In this document: in pieces, positions 1-64,000 of the stretch | Layout: the number at the start of each line of letters is the position of its first letter | Position numbering within the stretch: the stretch's first letter is position 1 | Assembly: GCA_011088105.1 (NCBI GenBank) | Contig: JAALKI010000013.1 | Coordinates: 3,265 to 67,264 of the forward strand | Direction of reading: 5' to 3' | Length of the DNA stretch: 64,000 nt | Origin: Nitrospirota bacterium | Lineage (GTDB): Bacteria > Nitrospirota > Nitrospiria > Nitrospirales > UBA8639 | The notes under the pieces: model-generated | Databases searched by the model: none | What the model was told of the DNA's origin: nothing | The model's input: only the letters and a program-made list of their open reading frames with translations | Program-made: the position numbers and the translations under genes

Positions 1-55
1 ATGGCAATGAGGAACTCTTCTGGCGGAAGGATGGGAGTAGTTTTCCTGCACAGTA
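1..55 (+). repeat. Intragenic PAS repeat (copy 1)
   Basis: Bases 1-55 are identical to bases 397-451, and the similarity runs to about base 67 with two mismatches. Both copies lie in the same reading frame of the histidine kinase and encode the end of a PAS domain. The left edge of the window cuts this copy, so its true length is unknown. Confidence 0.9.
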
Positions 56-1283
56 CACCAGTACACCAATATGTGATGGTTTTGAGCGTATTGTAGGGGC
101 AGTTGTTACCTTTCGAGACATCACGGAGAGAAAAGAAGCTGAACGAGCGATTGCGCAACTGCGTCAACATCACGAATTCATTTTACAAGCTGCCGGTGAA
201 GGGATTTTTGGGCTTAATCTGCATGGCTATCATACGTTCGTTAATCCAGCAGCAGCCCAAATGTTAGGGTACAAAACATCTGAGTTGCTAGGCCAACCCA
301 GCCATACTTTATGGCACCACACTAAAGCAGATGGTAACCCGTATCCTTCCGAAGAATGTCCTATCTATCGTGCCTATAAGGATGGGGCTGTCCATCATGG
401 CAATGAGGAACTCTTCTGGCGGAAGGATGGGAGTAGTTTTCCTGCACAGTATACCAGTACGCCTCTTCGAGACGAAGAAGGGGACTTGATCGGTGCGGTT
501 GTCACATTTTTGGATATCACGAAAAACAAACAGATGGCAGCACAGTTGCTTGAAGAGACTAGACTGGCCGAGGTGACCAGAGTGCTCGGCAATATCGGTC
601 ATGACATGAAAAATATGTTGATGCCTGTTCTCTCGGGTTCCAGCCTTTTACGAGATGAACTCAACGAACAGTTTGATCGTTTGCCAATTGCTGTCAGTCA
701 AACAGAATCACAAAGCCATAAAACCTCGTTAGAAATTCTCGACATGATTGTCAGCAATGCCCGTCGAATTCAGGATCAGGTAAGGGAAATGGCAGATGCC
801 GTAAAAGGTGTAACAAGCCTTCCGGAGTTTATCCCTTGTCAGATCGTAACCGTGGTTGAGGAGGTCCTTGGAACCTTGAGAATGTATGCGGAAGAAAAAG
901 GCATTACCTTGCGGACCCAAAACCTCATGGATCTGCCAACTTTAGAGGCAGACGATCGGCGGTTATTTAATGCTTTCTATAACCTGATTAACAATGCGAT
1001 TCCTGAGATGCCTTCCGGTGGATCAGTGACTGTGCGCGGCTCTATTGAAAAAGATAAGAATGCCATAAAAATCTCTGTGGCTGATACCGGTCGAGGAATG
1101 TCACCGGAAATACGTGATTCTCTTTTTACTTCTCAAGGCATGAGCCGAAAACGGGGTGGGACAGGACTGGGCATAAAAATCGTCAAGGATGTGGTGGATG
1201 CTCATGGGGGAGAGATTACTGTAGAGAGTGAAGAGAGTAAAGGAACAACGTTTCACGTGATCCTACCGATAACGCACACTTAG
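3..1283 (+). CDS. Multi-PAS sensor histidine kinase (5' partial)
   Basis: The reading frame is open from the left edge, so the N-terminus lies outside the window. It encodes the tail of one PAS domain ending in the typical FRDITERK linker, a second complete PAS domain ending in LDITKNK, then a kinase core. The phospho-acceptor is probably the His in GHDMKN near residue 200. The ATP-binding domain shows an N box (NLINNA, about residue 327), a G1 box (DTGRGM) and a G2 box (GGTGLGIKIV). No membrane segment is visible in this part, and no response regulator follows. The next gene, a cytochrome c, starts 54 bases later, so the kinase may sense redox or respiratory state; that is inference. The two PAS copies are nearly identical over a stretch of DNA, pointing to recent duplication or gene conversion. 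Confidence 0.88.
   Translation, partial: GNEELFWRKDGSSFPAQYTSTPICDGFERIVGAVVTFRDITERKEAERAIAQLRQHHEFILQAAGEGIFGLNLHGYHTFVNPAAAQMLGYKTSELLGQPSHTLWHHTKADGNPYPSEECPIYRAYKDGAVHHGNEELFWRKDGSSFPAQYTSTPLRDEEGDLIGAVVTFLDITKNKQMAAQLLEETRLAEVTRVLGNIGHDMKNMLMPVLSGSSLLRDELNEQFDRLPIAVSQTESQSHKTSLEILDMIVSNARRIQDQVREMADAVKGVTSLPEFIPCQIVTVVEEVLGTLRMYAEEKGITLRTQNLMDLPTLEADDRRLFNAFYNLINNAIPEMPSGGSVTVRGSIEKDKNAIKISVADTGRGMSPEIRDSLFTSQGMSRKRGGTGLGIKIVKDVVDAHGGEITVESEESKGTTFHVILPITHT
397..451 (+). repeat. Intragenic PAS repeat (copy 2)
   Basis: Second copy of the 55-base identity seen at bases 1-55, encoding NEELFWRKDGSSFPAQ. The period between the copies is 396 bases (132 codons), the size of one PAS domain plus linker. 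Confidence 0.9.
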
Positions 1284-1337
1284 CTGGCAGGGTATCAGCA
1301 TTATTCGTTCCACGTGACCTTTTGAAAGGAGCCGATT

Positions 1338-1871
1338 ATGGATTTTAAACACGTGGTGTTCTTTATGATGATTTTTTCGTTAAGCACCAACCTTGCTTTT
1401 GCTCGTGGCCAGCATATGATGGAGCCTCGGGTGCCGGCTGACAAAATTGAGGAAGCGCGGGCTCTTAAAAATCCACTTTCTGATTCTCCTGATGTTTGGG
1501 AAAAAGGAAAAGCGTTGTATGAAGGAAAAGGAACGTGCGTGAATTGTCATGGAATAACCGGTCATGGCAATGGACCTGGTGCAGCGAATCTTGATCCTCC
1601 TCCACGCGTCTTTCGTTCCCGAGGATTTTGGATGCACCGTGCGGAAGGGGAAATATTTTGGGTAATCAAGCATGGCTCCCCTGGCACAGCTATGATTCCA
1701 TTCGGGGGGCTCCTTTCTGATGAAGAGATTTGGACAGTGATGCGATACGAGCGCAGTTTTGCAGCTAAGCGTGGCCGTGGTGGTCGACATGGGGTGGAAT
1801 GTTGTGATGGCATGGGCCAAGGCAGAGGATTCAGTGGCAAGAAACGACATGGTATGAAAAGGCACAGATAA
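1338..1871 (+). CDS. Periplasmic monoheme cytochrome c
   Basis: A 177-residue class I c-type cytochrome. Residues 1-22 form a signal peptide ending in LAFA. The single haem site is CVNCH, and GSPGTAMIPF probably supplies the distal Met ligand. The C-terminal 30 residues are rich in Gly, His, Arg and Lys with a CC pair, an unusual basic tail that could bind metal or a partner. AAAGGAG upstream of the ATG is a good ribosome site. It heads a group with the molybdenum enzyme and the two-haem cytochrome that follow, so it is probably their electron acceptor or donor. It is a clear paralogue of the cytochrome at 33608-34108, sharing PRVP, EKGK, CHG, GE-FW, GSPGT and RSF positions. Confidence 0.88.
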   Translation: MDFKHVVFFMMIFSLSTNLAFARGQHMMEPRVPADKIEEARALKNPLSDSPDVWEKGKALYEGKGTCVNCHGITGHGNGPGAANLDPPPRVFRSRGFWMHRAEGEIFWVIKHGSPGTAMIPFGGLLSDEEIWTVMRYERSFAAKRGRGGRHGVECCDGMGQGRGFSGKKRHGMKRHR

Positions 1872-1979
1872 CATGAAGAATGAGTAAAAAGGCGTGCTGC
1901 CAATAAGTATAAATCGTAAATATGATTTTCTATGCAACGTATTGGGGCCTTTGCCCAACAACTTCCAGAAGGGAATGCT

Positions 1980-3245
1980 GTGGGTATTTTGAGTAATAAA
2001 AACAAGACGCTTCCCTCTCTAAACGACTCGGGACTAACGCGACGCCATTTTTTACGGTCAAGTCTTGTTTTAGCGGGATTGGCTCTCCTTGGGGGAAGAC
2101 TGACGTGGGCGGAGGAATCTTCCTTGGTCGATCTCCCCTTTGAACGAGGGCGAAGGCCACTCATTGCCTTTCCTCAGAAGCGGCCACTTATGGTGATGAC
2201 CACTCGACCACCTCAATTAGAGACACCGTTTCATATCTTTAACGACCATCTCCTGACACCAAATGACGCATTTTTTGTGCGTTGGCATTTGGCTAATATC
2301 CCAACACACGTCGATATCAATACGTTCACTCTTCATATTCGAGGGAGAGTGCAGCGTCATCTTTCATTCAGCATGGAAGAATTGAAACGTGATTTCGAAC
2401 AAGTCGAGCTTACGGCGGTCTGCCAGTGTGCAGGAAATAGTCGAGGGTTTTTTGATCCACGTGTCCCTGGAGGACAGTGGGGAAATGGAGCAATGGGTAA
2501 TGCGACATGGACTGGAGTACGTTTACGGGATCTACTACAGAGGGCAGGACTTGAAGCAAATGCCGTTCAAGTTCGGTTTAATGGACTAGACAGTCCGGTC
2601 GCGAGTGGTACCCCAGACTTTCGCAAGTCTCTCGATATAGAAGATGCACTGAGAAAACAGGTCATAGTGGCGTATGCGATGAACGGTGAACGGCTTCCTT
2701 TATTAAATGGCTATCCTCTCCGTCTTATTGTCCCCGGATGGTATGCCACATATTGGATTAAAATGTTGAATGATATCGAAGTCCTCAGTGCAGTGGATGA
2801 GGAGTTTTGGATGAAGCGGGCCTATCGACTTCCAGCTGACCCGTGCGGGTGCGTGGAGCCAGGGGAACGACCGACGTCAACGATACCACTAAGCCGAATG
2901 ACGGTTCGATCGTTTATTACGAATCTCCAGACGGGCGCCTCGATTGCTTCTAACCACCCCATTACTGTCAAAGGCATCGCATTCGATCAAGGATATGGCA
3001 TCGATCGAGTCTTCGTCTCTGTTGATGGCGGGCAGCAATGGCAGTCCGCAAAAATAGGAAAGGACTATGGAGACTTTAGCTTTCGGCCTTGGGAGTTCCG
3101 GTTTATTCCCGTTGCGGGTCGAACGTACCAACTGCAATCCTTTGCCGTGAACCGTATTGGGGAGGCTCAACGATGGCATGCTCGCTGGAATCCAAGTGGG
3201 TACCTCCGCAACGTTGTTGAAACTCTTACTCTAAAAGCTATGTAA
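1980..3245 (+). CDS. Tat-exported sulfite-oxidase-like molybdopterin enzyme (SorA-like)
   Basis: A 421-residue member of the sulfite oxidase family. The twin-arginine motif TRRHFLRSS precedes a hydrophobic stretch, so it is folded in the cytoplasm and exported. The cofactor domain follows with CQCAGNSRG, which contains the Cys that ligates molybdenum in this family, and GYPLRLIVPGWY. An immunoglobulin-like dimerisation domain closes the protein (VSVDGGQQW). I chose the GTG at 1980 because AGAAGGGA lies just upstream and it gives a standard Tat leader. An ATG at 1932 in frame has no visible ribosome site. The next gene encodes a SorB-like cytochrome 10 bases downstream, so the pair probably oxidises sulfite or a related anion in the periplasm. 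The substrate is inferred from family membership only. Confidence 0.87.
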   Translation: MGILSNKNKTLPSLNDSGLTRRHFLRSSLVLAGLALLGGRLTWAEESSLVDLPFERGRRPLIAFPQKRPLMVMTTRPPQLETPFHIFNDHLLTPNDAFFVRWHLANIPTHVDINTFTLHIRGRVQRHLSFSMEELKRDFEQVELTAVCQCAGNSRGFFDPRVPGGQWGNGAMGNATWTGVRLRDLLQRAGLEANAVQVRFNGLDSPVASGTPDFRKSLDIEDALRKQVIVAYAMNGERLPLLNGYPLRLIVPGWYATYWIKMLNDIEVLSAVDEEFWMKRAYRLPADPCGCVEPGERPTSTIPLSRMTVRSFITNLQTGASIASNHPITVKGIAFDQGYGIDRVFVSVDGGQQWQSAKIGKDYGDFSFRPWEFRFIPVAGRTYQLQSFAVNRIGEAQRWHARWNPSGYLRNVVETLTLKAM

Positions 3246-3255
3246 AGGCCTAGCC

Positions 3256-3915
3256 ATGAGGTGCAATCCTTCCTTGCTTAAGATCTATGTGATACTTCTG
3301 TTGTGTGGGATCCTTCCAGGAGGAATAATTGGGAATGATCATGTAAAGGCCGAATCTGTCAGTTTTCCTCATGATCCTGCCACATTCCAGCCAGGGGCAG
3401 GGAGCTCAATTGCATCAGGATATTGCACCATGTGTCATTCTGCGGAATATGTCTATATGCAGCCTCCTCACAATCGAGACCAATGGGCTGAAATTGTAGA
3501 CAAAATGAGACATTCGTTCGGATGCCCTATTCCCGATGAACACGTTTCTCAGCTTGTCGACTACTTGGTAAGCCAAAATTCCTTGCAGTTTCCGGCCTTT
3601 TCCAATCGCGCCAACATGGGATCTTCTTCCAGAAAAAGCGAAGGTGGAAATCCCAACGATGGAAGAAAGCTTTACAGTGTTCATTGTGTCAACTGTCATG
3701 GCTCGGGCGGAAAAGGAGATGGCCCGATCGGCCAGGCATTACTCCCACCGCCAGCTGACTTGACCGCAGCAGGCAACAAGTCAGACGAAGAACTACTGAA
3801 GACCATTCAGAAGGGCCGCCCAGGGACAGCCATGCCGTCCTGGGAACATGACCTTTCCGCTCAAGACATTGACGACCTACTGGCATATTTACGAGTTCTG
3901 AGTCGTCAAGAATGA
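3256..3915 (+). CDS. Two-haem cytochrome c (SorB-like domain fused to a second class I domain)
   Basis: A 219-residue exported protein with an N-terminal hydrophobic leader. The first domain has CTMCHSAEYV followed by QPP and a KM-H-FG-P pattern, which matches the cytochrome subunit of sulfite:cytochrome c oxidoreductase. After a Ser/Gly-rich linker (about residues 115-135) comes a second cytochrome domain with CVNCHGSGGKGDGP and a probable Met ligand in GRPGTAMPSW. SorB is normally a single-haem protein, so the added domain is a built-in electron relay. It follows the molybdenum subunit by 10 bases and is surely co-transcribed. Confidence 0.87.
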   Translation: MRCNPSLLKIYVILLLCGILPGGIIGNDHVKAESVSFPHDPATFQPGAGSSIASGYCTMCHSAEYVYMQPPHNRDQWAEIVDKMRHSFGCPIPDEHVSQLVDYLVSQNSLQFPAFSNRANMGSSSRKSEGGNPNDGRKLYSVHCVNCHGSGGKGDGPIGQALLPPPADLTAAGNKSDEELLKTIQKGRPGTAMPSWEHDLSAQDIDDLLAYLRVLSRQE

Positions 3916-4094
3916 AACGCAAGTATTTTTCACGTCTTTGCTTTCGATCACCATAAAAGAATGACTGTCTAGCGACAGTGGCGGTATGGTTGATGCTAAT
4001 GGTCTTATTGCCAGTGTTTTCCTGCCTCTATCTTGCGGGCTGTTTTCATGTGGTGCTAACATACCGTTAATCTTAATTGGAGGAATTTCACCCT

Positions 4095-4349
4095 ATGGCA
4101 AATGTGACACTTTTGGTTTCATCGACTTGCTCCGCTTGCCCATCGGCAAAACAGTTATGGAAACAACTTCGGGTCAAATACAGTTTTAGCTATCGAGAGA
4201 TCGATATTAGTTCTCCCGATGGCCAAGAATTGGCTGAGCGACATTCAGTTCGTGCGGTTCCCGCGACCATCATTAACGGACGACTGACGTTTGTCGGAGT
4301 TCCCCCTCGGCAAAGTGCAGAAAAAGCATTGGCTCCCAAAACAGGCTAA
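4095..4349 (+). CDS. Thioredoxin/glutaredoxin-fold protein
   Basis: An 84-residue protein with the redox motif CSACP near the N-terminus, the YREIDISSPDG strand-turn and a cis-proline segment RAVPATIING, all typical of small glutaredoxin-like proteins. I placed the start at the ATG at 4095 because GGAGG at 4079-4083 precedes it. A TTG six codons upstream overlaps that site. There is no signal peptide, so it is cytoplasmic. It probably reduces disulfides or binds an Fe-S or metal centre, but the partner is unknown. Confidence 0.8.
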   Translation: MANVTLLVSSTCSACPSAKQLWKQLRVKYSFSYREIDISSPDGQELAERHSVRAVPATIINGRLTFVGVPPRQSAEKALAPKTG

Positions 4350-4364
4350 TGATTCGGTAGAGAT

Positions 4365-4550
4365 ATGGATACGCCCCGTCCTTTTGGTATGGATGACGAT
4401 GAACTGGATATTGAATTGCCGGTTCTGCCAAGGCTCGAAACTGGCCCACCACCAGACTGTCCTTTTTGTGGAGAGCCCCTCTCGATGATCGATGGAGATT
4501 GGGGGTGTACGGACTGTAACGGGGAACTTATTGGTCCGGAAACCGGATAA
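4365..4550 (+). CDS. Small zinc-ribbon protein
   Basis: A 61-residue protein with an acidic N-terminal half (DDDELDIELP) and a four-cysteine knuckle pair, CPFCGEP and CTDCNG, expected to bind one zinc ion. It starts 15 bases after the thioredoxin-like gene with GGTAGAG before the ATG, so the two are probably one unit. No function can be assigned. Confidence 0.65.
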   Translation: MDTPRPFGMDDDELDIELPVLPRLETGPPPDCPFCGEPLSMIDGDWGCTDCNGELIGPETG

Positions 4551-4606
4551 CGTTGCTCTGCCGACAAGGTCTTTTCCCTTCTTGTGATTCTCGCAAATCG
4601 TGACTG

Positions 4607-7600
4607 ATGCTGGATGTTTTTGCCGGCCTTTTTCATCCTTCCCTGGAAACTGCCTTTACTCAACAGATTCGTGCATGCAAAGCCGCACAGCCTTTTGAGT
4701 TGATCGCCATTGTCGTGCCATCCGAGTCTCTCCGTGCCAGGCTCAAATGGCTGCTCTGCTATGAACAGCAACTTTCATTCCTCAATATTCATTTTCTCAC
4801 CTTTTCACAGTTAACTCATCGTATTCTAGAAGTTGAAGGCGTTTCTCTTGACCAATCTATTCGGTCTCCAGTGTTTTTTAAAGAAATGCTTCGTCACGTT
4901 CTGCATGGAGAACGGCAAGAAGTGCAAGCCTGGGCTGGGGTCGCTGATATTCCTGGTGCGTGGGCGGCTCTCTGGGCAACGATCCAGGATCTCACCCATG
5001 CTCGCCTTGACGTACAGTCTGTTCTTGATGTCATTGCCCAATCAGATCAATTGTCTGCATCGAACATCGTCCCTCTTATACGGCTCTATGGCTTGATCCA
5101 GCAAACTAAGTTGCAGTTAGGAGCTTGGGCTCACGAAGATCTCACGATCCATGCGCTTCCTTTCGTCACCGATTCTCTTTTCCTTCGTCGTGTAGATCGT
5201 ATGATCTATTATGGCTTTTATGACTTAAATCAAGTCCAGTTGGACTTTTTTCAAGCGATTGCTCGCGTTTATCCCTGTACGTTGTATTATCCGCTCATTC
5301 GTGATCACCCTGCCTTTGAGTTTGCCAAACAGTTTTTTGATCGACATATATTCGGGCTTGCTGGAGAAGCCGTGACATGGTTGCCATCTGACCGGAATCA
5401 GGTTCCTTTGTCTGCCTTGTTTGCGGGAACGTCCATAGCGGTTCCTTCCTTCCTTAACGAAGGACAGGCCCAAGAAGCACCTTTGGCTAGCTCCCCTTCT
5501 TCTGAAAAAGGATCGGGGTTGGGTAATATGGCATCTTCTGTACGTGAGCCCGAGAGTGATGGTCCTCTGGACAAGCCCGTCTGCCACATCATTCAAGTCT
5601 CTGGTCTGGACGATGAAATCACCATGGTGGCGAAGGACATTTTGGGATGGGTGGAGGAGCGGAATATGGCATTCCATCATATCGGTGTTGTTGGACGCAC
5701 GTTATCGGGCTATGAGACGGCTATTCCCCGTATTTTTGCACAACATGACATTCCCTTTACCTCCACCATGTCTCGGCCATTGAATGCGTTTCCTCTTCCA
5801 CGCGTTGCTAGGCAATTACTAGAGCTGAGCCTAGAAGACTTGCCCCGATCGCGCGTGATGGATCTTCTCTCATCACCCTATATCCAACTCTCTTCGCTTT
5901 GCCCTGATCTGCCAAATCCCAGCCCTGATGTTTGGGATAAGGTCAGCCGGCAATTGGGTATTACCAAGGGAATCACAGAATGGGAACGGCTTGAATGCGA
6001 TGAGCCCGCAGAACGGGAGAAGACCAAGGCTGAACATTTACAAGAACCCTCATCTTTCAAAGCACAACGTCGAGGATTGTGTCATGCGGTGAAGATGCTT
6101 CGACATGCCGTTGAGCAACTTCCCTGCCAGGGGTCGTGTGCTCAATTTGTCGCGAGTACCAAAGCTTTATGGCAAGAGTTTCTCAGGTGTGCTGAACCAG
6201 ACAACATTGAAAGGGACACGGCTTGTTGGGACGCGCTTTTCGCGGGGATGGATGAACTTGCTGCCCTAAGTCCTTTGGATGAGCACATGACACGAACGGA
6301 TTTTGTGGCAACCGTGTCCCGGTTTCTGGAAGAGCAGCCTATTCCTCTTGGAACATTGGCTGAAGAAGGCTTCGGGGTTCAAGTGATGGATGCGATGGAA
6401 GCGAGAGGAATTCCCTTTCGTGTGCTGTATATCATTGGGATGACGGAAAGCGTTTTTCCTCGACACATTCAGGAAGATGCCTTTCTTCGAGATTCCATAC
6501 GCCGACAATTAGAAACCACATTGGGGTATAAAATTTCTGAAAAACTGGCCGGATATGATGAGGAAAAATTATTGTTCTATTTATTGGCAAATTCGGCAAC
6601 AGAATCAGTCATCGTTGTGTATCAACGGTCAGACAAAACAGGTCGACCGTTCATGCCGTCTTCCTATGTCGGGGCAATCAAACGCTGTTTTGGCGCTGTT
6701 CCTGAACGGATTGTCGCCAAGTCATTTATGGAAAAAACAAAACAGCTTCCACATTTTTCCATGACGCGTCTGACTCCTTTGGAATATGCCAGACATTGTC
6801 TCTTAGCACGATGTCTTCCGAATCAAACGGTCCAACGTGGGTTGCTGATGAGGACGCTCTTTGACCGAGGGCTTGTAGCCCTTCATGCCCAAGAAAGCGC
6901 TCAGCCGAGGTTGGGAGCTTTTGATGGCATGATTGGATTCCAGGATGATCGCTGGGATGTTTTTAAACATCATGGAGTATCGCCAACTGCGATAGAGCCG
7001 TATGCCACATGTCCATTTCAGTATTTTAGCCGTCACGTGCTGAATGTTAAGCCGTTGCCGTGTCCTGAAGAGACAACAGAGGTTGAGGCACGTTTATTGG
7101 GGACATTGGCCCATGCAATTTTGCGGGAGGCCTTGAGGACGTTGAAAGATCAGGAACTCATCCCCCGAATGTTTCCACCTACGGATGAAACCCAGAACAT
7201 ACTCAGACACGTATTAGCTCATGCTGCCTGCGAGGTTTTTGAGACATTTGCCCAAACCCATGCCGTTGGCTACGCGTTGATTTGGGAACTCCAACAGCAA
7301 AACCTGTTGGAGACTATCCAACAGGTTTTGGCAAGGGATTGTGAAGAAATGGGAACGGTCTGGGAACCATATCTGTTTGAGGAAGATGGCACAGGAACAT
7401 TAGCGGTAGCCCTTCCCACAGGGGTAGAGACATTTGTACTCAATGGGCGAATTGATCGTGTTGATTGGTCATCGTCTCAACAGGCCTATCGTCTGATTGA
7501 TTACAAATACACAGCCGGCAAACAGCCTCGCTCATTAGACACCAATCCTCTCCTTGGTGCGGTCCGTGGGAAAAAACTCCAGCCACCGCTGTATCTCATG

Positions 7601-7984
7601 ATTGCCGCGCAGACAATTCCTGATCGTCTGCGACAACATGGCGTCCACCCGATATCTGTCGACCCCCCATCGTGTCACGGTCTATGGTTGTATACCATCG
7701 CTCCCAATTGGAAACAGCCTGGGGGGCCCTTAAGCCGAACCAGCTTTCCTGGCGATGCGTGGAGTTCCTCACTTCGAATCCCTCTCGAGCAGGCGCTACG
7801 TGTAATGCTCTCTGGTATTCGAGAAGGACAATTCTTTATCGCTCCAGGCAGTCATTGCGATTGGTGTGAGTATCGAGCCCTATGTCATGTCTCTCACCAA
7901 CCAAGCTTGTGGCGTATTCGTAATGACCGAGCCCGTATCCTGCCGCATCGTGCGTTATGCCGAGCGGTCCCACCCAAAGAGTGA
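4607..7984 (+). CDS. addB: AddB-like subunit of the AddAB helicase-nuclease
   Basis: An 1125-residue protein. The C-terminal third is a PD-(D/E)XK RecB-type nuclease: GRIDRVDW followed by RLIDYKYTAGK carries the metal-binding Asp and Lys. Four cysteines flank it, one in ATCPFQYF and three in HCDWCEYRALC, the arrangement that holds the 4Fe-4S cluster of AddB. The N-terminal part resembles an inactive superfamily 1 helicase and has no Walker A motif (IVVPSESLRARL occupies the expected place), unlike the Bacillus protein. A low-complexity Ser/Glu/Pro linker lies around residues 290-325. The AddA-like gene follows directly. The pair would process double-strand breaks for RecA loading. Confidence 0.85.
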   Translation: MLDVFAGLFHPSLETAFTQQIRACKAAQPFELIAIVVPSESLRARLKWLLCYEQQLSFLNIHFLTFSQLTHRILEVEGVSLDQSIRSPVFFKEMLRHVLHGERQEVQAWAGVADIPGAWAALWATIQDLTHARLDVQSVLDVIAQSDQLSASNIVPLIRLYGLIQQTKLQLGAWAHEDLTIHALPFVTDSLFLRRVDRMIYYGFYDLNQVQLDFFQAIARVYPCTLYYPLIRDHPAFEFAKQFFDRHIFGLAGEAVTWLPSDRNQVPLSALFAGTSIAVPSFLNEGQAQEAPLASSPSSEKGSGLGNMASSVREPESDGPLDKPVCHIIQVSGLDDEITMVAKDILGWVEERNMAFHHIGVVGRTLSGYETAIPRIFAQHDIPFTSTMSRPLNAFPLPRVARQLLELSLEDLPRSRVMDLLSSPYIQLSSLCPDLPNPSPDVWDKVSRQLGITKGITEWERLECDEPAEREKTKAEHLQEPSSFKAQRRGLCHAVKMLRHAVEQLPCQGSCAQFVASTKALWQEFLRCAEPDNIERDTACWDALFAGMDELAALSPLDEHMTRTDFVATVSRFLEEQPIPLGTLAEEGFGVQVMDAMEARGIPFRVLYIIGMTESVFPRHIQEDAFLRDSIRRQLETTLGYKISEKLAGYDEEKLLFYLLANSATESVIVVYQRSDKTGRPFMPSSYVGAIKRCFGAVPERIVAKSFMEKTKQLPHFSMTRLTPLEYARHCLLARCLPNQTVQRGLLMRTLFDRGLVALHAQESAQPRLGAFDGMIGFQDDRWDVFKHHGVSPTAIEPYATCPFQYFSRHVLNVKPLPCPEETTEVEARLLGTLAHAILREALRTLKDQELIPRMFPPTDETQNILRHVLAHAACEVFETFAQTHAVGYALIWELQQQNLLETIQQVLARDCEEMGTVWEPYLFEEDGTGTLAVALPTGVETFVLNGRIDRVDWSSSQQAYRLIDYKYTAGKQPRSLDTNPLLGAVRGKKLQPPLYLMIAAQTIPDRLRQHGVHPISVDPPSCHGLWLYTIAPNWKQPGGPLSRTSFPGDAWSSSLRIPLEQALRVMLSGIREGQFFIAPGSHCDWCEYRALCHVSHQPSLWRIRNDRARILPHRALCRAVPPKE

Positions 7985-7994
7985 ACGGTGTTCA

Positions 7995-10900
7995 ATGCTT
8001 TCGCCTCTCCCCGATAGTGACGCACGTACCAATGCCGCGAGGAGCACTGATCGTAATATCGTGGTGATGGCTGGGGCTGGAACAGGCAAAACGACGCTTC
8101 TTGTTGATCGACTGATTCATTTGCTCTTTCAGTACCCCCACCCATTGCCCATGAGCAAGATTGTGGCATTGACCTTTACCAATAAAGCGGCTAATGAGAT
8201 GAAAGTTCGATTGCGTGAACGGCTGATAAGGCTTCACACCTATGCGGCTTCTGATTTCCACACGTCTTCTCTGCCCCAATCCCAGGAACAAGAGATGGCC
8301 CAGACAAGGGCCCTCCTTCAGTGGTCGCAGCTTGCAGAAAAAGACGTGCAAGAATTAGCAGGCAGGGCTATTAGGGAATTAGAGCGGAGCCAAATCGGAA
8401 CAATTCATGGTTTTGCTGCGCATCTCCTTCGATTATATCCGATTCAAAGCGCTGTCGATCCTGGGTTTCAAGAGGATGATGGAAGCCAGTTCAGCCGATA
8501 TTTCGAGCAAGAATGGCGTCGCTGGATGGATAAAGAATTGGGGCCAATGGGCTTACACCATGAGACATGGCGAGCAGCACTTGCCGTGATGACATTAGAT
8601 GATATGAAGGCCTTGGCTATTTTATTCACGGATGAGCTCATCCCTCTTGATCGTGAATGGGTTGCCAAGATGAATGGATCAATGGTGCCTCCTCCCATTG
8701 CTGCATGGGCCATGGCCTTGGCTCGCCAAGGCCAAACGTTGCGCTCCACGCATGAACAAAATCAGACGCTTGAACGGATGTTAGACCAGGCCATCGAAGT
8801 TTTGACCGCAGTTGGTCAGACCACGTGGCCGCTGGAATGCACTAACACCATGCTTGAGCGAACAGTGCCTTCGAAAACCACGACATGGCCACTTGAAGAG
8901 TATCGGATGGCCAAGCGAATCATTCGGATCGCATCTCAGATGACACAAGTCAAGCCAGCGCGGCTTGTTGTGATCCTCGAACAATTGCTGCCGTTTGTTC
9001 AAAAATGTCGGCAAGAGTTTGTGCAACAGGGGTGGATCTCGTTTGGGGGCTTGTTGGCGCGGGCCAGGAATTTGGTTCGAGATCACATCTGGGTACGGCG
9101 TGAATTGAAAAGCCAGTATAGCGCGTTGCTTGTCGATGAGTTTCAAGATACTGATCCTGTGCAATATGAGTTCATTATCTATTTAGCTGAGATGATGGGA
9201 CAGGAAGCCACACATTGGAGCGATGTGCAAATCAGCCCTGGCAAGCTCTTTATCGTTGGCGATCCCAAACAGTCTATCTATGCCTTTCGACGTGCCGAGA
9301 TGGAAGCTTACGATCGTGTCGTCCACGACCTGATTTTAGGCGCAGGGCGATCGGGTGATCAGTACAGGCTTCAGGCGAACTTTCGGAGTCACTGCGGATT
9401 ATTAGGGCCGATCAATGCGTGTTTTTCTAACCTGTTTCCTGTTCATACCATCAAAGGGTTTCAACCCAGTCATGAACCGTTGCTTGCTGTTGATCCAGAC
9501 GCCATGGTGGTGCCGACTGAAGGGATGGCAGTTCGTCTCGTTAAACCAGAAGCGCCAGATGTTGATGTGGAGAACGCTAGCCTGATGGAAGCAGAAGAAT
9601 TGGCTCGGTGGCTTCGTCAGGAGGTCTTGGGACAGCATCTCATCAAGGAGCAAGGCCTTTCCATCACGGTTCAACCAGCGCACATGGCAATACTCTTTCG
9701 AACATTGACTCATGCGGACTTGTACATCGAGGCATTACGCCGTTATGACATTCCCTATGCGGTTGAAGGAGAAAAACATTTTTATGAACGGCAGGAAGTG
9801 ATCGATTTCATCAATGTGCTCCGCGCCGCTATTCTCCCACATGATTCTGTCGCCGTGATTGGGGTATTGCGGTCGCCAATTGGGGGAATGTCTGATGCCA
9901 CAATTGCCAAGCTTGCCAAGGACAACCAACTAAATTATCGAGAGTTTTCTGCTGATGGGCACGGAGAAGTTGAACTCGTCTATGCCATGTTGCGAGAGCT
10001 GAACCATGTCTTGCCGTGTCTGCCTTTGCCCGATGTCGCGAATTGTGTCTTAGATCGTCTGCCGTTGTTGGACTTTGCGGCGGCGTCGATTGATGGGGAA
10101 CAGGCTGTCGCGAATCTCTATAAGATGCGCGATATCATAGAAGCACTTGCCCAACAGCCAAACATGACATTGGGAGGAATAGGCACGGTCTTAACTGAAC
10201 GCTTGCACAACCGACCACCCGAAAGTGAAAGCGCCTTAATAGAGGAACACGAAAGAACCAATGACGGGCAGGGAGCAATTCGTCTTCTTAGTATTCATAA
10301 AGCCAAAGGTCTTGAGTTTCCGATGGTTATTTTGGCTGGGTTGCACCGAGGCACTGAGTCGCGGGAACCACGTGTTTCAGTCCAGCATGACTGGTCCTCT
10401 GGAGTGCTTGGCGTCAAAGTAGGAGAGTTGTATACGCTTGGTAGTGTTTATACCTCGGATACGGTGGCTCAACGTCAACAAGCCGAACAGGTCAGGCTCC
10501 TCTATGTCGCCATGACTCGTGCTAAACGGCGACTTGTTCTTTCTGCCGGGCTACTTGCTACGAATACCCGAGAGACTATGCTTACGCTTCTCGCACAGGG
10601 GATGGGCGTGAGTTGGGAAGCCTTGCTCCAAGAGTTGAATGGGTATGGGACCACAACAATTTCTCTAGGTAACATGCCGGTGTCTGTTGAAATTGTCCGA
10701 GGACGAGAGCCATCATTCCGGTGCGCTACGTTAGATGAACATGAATGGCAAGCCAAAGAGGTTGGCTTCGACGTGCAAGCATATCAGGCCCGATGGCATG
10801 AACGAACCCGTCGTTGTCAGAACATTGCCAAACTCAAGCCTTTTGGGACGGTGACGGCGTGGCAGCATCAATCCAAATCGTCATCCGCGCCCTTGCATGA

Positions 10901-11534
10901 TCGAGATCCTTCGAAAACAGATCTCATCAGTGAGCCTTGTGCTATCAGCGAGATGGAGGCAGTAGGGAAGAAGACTCTGGCATCGTTTGAATCCGTTCAA
11001 CGCCAGCGCGATAGAAAAGTCATTGGAATATTGGCTCATCGGGTTCTTGAAGGATGGGACTTTACTCGTGATCCGAACAATCTCGTGCCTTGGATTCAAA
11101 CGGTTTGGCAACGCTGGATGCCCCAAGGTTCCCAAAATGATGCCTTGCGCATACTTGATACAGTTCAAACACTATTTCGTGTATTTGTGAAATCCGCTCC
11201 GTATGCCCGTTTGACAAAAGCAGAAATCCTTGGAAGAGAAATCCCTTTTTCGATACCATGGGATAAGCTGGATGCTTCCTCTCATCGAGGAACACCAGTG
11301 GCTGTCATGGAAGGGACGATCGACCTCATTTATCGTGTTGATGGAACCCTGTGGCTTGCCGATTACAAGACAGATTCGGTAGAACAAGGACAAGTGTCTG
11401 TTCAGGCGGCACGCTATCATGAACAATTGCAAATCTATCGGGAGGCAGCCTGTCGCTGCTTGAATCTGCCAGCACTGATGTGTGAGGTCATTTTTCTACG
11501 ATCTGGTATTGCGGTCACGATGCCAGATGCATAA
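7995..11534 (+). CDS. addA: AddA-like UvrD-family helicase/nuclease
   Basis: An 1179-residue superfamily 1 helicase with a C-terminal nuclease. Visible motifs in order are Q-motif/Walker A (AGAGTGKTTLL), motif Ia (LTFTNKAANEM), Walker B (LLVDEFQDTDP), motif III (FIVGDPKQSIYAFR), motif V (LSIHKAKGLEFP) and motif VI (LLYVAMTRAKRRL). A RecB-type nuclease closes it (EGTIDLIYR, ADYKTDSV). The frame is open further upstream to a GTG at 7866 inside addB, but the ATG at 7995 gives a normal distance to the Walker motif and lies 10 bases past the addB stop. It works with the AddB subunit in end resection. Confidence 0.88.
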   Translation: MLSPLPDSDARTNAARSTDRNIVVMAGAGTGKTTLLVDRLIHLLFQYPHPLPMSKIVALTFTNKAANEMKVRLRERLIRLHTYAASDFHTSSLPQSQEQEMAQTRALLQWSQLAEKDVQELAGRAIRELERSQIGTIHGFAAHLLRLYPIQSAVDPGFQEDDGSQFSRYFEQEWRRWMDKELGPMGLHHETWRAALAVMTLDDMKALAILFTDELIPLDREWVAKMNGSMVPPPIAAWAMALARQGQTLRSTHEQNQTLERMLDQAIEVLTAVGQTTWPLECTNTMLERTVPSKTTTWPLEEYRMAKRIIRIASQMTQVKPARLVVILEQLLPFVQKCRQEFVQQGWISFGGLLARARNLVRDHIWVRRELKSQYSALLVDEFQDTDPVQYEFIIYLAEMMGQEATHWSDVQISPGKLFIVGDPKQSIYAFRRAEMEAYDRVVHDLILGAGRSGDQYRLQANFRSHCGLLGPINACFSNLFPVHTIKGFQPSHEPLLAVDPDAMVVPTEGMAVRLVKPEAPDVDVENASLMEAEELARWLRQEVLGQHLIKEQGLSITVQPAHMAILFRTLTHADLYIEALRRYDIPYAVEGEKHFYERQEVIDFINVLRAAILPHDSVAVIGVLRSPIGGMSDATIAKLAKDNQLNYREFSADGHGEVELVYAMLRELNHVLPCLPLPDVANCVLDRLPLLDFAAASIDGEQAVANLYKMRDIIEALAQQPNMTLGGIGTVLTERLHNRPPESESALIEEHERTNDGQGAIRLLSIHKAKGLEFPMVILAGLHRGTESREPRVSVQHDWSSGVLGVKVGELYTLGSVYTSDTVAQRQQAEQVRLLYVAMTRAKRRLVLSAGLLATNTRETMLTLLAQGMGVSWEALLQELNGYGTTTISLGNMPVSVEIVRGREPSFRCATLDEHEWQAKEVGFDVQAYQARWHERTRRCQNIAKLKPFGTVTAWQHQSKSSSAPLHDRDPSKTDLISEPCAISEMEAVGKKTLASFESVQRQRDRKVIGILAHRVLEGWDFTRDPNNLVPWIQTVWQRWMPQGSQNDALRILDTVQTLFRVFVKSAPYARLTKAEILGREIPFSIPWDKLDASSHRGTPVAVMEGTIDLIYRVDGTLWLADYKTDSVEQGQVSVQAARYHEQLQIYREAACRCLNLPALMCEVIFLRSGIAVTMPDA

Positions 11535-11556
11535 GCTGTGAAAAGGAGAGATCGTC

Positions 11557-12042
11557 ATGAGTATGGGATGCATGAGAGGAAAGATCATTATCATCGGGTT
11601 GCTCCTGATGGGGCTGTTTGCCTGTGCAAGCCAAGAGAAAAAGAGTGTCCAACCGACGCTTGTTCCTCCTGTCGGGAGTCAATCGTCTGCGGCGACAGCG
11701 ATGAAAGAAGGCAATCGACTGTTTGCCCTTGGTCAATTCGATGCCTCAAAAATGCAGTACGAAACTGCTATTCGCGCTCAGCCGGATTTAGCCGAAGCCT
11801 ATTATAATCTCGGCCTCACCCTTGATCGTCTTGGAAACCCTAAGCAGGCCCATGCCTATTACATTCAAGCAGCAAATTTGGCGCCTGGGCACAAGGTGAT
11901 ATGGGATTCACCTTCCCTTCGAAGATATGGGGATGTTCCAGAATCTGCATCAAGCGGTGGGGGCACACCCGTCTTACCTGCCTTGGGTGGGTTGGGTGGA
12001 TTAGGATCGTCAGGGGGCGGAAGTACAGGGCCAGGCTACTAA
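11557..12042 (+). CDS. TPR-containing lipoprotein
   Basis: A 161-residue predicted lipoprotein: a hydrophobic leader ends in the lipobox LFAC. Two tetratricopeptide units follow (about residues 50-115: AMKEGNRLFALGQFDA, then AEAYYNLGLTLDRLG). The C-terminal 40 residues are a Gly/Ser/Pro-rich tail. AAAGGAGAG precedes the ATG. It lies 22 bases after addA and probably shares its transcript. Its stop codon overlaps that of lgt on the other strand. The role is probably protein-protein interaction in the envelope. Confidence 0.82.
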   Translation: MSMGCMRGKIIIIGLLLMGLFACASQEKKSVQPTLVPPVGSQSSAATAMKEGNRLFALGQFDASKMQYETAIRAQPDLAEAYYNLGLTLDRLGNPKQAHAYYIQAANLAPGHKVIWDSPSLRRYGDVPESASSGGGTPVLPALGGLGGLGSSGGGSTGPGY

Positions 12043-12851
12043 GTGTTGGTTCGCAACGAGGGTTGAGAAGGTGGAGAGTGCGTGAGATAGCCTCGTGCGA
12101 TCATAGCGGCGCCAAAGAGTACCATGGGTACGCTCAAGAGTTGACCCATGGTCAGGGCATCAAAGAAAAATCCAAGATGGACATCGGGTTCTCGGAATAA
12201 TTCGGCAATAATCCGAAATATTCCATATCCTACAAAAAAGCTCCAGAAGACCGTTCCTGGAGGCGTGGTCATTGTTCCAATAACCCATAAAAGTACAAAG
12301 AGTGCTACCCCTTCTAAGCATGCCTCATAAAGTTGTGAGGGATGGCGGCAGAGCTCCCCTCCTCCTGGAAACACCATGCACCATGCTACATCAGTTGGGC
12401 GACCATACAATTCGCCATTGATAAAATTTCCCAGTCGTCCTAAGCCGAGGCCAATGGGTACGGCTTGAACGGCGAGATCGGCAATGGCATACACGGCGAA
12501 TTTTTTCTTACGGCAAAATATCCAAATAGCAAAACAGGTCCCAAGTAATCCGCCGTGAAAGGACATCCCACCTTCCCAGACAGCCAAAATGCTTAATGGA
12601 TGTTGCAGATAATAGGAGGCATTGTAAAACAAGGTATAGCCCAAGCGACCCCCAAGAAAGACTCCCAAGGCGGCGTAGACAATTAAGTCGTAGAGTTGTT
12701 CTTTGGATATAGGAAGGTGTTTTGCTGCAGCTTTGGTCTTTAATAAAAAGTATGCGGCTGAGAGGCCCAGCAAGTACATCAACCCGTACCAACGAAATTG
12801 TAACGGACCGATGCGTAAGAAGACCGGGTCAATATGGGGGTAAGGAATCAT
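12039..12851 (-). CDS. lgt: Prolipoprotein diacylglyceryl transferase
   Basis: A 270-residue multi-spanning inner-membrane enzyme that moves diacylglycerol from phosphatidylglycerol to the lipobox Cys of prolipoproteins. The family signature is plain: GRLGNFINGELYGRPTD, then RHPSQLYEACLEG, with the conserved HGGLLG loop. Its length is normal. It is transcribed toward the TPR lipoprotein gene and the two stop codons share bases 12040-12041. Confidence 0.95.
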   Translation of the reverse strand: MIPYPHIDPVFLRIGPLQFRWYGLMYLLGLSAAYFLLKTKAAAKHLPISKEQLYDLIVYAALGVFLGGRLGYTLFYNASYYLQHPLSILAVWEGGMSFHGGLLGTCFAIWIFCRKKKFAVYAIADLAVQAVPIGLGLGRLGNFINGELYGRPTDVAWCMVFPGGGELCRHPSQLYEACLEGVALFVLLWVIGTMTTPPGTVFWSFFVGYGIFRIIAELFREPDVHLGFFFDALTMGQLLSVPMVLFGAAMIARGYLTHSPPSQPSLRTNT

Positions 12852-13076
12852 GTGAGAGAAACGTCCCTTCGTATCCTAGGCCTCAGGATCTGGATTTTCA
12901 AGTAACCAGACTGCTAGCATGAAAGACAAAGCTCGCTTCCAGAGGAGCTACCTAGGGATGATGATGTCATGCTTCTAGAACATCATACGTAAAAATTCTT
13001 TTTGACTGGCAAGTGTTAGGATGGATGTATGAAGGTCTTGCCTGCACTTGATCCATATAAATAGAGGGAGGTTGCT

Positions 13077-13280
13077 ATGGAATGTCCACGATGCAACGGT
13101 GTTATGGTGAAAGATGCGTTCGCAGATATTCAAGACGATACAGGGGCACGGGAGTTTTTTGGTTGGCGGTGTATTCTTTGCGGAGAAATTCTCGATCCGG
13201 TGATTTCCGTCAATCGCCAATCCCATCATGAACCAATGTTAGGCCGTTCCCGGAAAAAATTTGCCACGCAATTGGGGTAA
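13077..13280 (+). CDS. Small zinc-ribbon protein
   Basis: A 67-residue protein with CPRCNG at the start and CILCGE in the middle, a four-Cys zinc ribbon. The C-terminus is basic (GRSRKKF). GGGAGG seven bases before the ATG is a strong ribosome site. It lies 45 bases ahead of mrp and may be co-transcribed with it. A nucleic-acid or protein contact role is possible, but nothing more specific can be said. Confidence 0.7.
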   Translation: MECPRCNGVMVKDAFADIQDDTGAREFFGWRCILCGEILDPVISVNRQSHHEPMLGRSRKKFATQLG

Positions 13281-13325
13281 ATTACGCGATGTGGGAAACT
13301 ATTTGATTGAGGGAGTAGAGAGAAT

Positions 13326-14210
13326 ATGGCAGATACCGATTCGCAGCAGAGTTCTTCAGGAGATAGCCAGGAAGCGTCTCAGCTCCTTCCTGGCGTCAAG
13401 AATATCATTGCTATCAGCAGTGGCAAAGGAGGGGTTGGGAAGTCAACCGTTGCGGTGAATCTTGCCGTTGCGCTGAAGCAGGCTGGTATGAACGTCGGGT
13501 TAATGGATGCGGATGTTTATGGCCCCAATGTCCCCATGATGATGGGGGTCACACAACCGCCAGAAAAAGAAGGTGACCGCTTAAAGCCAGCTGAGGGGCA
13601 TGGCGTTAAAATTATGTCCATGAGCTTTTTTGTCCCTGAAGACACTGCGCTTGTCTGGCGTGGGCCGATGGTCCATACGGCCATTCAACAGTTTTTTCGT
13701 GATGTCTTATGGGGGGAATTAGATTACCTTCTTGTGGACCTTCCGCCCGGAACAGGTGATGCGCAATTGTCATTATCGCAATCTGTATCATTAACCGGAG
13801 CTGTGACGGTCACCACCCCGCAGGATGTGGCGCTTCATGATGTTCGCAAGGGAATCATGATGTTTCAGAAGGTCAATGTGCCTTTGCTAGGCATTATAGA
13901 AAACATGAGCTATTTTGCCTGTGGGCATTGTGGCGAACGAACAGAGATTTTTTCGCATGCGGGCGGCGAACGAGCAGCTGAAAAGTTTGGGATTCCCTTC
14001 TTGGGACGCATTCCTCTCGATCCAGAGATCAGGATTGGCGGTGATAATGGCACACCCATTGTGATCGCGGATCCTGATTCTCCGCAAACCCAGGCCTTTC
14101 AACAGGTCGCCTCAACATTGATTGAGGCGACTATGCCCAAAGAGGGCCAACCGCGGTCGACCCTTAGTGACATGCTAAAAAAAATTAAGGAACCCATGGG
14201 GCTCAAGTAG
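13326..14210 (+). CDS. mrp: Mrp/NBP35-family Fe-S cluster carrier ATPase
   Basis: A 294-residue P-loop ATPase with the deviant Walker [16 protein letters not shown] and [10 protein letters not shown], and with the cluster-binding CxxC in [14 protein letters not shown]. ApbC/Mrp proteins bind and transfer 4Fe-4S clusters. The immediate neighbours, a Rieske-type protein and lipoyl synthase, are both Fe-S proteins, which supports that role here. No N-terminal DUF59 domain is present. Confidence 0.92.
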
Positions 14211-14252
14211 GCACCCAGAGCTGACAGACGATACAGAAACAGGAGATCAAGA

Positions 14253-14558
14253 ATGGCTGATGTTATTCGAGTGGCAGGGGTAGAGGACGTGATGCCTGGC
14301 AAGGGCATTGTTGCTGAAGTCAATGGGAAAAGCATTGCGGTTTTTAATGTTGAAGGCATGTTGTATGCAATTGATAATACGTGTGTGCATCGAGGTGGTC
14401 CGTTAGGAGAGGGTGATCTCGATGGTGAGGTGGTGTCCTGTCCATGGCATGGGTGGGAATATAATGTGAAAACTGGTGCCTGTGTGAATAATCCTTCTGC
14501 CTGTGTCGTTTCCTATCCTGTCCAGATTGATGGGTCGGACGTGAAGGTTGAGGTATAA
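14253..14558 (+). CDS. Rieske-type [2Fe-2S] ferredoxin
   Basis: A 101-residue soluble protein with the two halves of the Rieske site, CVHRGGPL and CPWHGWEY, which supply two Cys and two His ligands. It is the length of small ferredoxins of the NirD/BphA3 type and has no transmembrane anchor. CAGGAGA precedes the ATG at a normal distance. It is probably an electron carrier for a cytoplasmic oxidoreductase; the partner is not evident nearby. Confidence 0.9.
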   Translation: MADVIRVAGVEDVMPGKGIVAEVNGKSIAVFNVEGMLYAIDNTCVHRGGPLGEGDLDGEVVSCPWHGWEYNVKTGACVNNPSACVVSYPVQIDGSDVKVEV

Positions 14559-14604
14559 GGCGCATCAAGTATTGTCACGGACATGCTGAGCGAAAGGCTG
14601 CGTC

Positions 14605-15531
14605 ATGACGTTTGTCCGTCCGGAAGATATTCGTCGAGTCTCGAAGTCTGTGCTTCGGGAAAGACGGTTGCCACCCTGGTTTAAGGTTACCCTTCGAACG
14701 GGTTCCGATTATCACGATATTCGCCGCATCATTGATCAGCACGGGCTGCATACGATATGTGAGGAAGCCCGTTGTCCCAATGTGTGGGAATGTTGGAATA
14801 ATCGAACGGCTACCTTTTTGATTTTGGGGGATGTGTGCACGCGGCGCTGTCACTATTGTGCGGTGACCACGGGTAAGCCCGATGGACTTGACCGCGATGA
14901 GCCGGAACGCGTGGCGCAAGCCATTGACAAGCTTGGCCTCCGGCATGCTGTGATCACCTCTGTTAACCGTGATGAATTAGACGATGGTGGTGCATCGGTT
15001 TTTGCCGACACCATTCGAGCCATTCGTCAACGAAGGCTTGCGTGCACCGTGGAGGTATTGATCCCTGACTTTCAAGGGAAGAAAGATGCCTTAGCTACCG
15101 TGATGGCTGAAAAACCGGATATCCTCAATCATAACATTGAAACTGTTCATCGTTTGTTTCCCACTATTCGCCCACAGGGAAAATATCCCCGATCGCTGGA
15201 AGTACTGGATTGGGCTGCGAAGATGGGAGGTCGGACAAAGTCAGGACTCATCGTAGGTATGGGAGAAACCGATAAAGAGATTCGTCAGGTCATGCAGGAT
15301 CTTCGAGCCGTCGGTTGTATGATCCTGTCCATTGGTCAATATCTTCAACCAACACAAGATTATTGGCCAGTAGCCCGTTTTTATACACCCGAGGAATTCC
15401 AGGCATTTCGAGAGGAAGGGCTCGCTCTTGGGTTTCATCATGTGGAATCGGGTCCGTTAGTTCGGAGTTCGTATCATGCAGAGCAGCAAACTCAAACCAT
15501 GCACCATGACAGGCAACGCGTTATGTGTTAA
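14605..15531 (+). CDS. lipA: Lipoyl synthase
   Basis: A 308-residue radical SAM enzyme that inserts two sulfurs into octanoyl-lipoyl domains. The auxiliary cluster motif is seen as CEEARCPNVWEC, the radical SAM motif as CTRRCHYC, and the conserved C-terminal Ser motif as VRSSYHAE. The length is normal. It follows mrp and the Rieske gene on the same strand with short gaps. No lipB is adjacent. Confidence 0.96.
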   Translation: MTFVRPEDIRRVSKSVLRERRLPPWFKVTLRTGSDYHDIRRIIDQHGLHTICEEARCPNVWECWNNRTATFLILGDVCTRRCHYCAVTTGKPDGLDRDEPERVAQAIDKLGLRHAVITSVNRDELDDGGASVFADTIRAIRQRRLACTVEVLIPDFQGKKDALATVMAEKPDILNHNIETVHRLFPTIRPQGKYPRSLEVLDWAAKMGGRTKSGLIVGMGETDKEIRQVMQDLRAVGCMILSIGQYLQPTQDYWPVARFYTPEEFQAFREEGLALGFHHVESGPLVRSSYHAEQQTQTMHHDRQRVMC

Positions 15532-15582
15532 CAACACGGCTCTTGACTCGTCACTGTTGACTCATCACCTTTTTTCTTAACG

Positions 15583-17712
15583 ATGCGACTCAAACGCTGG
15601 CTCATTCTTGCTCCTCTTCTCGTCTTAGTGTTTTTACTGCAATCTTATCTTTGGGTGCCGACGTATGAGCGGCAGGATCTTGGGAATCCTCAACGATTAG
15701 TTACCTATATTGAAGGGTCCAGCGGAGACGCCAAAATCCTCAATCCCATCCTTAATGCCGACTCGGCGAGCTCGAATATTGCCAACCATGTTTTCGAAGG
15801 GCTGTTAGATTTAGATGAACATCTGAATTTGCGCGCCCGTCTTGCCATCGATTGGGCTATTACCGAAAAAGCCTATTTGACGATTAACCCGAACAATCGT
15901 TTTCCTGACGGAGTTGCCGTAACAGGGAAGGGCGTTGTCCAGCGCATGGAACAAACCTTGGAATCAGGTACATCCCCAGAACTAGCCCGTCTGATTGCAC
16001 ACATGCAGATCCTTGCCCCTTCAACAAGAGAGACCTCACTCGTTGTTCCAGTGAACGATGAAAAAACGTCAGGTGAGGCCACGGTCCATGTGACCATTCA
16101 TGTCCCTGAGCGGGTTGTATTTACATTACGGGAAGTCGATCAAGAATTTTTCGATCGCATTCAGCCTATTATTGGAAAACGATTTTTTCAACATTTCCCC
16201 TTCGAGCAGTTCATTACAGTTTCTGATGATCACCATCAGGCGAGCCAACCCGACATAAACGCGCAATTGCAAAAATTGCTGCCTATTGCCGAACATAATC
16301 CCGAGATTCTTTTCCATCTGAGAGAGGGGGTACCTTTTCATGATGGTCATGAATTTGATGCGGGTGATGTCAAGTTTACCTATGAAGCGATTATGAATCC
16401 TAGGAACCTTTCTCCGAGAACCTCCGATTTCGAGCCGATCAAGGCTGTGGAGATTGTCGATTCTCATGCCGTTCGTGTTGTGTACAAACGCCTTTATTCA
16501 CCAGCCATCAATGCGTGGACCATGGGGATATTGCCTGAGCATCTGCTCAACGAACGTGCGATGATGAAGGAAATGAAAACGAAAGGACTTTCCGCAACAG
16601 CCCGCCAAACCTTTGGTCTGCGGGACAGTCAATTCAATCGTCACCCCATTGGCAGTGGTCGGTTTCGCTTTGTGGAATGGCAAGGAGATGAATTTATTCA
16701 TTTGACCAAATTTGAGAGATACTGGGAAGGGCCGTCTGAATACCATGATTATTACATGCGGATTGTTCCAGATATTCTGACTCAAGAGGTTGAGTTTCGA
16801 GCTGGGGCTCTCGATTATTACGCAACTCTTCCACATCAGGTCGCTCGGTACAAGGATGATCCCGCCTATCAAGCATTCTCTAGCCTTGGATTCGGATACA
16901 CCTATATTGGCTACAATAACCGGCAACCATTGTTTGCTGATCCGCGAGTCAGAATGGCTTTGGGGATGGCTATCAATGTGGATGACTTTTTGACCTATCT
17001 GTTGTACGGGGAAGGTGAGCGGGTGACAGGGCCCTATCCCCAAAACACAGAATGGTACAACCCAGCGATTCAACCTCTTCCCTATGACCCTGAGGGAGCG
17101 AAGCAGATATTGGAAGAACTCGGATGGAAAGAAAATGCTGAAGGCTGGTTGGAAAAGGACGGGAAAACGTTCGAGTTTAATCTCATCACAAACAGTGGAA
17201 ATCCCATTCGGAAAAACATTTTGACCATTGCCCAAAATGCCTGGAAAAAAATTGGTGTGAAATGCCATACCCAATATTTTGAATGGGCGGTGTTTCTCAA
17301 GGATTTCGTCAATACCGCACAATTTGATGCGGTGGTGTTGGGATGGAGTATGGGCATCGATCCGGATTTATACCAAATCTGGCATTCCAGTCAGGCTGGT
17401 CCGCAGCAGCTCAATTTTGTCGGATATCACAATCCCAAAGCGGATGAGTTAATTGTCAAAATTCGGAAGGAATACAATCGGGATCGACAGCGCATGTTGG
17501 CCCATGAACTGCATCAGCTTATTCATCAGGATCAACCGTATACCTTTTTATACGCTCCGCTGAGTACACGGGTTTTGGATAAAAAAATTGTTCTTGTCGA
17601 GCTAGCGGAGGATGGCACTGAACGATATCGAAAAATTTTCCCCACGAAAAGCGGCGATATTACATTTTACTTTCACCAGTGGAGAAAACTAGAGTTCACT
17701 CCAGACTTTTGA
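15583..17712 (+). CDS. Family 5 extracellular solute-binding protein, membrane-anchored
   Basis: A 709-residue protein of the oligopeptide-binding (DppA/OppA, SBP_bac_5) family. An N-terminal hydrophobic segment (residues 5-24) has no lipobox, so it is an uncleaved anchor or signal peptide. Family features include FHLREGVPFHDG, DVKFTYEAIM, HPIGSGRFRF, YIGYNNRQPLFADPRVRMAL and the C-terminal lobe QFDAVVLGWSMGIDPD. It is longer than typical 520-600 residue members because of an insert at about residues 100-225. No ABC permease or ATPase gene lies beside it, so its transporter is elsewhere or it serves another purpose. Confidence 0.87.
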   Translation: MRLKRWLILAPLLVLVFLLQSYLWVPTYERQDLGNPQRLVTYIEGSSGDAKILNPILNADSASSNIANHVFEGLLDLDEHLNLRARLAIDWAITEKAYLTINPNNRFPDGVAVTGKGVVQRMEQTLESGTSPELARLIAHMQILAPSTRETSLVVPVNDEKTSGEATVHVTIHVPERVVFTLREVDQEFFDRIQPIIGKRFFQHFPFEQFITVSDDHHQASQPDINAQLQKLLPIAEHNPEILFHLREGVPFHDGHEFDAGDVKFTYEAIMNPRNLSPRTSDFEPIKAVEIVDSHAVRVVYKRLYSPAINAWTMGILPEHLLNERAMMKEMKTKGLSATARQTFGLRDSQFNRHPIGSGRFRFVEWQGDEFIHLTKFERYWEGPSEYHDYYMRIVPDILTQEVEFRAGALDYYATLPHQVARYKDDPAYQAFSSLGFGYTYIGYNNRQPLFADPRVRMALGMAINVDDFLTYLLYGEGERVTGPYPQNTEWYNPAIQPLPYDPEGAKQILEELGWKENAEGWLEKDGKTFEFNLITNSGNPIRKNILTIAQNAWKKIGVKCHTQYFEWAVFLKDFVNTAQFDAVVLGWSMGIDPDLYQIWHSSQAGPQQLNFVGYHNPKADELIVKIRKEYNRDRQRMLAHELHQLIHQDQPYTFLYAPLSTRVLDKKIVLVELAEDGTERYRKIFPTKSGDITFYFHQWRKLEFTPDF

Positions 17713-17782
17713 AGGAAAGGCTTGAGGCGTCTTATTTGAAGGGATGTGAGAACCCGCCCAGGATCAAGCCTGCTCAGTTCAT

Positions 17783-18550
17783 CTACCGGGCTGCTGTGAT
17801 CCGATTTTTGATGACATCGAACGTGGCTTTGGGGATCACGTTTTTTGCCACAAGTTCTCCTCGGAGCCGGTAAGGACGATTCGCCACCACTTTATCCGCC
17901 ACTCGTTTCGTTAATCCCAAAAACAACACCAAATCATTAGCGGAAGCCTTATTAATATTGACCGAAGCCAGTGCACCCTTAAGGGGGGCTGTGACTGGAC
18001 GTACATCAGATGATCGTGCTCGTTTCGCTGAAAGGGCAGGCTTTGACTTGGCCTTGGACTTCAGCGATTTTTTTACCGTCGGTGGCGTGGCTTCTGCGGC
18101 GACGTTCCGCTGTGTCGAGTCTTTGAGCTCTTTTTGATATCGTTCGATGGTTGTTTTCAAGGCAAGATTCTGACTGGCGAGTTTTTGGCGTTCTCGCTTC
18201 ATCTGACTGATCGTGTCGATGAATTCCTCTCTCTTTTGTTCAAGTTCTTCTTCCCGAGAGGTTAAAAAGGCTTGCTCTCTTTCATGGCCTTCCTTAGTTC
18301 GTTGAACTTCTGACGCCATGATCTCAAACTCTAGTGATGTCTTCTCATGTTCTCCTTTGACTTTTTGTAATTCTTGTTCTAAGGCCTTTGCAACCATACG
18401 ACTCTTTTCCAGATCAGCCTTGGTGTTTTCCATCTCCTGGACAACACTTTCATATTGACTCTTTGCAACGACACATCCGCTGGTGAGAATGCTCGATGAA
18501 ACAATGATAAGACAGATAGCGCGGAATCCCTGTAAGGCATGAGTGGCCAT
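17783..18550 (-). CDS. Coiled-coil lipoprotein with C-terminal helix-hairpin-helix
   Basis: A 255-residue protein with a leader ending in the lipobox LTSGC. Residues 35-155 are a long charged coiled coil rich in Glu, Lys and Gln. A basic Ala/Lys/Ser linker follows. The last 60 residues form a ComEA-like HhH unit (VNINKASANDLVLFLGL, ADKVVANRPY). HhH domains usually bind DNA, which is odd for an envelope lipoprotein; a cell-surface or DNA-uptake role is possible but unproven. Confidence 0.75.
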   Translation of the reverse strand: MATHALQGFRAICLIIVSSSILTSGCVVAKSQYESVVQEMENTKADLEKSRMVAKALEQELQKVKGEHEKTSLEFEIMASEVQRTKEGHEREQAFLTSREEELEQKREEFIDTISQMKRERQKLASQNLALKTTIERYQKELKDSTQRNVAAEATPPTVKKSLKSKAKSKPALSAKRARSSDVRPVTAPLKGALASVNINKASANDLVLFLGLTKRVADKVVANRPYRLRGELVAKNVIPKATFDVIKNRITAAR

Positions 18551-18834
18551 CGTGTATCTTCTCCTTTTGAAAGTACCTCTGTTGTCTTGGTCTGTGCTTC
18601 TGTTCTTCCTCAGGTATGAGGACGTCTGCTAGAGGGCGTCTCCTCTTGGGGCGATTTCTGCACGATTAATCTGTAAAGAGGTAGAACAAGCGCATCGTTT
18701 TGTCAAGAGTTTGACAGGTATCTGTCCTCCATATTTCTCCTTGACTGTGCGAAAAGAGTTTGTGAGGATGGCGTGGGCAGTGCCCGTATTCTTGATTATC
18801 TATCCCAGTCGTGTTGTTTTCTGGCTTCGCACAC

Positions 18835-19731
18835 ATGGAACGACTTCATCCTGAGTTGGCAGCCCTTTTGGGATTCGTGGAAGGCTTGACCGAATATTTG
18901 CCGGTCTCTTCGACGGGGCATTTAATTCTCGTGGGGCATCTATTTGATTTTACAGGCAAAGTTGCAGCCAGCATTGATATCTGCATTCAACTTGGGGCTA
19001 TCCTGGCCGTTGTTGTATATGAACGAGGCAAGCTCCTTGCGGTGTTTCGCGAAGCCTTCCAGGAGCAGGGGCATTTTCGCGACATGGTTGCTTCCTCTCA
19101 GTCCAATCAGTTGGTCCCCTCTTCCCAACAATGGAAGGGACTTTTGGCTCAGTCCATGAAGGAACACCGAAGTCTGTGGTTTCTTGTCGGGCTGGGTATA
19201 GCCTTTTGCCCTGCAGCCATGATTGGGTTTTTCTCTCATGATTGGATTGAGGCTCATCTGTTTTCGCCAAGAATCGTGGCAGTAAGTTTGATCGTTGGCG
19301 GTTTGATTATCTTGGCGGTTGAATGGAGGCCTCACCGTATTCGAGTGACACAGTTAACCCACGTTGGGCTTCGATCAGCAGTAGGCGTAGGGATTGCTCA
19401 ATGTGTTGCCTTAATTCCTGGGATGTCTAGATCAGGCTCCACGATTGTTGGTGGATTGCTTATGGGGCTGGATCGAAAAATCGCGACAGAATACTCATTT
19501 TTTTTGGCCTTACCCACCATGTTTGCTGCAACAGGCTATAAATGGTTTCAATCATTTCATCTGCTCAGCTTTGAAGAAGCCCTTGCCTTAGGGATTGGCC
19601 TTGTTGTTGCCTTTTTTGTTGCCTGGATCGTCATCGCCGTATTTCTTGCCTATGTTAAACGCCACACACTTCGTGTTTTTGCTTACTATCGAATTGCCTT
19701 AGGGAGTGCCTGGCTCCTTCTTCTCTCGTAG
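18835..19731 (+). CDS. uppP: Undecaprenyl-diphosphatase
   Basis: A 298-residue polytopic membrane phosphatase that recycles the lipid carrier for peptidoglycan and confers bacitracin tolerance. The two signature motifs are present: GFVEGLTEYLPVSSTGHLIL at the start, and IPGMSRSGSTIVGG. I took the ATG at 18835, which fits the family N-terminus; a GTG at 18811 is in frame. Neither has a clear ribosome site. Confidence 0.95.
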   Translation: MERLHPELAALLGFVEGLTEYLPVSSTGHLILVGHLFDFTGKVAASIDICIQLGAILAVVVYERGKLLAVFREAFQEQGHFRDMVASSQSNQLVPSSQQWKGLLAQSMKEHRSLWFLVGLGIAFCPAAMIGFFSHDWIEAHLFSPRIVAVSLIVGGLIILAVEWRPHRIRVTQLTHVGLRSAVGVGIAQCVALIPGMSRSGSTIVGGLLMGLDRKIATEYSFFLALPTMFAATGYKWFQSFHLLSFEEALALGIGLVVAFFVAWIVIAVFLAYVKRHTLRVFAYYRIALGSAWLLLLS

Positions 19732-20226
19732 CCAGGACCCTGTTTGCAAGGTGTCCTCAGCAATCAAGAGAATGTCCACACCACAGACTGAAACTTTTTG
19801 GTCTTGAAGCCAATGATTGCTATAATTGATAATGATCCGCCTCATCGATACGCCTATCCTGGTTGACCAAAAAGTGCGTTTACTTTTCTGTTCCTGGGAA
19901 AACTACCAATGGTTATTCAATTTTTATGATCATATATTACTCGAAGATTCTCTCCAAGAGTAATCTAGGTGCGGCTTGGAAACTTTAGAAGAGAAAAATT
20001 GAAGAAACAAATTCAGATTCGGTGGTGTGAAACCGAAAGACTCATCGGGCAGCATCCCTTAACTGAAATCCATTCCGGGGGTGTTGAAAGAGTAAAGTAA
20101 ATTCTACCCAATGAATCTTCACTACTTTTATTCCGTTGTGCGACTGGTTGCCGCTTTAAGCTAGCAGGGGCTCATCATTCATAGGGAGCCATCTGATATG
20201 TTTCTAGAGAGACCACAAAGTGTTTC
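19732..20226. other. 495-base gap without a recognised gene
   Basis: Between uppP and the nitrilase-family gene, which converge here, I see no convincing ORF, tRNA or terminator. It is AT-richer than its surroundings. A weak inverted pair TTACTC/GAGTAA occurs near 19939-19966. Confidence 0.5.
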
Positions 20227-21018
20227 TCACCATCCATACATCGTGGAGCGTCGGTCGCCAAACAGATCATTATATGGATTGATTGCCTTGTTTCTGGCTT
20301 CTTCAGCATTGATATCGACGATAGTTAATTCCTGTTGATCTGGTGAGGCTCGATGAAGGATATGCCCTCCTGGCGAAACAATTTCGCTGTTGCCAATAAA
20401 GGTTAATGCTTGCTTCCCACCTCGTGCTTCCTTTCCCACACGATTGGCCGTAATACTGAATACTCGATTTTCCAAGCATCGAGTAACCATGGCATCTGGG
20501 CAATGTGGGAGTACAAGGTTGGATGGGTGGCAGAGGATATCTGCCCCTTTGAGCGCCAGGGTCCTGGCAACTTCTGGATAGATCCAATCGAAACAGATCA
20601 TAAGGCCAATCTTTATGTTACCCAGATTCCATACTGATAATTCCGTATTTCCAGGAGAGAAAAAGAGGGTTTCTTCAAAGAATAAATGAAGTTTGCGATA
20701 AACGCCAAGAAAGCCATGAGGCCCAACGAGCACGGCGGAATTATAGATATGGTGGCCATCGCGTTCAGCAAGACCAATGACGATATATATGGATTGTTCT
20801 TCTGCGATACGGGCAAATCGTTGAGTGGTTAACCCCTCAGGGACAGGCTCAGCCAATCGACGGACCTCTTCTTGCGAGGTAAACTGGTATCCAGTCATGG
20901 CCAGTTCTGGTAAGACCAACAAATCACAGTCTATCGATGAAATCTTGGCAATGGCTGCATCGAGGTTGTCCGTCACATTTCCGAATGTCGGTTCGAATTG
21001 AAAATATCCAACTTTCAT
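20227..21018 (-). CDS. Nitrilase-superfamily carbon-nitrogen hydrolase
   Basis: A 263-residue cytoplasmic amidohydrolase. The catalytic triad of the superfamily is visible: Glu in LPELAMTGY, Lys in YRKLHLF and Cys in LMICFDWIYPE. I chose the ATG at 21018, preceded by AGAAGGTG; a TTG two codons upstream is also in frame. Family members hydrolyse omega-amides, N-carbamyl compounds or aliphatic amides; the substrate cannot be read from the sequence. Confidence 0.9.
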   Translation of the reverse strand: MKVGYFQFEPTFGNVTDNLDAAIAKISSIDCDLLVLPELAMTGYQFTSQEEVRRLAEPVPEGLTTQRFARIAEEQSIYIVIGLAERDGHHIYNSAVLVGPHGFLGVYRKLHLFFEETLFFSPGNTELSVWNLGNIKIGLMICFDWIYPEVARTLALKGADILCHPSNLVLPHCPDAMVTRCLENRVFSITANRVGKEARGGKQALTFIGNSEIVSPGGHILHRASPDQQELTIVDINAEEARNKAINPYNDLFGDRRSTMYGW

Positions 21019-21240
21019 GATCAATCACCTTCTCAGGGGTCGTTGACGAACTCCAAAATATTTCAAATTGTCGACAATTATCGACGATGCTCACGTGGCA
21101 GGAAAAAAGGGACGGTCATTCGAACGTTCTCATCCAGCAAGACTATAGGATCGTTGGCATGAGAGCGTACACGAAGTCCGTGAACACGGCAACAGGCTGA
21201 GACTATTGCGAGTAGACGTTTGGACTGCCTTGCTCAAACA

Positions 21241-21272
21241 AAAAAGCGGGCAGAGATTCCTGCCCGCTTTTT
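21241..21272. terminator. Bidirectional intrinsic terminator
   Basis: An 8-bp GC-rich stem, GCGGGCAG (21246-21253) pairing with CTGCCCGC (21260-21267) around a 6-base loop. It is flanked by AAAAA on the left and TTTTT on the right. It lies downstream of the SmbP-like gene (read leftward), about 40 bases from its stop, and can act on either strand. Confidence 0.9.
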
Positions 21273-21310
21273 ACAGCTTTTCACAGCATCTCTGGGTCGT
21301 TCATGACGAG

Positions 21311-21655
21311 TTAGTGAACTTCTTTTAAATGCATCACGGCGCTTTTAGCATGTTTCGTGGCCACTTCGGCATGTCCTTGTCCACCATGGGCAATGGCCTC
21401 TTCTAATTCATGTACCCCTTCATTGAGATGAGGATTGTTGACTTCTTTTTGAGCGGCATGGGCATGGTTCAGTGCGGCTTCTGCATGTGTGACGACTGCA
21501 TCGGCATGTCCCTGCATCCCATGTTCAACAGCTTCCTCTGCATGTGATACGGCTTCATGCACGTGTGGATTGCCACCTGCTAATGCCCATGTGGCTCCAA
21601 ATACTGTCAAGGCTCCACTTATCAGGATGATTCTCCATCCAAGTGTTTTCTTCAT
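21311..21655 (-). CDS. SmbP-like periplasmic metal-binding protein
   Basis: A 114-residue exported protein. A signal peptide (MKKTLGWR... ending TWALA) precedes a mature part built of repeated amphipathic helices with His and Ala at fixed spacing (HVHEAVSHAEEAVEHG, HADAVVTHAEAALNHAHAA, HAEVATKHAKSAVMH). This is the pattern of the small metal-binding protein SmbP known from Nitrosomonas europaea, which binds several copper ions. The start at 21655 follows a strong AAGGAGG; the open frame continues upstream but without a signal. It probably buffers copper in the periplasm. A terminator follows at 21241-21272. Confidence 0.85.
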   Translation of the reverse strand: MKKTLGWRIILISGALTVFGATWALAGGNPHVHEAVSHAEEAVEHGMQGHADAVVTHAEAALNHAHAAQKEVNNPHLNEGVHELEEAIAHGGQGHAEVATKHAKSAVMHLKEVH

Positions 21656-21846
21656 GCGCAACCTCCTTATGAAAGAATTGAACAAAGTGTTGAAAGTGTT
21701 ACCCCTGCTTTGTATCCTCGCACGAATTTTTTGGAAGTGCAAACTTGGATAGCCTTCTAGAAACGGCAGTTCGTATTTGGTTTACGATAGTTTACGTTTA
21801 TCAGGAGCTTCTTCGTCTTTTTCGCGTGCACCTTCCGTTTCTAAGT

Positions 21847-22716
21847 TCAAGCAGATGCGCCTTCTGTAGCTCCATGTACTTTGTGTAATAACTTCACATC
21901 TTTTTCGACAGGAGCAGCAAAATCCCGGCTCCATTCCCACCAGGATCCTGGATAATTCCGGACTTTCTCAAATCCTGCGAATCGGAGAATGAGATATAGC
22001 CAGGCTGATCGAACACCTCCTAAACAGTACGTAATCATCTCCTGATCTTGTCGCAATCCTAAGTCCTCTAACATCTTCTTAATCAATGTTGAGTCTTTCA
22101 CGGTCGCATCAGCATTAAGAAATTTGTTCCATGGGATATTGATGGCCTGAGGAATATGGCCTGCTCGAGGAAGTCCGTCAATTTCTTTTCCGGCATATTC
22201 CTCGATACTCCTGGCATCAATCAGAAGGGTTTCTGGATGCGGCCGCTTTATTAATTGTTTAAGGTCTCCTTTGTTGATGAGTAATTCCGCATGTGGCGAA
22301 GCTTGGAACGTGCCAGGGGTGGGATTTGGCCGATCATGTTCATACGGGCGTTGTTCTGCCACCCATTTCACCCATCCACCATCCAGAATCCGAACCCGGG
22401 TATGCCCGAGATATTCCAGCATCCAAAACATCCGTCCTTCATCACCCCAGTTATCAAAAGGATTGGAGTAGATCACCACATCGCTGGAATCATTAATGCC
22501 AAGCCGTCGAAGTTTTGCTTCGAGTTCAGCCACATTCGGATTTAGAAGCCCTTTGGCCACGGCCTCGGGATCACTGTATTCATGCCATGTGCTAGAAATG
22601 GCGCCGGGAATATGCGAAGAATAGGCCGCTTTTCCCCGTACATCAATCAAGACTAGGCCTTCTCGCCCTAGATTCTGTGCCAACGTTTCAGTGTCGATGA
22701 AATAGAGACTTGTCAT
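21847..22716 (-). CDS. Two-domain rhodanese-type sulfurtransferase
   Basis: A 289-residue cytoplasmic protein with two rhodanese domains. The first (LIDVRGKAAYSSHIPGA) lacks a catalytic Cys. The second (LIDARSIEEYAGKE) carries the active-site loop TYCLGGVRSAW. Enzymes of this class transfer sulfane sulfur from thiosulfate or 3-mercaptopyruvate to a thiol acceptor or cyanide. It sits 12 bases downstream of the pentahaem cytochrome gene and is likely in one operon with it and the upstream deacetylase-like gene. Confidence 0.92.
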   Translation of the reverse strand: MTSLYFIDTETLAQNLGREGLVLIDVRGKAAYSSHIPGAISSTWHEYSDPEAVAKGLLNPNVAELEAKLRRLGINDSSDVVIYSNPFDNWGDEGRMFWMLEYLGHTRVRILDGGWVKWVAEQRPYEHDRPNPTPGTFQASPHAELLINKGDLKQLIKRPHPETLLIDARSIEEYAGKEIDGLPRAGHIPQAINIPWNKFLNADATVKDSTLIKKMLEDLGLRQDQEMITYCLGGVRSAWLYLILRFAGFEKVRNYPGSWWEWSRDFAAPVEKDVKLLHKVHGATEGASA

Positions 22717-22728
22717 ACGTGTATCCTT

Positions 22729-24042
22729 TTATCCAAGGGTTGTGTGATTGAGGAGCGGCAGTTGTTCTTCAGGTGGACTTGCACATCCTCTGTATGGCGT
22801 AATCGGTTGGGCGTCGAGAACCTCTGCCAAATGGGTATTTAAGGGGAATGACCGCTCATAAATGGTAAAGACGTAGGGGGCATTGGTCCGTAACTCATAT
22901 TTTTCCCGCAGCATAGCATGTTGATCGTCTGTGAGAATATGATACCGAACTCGTATGTCGACAACCACATTGCTCGGTTCTTTCGGCAGATCATAGGTGA
23001 AGGCATAATCCCGACTGGCCAATGGCAACAAACGGTTATCATACATTTCTAGGATAAACGGTTGCCAGAGGATCCATCGACCGATTGTGTGTACATCTTG
23101 CGCCAGGACGTTCTTGTCTTGATCTCGCACGACAAACTCCACGGTAAAATGGCGATCAGGGTCTCCCGTTGGAATTTTATGGCCAGCTCCGGCATTAATG
23201 AGCGTCACCGTTAATGAGACTTCTTCTCCTGGCATAGGCGCTGGAGGATTGGCTTGGACTTGGATGGCCACGGCTCGTTTGACCATTTCTGGGTCATGGC
23301 CTCCTCGCCATAGATGGCGACGCCCTTGACGAATGGGCGCTCCTTCAGCGACGCGTCTTGTCACTTCGGGCATATGACAACTCTGACAAATCAACCCTTT
23401 TTCCTTCATGAAGAAGGTGCCTTCATATTCGGGATAAGTCCCACAAGGCCCAACATTATAAAACTGAAGAGGCCCGGCAACTACATTATGACAGCGATAA
23501 CAGACTTTTGTGGTACGAAAGGCTGGATCAAATTCCGTTGGGTGTGGTGCCACCGAGTCGTCAAACGGTCCGTATATCACGCCATTTCGAACGTGGCAAA
23601 CTGCACAGGTGACCCCTTCTTGCCGGAGATTCTCATCATAGTGAGGGTTTGGAATTTGGGTTGCTTTTTCCACGCGCTCATCAGGGATATTCTCAATCAA
23701 GGTCGGTTGCTGATTTTCCAAAGGTGTATGGCAATTCAAGCAGACCCAAATATTGTCGTCTTTTTTCCAATAGGCTTGAAAAAATGGGTCCTCGTAGGCA
23801 TGCGCATGCATGCTGGTCTTCCATTCCTCATAAATTTCCTTATGACAGCCTCCGCAATCTTTTGCCGAAATTCCCTCAAGGCCATGGGGGGTCTTTTGAA
23901 AAGGAATGGCATGAGCGTAATCATCCCGTAACCCAAAAATAACCACTGGCCTGATTTCAGTATAAACATAATAAGCTCCTACACAGGAAATCAGGACCAG
24001 GCCGAGTAGCCACAGGCCTTTCCGTCGTGGCTTTTGTATCAT
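22729..24042 (-). CDS. Membrane-anchored pentahaem cytochrome c (cytochrome c-554-like)
   Basis: A 437-residue protein with an N-terminal membrane segment (about residues 9-27) and five CxxCH haem sites: CGGCHKEIYEEW, CLNCH, CAVCH, CYRCH and CQSCH. The first motif and its spacing resemble the cytochrome c-554 family. The C-terminal 180 residues have no haem sites and look like a beta-rich domain (NAGAGHKIPTGDPDRH). It probably shuttles electrons at the outer face of the inner membrane. Its ATG directly abuts the stop codon of the upstream deacetylase-like gene, so the two are co-transcribed. Confidence 0.88.
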   Translation of the reverse strand: MIQKPRRKGLWLLGLVLISCVGAYYVYTEIRPVVIFGLRDDYAHAIPFQKTPHGLEGISAKDCGGCHKEIYEEWKTSMHAHAYEDPFFQAYWKKDDNIWVCLNCHTPLENQQPTLIENIPDERVEKATQIPNPHYDENLRQEGVTCAVCHVRNGVIYGPFDDSVAPHPTEFDPAFRTTKVCYRCHNVVAGPLQFYNVGPCGTYPEYEGTFFMKEKGLICQSCHMPEVTRRVAEGAPIRQGRRHLWRGGHDPEMVKRAVAIQVQANPPAPMPGEEVSLTVTLINAGAGHKIPTGDPDRHFTVEFVVRDQDKNVLAQDVHTIGRWILWQPFILEMYDNRLLPLASRDYAFTYDLPKEPSNVVVDIRVRYHILTDDQHAMLREKYELRTNAPYVFTIYERSFPLNTHLAEVLDAQPITPYRGCASPPEEQLPLLNHTTLG

Positions 24043-24990
24043 TTACGCGTTCTCACACAATGCGATGAGATGTTGTTCGACGGAGGTTGCTAGTGCAGGT
24101 AAGTGATAGCCTCCCTCCAGACAGGACACAATGCGTCCAGCTGCATGACGGTTGGCGATACGGGTCACAATGTTCGATAACTCCCTATAGCCTTGATCGG
24201 TGATCCGCATACTTGCCAATGGATCATCCTGGTGAGCATCAAAGCCTGCAGAGATCATGATGATATCAGGCTGAAACGAATCAGCGGCAGGTACCAAGAC
24301 ATTTTCAAAGACTTCTTGATATTCGGCATTTCCTTCACCAGCTACCATGGGAACATTGATTGTCAGTCCTTCACCAGCGCCTTTCCCTCGTTCGGTTGCT
24401 CGTCCACTTCCTGGGTAATGTGGATATTGATGCGTGCTGAAAAACAACACGGATGGATCCTCTTCAAATACATGTTGGGTACCATTGCCGTGGTGAACAT
24501 CCCAATCCACAATGAGCACGCGTTTCAATCCATGGCGCTCTTGAGCATAGCGAGTGGCAATCGCAATATTGTTAAAAAAACAAAATCCCATGGCTTGATT
24601 CGCTTCTGCATGGTGGCCTGGAGGCCTGACGGCACAAAAGACTCGGTCTGCCTGTCCAGCCATGATGTGATCCACGGCGGTCATGGCTCCACCCGCAGCC
24701 AGATACGCTGCAGATAATGATCCTGGAGACAGAGATGTATCAGGATCCAACGAGGCATACCCCGTTGTGGGAGACTGACTTTCCAACCGGTGAATGTAGG
24801 CAGATTCGTGAATGTTGGCAATCCACTGACGCGATGCTTCTTTGGGTGCAATCTGAATCAATTGCCTCAGAAGTCCGCTGGAACGTAGGTGATTATGAAT
24901 AGCACGCAGACGATCTGGAGATTCAGGGTGTCCGGCCCCCATCTCATGATTGAGAAATGCCGGATCAAACACATAGCCTACGCGCTGCAC
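24043..24990 (-). CDS. Histone-deacetylase-family amidohydrolase
   Basis: A 315-residue member of the HDAC/acetoin-utilisation/acetylpolyamine amidohydrolase family. The zinc and active-site signatures are visible: RPPGHHAE (His-His dyad), DWDVHHGNGTQ (zinc Asp and His) and SAGFDAHQDDPL (second zinc Asp). Bacterial members deacetylate acetyl-lysine or acetylated polyamines. It is first in a leftward group with the pentahaem cytochrome and the rhodanese. Confidence 0.92.
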   Translation of the reverse strand: MQRVGYVFDPAFLNHEMGAGHPESPDRLRAIHNHLRSSGLLRQLIQIAPKEASRQWIANIHESAYIHRLESQSPTTGYASLDPDTSLSPGSLSAAYLAAGGAMTAVDHIMAGQADRVFCAVRPPGHHAEANQAMGFCFFNNIAIATRYAQERHGLKRVLIVDWDVHHGNGTQHVFEEDPSVLFFSTHQYPHYPGSGRATERGKGAGEGLTINVPMVAGEGNAEYQEVFENVLVPAADSFQPDIIMISAGFDAHQDDPLASMRITDQGYRELSNIVTRIANRHAAGRIVSCLEGGYHLPALATSVEQHLIALCENA

Positions 24991-25112
24991 TGCCTAGCCT
25001 CACTCACCTAACTTATACATGTTGTGAATTGTTGTTTGATGAACCTGTCAGTCTGTCATGGGAGACATGAATCGTAACATAGGGTTGGTGATTAGACAAT
25101 GGGAAAACGGAC

Positions 25113-25472
25113 ATGCTACAGTCCCACGCTGTTGAATCACAGAATGCGATTGTCTCTATGCCTAACCCACGCATTGAAGCATTTAAAAAAGTTCTTGCCG
25201 TTGATCCTCGTGATGACACAGCCTGGTTTGGATTGGGCAAGGCTTTCATGAGCGATGAGAACTGGCCCGAGGCTATTTCAGCGCTGGAGGAATGTATTCA
25301 CGTTCAGCCAAGCTACTCTGCCGCTTTCTACGCGCTTGCGCAATCGCTTCAGTCCAATGATGAGATCGATCGGTGTCGAGAGACCTGTCAACAGGGAATC
25401 GACGTAGCCACTGCCAATGGCGACCTTATGGTCATCAAAAACCTTGAAGTGTTACAAGCTTCCCTGACATAA
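25113..25472 (+). CDS. Small TPR protein
   Basis: A 119-residue cytoplasmic protein made almost wholly of two to three tetratricopeptide repeats (AFKKVLAVDPRDDTAWFGLG, AISALEECIHVQPSYSAAFY, CRETCQQGIDVA). It is divergently placed from the deacetylase-like gene. The start could be the ATG at 25113 or that at 25158; neither has a strong ribosome site. It is a probable scaffold; partner unknown. Confidence 0.75.
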   Translation: MLQSHAVESQNAIVSMPNPRIEAFKKVLAVDPRDDTAWFGLGKAFMSDENWPEAISALEECIHVQPSYSAAFYALAQSLQSNDEIDRCRETCQQGIDVATANGDLMVIKNLEVLQASLT

Positions 25473-25589
25473 CGTTTTGTCTCCATGGCCCTTGGTGACG
25501 GTGTCTGTCCCTCTGTCCTTCTTATCGATTCCTTCCCATATTGTGTGCACGTGCCTGGTTTGATGTCCTGCCTGAGCCACTATCTTGTT

Positions 25590-26936
25590 TTATTCAGGAA
25601 TAAGAATAAGCCACCAGGGTGTGAGCTCTTCGCTCATATGGGGAAATTGGCGGGCAGTAAAGCTACTGGGAATGCCTTCAAGCACGGCTCCACGTCGAAT
25701 TTCAATCGATCGAAACCGAAGGGCGGGTCTCATGGAATTTCTAGTTGAGAGGCAGGGTATCTGTTTTCGAAGATTGGCAAGTTGAGCAAGTTGGACTGAT
25801 GCCCCAATAGGGAGGTGTATGAGTTCGGAATACAGAGTGCCAAAGACCTCGGCAATGGTTTCTGGCTCAAACAGCACATTCTGTGGTCTGTACTGTTCAT
25901 TGTCGAGCAGTTGTGCCAGGAGTTCCCAAAACACTTCGGAATCGATGGCGGACAACACACAGAGTTGTCCACGATGAGCAATAAGGTTTAGCAAGGCGAG
26001 AGGGCCAAGAATTTCAAATTTCCACGCAGGAAAGTTAAAGACCTGCCCTGCTTGTTCAACCTCTAGTGCTTTTTCTTTTCCCCATGGCACCTCTCGAAAC
26101 AGACCTTTCGTTTTCGTTAAGGCCAGGCGAATGGTTGCGGATGACAGACGGGTCGGCTCATATGCAAACGTCGGTGTTGCGGGGGCATGACATGTCACCA
26201 TGGTATAGAGGGGCAAGATCTCTTTGAGCGTTGAGAGGTTTGCCATATTCACCCCACCCCAAAATTTAAACTGTAAGCGGTTTGGGAGGAAGCTCTTCAT
26301 GTTCGTCAGACGATCGGTCTGTGCGTGATAGCGACCACCTAACTGCGAGCCGGGTTGCAGGCGGTCCATGGCATGCAGGATGAGCGTTTTCTCAGATTGC
26401 CGAAGCCACGGTTCGCAAGCTATGACCAATTCTTCTTCAAATGAAAGATCTCCTGCCCCGATATCTAAGAGTGAAGGTACCGTCACATGGCGTAAGACCT
26501 CATAGGGATTTGGTGATTGTCGGAGAAGGTCTTCCAGAAAGGAGGGAGTGATTTCAGGTGAACCTGGTTCAACGGGCGTGGCTTCATGCACACCCAAAAA
26601 GAGGCAAAGCGCACGGAGTGCTTTGGTTGTGGGATATCCTGTCAACGTTTTTAGCTGGTGACTCAACTCATGGCGGTTTGTTGCCACTTTCTCTGGCTGA
26701 CAGCATTGAAGCAGCCATTCTTGGAACGGTAGCGAATAAGATGAGGTGCGTATATGGGATGCTAACCGTGACAATGTTTCCGGTAGTTGTGCGGAAGAGA
26801 CCAGTTTGCGGGTGGCTTCCCACCCCGTTCGGTTTTGTTCACGAATGCCTTTGATTTTCTGACGAAAGGCTTCAATTTCTTCAGAACAGGCAGAAGATCC
26901 ATCTAGAGGCTGTGTTTCTTCATTTTGAGGCGACAT
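25590..26936 (-). CDS. Protein of unknown function with a SAM-binding-like motif
   Basis: A 448-residue protein that I do not recognise. A segment near the middle, LLDIGAGDLSFEEEL, matches motif I of class I SAM-dependent methyltransferases, and an aromatic glycine-rich stretch (QFKFWGGVNMANL) follows about 70 residues later. The C-terminal part has no known signature. I chose the ATG at 26936; a TTG at 26996 is also in frame, and neither shows a Shine-Dalgarno sequence. It is divergent from the ChaN-like gene and convergent with the TPR gene. A methyltransferase is possible, but the other motifs are not clear enough to assert it. Confidence 0.7.
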   Translation of the reverse strand: MSPQNEETQPLDGSSACSEEIEAFRQKIKGIREQNRTGWEATRKLVSSAQLPETLSRLASHIRTSSYSLPFQEWLLQCCQPEKVATNRHELSHQLKTLTGYPTTKALRALCLFLGVHEATPVEPGSPEITPSFLEDLLRQSPNPYEVLRHVTVPSLLDIGAGDLSFEEELVIACEPWLRQSEKTLILHAMDRLQPGSQLGGRYHAQTDRLTNMKSFLPNRLQFKFWGGVNMANLSTLKEILPLYTMVTCHAPATPTFAYEPTRLSSATIRLALTKTKGLFREVPWGKEKALEVEQAGQVFNFPAWKFEILGPLALLNLIAHRGQLCVLSAIDSEVFWELLAQLLDNEQYRPQNVLFEPETIAEVFGTLYSELIHLPIGASVQLAQLANLRKQIPCLSTRNSMRPALRFRSIEIRRGAVLEGIPSSFTARQFPHMSEELTPWWLILIPE

Positions 26937-27044
26937 GAGGGGAGGGTAACGACCAGGAGACACTCCGTCAAGCCAGGGCTTTCGTTCAGTTGGCAATCAT
27001 CAATTAATTGTCGTATGTTACCCGTCATGATCCTAGATGGGCGT

Positions 27045-28019
27045 ATGAACGTTTGGCAATTTTCAGTAAGAACATGTTTCGGTCACGTGATCTGGCTAGG
27101 AGTATTGGGCGTTTTCCTCAACGTGTCGGCTTGTGCCGGTCTGTCACAGCCTTCCTCTCATTTTGAGGTGGGACAACTGTTTGACCTTCGCCAGGGGGGT
27201 GTGACGTCCATTGAAACCTTAACTCAAGATCTTTTGAACGTTGATGTGGTGTATATCGGGGAAGAACATTACAATCCTTCGCATATTCAGATCGCGACGC
27301 AAATCTTGGAGATGCTGCGAAACAGAGGGCACCATCCTGCCCTCGCGATGGAGATGTTAAGCTGGGATGGGCAGGCGGCCTTGAATCAATGGGTCGTTGG
27401 TGCCTTAGCCGACGATCAATTCGTCCACGTGTCTCATTGGGAAGAGAATTGGGGTGGGCAATACGAAAATTATCAACCGCTCGTTACGCTGGCCCGTGCC
27501 CATCGATTTCCCCTCTATGCGCTCAATCCTCCTCGTCCTTTGGTGAGGAAAATTGCGACCATGGGATTGGAAGCCGGGCTTGCTGATCCCGCTATGCAAT
27601 CATGGAATCTTCCACACAATATATCCCTGGATGATCCAGACTATCAGAACGTCATCTATGAGCAGATTGTCCAATGTCATACTAATCTGCCGCAACATGT
27701 CTATCAACGAATATATGAAGCGTCTATTTTTCGCGATGCGGGAATGGCTAAAATCATTGTTGACTATCTTGAATCAAAACCGGAGTCCAAAGGGCCTCTC
27801 GTCAGTTATACTGGCGGTGGCCATATCCAATACAATATTCCGATCCCCCAGCGCGTCCAAACACGAACGGCTCGTACCGTTGAGCAGATCACCATTTATT
27901 TGATGGCCTTGGACCCCGCGCGGGAAGAAGACATATATGAAGCTATGCACAATCATGTTGCGGACTATCTGTGGCTGACCCCGTTGGGGCCTGATGGCCC
28001 ACAGCCACGTTGTGGATAA
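27045..28019 (+). CDS. ChaN-like haem/iron-uptake lipoprotein
   Basis: A 324-residue predicted lipoprotein with a lipobox ending VSAC. The ChaN domain signature is clear: VYIGEEHYNPSHIQIATQIL near the start of the mature protein, ALAMEMLSWDGQ, and the C-terminal SYTGGGHIQYNIPI. ChaN proteins bind haem or lie in iron-regulated loci; the fold is related to TIKI/EreA metalloproteins with a Glu-His pair. Upstream ATGs at 27015 and 27027 are also in frame; 27045 gives the best signal peptide. Confidence 0.83.
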   Translation: MNVWQFSVRTCFGHVIWLGVLGVFLNVSACAGLSQPSSHFEVGQLFDLRQGGVTSIETLTQDLLNVDVVYIGEEHYNPSHIQIATQILEMLRNRGHHPALAMEMLSWDGQAALNQWVVGALADDQFVHVSHWEENWGGQYENYQPLVTLARAHRFPLYALNPPRPLVRKIATMGLEAGLADPAMQSWNLPHNISLDDPDYQNVIYEQIVQCHTNLPQHVYQRIYEASIFRDAGMAKIIVDYLESKPESKGPLVSYTGGGHIQYNIPIPQRVQTRTARTVEQITIYLMALDPAREEDIYEAMHNHVADYLWLTPLGPDGPQPRCG

Positions 28020-28086
28020 GCCATATCTCAACATGATCATCCTACTAAACTTCATCAACCATTATCATGAGAACAGGAGGAGTATG

Positions 28087-28338
28087 ATGAGTGACCCCGT
28101 GATGATTCCCCAACGAATCCCGTATGTCTTGGAGATGGCCCCAGGCAAATACTACTGGTGCCGATGTGGACGTTCCCAAACCCAACCCTTTTGCGATGGT
28201 TCGCATACGGGCACGGAACATTCACCAGTTGAAGTTGAAATCACGGAAGCCAAGAGGTACGCCTGGTGTGGATGTAAACATACAAAGAAACCCCCATTCT
28301 GCGATGGAACCCATTCTCGGCTTGATGTCGCAGAATGA
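28087..28338 (+). CDS. Double CDGSH iron-sulfur protein
   Basis: An 83-residue protein with two CDGSH-type zinc-finger motifs in tandem: CRCGRSQTQPFCDGSH and CGCKHTKKPPFCDGTH. Each should bind a 2Fe-2S cluster with three Cys and one His, as in the mitoNEET family. AGGAGG at 28075-28080 favours the ATG at 28087 over the one at 28084. A terminator follows at 28388-28417. Confidence 0.93.
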   Translation: MSDPVMIPQRIPYVLEMAPGKYYWCRCGRSQTQPFCDGSHTGTEHSPVEVEITEAKRYAWCGCKHTKKPPFCDGTHSRLDVAE

Positions 28339-28387
28339 AGGAAGTGATCTGCCAGGCTCTTTAACGAGCAGGTTCGGGCGGTTAAAC

Positions 28388-28417
28388 AAAAATGCTTGCG
28401 TCGTCGCAAGCATTTTT
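28388..28417. terminator. Bidirectional intrinsic terminator
   Basis: A 13-bp perfect stem, AAAAATGCTTGCG (28388-28400) with CGCAAGCATTTTT (28405-28417), around a 4-base loop. The A and T runs at either end let it work on both strands. It separates the CDGSH gene from the small membrane-protein gene. Confidence 0.9.
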
Positions 28418-28477
28418 ATACAATGGACCCTCTAACATGTTATGGCTCCATTGATTACGACAAGGAGGGGATATCCA

Positions 28478-28654
28478 ATGAAAACAACGATCCAAGTATT
28501 GAGCACTGCACTGGCAACCGTCATCCTTTCTGCAGCTCCTGCTTTTGCCAATGCCCCAGGCGGTGGGTATGAAGGCATTACCGCGATGTACTATGGAACA
28601 ATTGGGCTGATTCTGGCCTATGGAGTCTACGATATCTTTTTTAAGAAATCCTAA
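28478..28654 (+). CDS. Small exported or membrane protein of unknown function
   Basis: A 58-residue protein. Residues 1-25 look like a signal peptide (LSAAPAFA), leaving a mature peptide of about 33 residues with a Gly-rich start (NAPGGGYEG), one hydrophobic helix (YYGTIGLILAYGVYDIFF) and a KKS tail. The start is set by a strong AAGGAGGGG. It is flanked by strong terminators on both sides, so it forms its own short transcript, which usually means high expression. It could be a small subunit of a membrane respiratory complex; that is a guess from size and topology. Confidence 0.75.
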   Translation: MKTTIQVLSTALATVILSAAPAFANAPGGGYEGITAMYYGTIGLILAYGVYDIFFKKS

Positions 28655-28680
28655 AGACACTGCGCTCATTCATTATAGAA

Positions 28681-28725
28681 AATCCGGCACTCTGAACATT
28701 TTGTTTCAGAATGCCGGATTTTTTT
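28681..28725 (+). terminator. Intrinsic terminator
   Basis: AATCCGGCA (28681-28689) pairs with TGCCGGATT (28712-28720), and inside it TCTGAA (28691-28696) pairs with TTCAGA (28705-28710). A run of eight T follows the stem. It lies 26 bases after the small membrane-protein gene. Confidence 0.92.
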
Positions 28726-28888
28726 TGGAGTGATCGTGAGTCTCTATGCCTCTGTTTGGTGAGGCATGCATGTGATGTGGGCATTGTCTTTGGATATGAC
28801 AGAAAAACTTGTCACGACCTGCCGCTAGATGTTTCTGGCTGAGATCAGCTTGAAACATCCTCTCTCATTCATTGTCTCAACGGCTGCA

Positions 28889-29161
28889 TTATGTGTCTTT
28901 CATTTTCAGTCTCTTGCTGTCCGGGTTGTGCCCTTTTATGGACCATTCACTTTCCCGACTGATGACGTGTGGTCGGTTGCGTACGGAAGTCCTGTATTTG
29001 TGAAAGTTCGTCGTACGGTGTATATACGTCGCCAATGTATTGATGATCGCTGCATAGGCGAGAAATTCACTTTTTTCAAAGTGCAGGATCATCTTTCGAT
29101 ATGTCAGGTGAAGATGGCCGCATTCACAAATTTTTAATGTTGTCGGTTGAATTGGTTGCAT
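28889..29161 (-). CDS. Hypothetical protein with CxCGHxH motif
   Basis: A 90-residue frame opening with TLKICECGHLHLTYRKMILHF. The CxCG-x-H pattern followed by a hydrophobic-acidic helix (SEFLAYAAII) recurs in small uncharacterised bacterial proteins and may bind a metal. AGGAG lies 10 bases before the ATG. The opposite strand also carries a 102-residue frame (28829-29137) with no recognisable feature, so I prefer the minus strand. The C-terminal 40 residues are unremarkable. Confidence 0.5.
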   Translation of the reverse strand: MQPIQPTTLKICECGHLHLTYRKMILHFEKSEFLAYAAIINTLATYIHRTTNFHKYRTSVRNRPHVISRESEWSIKGHNPDSKRLKMKDT

Positions 29162-29204
29162 AAAGGTAGTTCTCCTGGGTGACATCGTAATGGTTAGCCC
29201 TTGC

Positions 29205-29741
29205 CTAGAGGCATGGGGTGGGTATGTAAGCCTGCCCTGACAGCATGAGGGGATGAGGAAGACGGGCAGATGATTGTCTGGTTGGTTGGGGGTAAAGATC
29301 CTGACAATGTTTTAATGTTTCTAATAGAAAAGACATGCCACGCCAATTAAACAAATGGATAAGGTGATATCGAATCACTCCTTCTTGATCAAAAATAAAA
29401 CTCTGGCATCGATTGGGTGCGGATCTACCCGATAATCCCAGTGTGCGTGCTAAACATCCTGACGGGTCAGCTAACAGCGGCATGCTCAAGGCTTTGGCTT
29501 TGGGTAGGTGCGGGTCGAGAGGTGGGTGTGCAAGGTGAAGCATGCCTAACAGAACCGCCCTTCGTTTTTGGACAGCCCGAAGATATTGATTGAGGAGTAC
29601 AGCGTCACCAAATTCAATTTCTGGCATGGAACATACAATGCCCCATTGTCCTTGAAGACGGGCTAAATCTAATACGATCATCTGGCCTTTGAGTAATGCA
29701 GGGACTTGTGTGTGAGGTATGGTGGAATATCCTGTTTTCAT
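29205..29741 (-). CDS. AhpC/TSA-like peroxiredoxin-family protein
   Basis: A 178-residue thioredoxin-fold protein. The stretch WGIVCSMPEIEF aligns with the FTFVCPTEI site of AhpC-type peroxiredoxins and supplies a candidate peroxidatic Cys. Further family features are MPLLADPSGCLARTLGL and FIFDQEGVIRYHLIHLF. The usual Thr three residues before the Cys is not seen, so activity is uncertain. I chose the ATG at 29741, preceded by GGAGG. The gene lies downstream of the Fur-type palindrome at 29896-29918, consistent with iron or peroxide control. Confidence 0.72.
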   Translation of the reverse strand: MKTGYSTIPHTQVPALLKGQMIVLDLARLQGQWGIVCSMPEIEFGDAVLLNQYLRAVQKRRAVLLGMLHLAHPPLDPHLPKAKALSMPLLADPSGCLARTLGLSGRSAPNRCQSFIFDQEGVIRYHLIHLFNWRGMSFLLETLKHCQDLYPQPTRQSSARLPHPLMLSGQAYIPTPCL

Positions 29742-29895
29742 ACGGTGGCCTCCATACTGAGATACCCTCCGAACAAAAAGTGGCGAGGCGCCATGGAGGG
29801 AAGGGCGCCTCACTCATCGGGGTGAGAGCTGATCGCTCACCCTGAAAGCTGGTCGTCTGGATGGACTGCAAACTGTTATTACGTTTAAATAGATT

Positions 29896-29918
29896 TTGAT
29901 AATCATTATTAATATCAA
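29896..29918. promoter_or_regulatory. Fur/PerR-type operator
   Basis: A 23-base AT-rich dyad with ends TTGATA and TATCAA. Its core at 29897-29911, TGATAATCATTATTA, matches the 7-1-7 Fur consensus TGATAATnATTATCA at all but one defined base. The 19-base stretch starting at 29898 agrees with the classical Fur box at 15 of 19 positions. It lies about 155 bases upstream of the peroxiredoxin-like ATG. A Fur-family regulator gene sits 3 kb away. Confidence 0.7.
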
Positions 29919-30121
29919 TATTAGATTATGAAAAATCTCTTGTCCATATTCAATAACCAGAAAAGAATGTGCATTGACCGTAAATCAAAAAAATGTTCAT
30001 GTCTTGCTGAAAGCTCAATCTGAGGGTTTTTGATGGACGTTCCAAGTCCTGAGAAGTTTTTAATGGTGAGCGTTTTCGTGTGTGAATGTTGTGCTACGTT
30101 CTCGTCAGTGATGCAGTCGAG

Positions 30122-30198
30122 CCTGTTCTGTTTGAATTAAGCTGAACAGGAAGCGTGCCTTGTGAGATGGGCAAGCCTCTCTATTTCAGAGAGGCTTG
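30122..30198. other. Two adjacent hairpins in non-coding DNA
   Basis: The first pairs CCTGTTC (30122-30128) with GAACAGG (30144-30150). The second is an 11-bp perfect stem, CAAGCCTCTCT (30172-30182) with AGAGAGGCTTG (30188-30198), around a 5-base loop. Neither is followed by a T run on either strand, so a simple terminator is unlikely. A structured RNA or a protein-binding site is possible. Confidence 0.45.
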
Positions 30199-30468
30199 GG
30201 TTGGCAATGTGGAATGTTGTGCAGAATGTGGTTGGGTGAATGGCTAGAATGGTTATTCTTTCAGCTGCTCTTTTAATGAGAGATGGTAGATATGTGTAAG
30301 TTGTATGAGTATTTGTAAATGATATATCTACATGAATGGTTGTGATGGAACCTCAATTTCTCTGTGGCTATATGCCCATGGCTTGTAGCAAATATTGGAT
30401 AGTGGGTGGTTTGATCTATCCGTAAAAAGGAAAGGGTGCAGAGGGATATTCAACGTCCGTACAAATTC

Positions 30469-31014
30469 TCAACGGTCATTGCCCAGTTCTTCTAAAAGAC
30501 TGACCAGGTCATCGGCATGTTCCTCTTCCATGGCCAAAATTGCTTCTAACAGTCTTCTTGTCGTTGGATCATTGTTTGCCAGATAGTTGATCTGGTCTCG
30601 ATAGCTATCAATCGCAATGCGTTCAGCGACGAGGTCTTCTGTGATCATCTCACGTAAGGTCTTGCCCTCTATGTATTCGGAATGACTTCGACTAAGCATC
30701 CCTTCCGGAGAAAAGTTGGGTTCTCCGCCAAGTTGCACAATTCGTTGAGCAATTTGATCGGCGTGAGTTTGTTCTTCATTCGCATGTTGGAGAAATTCTG
30801 CCGCAACACTTTGTGCGTTAATCCCTGAAGCCATATAATAGTGTCGTTTGTAACGAAGCACACAAACAATTTCTGTGGCCAAGGCTTCATTTAACAATCG
30901 AATCACCGTTTCTCGGTCAGCTCGATAGCCTTGTGTGATGGCCCCTTTTTCTATCTCTTGACGCGCACGTTCTCGTAACGTTTTGATGTCAGTCAGAAAT
31001 GGACTCTCACTCAT
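30469..31014 (-). CDS. Ferritin-like diiron protein (bacterioferritin type)
   Basis: A 181-residue four-helix protein with the ferritin ligand pattern: Glu in NEALATEIVC, the ExxH pair in HANEEQTHADQI, Glu in TEDLVAERIAIDSY and ExxH in MEEEHADDL. It probably stores iron or detoxifies it with peroxide. AGGAGA precedes the ATG. It lies between the peroxiredoxin-like and cytochrome c peroxidase genes, all on the same strand, in an iron/peroxide-stress island. Confidence 0.9.
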   Translation of the reverse strand: MSESPFLTDIKTLRERARQEIEKGAITQGYRADRETVIRLLNEALATEIVCVLRYKRHYYMASGINAQSVAAEFLQHANEEQTHADQIAQRIVQLGGEPNFSPEGMLSRSHSEYIEGKTLREMITEDLVAERIAIDSYRDQINYLANNDPTTRRLLEAILAMEEEHADDLVSLLEELGNDR

Positions 31015-31185
31015 GTGCTTGTCTCCTCTGTTATAGGTTTAGGGCTCCTGTTCTTGTCTTCTCTGGCATGACCAACTCTTGGTCCTCGTGCTCTATCTGC
31101 CATGATGGCAGCAGACGCGCTGTTTGGAGTGAGCCAGGAGCCCTGCATCCTTGTCTATTGTTCTCGTTGCTCCTTCGGGCCGTCA

Positions 31186-32265
31186 TTACCGAGGAAACTG
31201 TGTTGGGGGAGTCATCTGCCAGCCTTCCCCACTAAGTGATTCCAAGAATCTGACAAGATCCTCTTTTTCTTGATCGGTAAGGTTGAGCGGAATAATTAAG
31301 GAATCCTGATGAGGGTTTTTGATTCCGCCCTGGTCATAAAATTCCACGATGGCTTTCAATGTTGCAAACCGGCCATCATGCATGTAGGGGGCCGTTCGAG
31401 AAATTTCTCGCAATGTCGGAGTTTTAAAGGCTCCGATTTGTTCTGGGTTTTTGGTCACGGCATATCGACCAAGGTCAATGTGGTCTGTGTCCCAGTCAAT
31501 GCCAAGGTTATGGAATTTTTCATCGCTAAAGGAAAATCCCGAATGACAACGAGTACAACGGGCTTTTCCTAAAAAGAGTTTCATCCCTCGTTGGGCAGCT
31601 GGTGTCAAGGCTGACTCTTCTCCACCGTAATCAAAGCGATCATACGGGCTATTGCCCGACAGGAGGGTCCGTTGGAAGCTGGCAATGGCTTTGCCGACGT
31701 GATTGATCGTGATCTCCGTACCAAAAACCTTCTGAAACATTGTGCGATAGCCTGCGATCATGTTGATCTTATTTACGAGTTCGTCATGATTCAAAAATCC
31801 ATGTTCAACCGGGCTGACAAATGGTCCAACAGATTGTTCCTCGAGTGTGGCCGCTCGTCCATCCCAGAACTGTTGAAGACTAAAGATTCGATTAATGGCC
31901 GTTGGGGCGCTACGCCCACCTTGCTGACGATGGATTCCTGTGGAGACAGGCTGGCCATCGGTAAATGCCAATGATGGCATGTGGCAACTCGCACAGGCGA
32001 TCGTTTCATTTTGGGAAAGTCGTTTATCAAAGAACAATAATTTCCCCAGTTCGACTTTTTCTTTGGTTAATGGATTGTCCTTGGGAATGATCACTGAGTC
32101 TTCGTCAAGACCAAGAGGAAAAGTGAGCTCGAACGATTCCGTGGCGCTGACAAAGGGAGGGAATGCGATAAATATGCTGATGAGCAAGCTGAGTCCCATG
32201 AAAATAATCAATGTGGGTGCTTTTTCCCAGCATCCGGATGATAGGGTCGTTGTGTGTGGCATCAT
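31186..32265 (-). CDS. Dihaem cytochrome c peroxidase (CcpA/MauG family)
   Basis: A 359-residue periplasmic enzyme with an N-terminal signal segment (about residues 17-40). Haem sites are CASCH, in IACASCHMPSLAFTDG, and CTRCH, in ARCTRCHSGFSF. Family landmarks PLTKEKVELGKLLFFD, GGRSAPTAIN and FKTPTLREISRTAPYMHDG are all present. It reduces hydrogen peroxide with electrons from small cytochromes, of which several are encoded here. AAAGGAGG precedes two adjacent ATGs. The Fur-family regulator gene ends 66 bases upstream on the same strand, so the two probably form an operon under the operator at 32800-32814. Confidence 0.94.
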   Translation of the reverse strand: MMPHTTTLSSGCWEKAPTLIIFMGLSLLISIFIAFPPFVSATESFELTFPLGLDEDSVIIPKDNPLTKEKVELGKLLFFDKRLSQNETIACASCHMPSLAFTDGQPVSTGIHRQQGGRSAPTAINRIFSLQQFWDGRAATLEEQSVGPFVSPVEHGFLNHDELVNKINMIAGYRTMFQKVFGTEITINHVGKAIASFQRTLLSGNSPYDRFDYGGEESALTPAAQRGMKLFLGKARCTRCHSGFSFSDEKFHNLGIDWDTDHIDLGRYAVTKNPEQIGAFKTPTLREISRTAPYMHDGRFATLKAIVEFYDQGGIKNPHQDSLIIPLNLTDQEKEDLVRFLESLSGEGWQMTPPTQFPR

Positions 32266-32331
32266 GAACCTCCTTTTGCAATGGAATGACCATTGCTTCT
32301 ACTGATTAATGGCCAAAATGTGGTTTCTGTC

Positions 32332-32763
32332 TTAATGCTGTGTACGTGTTTTTTGTCGTTTGCCTCTCATCAGAACTTGAATGTCATGTACTTGAAATTC
32401 CTTTGCTAAGGTTGATGTGACTTCAACAAGCTCGGACGGAATATCAACCAGTTCTCCTGAGTCTTCATCCAGAAAATGATGGTGATACGAAATATTCGAG
32501 TCATACAGGATCTTGGCTTCATGCGGCACCTTGACTTCTTTGAGCAGGTTGGCTTCGATTAAAACATTCAGCGTGTTATAGACTGTGGCAAGGCTCAACT
32601 TAGGAAAGTTTTTATCTGCCCATGTCTTAATCTCCTCTGCAGTTGGATGATTCGCCTCACACAGGAGGTACCGATAAATGGCAATTCTCTGAGCCGTTGG
32701 TATAACCCCGGCGGTTTCTAAGCGTCCAGAGATCAGTTTGTTATCTGAGCCATTTTGTTTCAT
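32332..32763 (-). CDS. Fur-family regulator, PerR/Irr-like, without structural zinc cysteines
   Basis: A 143-residue protein with the winged-helix region (TAQRIAIYRYLL, LSLATVYNTLNVLIEANLL) and the metal-binding segment SYHHHFLDEDSGELVDI of the Fur family. The CxxC that holds the structural zinc in Fur and PerR is replaced by Leu/Asp, as in Irr-type members. The Asp in GELVDI is the PerR-type ligand rather than the Glu of Fur. It probably senses peroxide or haem/iron status and represses its own gene and the adjacent peroxidase, because a matching operator overlaps its promoter. Confidence 0.85.
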   Translation of the reverse strand: MKQNGSDNKLISGRLETAGVIPTAQRIAIYRYLLCEANHPTAEEIKTWADKNFPKLSLATVYNTLNVLIEANLLKEVKVPHEAKILYDSNISYHHHFLDEDSGELVDIPSELVEVTSTLAKEFQVHDIQVLMRGKRQKTRTQH

Positions 32764-32799
32764 AGGTGAAGTTCATGCCTATTTATATTTATTTTAATA

Positions 32800-32814
32800 A
32801 TAGAATAATTCTAA
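32800..32814. promoter_or_regulatory. PerR-like operator overlapping the regulator promoter
   Basis: On the minus strand it reads TTAGAATTATTCTAT, a near-perfect 7-1-7 dyad close to the PerR consensus TTATAATnATTATAA. It covers the -10 element of the regulator's predicted promoter. This is the expected layout for autorepression. Confidence 0.65.
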
Positions 32815-32830
32815 AATTAGATTTTGTCAA
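32802..32830 (-). promoter_or_regulatory. Sigma-70-type promoter of the Fur-family regulator
   Basis: A consensus -35 box TTGACA (32830 to 32825) and a -10 box TATTCT (32807 to 32802) are separated by 17 bases. The start point would be near 32795, about 30 bases before the ATG at 32763. Confidence 0.65.
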
Positions 32831-33174
32831 GATAGGCCTATGGACTTAAGGCTGATCTTGCCAAAGACAAAGGGGAAATATTCTGTCTTGAATAAGAAAA
32901 TTGAATGATTCACAACCCTTTGATTGGAGGGTTACGCATGATCGAGAATCTCAAATACCTAGAGAAGCCCGGGCTATCCCCAAAGGTTATTGAGCAAGGT
33001 TGTAAGCTGTAACCTGCCTGCGCGCCGAAGGTTTTGGCAGGCTGGTAAATTGTTCAATGGTCTCACAAGATGCATTCATGGCAGGGACATAGACGGAGGA
33101 TGGACATCGATCCGGCATGTCTTATAAAGAAACATTCCCGATGAGGTATCGTCGCGTATGCCTATGGGCAAGCA

Positions 33175-33582
33175 TTAACAGGGTTGCCCATTAAACAAAC
33201 ATGGCTTAAAACGGGAAATGTCAAAGTCAGTGTTTTCTTGGTATACCAGTTCGTTGCCATTAACCCCATCAAGGAGGGGATCATTCCACATGGTATGGTC
33301 CCACCAGTAGAAAATAGGATGTTCAGGAATATAGTAGACTGGATTGCCATATTCGCTGCGGGAATGATTTTCTACCGTCCGCCCTGTGACATAATCGACC
33401 TCTCCATTGCCCTGGAGAGAATACAGCGATAGGAAGAGACGGGATTCATGATCATAAATTTCATCCAGCCGTGTGCTTTCATCTGGTTCAATGGGGAGAG
33501 ATGGGGATGCCGTACTATCTAGATCCGTTGCCAGAATGCCTAAAACGATACAAACAAGAAAGAAAGGACATGCGGATTTCAT
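33175..33582 (-). CDS. Secreted protein of unknown function
   Basis: A 135-residue exported protein that I do not recognise. Residues 1-28 form a signal peptide. The mature part is acidic and aromatic-rich (IFYWWDHTMWNDP) with a Cys pair at the C-terminus (KPCLFNGQPC). The start at 33582 follows AGAGGAAACT. It is third in a leftward group after the DUF1264 and cytochrome genes, 25 bases behind the cytochrome. Confidence 0.7.
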   Translation of the reverse strand: MKSACPFFLVCIVLGILATDLDSTASPSLPIEPDESTRLDEIYDHESRLFLSLYSLQGNGEVDYVTGRTVENHSRSEYGNPVYYIPEHPIFYWWDHTMWNDPLLDGVNGNELVYQENTDFDISRFKPCLFNGQPC

Positions 33583-33607
33583 AGTTTCCTCTTTTTCCGA
33601 CGATGGT

Positions 33608-34108
33608 CTATTTTTCATAGTGTAGAGAGGATGAGGTCTTTGGTGATGATTGTCCAAAAGATCGAACATAGAGTAAAACTTTCCACGCTTCTTCTTCAGT
33701 CAACACAAGAGGGATAAAGGGTGCCATATCTGTCCCCGGACTGCCATTTTTAAGGATCCAAAACAGTTCTCCATCGGTGCGAGCTGCTTGCCAGGCTCGA
33801 TCCGTAAAATTTCTGGGTAGTTTCCCACGCAGGCCAGGGATATTGCCAAGACCTGTGCCATCTTCTCCATGGCACGTGACACAAAAGGCTTTGCCGTGAA
33901 AAATGTGCTTGCCTTTTTCAATGTTGTCCGTTGTCGAGGGGAATGGGTTATGCCAGGTTTTCGCTTCTTGGATTTGATCAACGGGAACACGAGGTTTCAA
34001 GACTGCTGGGTCTGCAGCTCCGGCGACCCCATGACTGCTGAGAAGCATGGCGATGCCAATGAATACGTGCCTTACTCTTCCGCATGGCTGCTTGTACATC
34101 ATATGCAT
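33608..34108 (-). CDS. Periplasmic monoheme cytochrome c
   Basis: A 166-residue class I cytochrome with a signal peptide ending GVAGAA and a single haem site CVTCHGEDGTG. The Met ligand is probably in GSPGTDMAPF. It is a paralogue of the cytochrome at 1338-1871, aligned along its whole mature length except the latter's basic tail. It lies in the leftward group behind the sigma-54 promoter at 35015-35029, 52 bases after the DUF1264 gene. Confidence 0.88.
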   Translation of the reverse strand: MHMMYKQPCGRVRHVFIGIAMLLSSHGVAGAADPAVLKPRVPVDQIQEAKTWHNPFPSTTDNIEKGKHIFHGKAFCVTCHGEDGTGLGNIPGLRGKLPRNFTDRAWQAARTDGELFWILKNGSPGTDMAPFIPLVLTEEEAWKVLLYVRSFGQSSPKTSSSLHYEK

Positions 34109-34160
34109 TCAATATCAAGCGATGCGAGAGGACCATCGGTCCTCTCGCATCATTCTTGTC

Positions 34161-34769
34161 TTACTCAGGTTGATTGAAAATATGCCCTAAAGATTGTGGG
34201 AAGGTGACGGTTCCATCAGGGAATTCTTTCCCTTTTTGCCAAAGATGATAGATCACGCCATCAGTCTTTGATGCGGCTTCCGCTAAGGCTTTGATTTTAG
34301 TCGGATCATCAATATCCAAAATTTTGACACGCCCTGTTGCGATTTCTTGCTTGTGATCATGGAAATACCGATGCCATTGGATCAATGGAAGTGTGCGTGA
34401 AAGTTCTTTGGCCACAAAGTATTCGATTGCAACGAGTGGAGCATTCGGAGCGGTGGTTTCAAACAACAGGCATTGTAAGATCTTATCGGAAATCCCTTTG
34501 CAATAGTGATGATATGGCCCACCAGGTGTGCCATCGGGCATCAAATGTGGCGCCTGGATATGAATGGTATAGCCTTCAGCAGGGCTGCCTGATCCTACAT
34601 TGGCATTCTTTTTCGAACTAGTTGTACTAGGTGCAGACTTCATGCTGGAATGATGAGACTTCCCATCAGAGCCGAAGTATTCCACGCCAAATGCTTGGGT
34701 TGTGAGAAATGCTCCTGCCAAAAAACTCATGGCTATGACCATGATTATCGATTGAGTTGAGCGATGCAT
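34161..34769 (-). CDS. Exported DUF1264-family protein
   Basis: A 202-residue protein with a signal peptide, a Ser/Lys-rich linker, then a DUF1264-like domain (GGPYHHYCKGI, ILQCLLFETTAPNAPLVAIEY, LPLIQWHRYFHDH). Related plant proteins are oil-body-associated proteins; the bacterial role is not known. AAGGAGG sets the ATG at 34769. It is the first gene after the sigma-54 promoter, with a leader of about 230 bases. Confidence 0.78.
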   Translation of the reverse strand: MHRSTQSIIMVIAMSFLAGAFLTTQAFGVEYFGSDGKSHHSSMKSAPSTTSSKKNANVGSGSPAEGYTIHIQAPHLMPDGTPGGPYHHYCKGISDKILQCLLFETTAPNAPLVAIEYFVAKELSRTLPLIQWHRYFHDHKQEIATGRVKILDIDDPTKIKALAEAASKTDGVIYHLWQKGKEFPDGTVTFPQSLGHIFNQPE

Positions 34770-35014
34770 TGCAACCTCCTTCAGTAAAAACAATAGGTAA
34801 ATGATGATAGAGCCTGTTTTCTCTTAACAATGTTCACGAAAATGACGCGCTTCGAGCATTGTATTCGGTGCCACTGCATTCTGACAAACACCGTCATCGA
34901 GAGTCGATACCGATTCGCATAGTATACAAGCAAGCTCTGGTCTAGAGGAACTTCTTCTGATGATTGGAATGGAATAGCTGTGTGGCGAAATTCCAATCAC
35001 GTTGTTAAGGTATA

Positions 35015-35029
35015 GCAAGGCTCGTGCCA
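35015..35029 (-). promoter_or_regulatory. Sigma-54 (-24/-12) promoter
   Basis: On the minus strand it reads TGGCACG-AGCC-TTGC, followed by TA: a full match to the consensus TGGCACG-N4-TTGC, with the invariant GG and GC ten bases apart. Transcription would start near 35003 and run left into the DUF1264, cytochrome and secreted-protein genes. The gene for a sigma-54 activator is the next gene upstream. Confidence 0.85.
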
Positions 35030-35045
35030 ATTTCCCTGTGGTAAC

Positions 35046-35103
35046 AACTCTTTGAAATAGGTCATCTCAATCCTTTGAAATAGGTCATCTCAATCAAAGA
35101 GTT
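35046..35103. promoter_or_regulatory. Probable upstream activator sites for the sigma-54 promoter
   Basis: Two copies of an imperfect dyad TGAaAT-N5-ATcTCA lie 23 bases apart (about two helical turns). They are bracketed by a perfect 10-bp inverted repeat, AACTCTTTGA (35046-35055) and TCAAAGAGTT (35094-35103). Relative to the predicted start they span about -43 to -100, a normal place for enhancer sites of NtrC-like activators. Confidence 0.65.
35050..35095. repeat. Two-copy perfect 23-bp tandem repeat
   Basis: Unit 1 is 35050-35072 and unit 2 is 35073-35095. They are identical at all 23 positions, starting CTTTGAAATAGG. The units carry the dyads described for the activator sites. Confidence 0.95.
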
Positions 35104-35251
35104 ATGAGGCTACGACGAAAAGAACGGCATGCCGGGAAAGTCGAAATCGTTAAGCTGTTAACTTAACGTATTGTTGATGTGTTAATGAGTGATTGTCCTT
35201 CAACAACGGCGCGCTTTCTCGATACGCATGGCTTCAGCCAAGGTCACCTGG

Positions 35252-36622
35252 TCAGGAGATACCAAATCGTTGAAGTTTTTTCCAAAGGGTAACGCGACTG
35301 TATCCAAGCAATTTTGCTGCTTGACTGCGGTTCCCATTGGTTTGTTGAAGAGCGTCTTGTATGCGTTGAGGTTCAGCGTCATCTTCTTGCCGAAGCTGCC
35401 GGGAGGAAGACGTGTGTTTGATTGGACGGGACTGGCGAATTTCTGATGGGAGATCTAATAAGGTAATTGATTCGCCACTGATTGTGACAAAGGCATGTTC
35501 AATGGCATTTTTGAGTTCTCGGACGTTTCCAGGCCAGGAATGTTGAATGAGGTGCTGCAAGGCGTCTTTGGCGATATTTTTCACGGGACGTTGGTGAGTG
35601 CGAGATCCATCCGCAATAAAAGAGTTGACTAATAAAGGAATATCTTCCCGTCGTTCACGTAAAGGCGGTAGCGCAATTTCAAAGACGCGAATACGATAAT
35701 AAAAGTCTTCTCGCATCTCACCGGATTCTAATAAGCCTTTGACGTTTTGATTGGTTGCCGTGACGATCCGCACGTTGATTGTCCGTGCACGTTCATCTCC
35801 CACTCTTCGAATTTCGCCTTCTTGCAGGACGCGAAGTAGTTTCAATTGGAGGATGGGACTCGTGTCTCCAATTTCATCTAAAAACAGCGTCCCACCATCT
35901 GCTGCTTGAAACACCCCGATCTTGTCTCGAACGGCTCCGGTAAATGCGCCTTTGACATGGCCGAACAAGTCACTTTCTAGAAGCGTTTCAGGAATGGCGG
36001 AACAATTGATGGCATAGAATGGTTGATCTTTCCGGCTACTCAATGCGTGGATGGCTCGGGCTGCGAGTTCCTTCCCTGTTCCGGATTCTCCAGTGAGTAG
36101 AATTGATACCTCACTTTGTGCCGCCAAGCGAAGTCGGCGAAACACTTCTTGCATGATGTGGCTTTTTCCAACTAATTGTTGAAAGGCCTCTCGGGATTTG
36201 ACTTGCTCCTCTAGGACGGCAATCTTTTCACGAGCTAGGATAAACGCCGTTAAGTCTGTAAATGTTCCGATTGCCCCTTGGATCTGCCCTTGTTCATCTC
36301 TCAGGGCAGAGATATTGCCAAATAAGTAGAGTTCTCGTCCGTCTTTTGAGAGCACTTTGCATTCTTGATTACAGATACCCCATGGGTACGGTGTGGGGTT
36401 TTCTAAAAACTCCGTTAGTTTATTGAATCCTTTGCAATTTTGTCCCTCTAAAATATGACAGGATTTTCCAACAACGTCCTGGCTCGAATACCCTGTAATC
36501 CGTGTGGCCCCCACACTCCACGCCCTAATCATGCCATGGGCATCGACGGTAAACACCCCGTCTGCGATGGCGTCAATCATGGTACTGAGAATACTAGGAT
36601 TGCTGCGGAAATCTAATTCCAT
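35252..36622 (-). CDS. PAS-domain sigma-54-dependent transcriptional activator
   Basis: A 456-residue NtrC-type protein. An N-terminal PAS domain (residues 8-130, ending [13 protein letters not shown]) replaces the usual receiver domain, so it senses a ligand or redox signal directly. The AAA+ domain has Walker A GESGTGKE, the sigma-54 contact loop GAFTGA and Walker [11 protein letters not shown] Fis-type helix-turn-helix closes it ([20 protein letters not shown]). The PAS domain contains two Cys ([19 protein letters not shown]) that could hold a metal or haem. A consensus sigma-54 promoter with tandem dyads lies just downstream, making the DUF1264-cytochrome group its likely target. Confidence 0.92.
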
Positions 36623-36706
36623 GAGGCGTGCTTCACTGGATAGGTCTTCGTTGCTCCACGCTCATTCGGTGTCGAGGGAAAAGAAAATTCGCTGCGAGGA
36701 GCAGTC

Positions 36707-37297
36707 TTATTTTTTTTGAGCCCGTTTGTGTCGAATGGGCTTAGGGGCATTTTCAATGGGGATAAAGACGGCCAACGCGACAACGGTCGTCCACACATTG
36801 GCTTTTCCAATCGCCGATTGGGTAATGTTTTGAGTGCGAACGATTTTCCCGCCCATTTTGAAGACTTGCTCTCGTTCTTTCCAGGCGATATCCGGATCAA
36901 ACTCAATGCCAAGCGTTGTGGCCAACATCTGTGCTGCGAGGTCTTCTGTATATTCTCCAGCTTCCTCATCGGTTTCACCATATGCGTGATGTTCAGAGAG
37001 GTACCCATAGGTTCGATGGCGACCGGTTGGAATAGCTACGCCAATAGAAGATGAGACCAACCGATTTCGTTCATTCGTTTCGTTTCTGGCCATCACACAA
37101 TAGGTAATCTCTCCAGGGTTCAGGAGTTTTTCGCCTCGTTTCCGTGGAATGATTTTGCAGTTTGGCGGAAGAATGGATGAGACCGTGACTAAATTACAAT
37201 AGGCCACGCCAGCGCTTCTGAGCGCTTCCTCAAAGGAGGCCAATTTTTCGCGGTGTACGCCGACACCTTTGGTGAGAAACATATGGGTAGGAACCAT
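36707..37297 (-). CDS. Pyruvoyl-dependent arginine decarboxylase
   Basis: A 196-residue proenzyme that cleaves itself to form a pyruvoyl group and converts arginine to agmatine. The cleavage region is seen as [11 protein letters not shown] (serine pair), preceded by the conserved [28 protein letters not shown] and [14 protein letters not shown] are further PdaD landmarks. The start at 37297 follows GAGAGGAAAC. The last 15 residues are basic. The product feeds polyamine synthesis, but no other polyamine gene is adjacent. Confidence 0.88.
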
Positions 37298-37556
37298 GTT
37301 TCCTCTCTTTACGCGGTGTGGCAATACACACGCTGTCGAGACATAATAATAGCCGTCATATTACACGAAGCCTTCATACCCCCTGATTGTTATGATGAAC
37401 AGGTCTTCGCTGATGAGTCACACGGCGTGATTCCTGAACAGGGCAAGCACCGGGCGGCATCTTGCCAAATTTTCAGCGCATTCTGCAAGCCATCTGTGTG
37501 TTTTTGGGGTGCACCCTCGGCAAAAATCGTTACAGGAAACCTGGAAGCGTCTGTCT

Positions 37557-38993
37557 TCAACGTGGAAGATGAATAATCAATAACTTCGGTTCCGTGAGTT
37601 CTTGGATGGCATAACGAACGCCTTCCCTGCCTAGCCCAGAGTCTTTGATGCCTCCATACGGCATATGGTCAGCCCGAAACGTCGGAACCTCATTGGCCAA
37701 GACAGCTCCAACATCGAGTTCACGGTAGGCTTGAAAAATTTTATTGGTGTCTTGGGTAAAGATTCCAGCTTGGAGACCAAAGGGCGAATCATTCAAGAGT
37801 GCTAAGGCCTGTTCAAACTCATGATAGCGTGTGATGGTGACCACTGGACCAAACAGTTCATCACAGGAAACTTTCATCTGTGGTGTCACGTCCGTGAGGA
37901 CAGTTGGTGTCACAATGGCGCCATGACGGGTTCCTCCGAGCAGCACCGTCGCACCCTGTGATGTGGCTTCCTGAATCCATTGCTCGACTCGGCTTGCGGC
38001 CTTTTCATCAATGAGAGGACCAATGATCGTGCTATCTTCTAAGGGGTTCCCAATCGATAGGCCTTTGACCCGTTCGAGGAATTGCTCAAGAAAGGCTTCA
38101 TACACATGATCATGGACATACATGCGCTGAACAGAAATGCAGGTTTGCCCAGAATAGGAAAATCCACCTGTTACACACCGCTGAACGGCGAATTCCACAT
38201 GTGCATCAGGTTCGATAATGACACCAGCATTCCCGCCTAGTTCTAACAGAACACGTTTTTTCCCGGCTTTGCCCTTCAACATCCACCCTACTGCGACACT
38301 GCCGGTAAAGCTCAATGCCTGCAATTGCGGGTCCTGCACCATTGTTTCGGCCACTTGGTTGTCACAGGGAAGAATACTGATCGAGCCAGGTGGCAGGCCG
38401 GCCTCGAGGATAATCGATCCTAATAAACAAGCCGTTAAGGGCGTTTGAGGTGCGGGTTTAATCACGATAGGATTTCCTGCAGCCAAGCAAGGCGCCACTT
38501 TATGTGCGACTAAATTCAGGGGGAAATTGAAAGGCGTAATACCTAGGACGGGTCCGATGGGAAAACGTTGAAGCATGCCGATATGATGTTCCATCCCCGG
38601 ACTGATATCCATAGGGATCATGTCACTCGGAATACGTTTTGCTTCTTCGCTCGCGATGGAGAATGTGTGGATCGTCCGCCCTACTTCTCTCCTGGCATCT
38701 GTGATGGGCTTGCCAGCTTCTAGGCTCATGGTTTTGGCCAATTCTTCCTGTCGCGTGCGAATCGTTCCTGCGATGTTTTCTAGTGCAGTGGCTTTGACAT
38801 ATGCCGGCAGCTGACGGAGTTGGTGAAATGCAGCCATGGCGAGGTTCAAGGCCTGTGTGGCCTCTGTGGGGCCAGCTTGACAGACTTCGGCAATTACTTG
38901 TCCATTGTAGGGATTGGTCACAGGTGTTCGAGCTGCGGTTGTCTGCCACTCGTTTCCCAAGAGGAAGGGCTGAATGAATGGCGCCGAGCTCAT
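37557..38993 (-). CDS. NAD(P)-dependent aldehyde dehydrogenase
   Basis: A 478-residue enzyme of the ALDH superfamily. The catalytic Glu is in LELGGNAG and the catalytic Cys in FSYSGQTCISVQR. TPFNFPLNLVAHK and FTGSVAVGW form the cofactor site. Its sequence resembles the lactaldehyde / non-phosphorylating glyceraldehyde-3-phosphate dehydrogenase group, but the substrate is not certain. The ATG overlaps the stop of the upstream zinc-ribbon gene (ATGA), so translation is coupled. Confidence 0.92.
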   Translation of the reverse strand: MSSAPFIQPFLLGNEWQTTAARTPVTNPYNGQVIAEVCQAGPTEATQALNLAMAAFHQLRQLPAYVKATALENIAGTIRTRQEELAKTMSLEAGKPITDARREVGRTIHTFSIASEEAKRIPSDMIPMDISPGMEHHIGMLQRFPIGPVLGITPFNFPLNLVAHKVAPCLAAGNPIVIKPAPQTPLTACLLGSIILEAGLPPGSISILPCDNQVAETMVQDPQLQALSFTGSVAVGWMLKGKAGKKRVLLELGGNAGVIIEPDAHVEFAVQRCVTGGFSYSGQTCISVQRMYVHDHVYEAFLEQFLERVKGLSIGNPLEDSTIIGPLIDEKAASRVEQWIQEATSQGATVLLGGTRHGAIVTPTVLTDVTPQMKVSCDELFGPVVTITRYHEFEQALALLNDSPFGLQAGIFTQDTNKIFQAYRELDVGAVLANEVPTFRADHMPYGGIKDSGLGREGVRYAIQELTEPKLLIIHLPR

Positions 38994-39295
38994 GGCTGCT
39001 TTGAAGAGAGGTCCTCAGATGTTGTCGAGACGATTGCCGGAGTGGTCTCCTCAGTAGGGGACAGTGTCGGTATTTCCTCTGAGGCCGTTTGCGCTTTGCG
39101 GATCAATTCCTCGGTTCCCCAATCTTGAATCGAGTCTAGCGTAAAGGCTTCATAGGTCGAAACTTCCTGACAGGTTGGGCAGGCGGGCATTGGCACCTTT
39201 GCCCAGAATACTTCATTGAGACAAGCCATACACACAAAAAAGCTTGGTGCTCCCTCGTGTAAGTCGACGGACCAAAATCCTTGAGCCTCTGTCAT
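38990..39295 (-). CDS. Small zinc-ribbon protein coupled to aldehyde dehydrogenase
   Basis: A 101-residue protein with two Cys pairs, CMAC and CPTC, in the first 50 residues, consistent with a rubredoxin-like zinc or iron site. The C-terminal half is Thr/Glu/Ser-rich and probably disordered. Its stop overlaps the aldehyde dehydrogenase start by four bases. Function unknown. Confidence 0.68.
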   Translation of the reverse strand: MTEAQGFWSVDLHEGAPSFFVCMACLNEVFWAKVPMPACPTCQEVSTYEAFTLDSIQDWGTEELIRKAQTASEEIPTLSPTEETTPAIVSTTSEDLSSKQP

Positions 39296-39321
39296 GTTGA
39301 GTCCTCCTTTTCTTGAATATG

Positions 39322-40059
39322 TCAGGAAGGGAACTGGGGTTGTTGCTGAGAAAGATGGGCTCCCTGACTAGATGGATTGGGAGGGGAATGTTCTGAAGCC
39401 TTGAGCAGCAGTCGGTCGATCTGTTCTTGAAAGACATCAAAAGGGAATGCCCCTGGGATGAATAAGATCGGACCATCTTCTACTTGATCCGTGATGAATA
39501 AGATAAAGCCTGGGGTTCCCCTGACTCCTAAACTTCCACCTTCTTGTCGATCTTGGAAAATAGGGGTAATGTATCGTTGGCTTTGTACACATTCGGAAAA
39601 TTCTTGGGTGTTCAAACCAAAGTTTTTTGCTTCTCGGGAAAGCTGGTTCAGATCCGGATGGACTTGGCTATGGAACAATCGGTCGTGCATGGGCCAATAT
39701 TGTCCTTGCTCGCCAGCACATCGTGAGGCAATGGCTAAATCGAGTGCTGGCCCTGTCATGGTTCGAGGAAAGTCTCGATAAACCAATCGGACCTTCCCCG
39801 TTTGCACATAATCTGTAAAAATCCGTGGCCAGGTTTCCTGAAAGAACTTCACACAAAACCCGCAGGTAAAATCGGAATATTCAAGCAATGTAACAGGGGC
39901 GTCCTGTGAGCCTCGTTCTCGTCCGTCTTCGCGGAGCAAGAAATTTTCTTCTTCTCCGTATGCCGGTATCCATCCCAATACAGGCAAGAGGAATAGCAAG
40001 CCTATGAGGAACAGAACGTGATGCCGTCTTGTCTTATCCAAATTAACGATGTTGGTCAT
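39322..40059 (-). CDS. DsbA-like exported thiol oxidoreductase
   Basis: A 245-residue protein with an N-terminal hydrophobic leader (residues 14-35) and a thioredoxin fold with the active site FTCGFCVKFF. The helical insert and the cis-Pro segment SLGVRGTPGFILF fit the DsbA/DsbG/BdbD group. It probably makes or repairs disulfides in the envelope. It may matter here because many exported cytochromes need reduced or correctly oxidised cysteines. The tail after residue 220 is Ser/Gln-rich. Confidence 0.85.
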   Translation of the reverse strand: MTNIVNLDKTRRHHVLFLIGLLFLLPVLGWIPAYGEEENFLLREDGRERGSQDAPVTLLEYSDFTCGFCVKFFQETWPRIFTDYVQTGKVRLVYRDFPRTMTGPALDLAIASRCAGEQGQYWPMHDRLFHSQVHPDLNQLSREAKNFGLNTQEFSECVQSQRYITPIFQDRQEGGSLGVRGTPGFILFITDQVEDGPILFIPGAFPFDVFQEQIDRLLLKASEHSPPNPSSQGAHLSQQQPQFPS

Positions 40060-40165
40060 ATGTTATTCCTTTACACTGAAGATCAATGATGGATGAGGGT
40101 GTGCGTTGGGAATGTCCCTTGGCTATGTTCTTCCCTGGTTGTTTCCTATCGAGTGGGACAATCAG

Positions 40166-41059
40166 TCAGGCGACAATTTCCGTCCCAATCCCTTTATCCG
40201 TAAATATTTCCAGTAAAATAGAATGTGGGATCCGCCCATCGATAATATGGGCTTTGTGAACGCCGCCGTCTAATCCTGTGAGGCAGGCGCGTACTTTTGG
40301 CAGCATACCTTCGCTAATCGTTCCTTTTTTGATCATGCGTTCAGTGTTTTGTCGAGTCAGTGTGGAGAGATGGTGGCCGTTTGCGTCACGGATGCCTTTC
40401 ACGTCAGTGAGCACCAACAGTTTTTCAGCCTGCACGGCAGCAGCGATTCCTCCTGCAACGAGGTCCGCGTTGATATTATACGACTTTCCTTTTTTATCGG
40501 CACCAATCGGGGCAATGACCGGAATAAAATGGTCCTGTTGCAGTTTCGTCAGAATGTGTGGATCCACCGTATCGACGGCCCCGACGAGTCCATATTCATC
40601 ATCATCTAGGCCTTGGCTGTCTTGGGCCAAGCCGACAGACCAAGCTTTGGCACTAAAGGGTTTGGCTTGGATGAGTGCACCATCTTTTCCCGTCAACCCT
40701 ACAGCCTTTGCGCCATGCTGATTAAGGAGGGTCACGATTTCTTTGTTGATTTTTCCACCTAGTACCATTTCGACCACTTCCATGGTAGCCTGATCCGTGA
40801 CACGGACGCCACGCCGAAAAGTTGGCTTAATGTCGAGTCGAGATAACATGTGATTGATTTGAGGGCCTCCGCCATGGATAATCAACGGATTGAGCCCGAC
40901 GTATTTCATCAGTGCCACGTCTTCTGCAAACCCATTTTTCAGGGCTTCATCCGTCATCGCTTTCCCGCCATATTTGATGACGACCGTTTTGCCAGCGAAT
41001 GTGCGGATATACGGAAGTGCTTCAATCAGGACATCGGCTTTTTTGATGAGGCGTTCCAT
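40166..41059 (-). CDS. argB: Acetylglutamate kinase
   Basis: A 297-residue amino-acid kinase of arginine biosynthesis. The phosphate-binding KYGGKAM, the substrate loop HGGGPQINHML and the C-terminal MLPKVRACLTGLDGGVHKAHIIDG are all typical. The N-terminal extension before KYGG (about 26 residues) is that of the arginine-inhibited hexameric type. It lies 20 bases after hslU on the same strand, the last gene of the trmFO-xerC-hslV-hslU-argB group. Confidence 0.96.
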   Translation of the reverse strand: MERLIKKADVLIEALPYIRTFAGKTVVIKYGGKAMTDEALKNGFAEDVALMKYVGLNPLIIHGGGPQINHMLSRLDIKPTFRRGVRVTDQATMEVVEMVLGGKINKEIVTLLNQHGAKAVGLTGKDGALIQAKPFSAKAWSVGLAQDSQGLDDDEYGLVGAVDTVDPHILTKLQQDHFIPVIAPIGADKKGKSYNINADLVAGGIAAAVQAEKLLVLTDVKGIRDANGHHLSTLTRQNTERMIKKGTISEGMLPKVRACLTGLDGGVHKAHIIDGRIPHSILLEIFTDKGIGTEIVA

Positions 41060-41079
41060 AATGAATGGTGTGTATCTTT

Positions 41080-42492
41080 TTACAGAATAAAGCGGCTTAG
41101 ATCCTGATCTTTAATAATGTCTTTGAGGTGGTCTTGCACGTACGTCGCATCAATCAGCACTTTTTTCTCTGCGAGTTCTTGAGCTTCAAAGGACACGTCT
41201 TCCAACAGTCGTTCAACGATGGTAAAGAGACGACGAGCTCCGATGTTTTCTGTCCGATCATTGACTTCAACCGCCGTGGCAGCAATTTCTTCCAGCCCAT
41301 CTTGAGTAAATTCTAAGAGAATCCCTTCGGTGGCGAGCAATGCTTGATACTGTTTGACCAATGCACTTCGGGGTTCCGTCAGAATCCGGATCAAGTCGTC
41401 TTTGGTTAAGGCTTCGAGTTCCACGCGAATGGGAAACCGGCCTTGGAGTTCCGGGATCAGGTCAGATGGCTTGGCGACATGAAAGGCCCCAGCAGCGACA
41501 AATAAAATATGGTCGGTGTGGACCGGTCCATGCTTGGTGCTGACAGTTGAGCCTTCGACGATGGGCAGTAAGTCTCGCTGGACGCCTTCCCGTGAGACAT
41601 CTGGGCCCATGCTTTTTTCCCGCCCAGCAATTTTGTCGATTTCATCGAGAAAGACAATGCCCGTTTGTTCGACATGCGAAATGGCTTCTTTGATGACTTC
41701 TTCCATATCAATGAGTTTTTGGGCTTCTTCTTGGGCCAAAACTTTCAAGGCCTCGGGAACTTTCAAAACCCGATTCTTTTTCTTGCCGGGAATCAACCCG
41801 CCGAGCATTTCTCGTAAATTGCTTTCGAGGTCTTCCATTCCGCCGACATTTCCACCGACATTAGAAATAATCCCAATTGGCAATCCACCGCGTTCATTGA
41901 TTTCAATGTCCACAGTTCGATTGGCCAATTTCCCATCACGCAATTGTTGGCGCAGTTTGCTTCTGGTGTTGTCAACGGGTTTGGTGTCACGCTGGGTGCC
42001 TTCCAGACTTCCGTCTTCCTGTTCTTTGGGGCGTGGTGAGGGGCTGGGTGGGAGAAGAAGATCCAGCAGCCGTTCTTCCCCGAGTTCATCCGCTTGCTTT
42101 TGGACTTGGTCCAAATAGGCTGTTTTGACCATGCTTACCGATTGCTCTGTAAGATCTCGAATGATTGATTCCACATCACGCCCGATGTACCCAACCTCGG
42201 TAAACTTTGAGGCCTCAACTTTCACAAACGGGGCATCGGCTAGCTTAGCCAATCGCCGGGAGATTTCTGTCTTCCCTACACCGGTTGGGCCAATCATAAT
42301 GATATTTTTGGGAAACACTTCTTCTCGGAGATCAGAAGGCAACTGCTGGCGGCGCCACCGATTTCTCAGGGCAATGGCAACCATGCGTTTGGCATCACGT
42401 TGTCCAATGACATAGCGATCTAGTTCTTCCACAATTTGACGAGGGGTGAGGGCATCGAGCCCTTGGCCATCTTTTTTAGTATGTGCGCTCAT
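41080..42492 (-). CDS. hslU: HslU unfoldase of the HslUV protease
   Basis: A 470-residue AAA+ ATPase (ClpY). It starts with [16 protein letters not shown], has Walker [16 protein letters not shown] and Walker [11 protein letters not shown], and an I-domain between them. The C-terminus ends DLSRFIL, the tail that inserts into HslV. It feeds unfolded proteins to HslV, whose gene lies just upstream (3-base gap). Confidence 0.97.
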
Positions 42493-42495
42493 GGC

Positions 42496-43032
42496 TTACG
42501 GTGTCAGCTCCTCCATGTTGAGATGTTGGTTGGTATAGATATCAATCCCACCAGCAATCCGCATCGATTCTTGGACGATGGTCCGTGCCTCTAATGAGGA
42601 GTGTGTGAGGAGTGCACGGGCAGCAGCTAACGCATACGTGCCACCTGAGCCAATCGCCAGAATTCCGTCTTCTGGCTCCACCACATCCCCGTTGCCTGAG
42701 ATCACAAACGCATGTTCAAGGTCTGCCACTGCGAGCAGTGCTTCCAATCGTCGTAAGATGCGGTCGGTCCGCCAGTCTTTGGCGAGTTCAACAGCAGCAC
42801 GTGTTAAGTTTCCTCGATATTCTTCCAGCTTGACGTCAAACTTCTCGAATAACGTGAAGGCATCCGCCGTTGCGCCTGCAAAGCCAGCTAAGACGGTGTC
42901 ATGGTGCATTCTTCGCAATTTGCGCGCCTGACTTTTCATAATTGTCGAACCGACAGTGACTTGTCCGTCAGATCCCATGGCGACGGCCCCATTCCTTTTG
43001 ACACACAGGATTGTTGTAGAGCGAATTTTCAT
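42496..43032 (-). CDS. hslV: HslV peptidase of the HslUV protease
   Basis: A 178-residue proteasome-beta-like protease (ClpQ). The catalytic N-terminal Thr after processing is in [12 protein letters not shown], so a propeptide of five or six residues is removed. [13 protein letters not shown] and [14 protein letters not shown] are conserved. It overlaps the xerC stop codon by four bases and precedes hslU. Confidence 0.97.
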
Positions 43033-43964
43033 AAGGGGGACCTTTGTGATGGTGTGATGTTCCGCGATCGAGGATGCGCACGATCATAGGTTTCCATCAA
43101 CCGATCGGTGGCAACATGTGTATATTTTTGAGTCGTGGCTAAGGAGCGATGACCAAGGAGTTCTTGAATGCTTCGGAGATCCGCGCCTTCATCCAACAAA
43201 TGGGTGGCATAGGAATGTCTGAGGGTATGTGGTGTAATCGAGCCATGTGGCAAGAGAGTCGAATAGCGTTTCACTAAGCGTTCGATACTGCGTGCTGATA
43301 ATCGACCGCCTCGGGCGTTTGTAAACAATGGGTCCTCCTGATTCCACTGAAGTTGGCGTTTTCCGACCAGCGAACGTTCATATGCTCGTATGGCCTCAAT
43401 AGCGACCTGCCCAATGGGCACAAGCCGTTCTTTTTTCCCTTTTCCTCGTAGTCGAACCATTCCCTCGTTCAAGTCAATGTCTTGTCCGTTCATCCCGACG
43501 AGTTCACTGACGCGCGCGCCGGTAGAATACAGAGTTTCCAAAATGGCACGGTCTCGGATAGCCGTTGGGTGAGTACCCTTGGGAAATTCCATCAGTCGAT
43601 TAGCATCATCCTTTGTCAAGACATTAGGTAAACGGCTTCCAATACGGGGTGTCCGGATTTTGGCTGCCGGGTTTTCAGTCAGGTGATTGTCCTGCATGAG
43701 AAATCGGTATAAGCTTCGAATCGAAGACAGTTTTCGAGCCAAGGACGTTTTTTTCTCCTGCTTTTCAGCCAGCCAGGCTAAATAACGGCGGATCGTTAGT
43801 GCCGTAATCGACTGAGGGGAAGGACTGGAAGACCCTGGGCTCTCAATCGTTGTCACAAATGTCAGAAATTGGCGAAGATCGGAGCGATAGCTGCGAATCG
43901 TTTCCTTGGATGCTCCCCGCTCAAGATCCAAGTACCTCACAAAATTTCGTATTGCGTTGTCCAT
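43029..43964 (-). CDS. xerC: Tyrosine recombinase XerC
   Basis: A 311-residue tyrosine recombinase with the full catalytic set: Arg in [10 protein letters not shown], Lys in the beta hairpin [12 protein letters not shown], HxxR in [12 protein letters not shown], His in [11 protein letters not shown] and the nucleophile Tyr in KYTHV. Its place between trmFO and hslV is a conserved arrangement for the chromosome-dimer-resolving XerC. It overlaps trmFO by 28 bases. Confidence 0.94.
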
Positions 43965-45262
43965 TGTCGAAATTCATCCAATGCTCGCTGTTGTATGGCC
44001 TGCCGTTTTTGAGCCTTATCACGGATCGTCTTAGGAAGAGGCGGAAAGAGGCCAAAATTGGTGTTCATGGGCTGAAAGTACTTGGGGTTACTGGTTGTAA
44101 TGTGATGAATCAATGCTCCGTGAGCTGACTCTAACGGTGGTGAGACCAAAGGCTGTCCTGCCAGCCCTCGTGCAGCATTGAGCCCTGCGAGGCCTCCTGT
44201 AGCAGCTGATTCAACATAGCCTTCTACTCCAATGAGACAGCCCGCTAAGAACGTGGTCCCCTTAACTTTCAATTGAAGCGTGTTCTTCAGAAGTGTGGGT
44301 GAATTGACAAATGTATTTCGGTGGATGCTCCCATACCGCAAAAATTCAGCTTGTTCCAACCCGGGGATCATGCGAAATACATTCCGTTGTTCAGGGTAGG
44401 TGAGTTTCGTTTGAAATCCCACCATATTGTACGAAGAGCAATGCTGGTTTTCGGCCCGCAGCTGCAACACGGCATGTGGACGTCGTCCGGTTTGTGGATC
44501 AACGAGCCCAACAGGTTTTAACGGGCCAAATAACAAGGTTTGACGTCCTCGCTCTGCCATCACTTCTACGGGGACACATCCTTCAAAATATGGAACCTGT
44601 TCAAAATCTTTGGGTTGAACCTTTTCTGCGGCCATCATGGCATCGTAAAAGGCATTGTAGGTTGTTTCATCCATAGGACAATTGAGGTAGTCCGCCCCAC
44701 CTTTTCCGTAGCGGGAGGCTGCGAAGATCTTATCGTGGTTGATGGACTCAGAATCAATAATTGGAGAGATGGCATCAAAAAACGACAGGTGTTTGGAATA
44801 GGTCAAGGCTGATAATGTTTGAGCCAATCCGTCTGATGTGAGAGGTCCGGTCGCGAGGATACAGAGACAATCATCTGGAATGTCGGTGATTTCTTCACGA
44901 AGAATCCGGATGTTGGGATGTCCCTCCAAGGTTTGGGTGATTTCCAACGCGAACGCGTCCCGATCCACGGCTAAGGCTGCTCCCGCAGGCACACGGGCCT
45001 GTTCAGCCGCATGAATGGTCAGCGAGTTGAGATGACGCATTTCATCTTTGAGGATGCCAGGGGCGCTGACGCTATCGGCTGATCCAAGGGAATTGGAGCA
45101 GACTAACTCAGCCAAGTTGCCAGTTTTGTGCGCAGCGGTGCCTCGTTTGGGGCGCATTTCATACAAGGTCACTCGCGCCCCTCGATTTGCGGCTTGCCAG
45201 GCAGCTTCACTGCCCGCCAATCCCCCGCCAATAATGACAATATCGTCTCGCATCGTCCCCAA
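43937..45262 (-). CDS. trmFO: tRNA U54 methyltransferase, folate/FAD-dependent
   Basis: A 441-residue FAD protein that makes ribothymidine at tRNA position 54 using methylene-tetrahydrofolate. The dinucleotide fold is IIGGGLAGSEAAWQ, followed by TLYEMRP and NLAELVCSNSLGS. The catalytic region YFEGCVPVEVMAERG and GCLIGVEGYVES are present. It heads the trmFO-xerC-hslV-hslU-argB group. Confidence 0.96.
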   Translation of the reverse strand: MGTMRDDIVIIGGGLAGSEAAWQAANRGARVTLYEMRPKRGTAAHKTGNLAELVCSNSLGSADSVSAPGILKDEMRHLNSLTIHAAEQARVPAGAALAVDRDAFALEITQTLEGHPNIRILREEITDIPDDCLCILATGPLTSDGLAQTLSALTYSKHLSFFDAISPIIDSESINHDKIFAASRYGKGGADYLNCPMDETTYNAFYDAMMAAEKVQPKDFEQVPYFEGCVPVEVMAERGRQTLLFGPLKPVGLVDPQTGRRPHAVLQLRAENQHCSSYNMVGFQTKLTYPEQRNVFRMIPGLEQAEFLRYGSIHRNTFVNSPTLLKNTLQLKVKGTTFLAGCLIGVEGYVESAATGGLAGLNAARGLAGQPLVSPPLESAHGALIHHITTSNPKYFQPMNTNFGLFPPLPKTIRDKAQKRQAIQQRALDEFRQWTTQYEIL

Positions 45263-45327
45263 AATCCTTTATTCATGCATAGTATGGACTAATTCTTTCT
45301 TCTGTCAAGGTAAAGAAAAAGGAAGGA

Positions 45328-46965
45328 TTAACGCACGGAGGAGGACGAATTCGCAGGTTTGGTCAGGGGTGTGGGGTCAGAGGGTTTTCTTGATCGGAGT
45401 ATCTGTTCGAGCGTTAACAGCGCATCGCGGCCGGAGTTGCGTTCAATGCCTTGACTCAACGAATTGTCGGCATAGGTATGTCCCTGTTGTTGTGTGGCGC
45501 TTTGTTGACTCAAGCTGCCAGACCAGGGTCTGGGGTCATGACTGCCATGCTTCCGGTTCCAGGCTGCCAAGCAGGCCTTAGCAATGATCTTATTAAAGGG
45601 GGCAGGGTTGTAGAGCATTTTTTTAACGTTCCATGGGGTTAGACTCAAGGGGTTATATCCGCCAGAGAGATATCCTTCGGAGAGAAGGCGTTCCTCCAAG
45701 TCCGTATTGGGTTGAATGCCTAAGAAAAACATGAGAGGAAAGACACGATCTTCGCCAAGAATCGAGGCAACAACTTTGTATGATTCAATACTTTGTAAGA
45801 GGCTTTCCTCGGTTTCCTCAGGTGAGTTCAGCGAATAATTCAGAATAACTCTTCCCGTGAACCCTGCATCGCGCAAATGTCGGCAGCCTTCATAGACATG
45901 TTCCAGCTTAAATCCCATATGCAGGCTATTGAGGACACGTTGTGATCCTGCAGTGATGGCGACTTCTAAATCCCCCACTCCTGATTGAACCATGAGCTTG
46001 GCTAAGTCAGCGGTAATGAGTGAGGTCCGAATGTATCCAGACCATTCAATCTCGAGTTTCTCTCGAACAATGCGTTCGAGGATTTCCGTACATTGCGGGT
46101 AGGCGTCTTTCCCGGTGATAAACTGAGCATCGGTAAACCAAAAGCGTCTGGCGCCCCACTGATGGTAGTACTGAGAAATATCGTGCACGACATGTTCAGC
46201 TGGTCTATATCGAACACGCTTGCCTTCTATGTATGGATACAGGCAAAACGCACAATCGTACGGGCAGCCCCGTTTACTTTGCACGCCAATACATTCTCCC
46301 ACATATTCTTTGTATTGAGGAAAGATTGAGGTTAAGTAGGGAAGGTCAACGGTCAAGGCGTCTAGCAAGGCAGGCGTATGTTTGGTACCTTTGGTCACCG
46401 TGCCTTGTTCTCGAATAATAAACCGCTCCTCGGTCAAGGGCTCGTCATTTAACACCTTGAGAATGGCATCCTCGCCTTCCCCTAGGATGCCAATTGTCCC
46501 TTCAGGTACTTTGTGAATTAATTGATCGGCAAATGCGGTGAATGCGCCACCGCCGATCATGATGCGTGTGGATGGATAGTTGTTTCGAATCAACCACGGA
46601 TACGACAAGTTCGTACGAATGTCTTGGTAGTAACGGTAGAGATTTTGTAATCCTTGAAATGAGGCCATCACGCGTTTTAGTGGGTTACTGGCGTAGTAAA
46701 AATTGAAGGCATGTTCCAAGGAGGCATCCCCTTCGTGGGGAGAAAAAATTTGAATGTCTCGCCAGGAAAAGCAGACAAGCTCCGGCTTGAACGCCTGCAT
46801 GGTGTCTCGGAGGGCTTGAGGCCGTTTCGATTTGGGATATAACGAGAGGTCTAAGATCTGTTGGCGAACATCTGGTCGTCGTCGGTGAATAAAGTCTGCG
46901 AGATAGGTGATGCCCGTTGGATAGACTTTTTTACATGGCAAAAAGATGTAGAGAACGGAATCCAT
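45328..46965 (-). CDS. B12-binding-domain radical SAM enzyme of unknown substrate
   Basis: A 545-residue protein. The N-terminal 200 residues form a cobalamin-binding-like fold (PTGITYLADFI, IMIGGGAFTAFAD, GEGEDAILKVL). The radical SAM motif is CPYDCAFCLYP at about residue 235, in the context GVQSKRGCPYDC typical of BchE-like enzymes. The last 80 residues are low-complexity Ser/Gln/Pro. The His of the B12-on motif DxHxxG is not evident, so cobalamin may bind base-off without it or not at all. It lies upstream of, and divergent from, the aminoethyl head-group cluster, with two genes between; a link is speculative. Confidence 0.82.
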   Translation of the reverse strand: MDSVLYIFLPCKKVYPTGITYLADFIHRRRPDVRQQILDLSLYPKSKRPQALRDTMQAFKPELVCFSWRDIQIFSPHEGDASLEHAFNFYYASNPLKRVMASFQGLQNLYRYYQDIRTNLSYPWLIRNNYPSTRIMIGGGAFTAFADQLIHKVPEGTIGILGEGEDAILKVLNDEPLTEERFIIREQGTVTKGTKHTPALLDALTVDLPYLTSIFPQYKEYVGECIGVQSKRGCPYDCAFCLYPYIEGKRVRYRPAEHVVHDISQYYHQWGARRFWFTDAQFITGKDAYPQCTEILERIVREKLEIEWSGYIRTSLITADLAKLMVQSGVGDLEVAITAGSQRVLNSLHMGFKLEHVYEGCRHLRDAGFTGRVILNYSLNSPEETEESLLQSIESYKVVASILGEDRVFPLMFFLGIQPNTDLEERLLSEGYLSGGYNPLSLTPWNVKKMLYNPAPFNKIIAKACLAAWNRKHGSHDPRPWSGSLSQQSATQQQGHTYADNSLSQGIERNSGRDALLTLEQILRSRKPSDPTPLTKPANSSSSVR

Positions 46966-46969
46966 GGAA

Positions 46970-47734
46970 TTATTTTACGGCGATGTGGATGGCCACGATT
47001 CCGCCTGTGAGGTTTCGATACTGCACGTGCTGAAAGCCAGCGTGCGAAAGCAGTTCAGCCAGGCGTTGCTGGTCGGGAAATGCCCGAATAGAGGCTGGGA
47101 GATATCGATAGACATCAGTATGGTCTTGGGCCACTTTGGTGCCAATCCATGGAAGAAGGTGAAATGAATACCAGTCATAAAGTGCGCGTAGCCCTTTGGA
47201 AAGAGGACGTGAAAACTCGAGGCAGACAAATCGTCCTCCTGGTTTCAGTACTCGAAAAATTTCGCAAAAGACCTTTGGGATGTCGCCGACATTCCGAATA
47301 CAAAAACCAGCGGTGACGGCATCAAAGACATTATCTTGAAACGTGAGTTGCTCTGCGTTCCCTTGGAAACAGGAAATCTGAGGGGTCAGTCCCAATTTAG
47401 TGAGTTTTCGCAACCCTTCTTTTAACATCGCGCCATTGAGGTCCATCGCGGCGACCGAACCCTGGTTGTTCATACGCTCGTGAAGAAGCATGGCCAAATC
47501 AGCCGTGCCTGCCCCAATATCTAAGGCGTGTCCAGTTTCCATTGGCGGAATGGCTTTGATGGCGAGACGTTTCCACCGGTGGTGTAGTCCGAAACTGAGT
47601 AGTGAATTATTCAGGTCGTAGGATTGGGCAATGGCCGTAAACATCCGTTGCACGGCTTGCTCTTTGGCTATTCCCGACCATTGAGAAACGATCTGGCCGG
47701 TAGGAGGGGAAGGAATTTTTTCCATAGCTGACAT
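46970..47734 (-). CDS. ubiE: Quinone-biosynthesis methyltransferase (UbiE/MenG)
   Basis: A 254-residue SAM-dependent C-methyltransferase that converts demethylmenaquinol to menaquinol (or the ubiquinone analogue). MFTAIAQSYDLNNSLLSFG and WKRLAI, then motif I ALDIGAGTADLA and FDAVTAGFCIRNV, are family hallmarks. I placed the start at 47734 to avoid overlap with queF; no clear ribosome site is seen. The polyprenyl synthase at 53235 acts earlier in the same pathway. Confidence 0.92.
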   Translation of the reverse strand: MSAMEKIPSPPTGQIVSQWSGIAKEQAVQRMFTAIAQSYDLNNSLLSFGLHHRWKRLAIKAIPPMETGHALDIGAGTADLAMLLHERMNNQGSVAAMDLNGAMLKEGLRKLTKLGLTPQISCFQGNAEQLTFQDNVFDAVTAGFCIRNVGDIPKVFCEIFRVLKPGGRFVCLEFSRPLSKGLRALYDWYSFHLLPWIGTKVAQDHTDVYRYLPASIRAFPDQQRLAELLSHAGFQHVQYRNLTGGIVAIHIAVK

Positions 47735-47751
47735 TATGTTTGACCGAAGTT

Positions 47752-48159
47752 CTATAGAAATTTGGCTTGGATGGTACTGTGGAGTCCGCCACGGGCGGTG
47801 AATTCGCCAGTGACCGTGGCCCATTGGGGTCGGCAGGCTTTGACGACGTCTTGGAGAATTCGGTTCACCGCATTCTCATAGAAAATGCCGAGATTTCGGT
47901 AGGCATGGATATATAGTTTCAGGGATTTTAACTCGAGGCAAGCCTGATCAGGCATATACTGGATCCGAATGGTGCCAAAATCGGGAAGACCGGTTTTGGG
48001 GCAGATTGCGGTATATTCTGGAACGTCAATTGTAATGTCATACCCTGTGTATTGATTCGGCCATGTCTCAATCTTCGGCAGTGTTGCCGTCAATCCACTT
48101 TTCGCATGAGCTTTGGTATATCGACGTGCAGAGCCGGAGCTATTCTTTAAGGGAGGCAT
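47752..48159 (-). CDS. queF: NADPH-dependent preQ0 reductase
   Basis: A 135-residue type I QueF that reduces 7-cyano-7-deazaguanine to preQ1 in queuosine synthesis. The nucleophilic Cys is in YTAICPKTGLPDFG, and the NADPH motif is ELKSLKLYIHAYRN followed by GIFYE. Its length is normal for the single-domain form. Other queuosine genes are not in the window. It is divergent from the decarboxylase cluster. Confidence 0.95.
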   Translation of the reverse strand: MPPLKNSSGSARRYTKAHAKSGLTATLPKIETWPNQYTGYDITIDVPEYTAICPKTGLPDFGTIRIQYMPDQACLELKSLKLYIHAYRNLGIFYENAVNRILQDVVKACRPQWATVTGEFTARGGLHSTIQAKFL

Positions 48160-48248
48160 AGTCAAAAGGGAATATGGCCGTATGATGATCTTTTCAAATG
48201 TAGAGGGTAAGCATACATCGTTGTTCCCTCTTCCTGCAATGATATTTA

Positions 48249-48277
48249 TTGAGAAAGGTGGTTCCCTTGGTTATAAT
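48249..48277 (+). promoter_or_regulatory. Near-consensus sigma-70 promoter of the decarboxylase-aminotransferase cluster
   Basis: The -35 box TTGAGA (48249-48254) and the perfect -10 box TATAAT (48272-48277) are 17 bases apart. Transcription would start near 48284, leaving a leader of about 95 bases before the first gene. Confidence 0.75.
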
Positions 48278-48381
48278 GGCACGCTTTCCGGCCGGCTGAT
48301 TCCTGATCGACCATTGCATTTCCGTTTTTCGTATCTGTTGGCCCCTACTCCAACGTTCTTGAGGAGAAGCTTTCTGCTGTG

Positions 48382-48879
48382 ATGATTGAGAGCGACGATT
48401 TTGTCAAGGCTTTGCAGGATATCGGGTTTGATTTCTTCACCGGTGTGCCAGACACGATTCTCGGAGGTATCATTGAGGTATTGGGGGAACGGCGTCTCTA
48501 TACGCCGGCTGTTCGGGAAGACGAGGCGGTGGCGATGGCGGCCGGCGCTTTTTTCGGAGGGAAAATCCCTGCAGTTCTCATGCAAAACTCAGGATTAGGC
48601 AATGCGTTGAATGTGCTCATGTCGCTGAATTTGATTTATCAGATACCCTCTCTCCTGCTTGTCTCGTGGCGTGGCTTTGAGGGGAAAGATGCTCCTGAAC
48701 ATTTGGTCATGGGGCAGACAATGCCCCAACTGCTGGAGACTATTCGCATTCCTCATCGAACATTGTCTCAAGAAACAATCATTGAAGATCTCAAATGGGC
48801 GGCTCAAACCTTTATGGCTCAACGTGTGCCGGTTGCTTTGTTATTGAAAAAAGGTATTGTGAAAGCTGTTCAACCTTGA
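48382..48879 (+). CDS. Sulfopyruvate/phosphonopyruvate decarboxylase, alpha-type subunit
   Basis: A 165-residue protein equal to the N-terminal (pyrimidine-binding) half of thiamine-diphosphate decarboxylases. FFTGVPDTILGG, REDEAVAMAAGAFFGGK (the Glu that activates ThDP), MQNSGLGNALNVL and LVSWRGFEGKDAPEH match ComD and the N-terminal half of phosphonopyruvate decarboxylase. It needs the partner subunit encoded at 49032. A GTG one codon upstream is also possible. Sequence alone does not decide between sulfopyruvate and phosphonopyruvate. The PhnW-like aminotransferase two genes on fits either product (sulfo- or phosphonoacetaldehyde). Confidence 0.85.
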   Translation: MIESDDFVKALQDIGFDFFTGVPDTILGGIIEVLGERRLYTPAVREDEAVAMAAGAFFGGKIPAVLMQNSGLGNALNVLMSLNLIYQIPSLLLVSWRGFEGKDAPEHLVMGQTMPQLLETIRIPHRTLSQETIIEDLKWAAQTFMAQRVPVALLLKKGIVKAVQP

Positions 48880-48883
48880 AGGC

Positions 48884-49003
48884 CTATTGAAAAAGACTGC
48901 TAGCGGTGTTCTCATTGCTTCTGAAGGCTCAACGTACTGGCCCGTACGCCTCACCTTCCTCGCAGCTTGCGGCCTTGCTGGACGATCTTTTTGACCAGTC
49001 CTT
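48884..49003. repeat. Imperfect palindromic repeat (REP/MITE-like)
   Basis: The left arm begins ATTGAAAAAGACTGC and the right arm ends GACGATCTTTTTGACCAG, which is close to its reverse complement. A central CGTACTGGCCCGTACG forms the tip. Arms of about 50 bases are roughly half identical. I recall very similar elements scattered in Nitrospira genomes. It sits in the 152-base gap between the two decarboxylase subunit genes and would fold into a long hairpin in their shared transcript. Confidence 0.7.
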
Positions 49004-49031
49004 ATGAAAAAATGATGGAGTTGACTTAACG

Positions 49032-49613
49032 ATGCAACCCGAAGAAGGTGTCATGCAAAGCCGTGCTCAGGCCATGAAGGCCTTACTGGAACTGATGTCG
49101 GATCAGGCGTTGATCATCTGTAATGGCTTTCCATCCCGAGAGGCCCACAAACTCTGTGAACGCGAGCAAAATTTTTACATGATTGGGTCTATGGGGGTTG
49201 CGGCTTCTATTGGGCTCGGCTTAGCACTGGCTCAGCCCCAGAAAACCGTAGTGGTTTTTGATGGTGATGGTAATGTGTTGATGGGCATGGGAACGTTAGC
49301 GACCATTGGTGCGTTACAGCCCCGTAATTTGATTCATGTGGTATTTGACAACGAGGTCTATGGAACGACGGGGAATCAACCCACCTATTCCCGTGTTGTG
49401 AAGCTGGACCACATTGCTAAATCTGCTGGCTATGTGAATGTCGAACGAGTGTGGGAACGGGAAGACATCATCTATGAATTTAAAGAGATGTTGGGAAACA
49501 CGGGGCCTAGCTTTCTGTTGATTAAGGTGAATGAGCAAATCGAGGATGCTGATCGCGTCTCAATTGAACCAGCAGATATGACGAAACGATTCAAAACGGC
49601 TGTCACTCCATAG
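49032..49613 (+). CDS. Sulfopyruvate/phosphonopyruvate decarboxylase, beta-type subunit
   Basis: A 193-residue protein equal to the C-terminal half of the same enzyme. It holds the ThDP diphosphate/Mg site GDGNVLMGMGTLATIG with the downstream N in FDNEVYGTTGNQPTY, and the family signature MIGSMGVAASIGLGLAL. A second ATG at 49053 has a better ribosome site (GAAGGTG) and may be the true start. In methanogens the split enzyme ComDE makes sulfoacetaldehyde; single-chain Ppd makes phosphonoacetaldehyde. Confidence 0.87.
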   Translation: MQPEEGVMQSRAQAMKALLELMSDQALIICNGFPSREAHKLCEREQNFYMIGSMGVAASIGLGLALAQPQKTVVVFDGDGNVLMGMGTLATIGALQPRNLIHVVFDNEVYGTTGNQPTYSRVVKLDHIAKSAGYVNVERVWEREDIIYEFKEMLGNTGPSFLLIKVNEQIEDADRVSIEPADMTKRFKTAVTP

Positions 49614-49639
49614 GCAAGAAACAGTTCTGAAAGGATGTC

Positions 49640-50731
49640 ATGATTCTTCTTAATCCCGGTCCAGTGAATGTGTCCGATCGCGTGCGTCAGGTACTTTTGG
49701 AGCCTGATGTTTGTCATCGTGAGTCCGAATGTGCGGAATTGATTGGTCATATTCGTACGAAACTACTACAGGCTTTTGTCCCAGGAGCCGAGGACGATTA
49801 TACGGCTATTGTGCTGACCGGATCGGGGACGGCGGCGGTTGAGGCGTCGGTGTTGTCCTCGGTGCCATTAGCCAAGCGTATCCTTGTGATCAACAATGGA
49901 GTCTATGGCCAACGATTATCGGCTATTGCAGGAACCCATCGGCTTGGGGTGCCTGAACTCAAGTTTGAGTGGGGGACATGTCCTGATCCAGAAAAGGTCA
50001 AACTGGCGTTGCAACAACATCCTGAAGTGGCGACGGTGGCCATGGTCCATCACGAAACGACCGTTGGTCTCATTAATCCTGTGGAAGAAATTGCAAAGAT
50101 TGTCGATGATGCAGGGCGCATTTTCGTGGTTGATGCCGTGAGTGGATTAGGTGGAGACCCTCTTGATATTGCGGGGACGCACATGTATGTAGTGGCGGGT
50201 ACAGCAGGAAAATGTATCCAAGGGTTTCCGGGTGTCTCATTTGCTCTTGTGCGGAAGGGGTTCATGGATCGGGCGCTGAAATATCCCAAACGCTCATGTT
50301 ACCTGAATTTGGCCAACTACTATGAAGCACAAGAAAAAGGGAGCATCCCCTTTACCCCAGCTATCCAACTCTATCGGGCCTTTCATGAAGCATTGGACGA
50401 GCTCTTGGAAGAAGGCGTTGCGAAGCGGATTGAACGATATGGTCGTATGGCTCATCTGCTTCGTCAACGAATGGGTGGGCTGGGCATTAACGCTGTCCTT
50501 GCGCCCGAACGGCAATCAAATTCTTTAACGGCTTGGTATCTGCCCGAGCATGTTCCCTATCAGGCCCTTCATGACGCTCTCAAGGCAAAAGGGTATGTCA
50601 TTTATGCTGGTCAGGGCCACCTTGAATCAAAAATTTTCAGGGTTGCCAATATGGGGGCGTTGACTGAACACGATTTTGAAGGATTCGTGTCGGCACTGGA
50701 AGCGATTCTTCCAAAGGTTATTGCTCGGTAA
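49640..50731 (+). CDS. PhnW-like class V aminotransferase
   Basis: A 363-residue PLP enzyme. LLNPGPVNVSDRVRQ, LTGSGTAAVEA, FVVDAVSGLGGDPLDI and the lysine-bearing VAGTAGKCIQGFPGVSF all match 2-aminoethylphosphonate:pyruvate aminotransferase and its relatives. It starts 26 bases after the beta subunit and would interconvert the aldehyde made by the decarboxylase with its amine: 2-aminoethylphosphonate if the substrate is phosphonoacetaldehyde, taurine if sulfoacetaldehyde. No phosphonatase (phnX) is present, which argues for synthesis rather than breakdown. Confidence 0.87.
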   Translation: MILLNPGPVNVSDRVRQVLLEPDVCHRESECAELIGHIRTKLLQAFVPGAEDDYTAIVLTGSGTAAVEASVLSSVPLAKRILVINNGVYGQRLSAIAGTHRLGVPELKFEWGTCPDPEKVKLALQQHPEVATVAMVHHETTVGLINPVEEIAKIVDDAGRIFVVDAVSGLGGDPLDIAGTHMYVVAGTAGKCIQGFPGVSFALVRKGFMDRALKYPKRSCYLNLANYYEAQEKGSIPFTPAIQLYRAFHEALDELLEEGVAKRIERYGRMAHLLRQRMGGLGINAVLAPERQSNSLTAWYLPEHVPYQALHDALKAKGYVIYAGQGHLESKIFRVANMGALTEHDFEGFVSALEAILPKVIAR

Positions 50732-50784
50732 TAGTCTAAGGTTCCCTCCATTAGTCAGTGAGAATCACCCGTTGAGAATCTTCA

Positions 50785-52245
50785 ATGGATCAAACCCTCG
50801 ATAAACCGGCAATCGAAACAATCGATACCGCTATTCTTCTCACTTCTGCCGGTGTCTTTGATGCTGAAGGACGGACTTCGTTAGAAAAAGGGCCCCTTAC
50901 CCGAGTGGGAGGCGTGACCTTGTTTGAACGGACACTGATGACGCTCCAACGTGGGGGCATCGCACAAGTGTTAATATTAGTAGGAGAAGAAGAACAGGCT
51001 CTTCGCCACTTGCTCAAGCAAGATGCGCGCATTCATATGACCATTCGATGGTTGCCTATTCGGGAATTTCCCCCGCTTCAACCTCAAACATGGAAAACCG
51101 TAGCCACGGGAATCAGCGGGTCCTGTATCGTGCTCGGTTGCCAAATGGTTTGTACGCCTTTACTGATTCGCCGTCTTCAAGAGAAAGGCCAAGGTGGGCG
51201 AGCGGTGGTCATGGTTGGAAAAACTTGTGCTGGAAGGGGTGTGCCCAATCCTGGTGTGTTCATCCCACCTCGTGGGATTTCGCAAAGGCTGTCTCAGCGA
51301 GTGGTCTTTCATGACTATAAAGGGATTTCCTCATCTGAGTCATGCCCACAGCCTGATTCCATGCCTGCAGCTGACTTGGTTGTTTTGCCGGCTCGTCTAT
51401 TAGGGATTTCTGGCTCCTGGAATATTCCCTCTGTCAGCCCTCTTCGATTGGCCCTCGAGCAAGCGGCTGCTGAAGAGACGATTCATGCCATTCTGGTCGA
51501 GCCCTCTGAGTATGTGGATGCGCGTGGGGTCTGCGGTCTGCAATCGGCTGAGTGTGCCTTGCTTCAGTCTCTCCAAACAGTGGAAGGTGGGCTGAATGGG
51601 TGGGTTGACCGGTATTTCAATAGAAAAGTTTCTGGTTGTCTGACGCGACTGTTTATCCGTTTCCGGTTCACGCCGAATATGATTACCATGCTTTCTCTTA
51701 TGATTGGGTTGGGCAGTGCGGGATGTTTCGGATGGGGGTCGTATCAAATGGGGCTGCTTGGTGCGTTGCTCTTTCAGTTGTCTGTGATCGTTGACTGTTG
51801 TGATGGTGAGGTTGCCCGCATAACCTTCAGCGAATCTTCTTTCGGCCAGGAGTTGGATATTATGGCTGATAATATCGTTCATATCGCAATTTTTGCGGGG
51901 ATTGCCTGGGGAAGTTTTGTGCAAGGGGTTTGGAGCGCCAGCCTGCTTCCTCTGGTTTTTGGAGGGATTGCGATGGCAGCCAATGGTCTTTCGTTTTGGG
52001 GTGTCCAACGTGTTCGCTTTCTGCAAGCAAAGCCTTTGCGATGGAGCCGTATACCAGAATGGGCTCAGACTCGGTTAGAGTGGTTACTGAGTAAAGTGGC
52101 CAATCGTGACTTTTCTATAGTGGTGATGGTCTGTGCGATTTTTTCGCTTCTTCCCTGGTTTCTGTTCCTCAGCGCTATTGGGGCAAGTCTGTTTGCCGTG
52201 ATCCTGCATTGGACTCTTCGCCGCGCACGCCTTGCCAGTGTTTAG
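50785..52245 (+). CDS. Nucleotidyltransferase-like domain fused to CDP-alcohol phosphotransferase
   Basis: A 486-residue two-domain membrane protein. Residues 1-260 resemble a sugar/polyol-phosphate nucleotidyltransferase, but the usual LAAGxGxR loop is degenerate (LLTSAGVFDAEGR). Residues 290-486 form a CDP-alcohol phosphatidyltransferase with the complete metal site DCCDGEVAR and GQELDIMAD, plus several membrane helices. The architecture is that of the bifunctional IPCT-DIPPS of hyperthermophiles. Here it follows the decarboxylase and aminotransferase genes, so it may activate and transfer an aminoethyl head group or make a polar lipid. Confidence 0.82.
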   Translation: MDQTLDKPAIETIDTAILLTSAGVFDAEGRTSLEKGPLTRVGGVTLFERTLMTLQRGGIAQVLILVGEEEQALRHLLKQDARIHMTIRWLPIREFPPLQPQTWKTVATGISGSCIVLGCQMVCTPLLIRRLQEKGQGGRAVVMVGKTCAGRGVPNPGVFIPPRGISQRLSQRVVFHDYKGISSSESCPQPDSMPAADLVVLPARLLGISGSWNIPSVSPLRLALEQAAAEETIHAILVEPSEYVDARGVCGLQSAECALLQSLQTVEGGLNGWVDRYFNRKVSGCLTRLFIRFRFTPNMITMLSLMIGLGSAGCFGWGSYQMGLLGALLFQLSVIVDCCDGEVARITFSESSFGQELDIMADNIVHIAIFAGIAWGSFVQGVWSASLLPLVFGGIAMAANGLSFWGVQRVRFLQAKPLRWSRIPEWAQTRLEWLLSKVANRDFSIVVMVCAIFSLLPWFLFLSAIGASLFAVILHWTLRRARLASV

Positions 52246-53227
52246 ATTCATTTTCCTTATCATTGGGGTGGGTGCGCTTGCCGGTATTCTTTGGCATGTT
52301 GGCCTCACTCCACTCATTCACACCTTTCATCAATTTGGCCTGTTGGCATTGCTGCTGATTTTTGTCCCGATGGTAGGAGTCTATCTTCTTGAAGCCTATG
52401 GGTGGCAGCTAACGTTGGGAAACCATGTTGAAAAAGTTGGGTTTTGGCGACTGTTTGCTATTCGAATGGTAGGCGAAGTGATTAATGTGACAACTCCGAC
52501 TGGCTACATGGGTGGCGAACCCATGAAGGCCTATCTCTTGCGGCGTTATGATGTTCGTATGGTTGATGGCATGGCTTCCGTGGTGACGGCCAAAACCATC
52601 ATGACCTTAGCGCAAATCATGTTTATTGTCTTAGGTTTGGGTCTGATGTTTGGGATCCTTGGGATGACAGATCAGAATCTCTTTGCCGCATTGATTGGGG
52701 TGGGGACCCTACTTTTTGGTCTCGGTCTCTTTATGATGGTACAACGCTATGGACTGGCTGTTGGTCTGTTAACATGCTTCCGAAGGCTCAAGCTGTCTAT
52801 TTCCTATTTAGAAAAACGGGAATCCCAACTCATTGAGTTGGATCACACTATTCGACAGTTTTATGCCGAGCGGCGCACAACATTTCTTTTCGCATTGAGC
52901 GTGTACTTCCTTGGATGGTTGATGGAAAGCTTGGAAGTCTACGCCATTCTCTATTTTCTCGGTGTGGATGTGGATGTGCTTTCTTCGGTCTCTATTGCGG
53001 CATTGGCGGTGCTGATTAAAGGTGGAACATTTTTTATCCCAGGGAGCCTTGGTGCACAAGAAGGGGGCTATCTCTTGATGCTCCTGGGGTTTGGCTATGA
53101 TGAAGTGACGGGAGTCGCCTTTGCTCTGGTTCGAAGAATGCGGGAAGTGATCTGGATTATGATTGGATTAGTCTTTCTGGCAATATTCAAAGGGCAGAAT
53201 TCTTCGGATGTTTCCCCGTTGGCATGA
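52232..53227 (+). CDS. Flippase-like integral membrane protein (LPG synthase TM / UPF0104 family)
   Basis: A 331-residue protein with about eight membrane segments and family landmarks TPTGYMGGEPMKAYLLRR and GGTFFIPGSLGAQEGGY. The family includes MprF's N-terminal flippase-like part, AglD and HpnL, which handle lipids or lipid-linked sugars. It starts with TTG at 52232 (or GTG at 52238), overlapping the previous gene by 14 (or 8) bases, so the two are translationally coupled. It may move the lipid made by that enzyme across the membrane. Confidence 0.85.
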   Translation: MPVFRFIFLIIGVGALAGILWHVGLTPLIHTFHQFGLLALLLIFVPMVGVYLLEAYGWQLTLGNHVEKVGFWRLFAIRMVGEVINVTTPTGYMGGEPMKAYLLRRYDVRMVDGMASVVTAKTIMTLAQIMFIVLGLGLMFGILGMTDQNLFAALIGVGTLLFGLGLFMMVQRYGLAVGLLTCFRRLKLSISYLEKRESQLIELDHTIRQFYAERRTTFLFALSVYFLGWLMESLEVYAILYFLGVDVDVLSSVSIAALAVLIKGGTFFIPGSLGAQEGGYLLMLLGFGYDEVTGVAFALVRRMREVIWIMIGLVFLAIFKGQNSSDVSPLA

Positions 53228-53234
53228 GGCGTTG

Positions 53235-54239
53235 CTAGCGATCGCGATTCAGCATGTATCCAGCAACAATGCGTAGAGATCGTTTGGCCATGCAATCGTC
53301 AAATGGTTTCAGGTCGAGGCTGGCAGCATCGATGAATTCTTGCGCACGATGGGCCGCATACGCCATGGATCCATGTTCATTCATCAGGTTGATGATGTGC
53401 AGGAGGTCCTTTTCTTCAACAGTCTGGTTTATCATATGATGAATGATGGTTTCCCGATCCTGTGTGGAACAATGCTGAAGCAGGTGAAGGAGTGGAAGAG
53501 TGACCATACCTTGTTTCAAGTCTTGCCCGAGCGTTTTGCCCAACCGGTTGCCATTGGCGATGTAGTCCAGTCGGTCATCCGCTAATTGAAAGGCCATGCC
53601 CAAATGAAGTCCAAAATGGTAAAGCGCGGCTTGTTGTGCCGGTGTGGCTCCGCCGATGATCGCACCTACTTTGCATGTCGAGGCGACTAAGGCTCCAGTT
53701 TTGTATTCAATGATGCGAAGATAGTCAGATTCGGTGATCGTAGGCTGGTAATTGGCACAGAGCTGGAGAATTTCACCTTCTGCCATTTTTCGACAGGCGT
53801 CCGAGAGGGTTTCATTCATTCCATGGTTCTGAAACCCTGCAATTTGGGACATGGCTAAGGAATAAAGGTAGTCTCCTACCAGAATACTCGTTTTGTTGCC
53901 CCAAATCCGGCGAGCCGTCTGCTGGCCTCGTCGTAGGTCGGCTTCATCAAGAACATCATCGTGAAGAAGGGTTGCGGTATGAATGAATTCAATAAAGCTG
54001 CCCAACGCCAGATCTTTTTTTGCAATGTACCCGCACAGGTGGGCGCACAGAATCAAGAGCAAGGGGCGAATACGTTTTCCGCCCCCATTAAGAATATGAA
54101 GACCGACTTCTTTGATGAGTGGCGATGGCTCATCGAGGCTTCGGCGAATGTGGGCTTCGACTTCATCGATATCTTCTTGATACGCTTCCCAGACGTCCTC
54201 TATGGTCTGCACTGGGGCCACTGGTTGTCCATCTGCCAT
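53235..54239 (-). CDS. Long-chain polyprenyl diphosphate synthase
   Basis: A 334-residue trans-prenyltransferase with both Asp-rich motifs: LLHDDVLDEADLRRG (first) and LADDRLDYIAN (second), and the GGGKRIRPLL phosphate-binding loop. It supplies the side chain of menaquinone or ubiquinone (IspB/HepT-type). Chain length cannot be read reliably. It converges with the flippase-like gene, 7 bases apart. Confidence 0.93.
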   Translation of the reverse strand: MADGQPVAPVQTIEDVWEAYQEDIDEVEAHIRRSLDEPSPLIKEVGLHILNGGGKRIRPLLLILCAHLCGYIAKKDLALGSFIEFIHTATLLHDDVLDEADLRRGQQTARRIWGNKTSILVGDYLYSLAMSQIAGFQNHGMNETLSDACRKMAEGEILQLCANYQPTITESDYLRIIEYKTGALVASTCKVGAIIGGATPAQQAALYHFGLHLGMAFQLADDRLDYIANGNRLGKTLGQDLKQGMVTLPLLHLLQHCSTQDRETIIHHMINQTVEEKDLLHIINLMNEHGSMAYAAHRAQEFIDAASLDLKPFDDCMAKRSLRIVAGYMLNRDR

Positions 54240-54468
54240 GGGCCGGCATAGTAGGTAAGCCCCTAGTATTTGTCAAGGATTTGGGTCGTGCCAGCAATGA
54301 ATGACGTGCCATATTTCTTGACACTCCCGCGAGGCATCAAGTAAGGTTCTCACTCTGCCTGAATAGGTGTTTTCACGGTGTTTCAATTCTGTTAAATCCA
54401 GATCACGTTCGTGTGGAGCTAGAGATGATGGCTCAAACAGTCCACACGGTTTCGTTTGTCCATAGGTG

Positions 54469-57400
54469 ATGAATGAAGAGAGTTCGGTGCATGCGATGAA
54501 GAGACCAGGCTTTCCTCCCCCTCAAGGGCTGTATGACCCACAGTTTGAAAAAGATGCGTGTGGAATTGGGTTTGCTGTCAACATCAAAGGGCAGGCTTCA
54601 CATGATATTGTGCAGAAAAGCTTGCACATTCTTGAGAATCTCTATCATCGAGGGGCTCAGGGGTGTGATCCATGTACTGGAGATGGTGCGGGCATTCTTC
54701 TTCAGGTTCCCCATCCTTTCTTCAGACGAGTGGCGGATGAACGTGGGGTACGGCTACCTGCACCTGGGGAATATGGTGTGGGGATGGTGTTCCTGCCTCA
54801 AGATGCAACGTCTCGTCGAAATTGCGAAGAAGTGATTGAGGAAATCATTCGGGAAGAACGTCAACAATTATTAGGTTGGCGTGATGTTCCAACGTACCCA
54901 GAACATATTGGGACGCTTGCACAGAAGAGCATGCCATTCATTCGTCAGTTTTTTGTCGGTCGTGAGGTCTTAAACGAGGCAGCATTTGAACGAAAGTTAT
55001 ATGTCATCAGAAAACGAATTGAGAAGGTCATTCGCGAATCGGCTATTCAAGATCGAGAATTCGTCTATTTGCCCAGTCTTTCCAGCAAAACCATTGTCTA
55101 TAAAGGCATGCTCTTGCCACATCAGTTGCCGTTATTTTATCCGGATCTCTGTGATAGCGATATGACGTCGGCCTTGGGGTTGGTCCATTCTCGGTTTAGC
55201 ACCAATACGTTTCCGGCCTGGGCATTAGCTCATCCCTACAGGTATTCCGTGCATAATGGAGAAATTAATACACTCAAAGGAAATGTGAATTGGATGCGAG
55301 CCCGTCAGGGGCGACTGGCGTCTGACCTGTTCGGGAAGGATCTCGAGAAGCTCTATCCCATTGTGTATGACCAGCAAAGTGACTCGGCATGTCTGGATAA
55401 TGCCATCGAGTTTTTAGTGATGGGTGGGCGGTCTCTTCCGCATGCGATGATGATGCTGATTCCGGAGCCTTGGGTTGGGAATCCCCAAATGAATTTAGAC
55501 CGACGTGGTTTTTACGAATACCATGCCGCCATTCAGGAACCCTGGGATGGTCCAGCTGCTGTCGCATTTACGGATGGGAAGCTGATTGGGGCCACGCTGG
55601 ATCGGAATGGGCTTCGGCCTTGTCGATACCAAGTTACCACGGATGACCTGGTGGTGTTAGCGTCGGAGGCCGGTGTCTTACCAGTCGAGGCCAGCAAGAT
55701 TCGTCAGAAAGGACGACTCCAGCCTGGTCGGATGTTTTTGATTGATACGGTTCAGGGCCGGATTATCGATGATGAAGAAATTAAAGCCGATATTGTGGGT
55801 CGGCAACCCTATCGTCAGTGGGTGACGCAACATCGGGTTTCCTTGGATGAGCTTCCTGATCCACTGAATGTGCCTCAACCCGACCATCCAACACTTCGTC
55901 AGCGGCAACAGGCTTTTGGGTTTACGGTAGAAGAGCTCAAAATGGTCATTACGCCCATGGTGGTGACCGGGGAAGAGCCAATTTCGTCCATGGGGACCGA
56001 TACACCATTGGCGGTGTTATCGAATCGACCGCAATTGCTATTCAAATATTTTAAACAGCTTTTTGCTCAGGTCACCAATCCTCCCATCGACCCCATTCGA
56101 GAGCAATTGGTCATGTCCTTAGTAACGAATATTGGACCTAAACCCAACCTGATTGCGGAAATTCCTGAAGCTTGTCGGCGGATTAAAGTCCAACAGCCGA
56201 TTCTCACGAATGCAGATCTTGAAAAAATTCGAAACATCTCAGATCCTCATTTTATCAGCAAAGAGCTCCGTATGGTTTTTCCCGTGGCCGAAGGGCCGGA
56301 TGGGGTAGGGGCGGCTGTCGATAAACTCTGTCAAGAAGCTTCACAAGCCATTAAATCTGGGCATAAGTTCCTTATTCTTAGTGATCGGCGGGTCAATGAA
56401 GATTGGGCCCCCATTCCGAGTTTATTAGCCGTCTCGGCGGTTCACCATCACCTGGTTCGTGAAGCGACGCGCACCGAAGTCGGGCTCATTCTTGAAACTG
56501 GAGAGCCTCGTGATGTTCACCAGTTTGCCTGTCTACTAGGATATGGCGCTGGAACGATCAACCCCTATCTGATCTTTGAAACGCTCATTGATTTTGAGCG
56601 AGATGGCTATTTGCCGGAAGGGCTTGATGCGGTGACGGCTCAAGGGAAGTTTATCAAAGCCATTAACAAAGGCCTTCTGAAAATCTTCTCCAAGATGGGG
56701 ATTTCTACCGTGCAGTCATATTGTGGAGCGCAGATTTTTGAAGCGGTTGGCTTAAGCCGGAATGTGATTGATCAGTACTTTACGGGGACATCTTCTAGGA
56801 TTGAAGGTGTCGGGATTACGGAAATTGGTGAAGAAACCCTTCGTCGTCATGCATTTGCCTACTCGCCCCAACCAATTCGTCAACTCGATTTTGGCGGTGA
56901 GATCCATTATCGCATACAAAGTGAACATCACAATTGGAATCCTGAAACGATCGCAAAACTTCAGCATGCCACAAAGATGAATAATCCCAAAACGTATGCG
57001 GAGTTTTCCACGCTGGTGAATGATGAAAGCACTCATCGGGCAACTCTTCGTGGGTTGCTGGACTTTCAGTTTGCCCCCACACCGCTTTCTCTTGATGAGG
57101 TGGAGCCAGCTAAAGAAATCGTCAAGCGTTTTACGACCGGTGCCATGTCCTATGGCGCTATTAGTAAAGAAGCTCACGAAACGCTGGCCATTGCGATGAA
57201 CCGCATTGGGGCCAAAAGCAATACTGGTGAAGGCGGTGAAGATGCCGAGCGCTTTTTACCACTATCCAATGGTGACTCCAAAAACTCCTACATTAAGCAA
57301 GTCGCATCCGGTCGATTTGGGGTGACTGCGCATTACCTTGCCAATGCTCGGGAGCTACAAATCAAGATGGCGCAAGGCGCCAAACCGGGAGAGGGCGGGC

Positions 57401-59046
57401 AGTTGCCTGGCCATAAAGTTGATGAGATTATCGCACGATTACGGTATTCGACTCCTGGGGTTGGTCTGATTTCGCCCCCACCACATCATGATATTTATTC
57501 CATTGAAGACTTGGCGCAACTTATTTTTGATTTGAAAAACTCCAATCCTCAAGCTGATGTTTCTGTGAAGTTAGTTTCTGAGGTTGGGGTTGGCACCGTT
57601 GCAGCAGGGGTAGCCAAGGCGCATGCAGACAAAGTGTTGATTAGTGGTGATTCGGGTGGGACTGGAGCGTCCCCACTGTCATCCATCAAATACGCGGGTA
57701 TGCCCTGGGAATTAGGTTTGGCGGAAACGCATCAGACGTTGGTGCTCAATGACCTTCGAGGTCGGATTAAAGTCGAGACCGATGGACAAATGAAAACCGG
57801 GCGAGATGTCGTTATTGCGGCGTTGCTCGGGGCAGAAGAATTTGGATTTTCAACGGCGCCCTTGATTGTGGAAGGGTGTATTATGATGCGCAAATGTCAT
57901 TTAAACACCTGTCCGGTTGGCGTGGCGACACAGGACCCTGTTCTGCGTGAACGTTTTACAGGCTCTCCGGATCATGTCGTAAATTATTTCTTTTTTGTTG
58001 CAGAAGAAATCCGCCACCTGATGGCCAAGCTTGGGGTTAAGACCATGGCTGAGATGGTGGGACGCGTGGATAAATTACGTGTGCAACAGGCCCTTGATCA
58101 TTGGAAGGCCAAAGGCCTAGATCTCTCGCCGTTGTTATGGAAACCTGATGTGGCTTCAACGGTTGCGATGCATCGCATTCAACCTCAGGATCATGGATTA
58201 TCAGACATTTTGGACAATCAGTTAATCGAATTGTGTCAGCCAGCTATCCAAAAGGGTACGCCAGTTTCTCTTGATCTCTCTGTTCGTAATGTCAATCGTA
58301 CAGTAGGAACCATGTTGTCTAGCCATATCGCCAGGAAGTATGGCGTTGAAGGGTTGCCACCCGATACGATCCAAATCAAATTCTCCGGCTCTGCAGGGCA
58401 GTCGTTTGGCGCTTTCCTTTCTCGGGGAGTCACAATGACCCTTGAGGGAGAGTCGAATGACTATCTGGGGAAGGGATTATCTGGCGGGAAAATTATTGTC
58501 TTTCCCCCTAAAGCTTCACTGTTTGTCCCAGAAGAGACGATTTTGGTGGGGAATACGTCTCTCTATGGCGCAACGGGAGGAGAAGCCTATCTCTATGGCA
58601 ACGCTGGTGAACGTTTTGGCGTTCGCAACAGTGGGGCTCGGGCGGTTGTTGAGGGAACGGGCGATCATGGGTGCGAATATATGACGGGTGGGGTTGTGGT
58701 GGTCTTGGGCCCAACAGGGAGAAATTTTGCCGCCGGTATGTCTGGTGGTGAGGCCTACGTCTTTAATCAAGATGGAGCTTTCGAATCACGCTGTAATCTG
58801 GGTATGGTCGAGCTGGAAAAAGTTGTGCATGTCGAAGATCGAGACCGATTGCATGAGATGATCAAAGCCCATTTCGGCTACACCGGCAGCCAAAAGGCCA
58901 AAAAAATTCTGGATGGGTGGGAAACCGCGCTTCCCCAGTTTGTGAAAGTGATGCCCATTGATTATAAGCGAGTGTTAGCGGAGCGGAAGGTCGTAATGGC
59001 TAAAAAACAGGCTAGTCCTGACAAAGAATTGGTGCCCCATGGCTGA
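54469..59046 (+). CDS. gltB: Glutamate synthase large subunit
   Basis: A 1525-residue glutamine-dependent glutamate synthase. The class II amidotransferase nucleophile is the Cys in [12 protein letters not shown], 20-odd residues from the start. The synthase domain has the FMN region and the 3Fe-4S motif C-x5-C-x4-C in [16 protein letters not shown]. The C-terminal GXGXG beta-helix follows. The start could be ATG 54469, the adjacent GTG 54466 or ATG 54496; no strong ribosome site is present. gltD follows with an 8-base overlap. Confidence 0.97.
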
Positions 59047-60475
59047 CCCAAAAGGATTTTTAAAATACCTTCGTGAAGGGCCTCGCCGGAGACCAACGGA
59101 AATACGTGTATTGGATTGGAAGGAATTGTATGAGCCGTTTCCTGAAGACAAACTTCAGGTCCAGGGAGCTCGCTGCATGGATTGTGGGGTTCCTTTTTGT
59201 CAAGGCCATAGTGGATGTCCTGTCATCAATCTCATCCCAGAATGGAATGATCTTGTCCATCGCGGACGATGGAAAGAAGCGCTGAAGGCTCTACAGACAA
59301 CTAATAATTTCCCAGAGTTTACCGGCAGACTCTGTCCGGCTCCTTGTGAGTCTGCTTGCGTGCTGGGGATCAACAGTGATCCTGTCTCTATTCGAGTGAT
59401 TGAATGGAACATCATTGACAAGGGGTTTGATGAGGGATGGGTGCAGCCGGTCATGCCTGTCAGATCAACTGGCAAAACCGTCGCGGTGATTGGATCTGGG
59501 CCAGCGGGTTTGGCGGCTGCCCAACAACTTACCCGAGTGGGACATAGTGTGACGGTGTATGAAAAGGCTGATCGAGTAGGCGGCCTGCTGCGGTATGGGA
59601 TCCCGGACTTTAAAATGGAAAAATGGGTTATTGATCGTCGGTTGGAGCAAATGGAAGTTGAAGGGGTGCAGTTCCGAACCAATGTTCATGTTGGAGTGGA
59701 TCTTGAGGTTCAACAGTTGTGCCGTCAGTACGATGCCGTGTGTCTGACGCTTGGTGCTGAACGGGCACGTGAGTTGCCTGTTCCAGGTCGAGAGCTCAAA
59801 GGAATTCACCCTGCCATGGATTATTTAACCCAGCAAAACAAAATCAACGCTGGGGACTCTCTTGATGAAGAGCCGATTGCCGCGAAGGGTAAGCGAGTTG
59901 TCATTATTGGTGGGGGCGATACAGGGTCAGATTGCCTGGGGACCGCGCATCGACAAGATTGCCTTGAAGCCCATCAGTTTGAATTGCTTCCTGAACCTCC
60001 TCCATCCCGAGCTGATTCGACGCCTTGGCCTTCTTGGCCTATGCAACTTCGGACGTCCCATGCGCATGAAGAAGGGTGTGATCGACAATGGAGTGTCTCA
60101 ACCACAAAGTTCACGGGACACAATGGATCTGTGACGAAACTCCATGCCACCCGAGTGCATATTGAGAATGGGACAGTCCAGCCTATACCTGGAACCGAAT
60201 TCGAAATGGATGTGGATCTTGTGTTATTGGCGATGGGATTTACTGGGCCTACGCAAGATGGACTTTTAGCACAGATGGGCATTCGTTATACAGATCGTGG
60301 GAGTGTTGCTGTCGATGGCAACTTTATGACCAACGTTGACGGTATCTTTGCTGCTGGCGACACGAAGCTTGGAGCTTCTCTCATTGTGTGGGCTATTGCT
60401 GAGGGGCGAAAAGTGGCTTCTGCTATTGATACGTACCTGCGAGCCGGAAAAAGTTTAGCGGCTTCTCACTCCTGA
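59039..60475 (+). CDS. gltD: Glutamate synthase small subunit
   Basis: A 478-residue NADPH-dependent electron-feeding subunit. N-terminal Fe-S cysteines are in [16 protein letters not shown] and [14 protein letters not shown]. The FAD site is [13 protein letters not shown] and the NADPH site [14 protein letters not shown]. The C-terminus has the typical [20 protein letters not shown]. Its ATG lies within the end of gltB, so translation is coupled. Confidence 0.97.
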
Positions 60476-60564
60476 TCTCACCGCTCTTTCCTCTTTTCCC
60501 TGCCTTCTTCAATTTTTTGTGTGTCGAGCTTCTAAATCGCAATAGGGAAGGTCTGTGGGTTTCG

Positions 60565-61413
60565 TTATCTGTGAGCCTTCGGATCGATTGTTTTGTCAGG
60601 GCCTTCTTTCAAAGACGCAACTGGTTGCTGTTTAGGCTTTGCGGAAGGGGTCAGAATTTTCTGAATTTCCTGAATCAACCGCGATTCGATCTCGCTAATT
60701 TCCGCATGGCCAGCCTGGATCATCATCCCATTTTTTGCTACTTTTTCAAACTCTGCTTGTACATGGACTTTGGTCTGTTTTTCGGAAATTTTCTCCAATA
60801 ACACCACATATTGGTTGCGAAATCCTGCGAGTTCGAGTGATGGAGGCTGAGAGATTTTCCTTGCGGTGACATAAACGGCCTTTTGGTCTGTGACCATGCT
60901 GGCCTTCAGGGGATATTCATGGAGTGTGAGGGCTTGGCGAGTGGCTTTGGTTGTTGGCAACAAGGCATATAACATGATGGCTGTTGTCGCCTCATTGGTT
61001 TTCGCAAAGAGGGCTTGACGAAATTGCTCACGTTGGGTCCGTAACCATTGGGCATCTTTGGAAAGTTTGAGATGCTTTTTTTGGAGTGTCTCTATAAGGG
61101 TCGACTGTTTTTCTCGATCGATGGTCAGGCCACTCCCAAGTTGTGTGGCCTCCTGTAATTGTTGCTCAAATGTTGCTTTGACGTCGCGTAGTTCTTGATT
61201 CAGGCGGTCAATCTGTTCTTGCAAAATCCGGTTGCTTTCTTGAAGGGTTCCAATCAGAGCTTCTTGTTTGGCCGTTTGCTTCAGTAGCCGTTGATTCTCT
61301 TTTTGGAAGGGGGATTCATCCGGTGGACAGCCTGTGAGAATAAAGAAGCAGAATCCTAGCAAGCATAGTGTTATTCGGGAACTGTCTGAGGTCGAAAGGT
61401 AAAAAGAAGACAT
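60565..61413 (-). CDS. Coiled-coil lipoprotein of unknown function
   Basis: A 282-residue predicted lipoprotein with lipobox LTGC. Residues 35-130 form a long coiled coil rich in Gln, Glu and Leu. The C-terminal part (residues 140-250) looks like a mixed alpha/beta domain (ALTLHEYPLKASMV, QYVVLLEKIS). I set the start at 61413 (MSSFYLST), which gives a normal signal peptide; the frame runs upstream to 61482. No family recognised. Confidence 0.72.
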   Translation of the reverse strand: MSSFYLSTSDSSRITLCLLGFCFFILTGCPPDESPFQKENQRLLKQTAKQEALIGTLQESNRILQEQIDRLNQELRDVKATFEQQLQEATQLGSGLTIDREKQSTLIETLQKKHLKLSKDAQWLRTQREQFRQALFAKTNEATTAIMLYALLPTTKATRQALTLHEYPLKASMVTDQKAVYVTARKISQPPSLELAGFRNQYVVLLEKISEKQTKVHVQAEFEKVAKNGMMIQAGHAEISEIESRLIQEIQKILTPSAKPKQQPVASLKEGPDKTIDPKAHR

Positions 61414-61556
61414 GAAGGCGTGAAAGAGGCCTGGTGTCTTTATTGAATGAGGGCCTGAGTATTGAGATGATACTCTCACCATGTGCCATCAATGAATAAG
61501 GTCTAGTCTGATTGTAGGCAGATCACGTTGTGAATGCAATTCGTCACAGTTGTGTG

Positions 61557-62585
61557 TCAGGGCTGAACGGTTACATCAAGAAATGCTGGTAGGCTGTCCG
61601 CTCCTTGGGCATCCGTGACACGAAGTTTGAATCGGAATATTCGTTCTCCCACAACAAAAGGGGCAAGAAAGCTGGCCTTTGCGGAAAAGGGGTCAAGGAG
61701 AGGCACGTTACTGCCGCGTACTTGGCTCCAAGAGTATTCCAAGGACTTTCCTTCTGGGTCATAGCTTCCTAAGGCGTTTAGCTTGACGAGAGAGCCAGCT
61801 TGGACGACTTGGTTAGGGCCTGGGTCTGGAATTGGTGGCTCGTTGGGTTCATCTTTGACTTCCACCACGACATCGAGCATGGCCTGCTTGCCGTGATTCT
61901 GAACATGGATGATGGCTTGGCCATTTCCAATCAATCGAAGGAGCCCATTGGGCCCAATCGTTACGACAGAAGGGTTCGACGATTCATACGTTGTCCCAGT
62001 GTCTTTGAGTCGAATCGATCTCACAATTCCATCAGAAAAATGTCCAACGACTGAAAGGGCAAAGACTTTCCCTAGAAAATCAACTTGATCATAGACAACG
62101 GCTGATCCAGCGCGTCCAAAACGCAGAGGTTTATCTGTCTCAAAGTCAATATTTTGTAACGCGTTTGGGGGTTCGACATGAATCAAAACTTCATCAAAAA
62201 TCGACCAGTTATCCCTTGTCAGACGTCCTGCCTTTGGTACGGCGACGGCCAGCAGCCGGAAGTTTCCGAGAATGGTTGAAGGAATTGTAAGGGGGCCTCC
62301 AAAAGGCGGGTGATTCGATTGGGTTGAAATAAGGGCAAGTTTTTGTTCGACAAACTCTTCAAGCATGTCCTCTTGTTCACCGTACCAATAGTATCGTACT
62401 TCATGAATTCCCCCAACTTCCCCTAAATCGACCTTCACGTTGATTGTTTCATTGGACTGATATGTGCTGTTATCCACAGGATCAAGAATAGAAAAGGCTT
62501 GACCCGAGGTGAAAGGCAGGGTCATCAGACTCAGCCACGTTACGAAACCAAGCCATGGTGGAGTGGGTCGGTATGGATAGGTCAT
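61557..62585 (-). CDS. Exported protein with bacterial Ig-like and PKD domains
   Basis: A 342-residue protein with a signal peptide ending SGQA. The middle region has a Big_2-like pattern (SIRLKDTGTTYESSNPSVVTIGPNGLLRLIGNGQAIIHVQ). The last 90 residues are a PKD domain (DPGPNQVVQAGSLVKLNALG, YSWSQVRG, FKLRVTDAQGA). Such proteins act at the cell surface in adhesion or polymer binding. The start is ATG 62585; a GTG at 62603 is in frame. Confidence 0.8.
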   Translation of the reverse strand: MTYPYRPTPPWLGFVTWLSLMTLPFTSGQAFSILDPVDNSTYQSNETINVKVDLGEVGGIHEVRYYWYGEQEDMLEEFVEQKLALISTQSNHPPFGGPLTIPSTILGNFRLLAVAVPKAGRLTRDNWSIFDEVLIHVEPPNALQNIDFETDKPLRFGRAGSAVVYDQVDFLGKVFALSVVGHFSDGIVRSIRLKDTGTTYESSNPSVVTIGPNGLLRLIGNGQAIIHVQNHGKQAMLDVVVEVKDEPNEPPIPDPGPNQVVQAGSLVKLNALGSYDPEGKSLEYSWSQVRGSNVPLLDPFSAKASFLAPFVVGERIFRFKLRVTDAQGADSLPAFLDVTVQP

Positions 62586-62899
62586 GGTTGGTTTGAGGGA
62601 CACGGTATAATCGCGTTGGATGAAAAGGAAATCATTCTACGGACGAACGGAAGAAAACCGCAAGGCGGTTGGTAAACAAGTTGACGGAGCATTTGAGCCT
62701 TGCCTGAGGGGAATCTGGTTTGATGGGCGGTGTGGGATCTGCTGGAAATCTGCCTTGCGTCCTGTGTTGGGTTATGTTATAAGGGACCTTCGCCTTAAGT
62801 ACTCTAAATAGGAAACTGTGTTAACGGAAGAAGTGGGTAGGCCCATTTTGGGCTAAAGAAATTTTTTATTACTAACGTTTTTTTATGAGGAGGTAGGCA
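62586..62899. other. 314-base gap upstream of the cupredoxin gene
   Basis: A 63-codon frame at 62620-62811 has no ribosome site or recognisable feature, and I do not count it as a gene. A weak promoter-like pair, TTGCGT (62755-62760) and TATAAG (62778-62783) with a 17-base spacer, could serve the cupredoxin gene. Confidence 0.45.
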
Positions 62900-63394
62900 A
62901 TGCACAAGGTGCTTCTATCGGTCCTTTTTAGTGTCATCTTCATTGTAGCTGGCTCATCGGCCGCCCTTGCCTTGCAGTCTGGTGGTGTAGAAATTGGTGA
63001 CCTCGAAACCGGATCTGTGGTTGGTCAACCATTTACGTCGTTGGATGTCGATTTGGAGTATACCATCATGATGGTTGGAGGGAAGAAAGTAATCTATCCT
63101 CCGACTTCAATCCTAGACCTTACCAGCGGAGCGACCGGTGGTCGAGCAGGACGTCCAGTTCTTATCAAAGTCTCCAATACCCTTGATGGTGATCATGGGT
63201 TTGATTTGTCAGCAGATTCACCATATGCTGCTCCTACATCCATGCACATCAAAATCACGCTGAAACCAGGAGAGACCAAGTATATTGGTGTTCCTCTCAG
63301 TGACCTCACCTATGTGACAGCCAACAATATTTTGGATTACAAGTGTCAGTTACATGGTGCACATTTAGGTGGAAAGTTATTGATTATAAATTAA
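62900..63394 (+). CDS. Nitrosocyanin-like periplasmic cupredoxin
   Basis: A 164-residue exported copper protein. Residues 1-25 form a signal peptide. The C-terminal ligand loop YKCQLHGAHLGGKL closely resembles that of nitrosocyanin (CQLH...HLPG). It holds the Cys, a His three residues on, and a second His six residues on, two fewer than in nitrosocyanin. The upstream ligand appears to be His in GDHGFDL, where nitrosocyanin has Glu. The site is therefore between classical blue copper and red copper types. A very strong GAGGAGG precedes the ATG and a terminator follows, suggesting high expression. It is probably a periplasmic electron carrier. Confidence 0.82.
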   Translation: MHKVLLSVLFSVIFIVAGSSAALALQSGGVEIGDLETGSVVGQPFTSLDVDLEYTIMMVGGKKVIYPPTSILDLTSGATGGRAGRPVLIKVSNTLDGDHGFDLSADSPYAAPTSMHIKITLKPGETKYIGVPLSDLTYVTANNILDYKCQLHGAHLGGKLLIIN

Positions 63395-63417
63395 GCCCTG
63401 AGGCAATGTTTTGAAAG

Positions 63418-63456
63418 AAAGGCCCCGTCTCCGTCAAAAGGAGGCAGGGCCTTTTT
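63418..63456 (+). terminator. Intrinsic terminator of the cupredoxin gene
   Basis: AAAGGCCC (63418-63425) pairs with GGGCCTTT (63447-63454), with a further short CTCC/GGAG pairing inside, and a run of five T follows. It lies 24 bases after the stop codon. It may also stop transcripts from the convergent gene. Confidence 0.88.
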
Positions 63457-63473
63457 GTTGGTAGAGCGAATGA

Positions 63474-63806
63474 TTAAACCTGTTCGTCTCCACAATCGAC
63501 AACTGCTCCAAGAGGGATTTCTTGTGCAGCAAAGAGTGCTCCATCGACGAGCAGCAGCAGAAATCGATTTTCAGTGGGCTCCTTCCCTGTTTGCTTGGTG
63601 ACAATAGTATTGATATCTACAATGACTTCCCGTAAGGTCTCAGTTTTCGTATCATTGACTACCCAGAAATAATGGGTGGCTTTGGGAAAAAGGTTTTCCA
63701 CAAATTCATCGATAGCCACAGTAACGTCAGCATGAGCTGACGGTAGTGGTATGCTGCTCAAGAAGCCTAAGGCTACGATCATTGTAAAGCACCATTTCTT
63801 GGCCAT
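63474..63806 (-). CDS. Small secreted protein of unknown function
   Basis: A 110-residue exported protein with a signal peptide ending SAHA. The mature part has alternating hydrophobic stretches (THYFWVVND, NRFLLLLVDGALFAA) and a single Cys near the end. The ATG at 63806 is six bases after AGGAGG, while the ATG at 63812 would touch it, so I prefer 63806. Not recognised. It converges with the cupredoxin gene. Confidence 0.7.
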   Translation of the reverse strand: MAKKWCFTMIVALGFLSSIPLPSAHADVTVAIDEFVENLFPKATHYFWVVNDTKTETLREVIVDINTIVTKQTGKEPTENRFLLLLVDGALFAAQEIPLGAVVDCGDEQV

Positions 63807-64000
63807 AGACATCCTCCTTTCTAATAATGAATATGGGACGCATTTCCTTCTCTGTCTTTGACACGCGAGGTGCCTTTATAAAAGTATCGGAAATTTTGTT
63901 CAGTTTCTCAAGTTTTTGGTTGCGCATTAATGATTAGGTACAGTGTAGGGATTTGAATTTGTCGAAGATGGTTCATGCCATCAGGTTCCCTCTCTTTTCT

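Follow-up and report, generated by a model that had tools for sequence, protein, structure and literature searches.

A conserved predicted sigma-54 promoter and GTTAAC array beside a putative persulfide-response operon in lineage-IV Nitrospira

How would a small operon for a DUF1264 protein, a cytochrome c and a secreted protein be switched on, and by which signal? In the window, that is, the whole 64-kb stretch of DNA analysed here, a -24/-12 element sits between the gene of a sigma-54 activator and this gene set, which lies on the same strand (Table 1). The sequence-only reading had described the element as a full -24/-12 match, and it is indeed an exact YTGGCACGN4TTGCW that agrees with the RpoN promoter consensus YTGGCAYR-N4-TTGCW, including the invariant GG and GC. 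Each of the 25 loci that have this activator upstream (the window and 24 relatives from one family) has a site at the equivalent position, 143-250 bp past the activator stop codon, and two further loci of the family carry one 133 bp past the stop codon. The strict pattern TGGCAYRN4TTGCW has 11 matches in the 2.6-Mb genome, compared with 2 for the reversed pattern, and rpoN is encoded in the genome (G000, contig C70; PF04552, E 1.5e-57). By these comparisons, the element is a predicted sigma-54 promoter beside its activator, conserved family-wide. Positions relative to the expected start, as given below, are good to a base or two.

Table 1. Features of the operon, its activator and the region between them (window coordinates).
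Feature	Position	Strand	Remarks
Activator (ACT): PAS with Cys55, 63, 84, 88; AAA+ with GAFTGA; Fis-type HTH	35252..36622	minus	Pfam
Candidate upstream activating sequence CGTTAAGTTAACAGCTTAACG	35148..35168	minus	core GTTAAGTTAAC at 35157-35167
Exact IHF-type match TAACTCTTTGATT	35092..35104	minus	pattern match, at -98
Perfect 23-bp tandem duplication with TTGA...TCAA dyads	35050..35095	minus	private to this genome
IHF-like site, one mismatch	35065..35077	minus	position of the site in relatives, about -72
Predicted sigma-54 -24/-12 promoter TTGGCACGAGCCTTGCT	35014..35030	minus	predicted start near 35003
DUF1264 protein with signal sequence	34161..34769	minus	Pfam PF06884
15-bp hairpin, poor T tract	34120..34152		between DUF1264 and cytochrome c genes
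Cytochrome c, cyt579-like	33608..34108	minus	Pfam and NCBIfam
Secreted protein, 135 aa, no known family	33175..33582	minus	56 of 60 relatives, Nitrospirales-wide

The activator bears the PAS, Sigma54_activat and HTH_8 domains of Pfam together with the GAFTGA motif, as had been claimed for it. Its AAA+ domain with GAFTGA and Walker A and its Fis-type HTH are those of a bacterial enhancer-binding protein of the NtrC family. Orthologues that are 70-78% identical are found upstream of the DUF1264 and cytochrome c genes in most genomes of the family, which is most likely UBA8639 or lineage IV in the naming of PMC12342949. The PAS cysteines Cys55, Cys63, Cys84 and Cys88 are invariant in 24 full-length family orthologues. 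Cys55, Cys63 and Cys88 (or an aligned equivalent) are also kept in those Planctomycetota copies that cover them, and Cys84 varies in a few distant copies, being missing in L163, L179 and L180.

A side-by-side view of 26 activator-promoter intervals revealed a second dyad, CGTTAAGTTAACAGCTTAACG, that the sequence-only reading had overlooked. It is located just past the activator gene, about 135-163 bp upstream of the expected start, and forms part of an array that follows the pattern GTTAAC-nn-GTTAASTTAAC-nn-TTAACG across the intervals. The core, with at most two mismatches, is present in 24 of 25 regions (2.3 expected from dinucleotide shuffles, maximum 6), and GTTAAC in all 25 (1.8 expected from dinucleotide shuffles). 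An exact copy of the core is present at this locus and nowhere else in the genome; because about one occurrence per genome is expected by chance, its weight comes from place and conservation and not from the count. The conservation counts span ten genera of one family and Planctomycetota and are not phylogenetically independent. At 14 DUF1264 loci of the order without an upstream activator, a search of 900 bp upstream found the array at none, with one isolated two-mismatch core at -579 that lacks GTTAAC, and 13 of the 14 had no -24/-12 promoter. Fisher tests of activator versus non-activator loci gave 7e-11 for the array and 2e-9 for the promoter, values whose significance is overstated because related genomes were treated as independent. 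The array sequence was not matched here to any published site. Among the 11 strict sigma-54 sites of the genome, the array or the exact dyad of the 23-bp repeats described below was found at this promoter only; a regulon wider than one operon was considered and rejected, the other 10 sites having neither. The one locus without an activator that does have a promoter, L029 of G024, has lost both activator and array and keeps a bare -24/-12 element, which has the look of a decaying regulatory site.

Nearer to the promoter lies the element that had been proposed as the enhancer. The two perfect 23-bp tandem repeats with dyads were found as described, with TTGAGATGACCTATTTCAA in each copy (35052-35070 and 35075-35093), and so was the bracketing 10-bp inverted repeat (AACTCTTTGA/TCAAAGAGTT, 35046-35055 and 35094-35103). 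In the window, no other perfect tandem has a period of 10-60. When the 26 intervals were compared, the dyad was seen in the window alone (1 of 25 activator loci), being absent beside the -24/-12 site in all 24 others; in the genome, this is the only promoter that has it, and two partial matches elsewhere fall within coding sequence. It is very improbable that the two TTGA...TCAA dyads serve as the enhancer to which the activator binds. The activator gene is adjacent, and the perfect tandem dyads do lie 20-65 bp ahead of the -24/-12 element, but they are missing at the 24 other loci even though all the family orthologues share the recognition helix SRVTLWKK, they recur at no second promoter of the genome, they are very near the promoter for an enhancer, and a different, conserved array, that of GTTAAC, is also present in the window. 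The earlier interpretation was borne out for the promoter and its activator and failed in assigning the enhancer to the repeats, which are probably not the binding site of the activator.

The repeats occupy the position where 20 of 25 loci have an IHF-like site. Under the pattern YAAN4TTGATW with at most one mismatch, 18 of 25 loci have such a site between array and promoter, on the same strand and at -71 to -75, and widening the range to -66 to -82 brings the number to the 20. The window contains three matches, at -98 (exact), -71 and -48. All three are within the tandem repeat or at its edges, and for this reason we interpret the repeat as a duplication that arose locally, in the region of the bend. 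Homologues of both IHF subunits are encoded in the genome, alpha scoring above one curated cut-off (118.7 versus 111) and beta just below (112.7 versus 115).

The three downstream genes were confirmed as the sequence-only reading had listed them, the secreted protein having no match in Pfam or NCBIfam. For DUF1264, ATG 34769 behind AGGAGGT (34774-34780) is a better start codon than TTG 34793 and gives a leader of about 234 nt from the expected transcript start. Another 10-bp inverted repeat (TGATTGGAAT/ATTCCAATCA, 34961-34999) is located in the expected 5' leader, just past the start, and an Rfam search of the window matched no RNA element. The hairpin between the first two genes is a possible attenuator or processing site; as it is strong, expression of the cytochrome c gene may be below that of the DUF1264 gene. 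Structural models of the DUF1264 and secreted proteins (pLDDT 79 and 75) had no PDB match with E below 0.1, and titles and abstracts of the bacterial DUF1264 literature yielded nothing informative. A C-terminal DUF1264 fragment of 55 aa in the same genome (L126, 6790-6954, contig C37 of G000) is apparently a broken second copy. Downstream of the operon, at 30469-32763 of the minus strand, are genes for a PerR-like Fur regulator, an MbnH/MauG-like di-haem protein and a ferritin/bacterioferritin-like protein, which are not conserved beside the operon in relatives.

In most relatives, the operon opens with a 470-500-aa protein that comprises a metallo-beta-lactamase (MBL) and two rhodanese domains, followed by a rhodanese-YgaP membrane protein and DUF2892 proteins. 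Small proteins, then DUF1264, the cytochrome c and often the secreted protein come after this head. The MBL-rhodanese-rhodanese protein matches PDB 3tp9 and 3r2u over its full length, the latter of which we take to be the Staphylococcus aureus CstB-type protein, and its MBL part matches the persulfide dioxygenases human ETHE1 and BpPRF. Judged by these matches, the first operon gene of the relatives is predicted to encode a persulfide-dioxygenase/rhodanese fusion. The dioxygenase is absent from the operon in the window, in genus g3 and in G004 and G005, and those g3 genomes that lack it and have the activator retain promoter and array. A 53% paralogue is encoded on contig C22 of the genome studied here, with no further member of the operon among its neighbours. 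Planctomycetota orthologues of the activator (52-65% identical) directly precede dioxygenase and rhodanese genes in L167, L169, L170, L175 and L180, and in some Planctomycetota loci a -24/-12 site, along with repeats resembling GTTAAC or TTAGCGCTAA, lies between the activator and dioxygenase genes. Since dioxygenase and rhodanese genes stand behind the activator in two phyla, the shared core would be the activator plus persulfide oxidation. A second, diverged locus of this kind in some relatives (L162 and L084) comprises DUF2892, the dioxygenase, a further secreted protein (ORF173), DUF1264 and a cytochrome c; that of L162 has its own activator copy.

Because the operon of the relatives starts with persulfide-dioxygenase/rhodanese and rhodanese-YgaP genes, a response to sulfane sulfur of the FisR type is indicated. 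Genes of sulfide oxidation are activated by FisR, a sigma-54 regulator (PMC7315123, PMC9774590, PMC9495516) in which a Cys53-Cys64 tetrasulfide forms upon reaction with sulfane sulfur (PMC9495516, PMC9774590), and the FisR of Acinetobacter baumannii activates its operon in a sulfide-dependent manner although it lacks the cysteines of the Cupriavidus protein (PMC7315123). As with FisR in Cupriavidus pinatubonensis and A. baumannii, a sigma-54 activator adjoins persulfide-oxidation genes in the relatives and in Planctomycetota, though not in the window's operon, and as in Cupriavidus FisR the cysteines are in the regulatory domain. Unlike FisR, the present activator has four cysteines and a spacing of 8 residues instead of 11, no SQR gene was recognised in its operon, and its targets include DUF1264, a cytochrome c and an orphan secreted protein. 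As the spacing differs and FisR was compared by its published description, we say that the activator works like FisR and do not take membership as proven. A plasmid search for a FisR-like gene returned distant NtrC-family proteins alone.

Two other systems bear comparison. The full-length MBL protein with two rhodanese domains in the relatives' operon is reminiscent of CstB-type persulfide dioxygenase-sulfurtransferases. The known regulators of CstB-type genes, CstR and BigR, are repressors, whereas a sigma-54 activator adjoins here, and the window's own operon is without the CstB-type protein. The promoter region resembles a classical NtrC/NifA-type promoter in its -24/-12 element, its upstream array at the distance given above and the IHF-like site between them, and differs in that the upstream sequence is a GTTAAC array.

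We favour, with a probability of roughly 60%, a single-target sigma-54 regulon that is a FisR-like sulfane-sulfur (persulfide) response operon, trimmed here to the DUF1264, cytochrome c and secreted protein genes. The earlier view of a signal-responsive gene set with no described counterpart can be narrowed to a FisR-type response. The promoter, array, orthology, gene order, cysteine invariance and presence of RpoN and IHF genes are read from the DNA; from these we infer binding, bending, the signal and a physiological role, including the functions of DUF1264 and the secreted protein. In this scheme, the activator would bind the GTTAAC array and IHF would bend the DNA at an IHF-like sequence around -73, after which the activator's AAA+ domain would open the polymerase with sigma-54 at the -24/-12 element. 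As for the signal, sulfane sulfur (persulfide or polysulfide) would most likely react with the PAS cysteines in the manner of FisR. Ancestrally, the operon might have encoded the persulfide dioxygenase/rhodanese together with a periplasmic module of DUF1264, cytochrome c and secreted protein, and this genome would have dropped the dioxygenase and rhodanese genes from the operon, leaving the periplasmic module. Counting against the sulfur reading are the window's operon without a dioxygenase, the only paralogue being elsewhere, the cysteine spacing unlike that of FisR, the A. baumannii FisR that is itself without the Cupriavidus cysteines, the DUF1264 and secreted proteins for which no fold match was obtained, and the hairpin that parts the first two genes.

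Within the same architecture, the cysteine PAS might instead hold an Fe-S cluster or metal site that responds to oxygen, NO or redox state, and induction of the sulfur genes would be part of a general redox response. Four invariant cysteines with a C-x3-C pair could ligate a metal, and the downstream products of the operon are cytochrome and secreted proteins, but persulfide dioxygenase and rhodanese are the partners shared most widely, across two phyla, and Cys84 is lacking in the distant copies mentioned above; we regard this alternative as rather unlikely. Less likely still is that the locus is a relic whose persulfide genes are gone and whose operon is kept by drift or for another purpose. 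The missing dioxygenase and rhodanese genes, here as in genus g3 and G004/G005, and the bare promoter of G024 would fit such decay, but promoter, array and activator are intact in the window, its three genes have full-length frames, and the dioxygenase-less g3 genomes with an activator likewise keep promoter and array.

Under the favoured persulfide reading, the window offers a possible outlet for the product. The product of persulfide dioxygenase is sulfite, and elsewhere in the window (261-3915, plus strand) lie genes for a PAS-HATPase kinase, a cyt579-like cytochrome c, a SorA-type sulfite dehydrogenase and a SorB-like cytochrome, a periplasmic sulfite-oxidation cluster. Within it (1338-3915), the cyt579-like cytochrome c is 43% identical to that of the operon, and SorA scores 584 bits (cut-off 600). 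SorAB would oxidise sulfite to sulfate with a cytochrome c as acceptor, and we infer that the operon's cytochrome c may be this acceptor. More tentatively, and with the odds somewhat against it, the three products of the window's operon (DUF1264, the cyt579-like cytochrome c and the secreted orphan) might make up a hitherto undescribed periplasmic module with which nitrite oxidisers oxidise sulfur or protect themselves from sulfide. A sigma-54 sensor with a cysteine PAS would induce it by way of a GTTAAC enhancer, of which Planctomycetota share a modified form, and the module would feed electrons alongside the window's SorAB.

Nitrite oxidisers of Nitrospira lineage IV are common in the sea, and sulfide:quinone oxidoreductase is encoded in few of them (PMC12342949). 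If the persulfide reading is true, a family-wide, sensor-controlled persulfide operon explains how they meet sulfide, and bacterial DUF1264 and a Nitrospirales-wide orphan protein gain a functional setting. The GTTAAC array provides a precise candidate operator for testing. The switch, conserved across the whole family and common to some Planctomycetes, would most likely turn on sulfur-detoxification genes when reactive sulfur reaches the cysteines of the activator.

Follow-up and report, generated by a model that had tools for sequence, protein, structure and literature searches.

What do five consecutive genes in the genome of a Nitrospirales bacterium make, and where is the product placed? 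The genes lie within a 64,000-nucleotide stretch of DNA (the window) from a 2.6-Mb genome that is 97.6% complete and assembled in 70 contigs. A first-pass annotation proposed that they build an aminoethyl-phosphonate or -sulfonate head group, attach it to a lipid and export it. Our analysis points to the phosphonate. We estimate a probability of about two in three that the window genes encode the lower steps of phosphonyl tailoring along a pathway of the predicted phosphonolipid type, with the top step encoded on another contig.

The open reading frame list and family searches place all five genes in the order first described, downstream of the promoter-like site (Table 1). The ppdA reading frame opens at GTG 48379, and the ATG at 48382 agrees with the start in relatives. 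The genes for the fusion and the flippase-like protein overlap by 14 nucleotides, so the two are probably translationally coupled. The promoter-like site lies approximately 100 bp upstream of ppdA. Its description as near-consensus holds for 11 of 12 bases, but promoter-like sites in this region are no more numerous than in shuffled sequence, and the promoter is therefore supported by match quality and position, not by abundance. The repeat between ppdA and ppdB has seven matches in the window genome and related copies in other Nitrospirales; the ppdA-ppdB gap in relatives has a median length of 24 bp.

Table 1. Features of the operon and its upstream region, in window coordinates.
Feature	Position	Strand	Description
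Sigma-70-like promoter	48249..48277	+	TTGAGA-17-TATAAT; 11/12 consensus bases
ppdA	48382..48879	+	PYR-type N-terminal half of predicted split phosphonopyruvate decarboxylase; TIGR03297, PF02776
Interspersed repeat between ppdA and ppdB	48885..49010	no strand	Insertion, not a functional part
ppdB	49032..49613	+	ThDP-binding half of split decarboxylase; TIGR03846, TIGR03297, PF02775
aept	49640..50731	+	PhnW-like, predicted 2-aminoethylphosphonate aminotransferase; TIGR03301, 340.5 bits
53-bp gap	50732..50784	no strand	Site of the pntC-like cytidylyltransferase gene in relatives
fusion	50785..52245	+	Degenerate NTP-transferase domain and six-helix CDP-alcohol phosphotransferase; PF01066
HpnL-like membrane protein gene	52232..53227	+	LPG_synthase_TM, candidate flippase; PF03706, TIGR03476, TIGR00374

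The first two enzymes were initially described as a split ThDP decarboxylase resembling ComDE or Ppd and a PhnW-like aminotransferase, and both descriptions hold. The best family match of ppdA is the Ppd model TIGR03297 (133 bits, under the cut-off), and its product shares 40% identity with the Ppd linked to pepM in Mycetohabitans. The ppdB product carries the GDG...N ThDP motif and matches the sulfopyruvate decarboxylase beta model TIGR03846 best (187.5 bits), followed by TIGR03297 (171.1 bits), both under the cut-off. Because these scores fall below the cut-off of the Ppd model, the pair is at risk of being annotated as sulfopyruvate decarboxylase. The pair is also the sole strong Ppd-like match in the window genome, which makes it the natural partner of the genome's PEP mutase. 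The aminotransferase scores just below the cut-off of the PhnW-AepZ model TIGR03301 (340.5 versus 360.8 bits); it is a class V transaminase with its best match to PhnW, and its best matches in the PDB are 2-aminoethylphosphonate (AEP)-pyruvate transaminases.

The resemblance to ComDE, and the slightly higher score of ppdB as a sulfopyruvate decarboxylase, would suit a route in which sulfopyruvate is converted via sulfoacetaldehyde to taurine and then joined to a lipid. The first-pass annotation left this variant open, but it now appears very improbable: a search for the phosphosulfolactate synthase ComA found no match in the window genome, whereas pepM is present there and lies near the operon in 22 relatives, and the partner enzymes are of the PntC and PhnW types.

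PEP mutase was initially noted as missing, with the proviso that the gene might lie elsewhere. It is indeed absent from the window, but a profile search of the whole genome found it on another contig, C32, with 384.6 bits against a curated cut-off of 319.55. The genome thus contains the phosphonate precursor pathway on which the original proposal depended. The protein is a 537-residue fusion of PepM and an NTP transferase, carries the diagnostic EDKXXXXXNS motif as EDKLFPKTNS, and has the Mytilus PEP mutase as its best structural relative. Such fusions are common: approximately 60% of PEP mutases have a fusion partner, in most cases a nucleotidyltransferase (PMC6697681). Directly upstream of pepM is a gene for a PntC/LicC-like cytidylyltransferase (L002:15062-15976), whose joint best PDB matches are the AEP cytidylyltransferase PntC of Treponema denticola and LicC. 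The GXGXR...PK nucleotidyltransferase signature is intact in all 29 of the PntC-like proteins compared.

In relatives, a pntC-like gene is a sixth member of the operon. The window operon lacks it, and the distance between aept and fusion is 53 bp compared to a median of 786 bp in relatives. The pepM and pntC-like genes of the window genome are 80% and 69% identical, respectively, to an adjacent pair in one other genome (G027), whereas the pepM is only approximately 54% identical to the corresponding gene of other family members. Given this difference in identity, gain of the pepM-pntC pair as a unit, together with loss of the operon's own pntC, appears no less likely than a simple relocation.

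PhnW-type transaminases also initiate AEP breakdown, and the operon could in principle serve to degrade or salvage AEP instead of making it. We consider this most unlikely, as was initially proposed. The best phosphonatase candidate in the window genome reaches 34.6 bits against a cut-off of 220, the C-P lyase component PhnJ has no match there, and the PEP mutase and cytidylyltransferase, which show conserved linkage with the operon, are biosynthetic.

The fusion protein consists of an NTP-transferase domain (about residues 1-265) and a six-helix CDP-alcohol phosphotransferase domain (about residues 270-486). An AlphaFold2 model (pLDDT 83, pTM 0.79) shows the two folds in this order, and Foldseek matched it over nearly its whole length to IPCT-DIPPS (4MND) and AF2299. 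By sequence, the nearest solved relative is AF2299, for which a polar donor, CDP-glycerol, has been reported (PMC4634129). The original description of a nucleotidyltransferase-like/CDP-alcohol phosphotransferase fusion is accurate for both folds, and all 40 homologues compared retain an intact CDP-alcohol phosphotransferase motif with an invariant N-x-V-H after it. The N-terminal domain, however, is degenerate, with the GXGXR...PK signature found in 0 of 40 homologues. This loss led us to reject the domain as the AEP activator; activation of the head group very probably falls to other enzymes. The candidates are the separate PntC-like protein and/or the NTP-transferase domain fused to PepM. 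Two genomes from one family of the order (G051 and G054) encode the phosphotransferase without the N-terminal domain.

The acceptor of the head group is the least certain part of the pathway. The fusion model contains no extra C-terminal helices of the CEPT1 kind beyond the six-helix core. We therefore do not classify the fusion as a CEPT1-type enzyme (class II CDP-alcohol phosphotransferase, with a polar donor and a lipid acceptor), although it may act like one. Because the structurally characterized six-helix enzymes act on polar acceptors (PMC4634129) and the diacylglycerol-using CEPT1 has ten helices (PMC10156783), we treat a lipid acceptor as plausible rather than established. It is favored because of the coupled flippase-like gene and because clusters elsewhere have been interpreted as phosphonolipid clusters. 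The coupled flippase-like gene was correctly recognized at the outset. Its product matches PF03706 and scores above the cut-off of TIGR00374; its best NCBIfam match is nevertheless the HpnL model TIGR03476, at 152.4 bits against a cut-off of 195.65. The Mycetohabitans homologue, encoded in the phosphonate cluster there, exceeds that cut-off with 328.6 bits. By this family resemblance, the HpnL-like protein may transport the product across the membrane.

Alternatively, the same CMP-AEP route could end on an acceptor other than a glycerolipid, such as a hopanoid, a glycan (polyprenyl-linked or on the cell surface) or a soluble polyol. We judge this unlikely, though far from negligible. In addition to the polar acceptors of the known six-helix enzymes, the fusion is nearest in fold and sequence to IPCT-DIPPS and AF2299, and a soluble polyol acceptor has a precedent in di-inositol-phosphate synthesis; the coupled flippase-like gene, however, is more readily reconciled with a lipid than with a soluble product. 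A hopanoid would be consistent with the squalene-hopene cyclase of the window genome and with the resemblance of the membrane protein to HpnL. A glycan is suggested by "Candidatus Nitrospira defluvii", in which the operon is followed by glycosyltransferase and polysaccharide-export genes, but glycan genes adjoining the operon are not conserved in the window's family. Against all of these acceptors, clusters with the same functions have been interpreted as phosphonolipid clusters (PMC5987646).

The gene set is kept by nearly all relatives in the order. Named relatives were found by alignment of the fusion; a single-sequence scan of named genomes gave no match. The loci matched belong to Nitrospirales and Nitrospira MAGs and to "Ca. 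Nitrospira defluvii" (FP929003), which has the operon at about 697 kb. The five-gene order, the conservation of which was initially named as a check, is conserved, with pntC between aept and fusion: 65 of the 67 named Nitrospirales loci with sufficient flanking sequence have the order ppdA-ppdB-aept-pntC-fusion-flippase. G262, a genome from a different family in the same class, shares the six-gene arrangement. By their coordinates, pepM and fusion are no more than about 8 kb apart in 22 genomes of the Nitrospirales. Among good-quality genomes, counted by hand with one ambiguous genome set aside, 113 have both fusion and pepM, six have neither, three have fusion only and one has pepM only (Fisher p = 1.4e-7, in a test that ignores kinship). 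The four exceptions to the pairing are genomes of fair to good quality.

We propose the following pathway, in which enzyme families, motifs and gene order are taken from sequence and context and the substrate of each enzyme is predicted. PepM would convert PEP to phosphonopyruvate, which the split ThDP enzyme PpdA+PpdB would decarboxylate to phosphonoacetaldehyde. The PhnW-like aminotransferase, acting in the biosynthetic direction, would then form AEP, and one or both of the candidate activating enzymes would join AEP and CTP to give CMP-AEP. To this point the route from PEP is complete on paper, and the phosphonate reading of the operon is well supported. The six-helix phosphotransferase could then transfer the AEP group from CMP-AEP to a membrane alcohol, most simply diacylglycerol. 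The product in that case would be a C-P analogue of phosphatidylethanolamine, and the coupled HpnL-like protein would move it across the membrane. The degenerate domain at the N terminus of the fusion may be a structural or regulatory remnant. Of the head-group synthesis, lipid attachment and export originally envisaged, pepM, the PntC-like gene and the gene order support the first, in its aminoethylphosphonate version, and the other two are plausible; the sulfonate version, in a genome without ComA, is not supported.

An AEP lipid could be thought to replace a missing phosphatidylethanolamine. We rejected this idea: a PS decarboxylase is encoded in the window genome and in almost every relative, even where the cluster is missing, and an AEP lipid would therefore be additional to phosphatidylethanolamine rather than a substitute for it. 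More tentatively, and somewhat short of even odds, an AEP lipid could belong to the core constituents of the membrane in nearly all Nitrospirales. It would be made by a two-subunit Ppd and a six-helix CDP-alcohol phosphotransferase that, in contrast to the six-helix enzymes with solved structures, takes a CMP-phosphonate donor and a lipid acceptor and has kept a dead NTP-transferase domain for structure or regulation.

Nitrospira and their relatives are leading nitrite oxidizers in soil, water works and sewage plants. Since nearly all of them keep this gene set, a phosphonate-containing lipid may have been overlooked in all of them. If the pathway does make a lipid, Nitrospirales would be an unrecognized source of phosphonate and could be recognizable by a lipid marker; the C-P bond should make the head group resistant to phospholipases that cleave at its phosphate ester. 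Almost nothing is known about the assembly of phosphonates on bacterial surfaces (PMC6697681), and the operon would supply an enzyme set with which to test it. The interest of the operon rests mainly on its near-universality in a globally important order, where it can be tested in existing cultures. In the literature that we searched, a coverage that leaves out most subscription journals, neither phosphonate lipids nor this operon had been described for Nitrospira.

Parts of the pathway resemble several known systems. The decarboxylase shares its two-subunit ThDP architecture with the sulfopyruvate decarboxylase ComDE, but here the genome lacks ComA and, in relatives, the ppd genes are linked to pepM, the aminotransferase gene and the pntC-like gene. 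The membrane protein belongs to the PF03706 fold family, as do HpnL (TIGR03476) and MprF-type flippase domains, although it falls below the HpnL cut-off. IPCT-DIPPS (4MND) and AF2299 (4O6M) have the same layout as the fusion, with an N-terminal NTP-transferase fold followed by a six-helix CDP-alcohol phosphotransferase; the fusion differs in lacking GXGXR...PK and in its phosphonate rather than inositol context.

The Pnt pathway of T. denticola and Atopobium rimae (PMC6697681) follows a common logic of PepM, Ppd, AEP aminotransferase and AEP cytidylyltransferase, and includes a PepM-NTP transferase fusion. The separate cytidylyltransferase found here matches PntC, and both hallmarks of the Pnt pathway, an AEP aminotransferase and a cytidylyltransferase with intact GXGXR...PK, are present, with AEP specificity predicted. 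The T. denticola and A. rimae clusters, however, encode LicD-like transferases or glycosyltransferases (PMC6697681) where the Nitrospirales operon has a CDP-alcohol phosphotransferase.

The closest counterparts are a cluster with the same functions in a lichen Nostoc and its homologue in Burkholderia, published as phosphonolipid clusters (PMC5987646), and a cluster on plasmid pBRH01 of Mycetohabitans rhizoxinica. In the latter, RBRH_RS14475-14505 encode consecutively a CDP-alcohol phosphotransferase, a 2OG oxygenase, an HpnL-type membrane protein, a phosphocholine cytidylyltransferase family protein, AepX, AepY and an AEP aminotransferase, and each shared part is homologous to its counterpart in the window genome. 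As here, these clusters combine pepM, ppd, an AEP aminotransferase, a LicC/PntC-like NTP transferase, a CDP-alcohol phosphotransferase and an HpnL-type protein. In contrast to them, the Nitrospirales have a split Ppd and a degenerate NTP-transferase domain on the phosphotransferase, their operon lacks the 2OG-Fe(II) oxygenase, and their pepM often lies at a separate genomic site. The linkage of an intact-motif CDP-alcohol phosphotransferase to ppd and aept in 65 of 67 loci, and to pepM as well in 22 genomes, is that of a predicted phosphonolipid cluster, and the Nitrospirales operon is a variant of this already predicted cluster type.

The predicted aminoethylphosphonate pathway tolerates dispersal of its genes: in G009 the operon is reduced to pntC, fusion and flippase-like gene, with pepM about 40 kb away, and in G010 the fusion and flippase-like gene are distant from ppdA-ppdB-aept-pntC. 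Several Nitrospira carry three tandem flippase-like genes downstream of the fusion. In two other Nitrospirales families a Rieske ferredoxin-like gene lies between pntC and the phosphotransferase, joined in one of them by a small squalene-hopene-cyclase-like protein, hinting at oxidation of the head group or lipid.

The pntC-like/pepM pair of the window's own genome is shared with G027, where a single-chain Ppd follows it. Because the two genomes are 69% identical in the pntC-like gene and 80% in pepM, far above the identity of either to other family members, their sequences suggest horizontal transfer as a pair. In some relatives pepM also occurs at a further locus, together with a single-chain Ppd; in L196 an aldo/keto reductase gene comes next, possibly a hydroxyethylphosphonate branch.

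Within the window, ppdA and ppdB are separated by an interspersed repeat. It has seven matches at 76-100% identity in the same genome, and other Nitrospirales carry related copies. Upstream of the operon, a radical SAM gene adjoins a methyltransferase gene.

Locations of features in the window and in extracted loci
Feature	Location	Remark
B12-binding radical SAM protein	window 45328-46965	closest family cyanobacterial slr0320, 445 bits, below cut-off
Methyl-plastoquinone-type methyltransferase	window 46970-47824	MpqE match above cut-off
Interspersed repeat	window 48885-49010	~120 bp
pntC-like/pepM pair, window genome	L002:13452-15976	
pntC-like/pepM pair, G027	L213 (G027:C118)	
Dispersed arrangements, G009 and G010	L192:8409-10079; L214:7026-10023	
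Rieske ferredoxin-like gene	L036:9686-9997; L042:7572-8872	in one of the two families with a squalene-hopene-cyclase-like protein
Second pepM locus	L196:9024-12770; L198:9298-12177	
Tandem flippase-like genes	L092:1241-4456; L132, L136, L148, L151, L156
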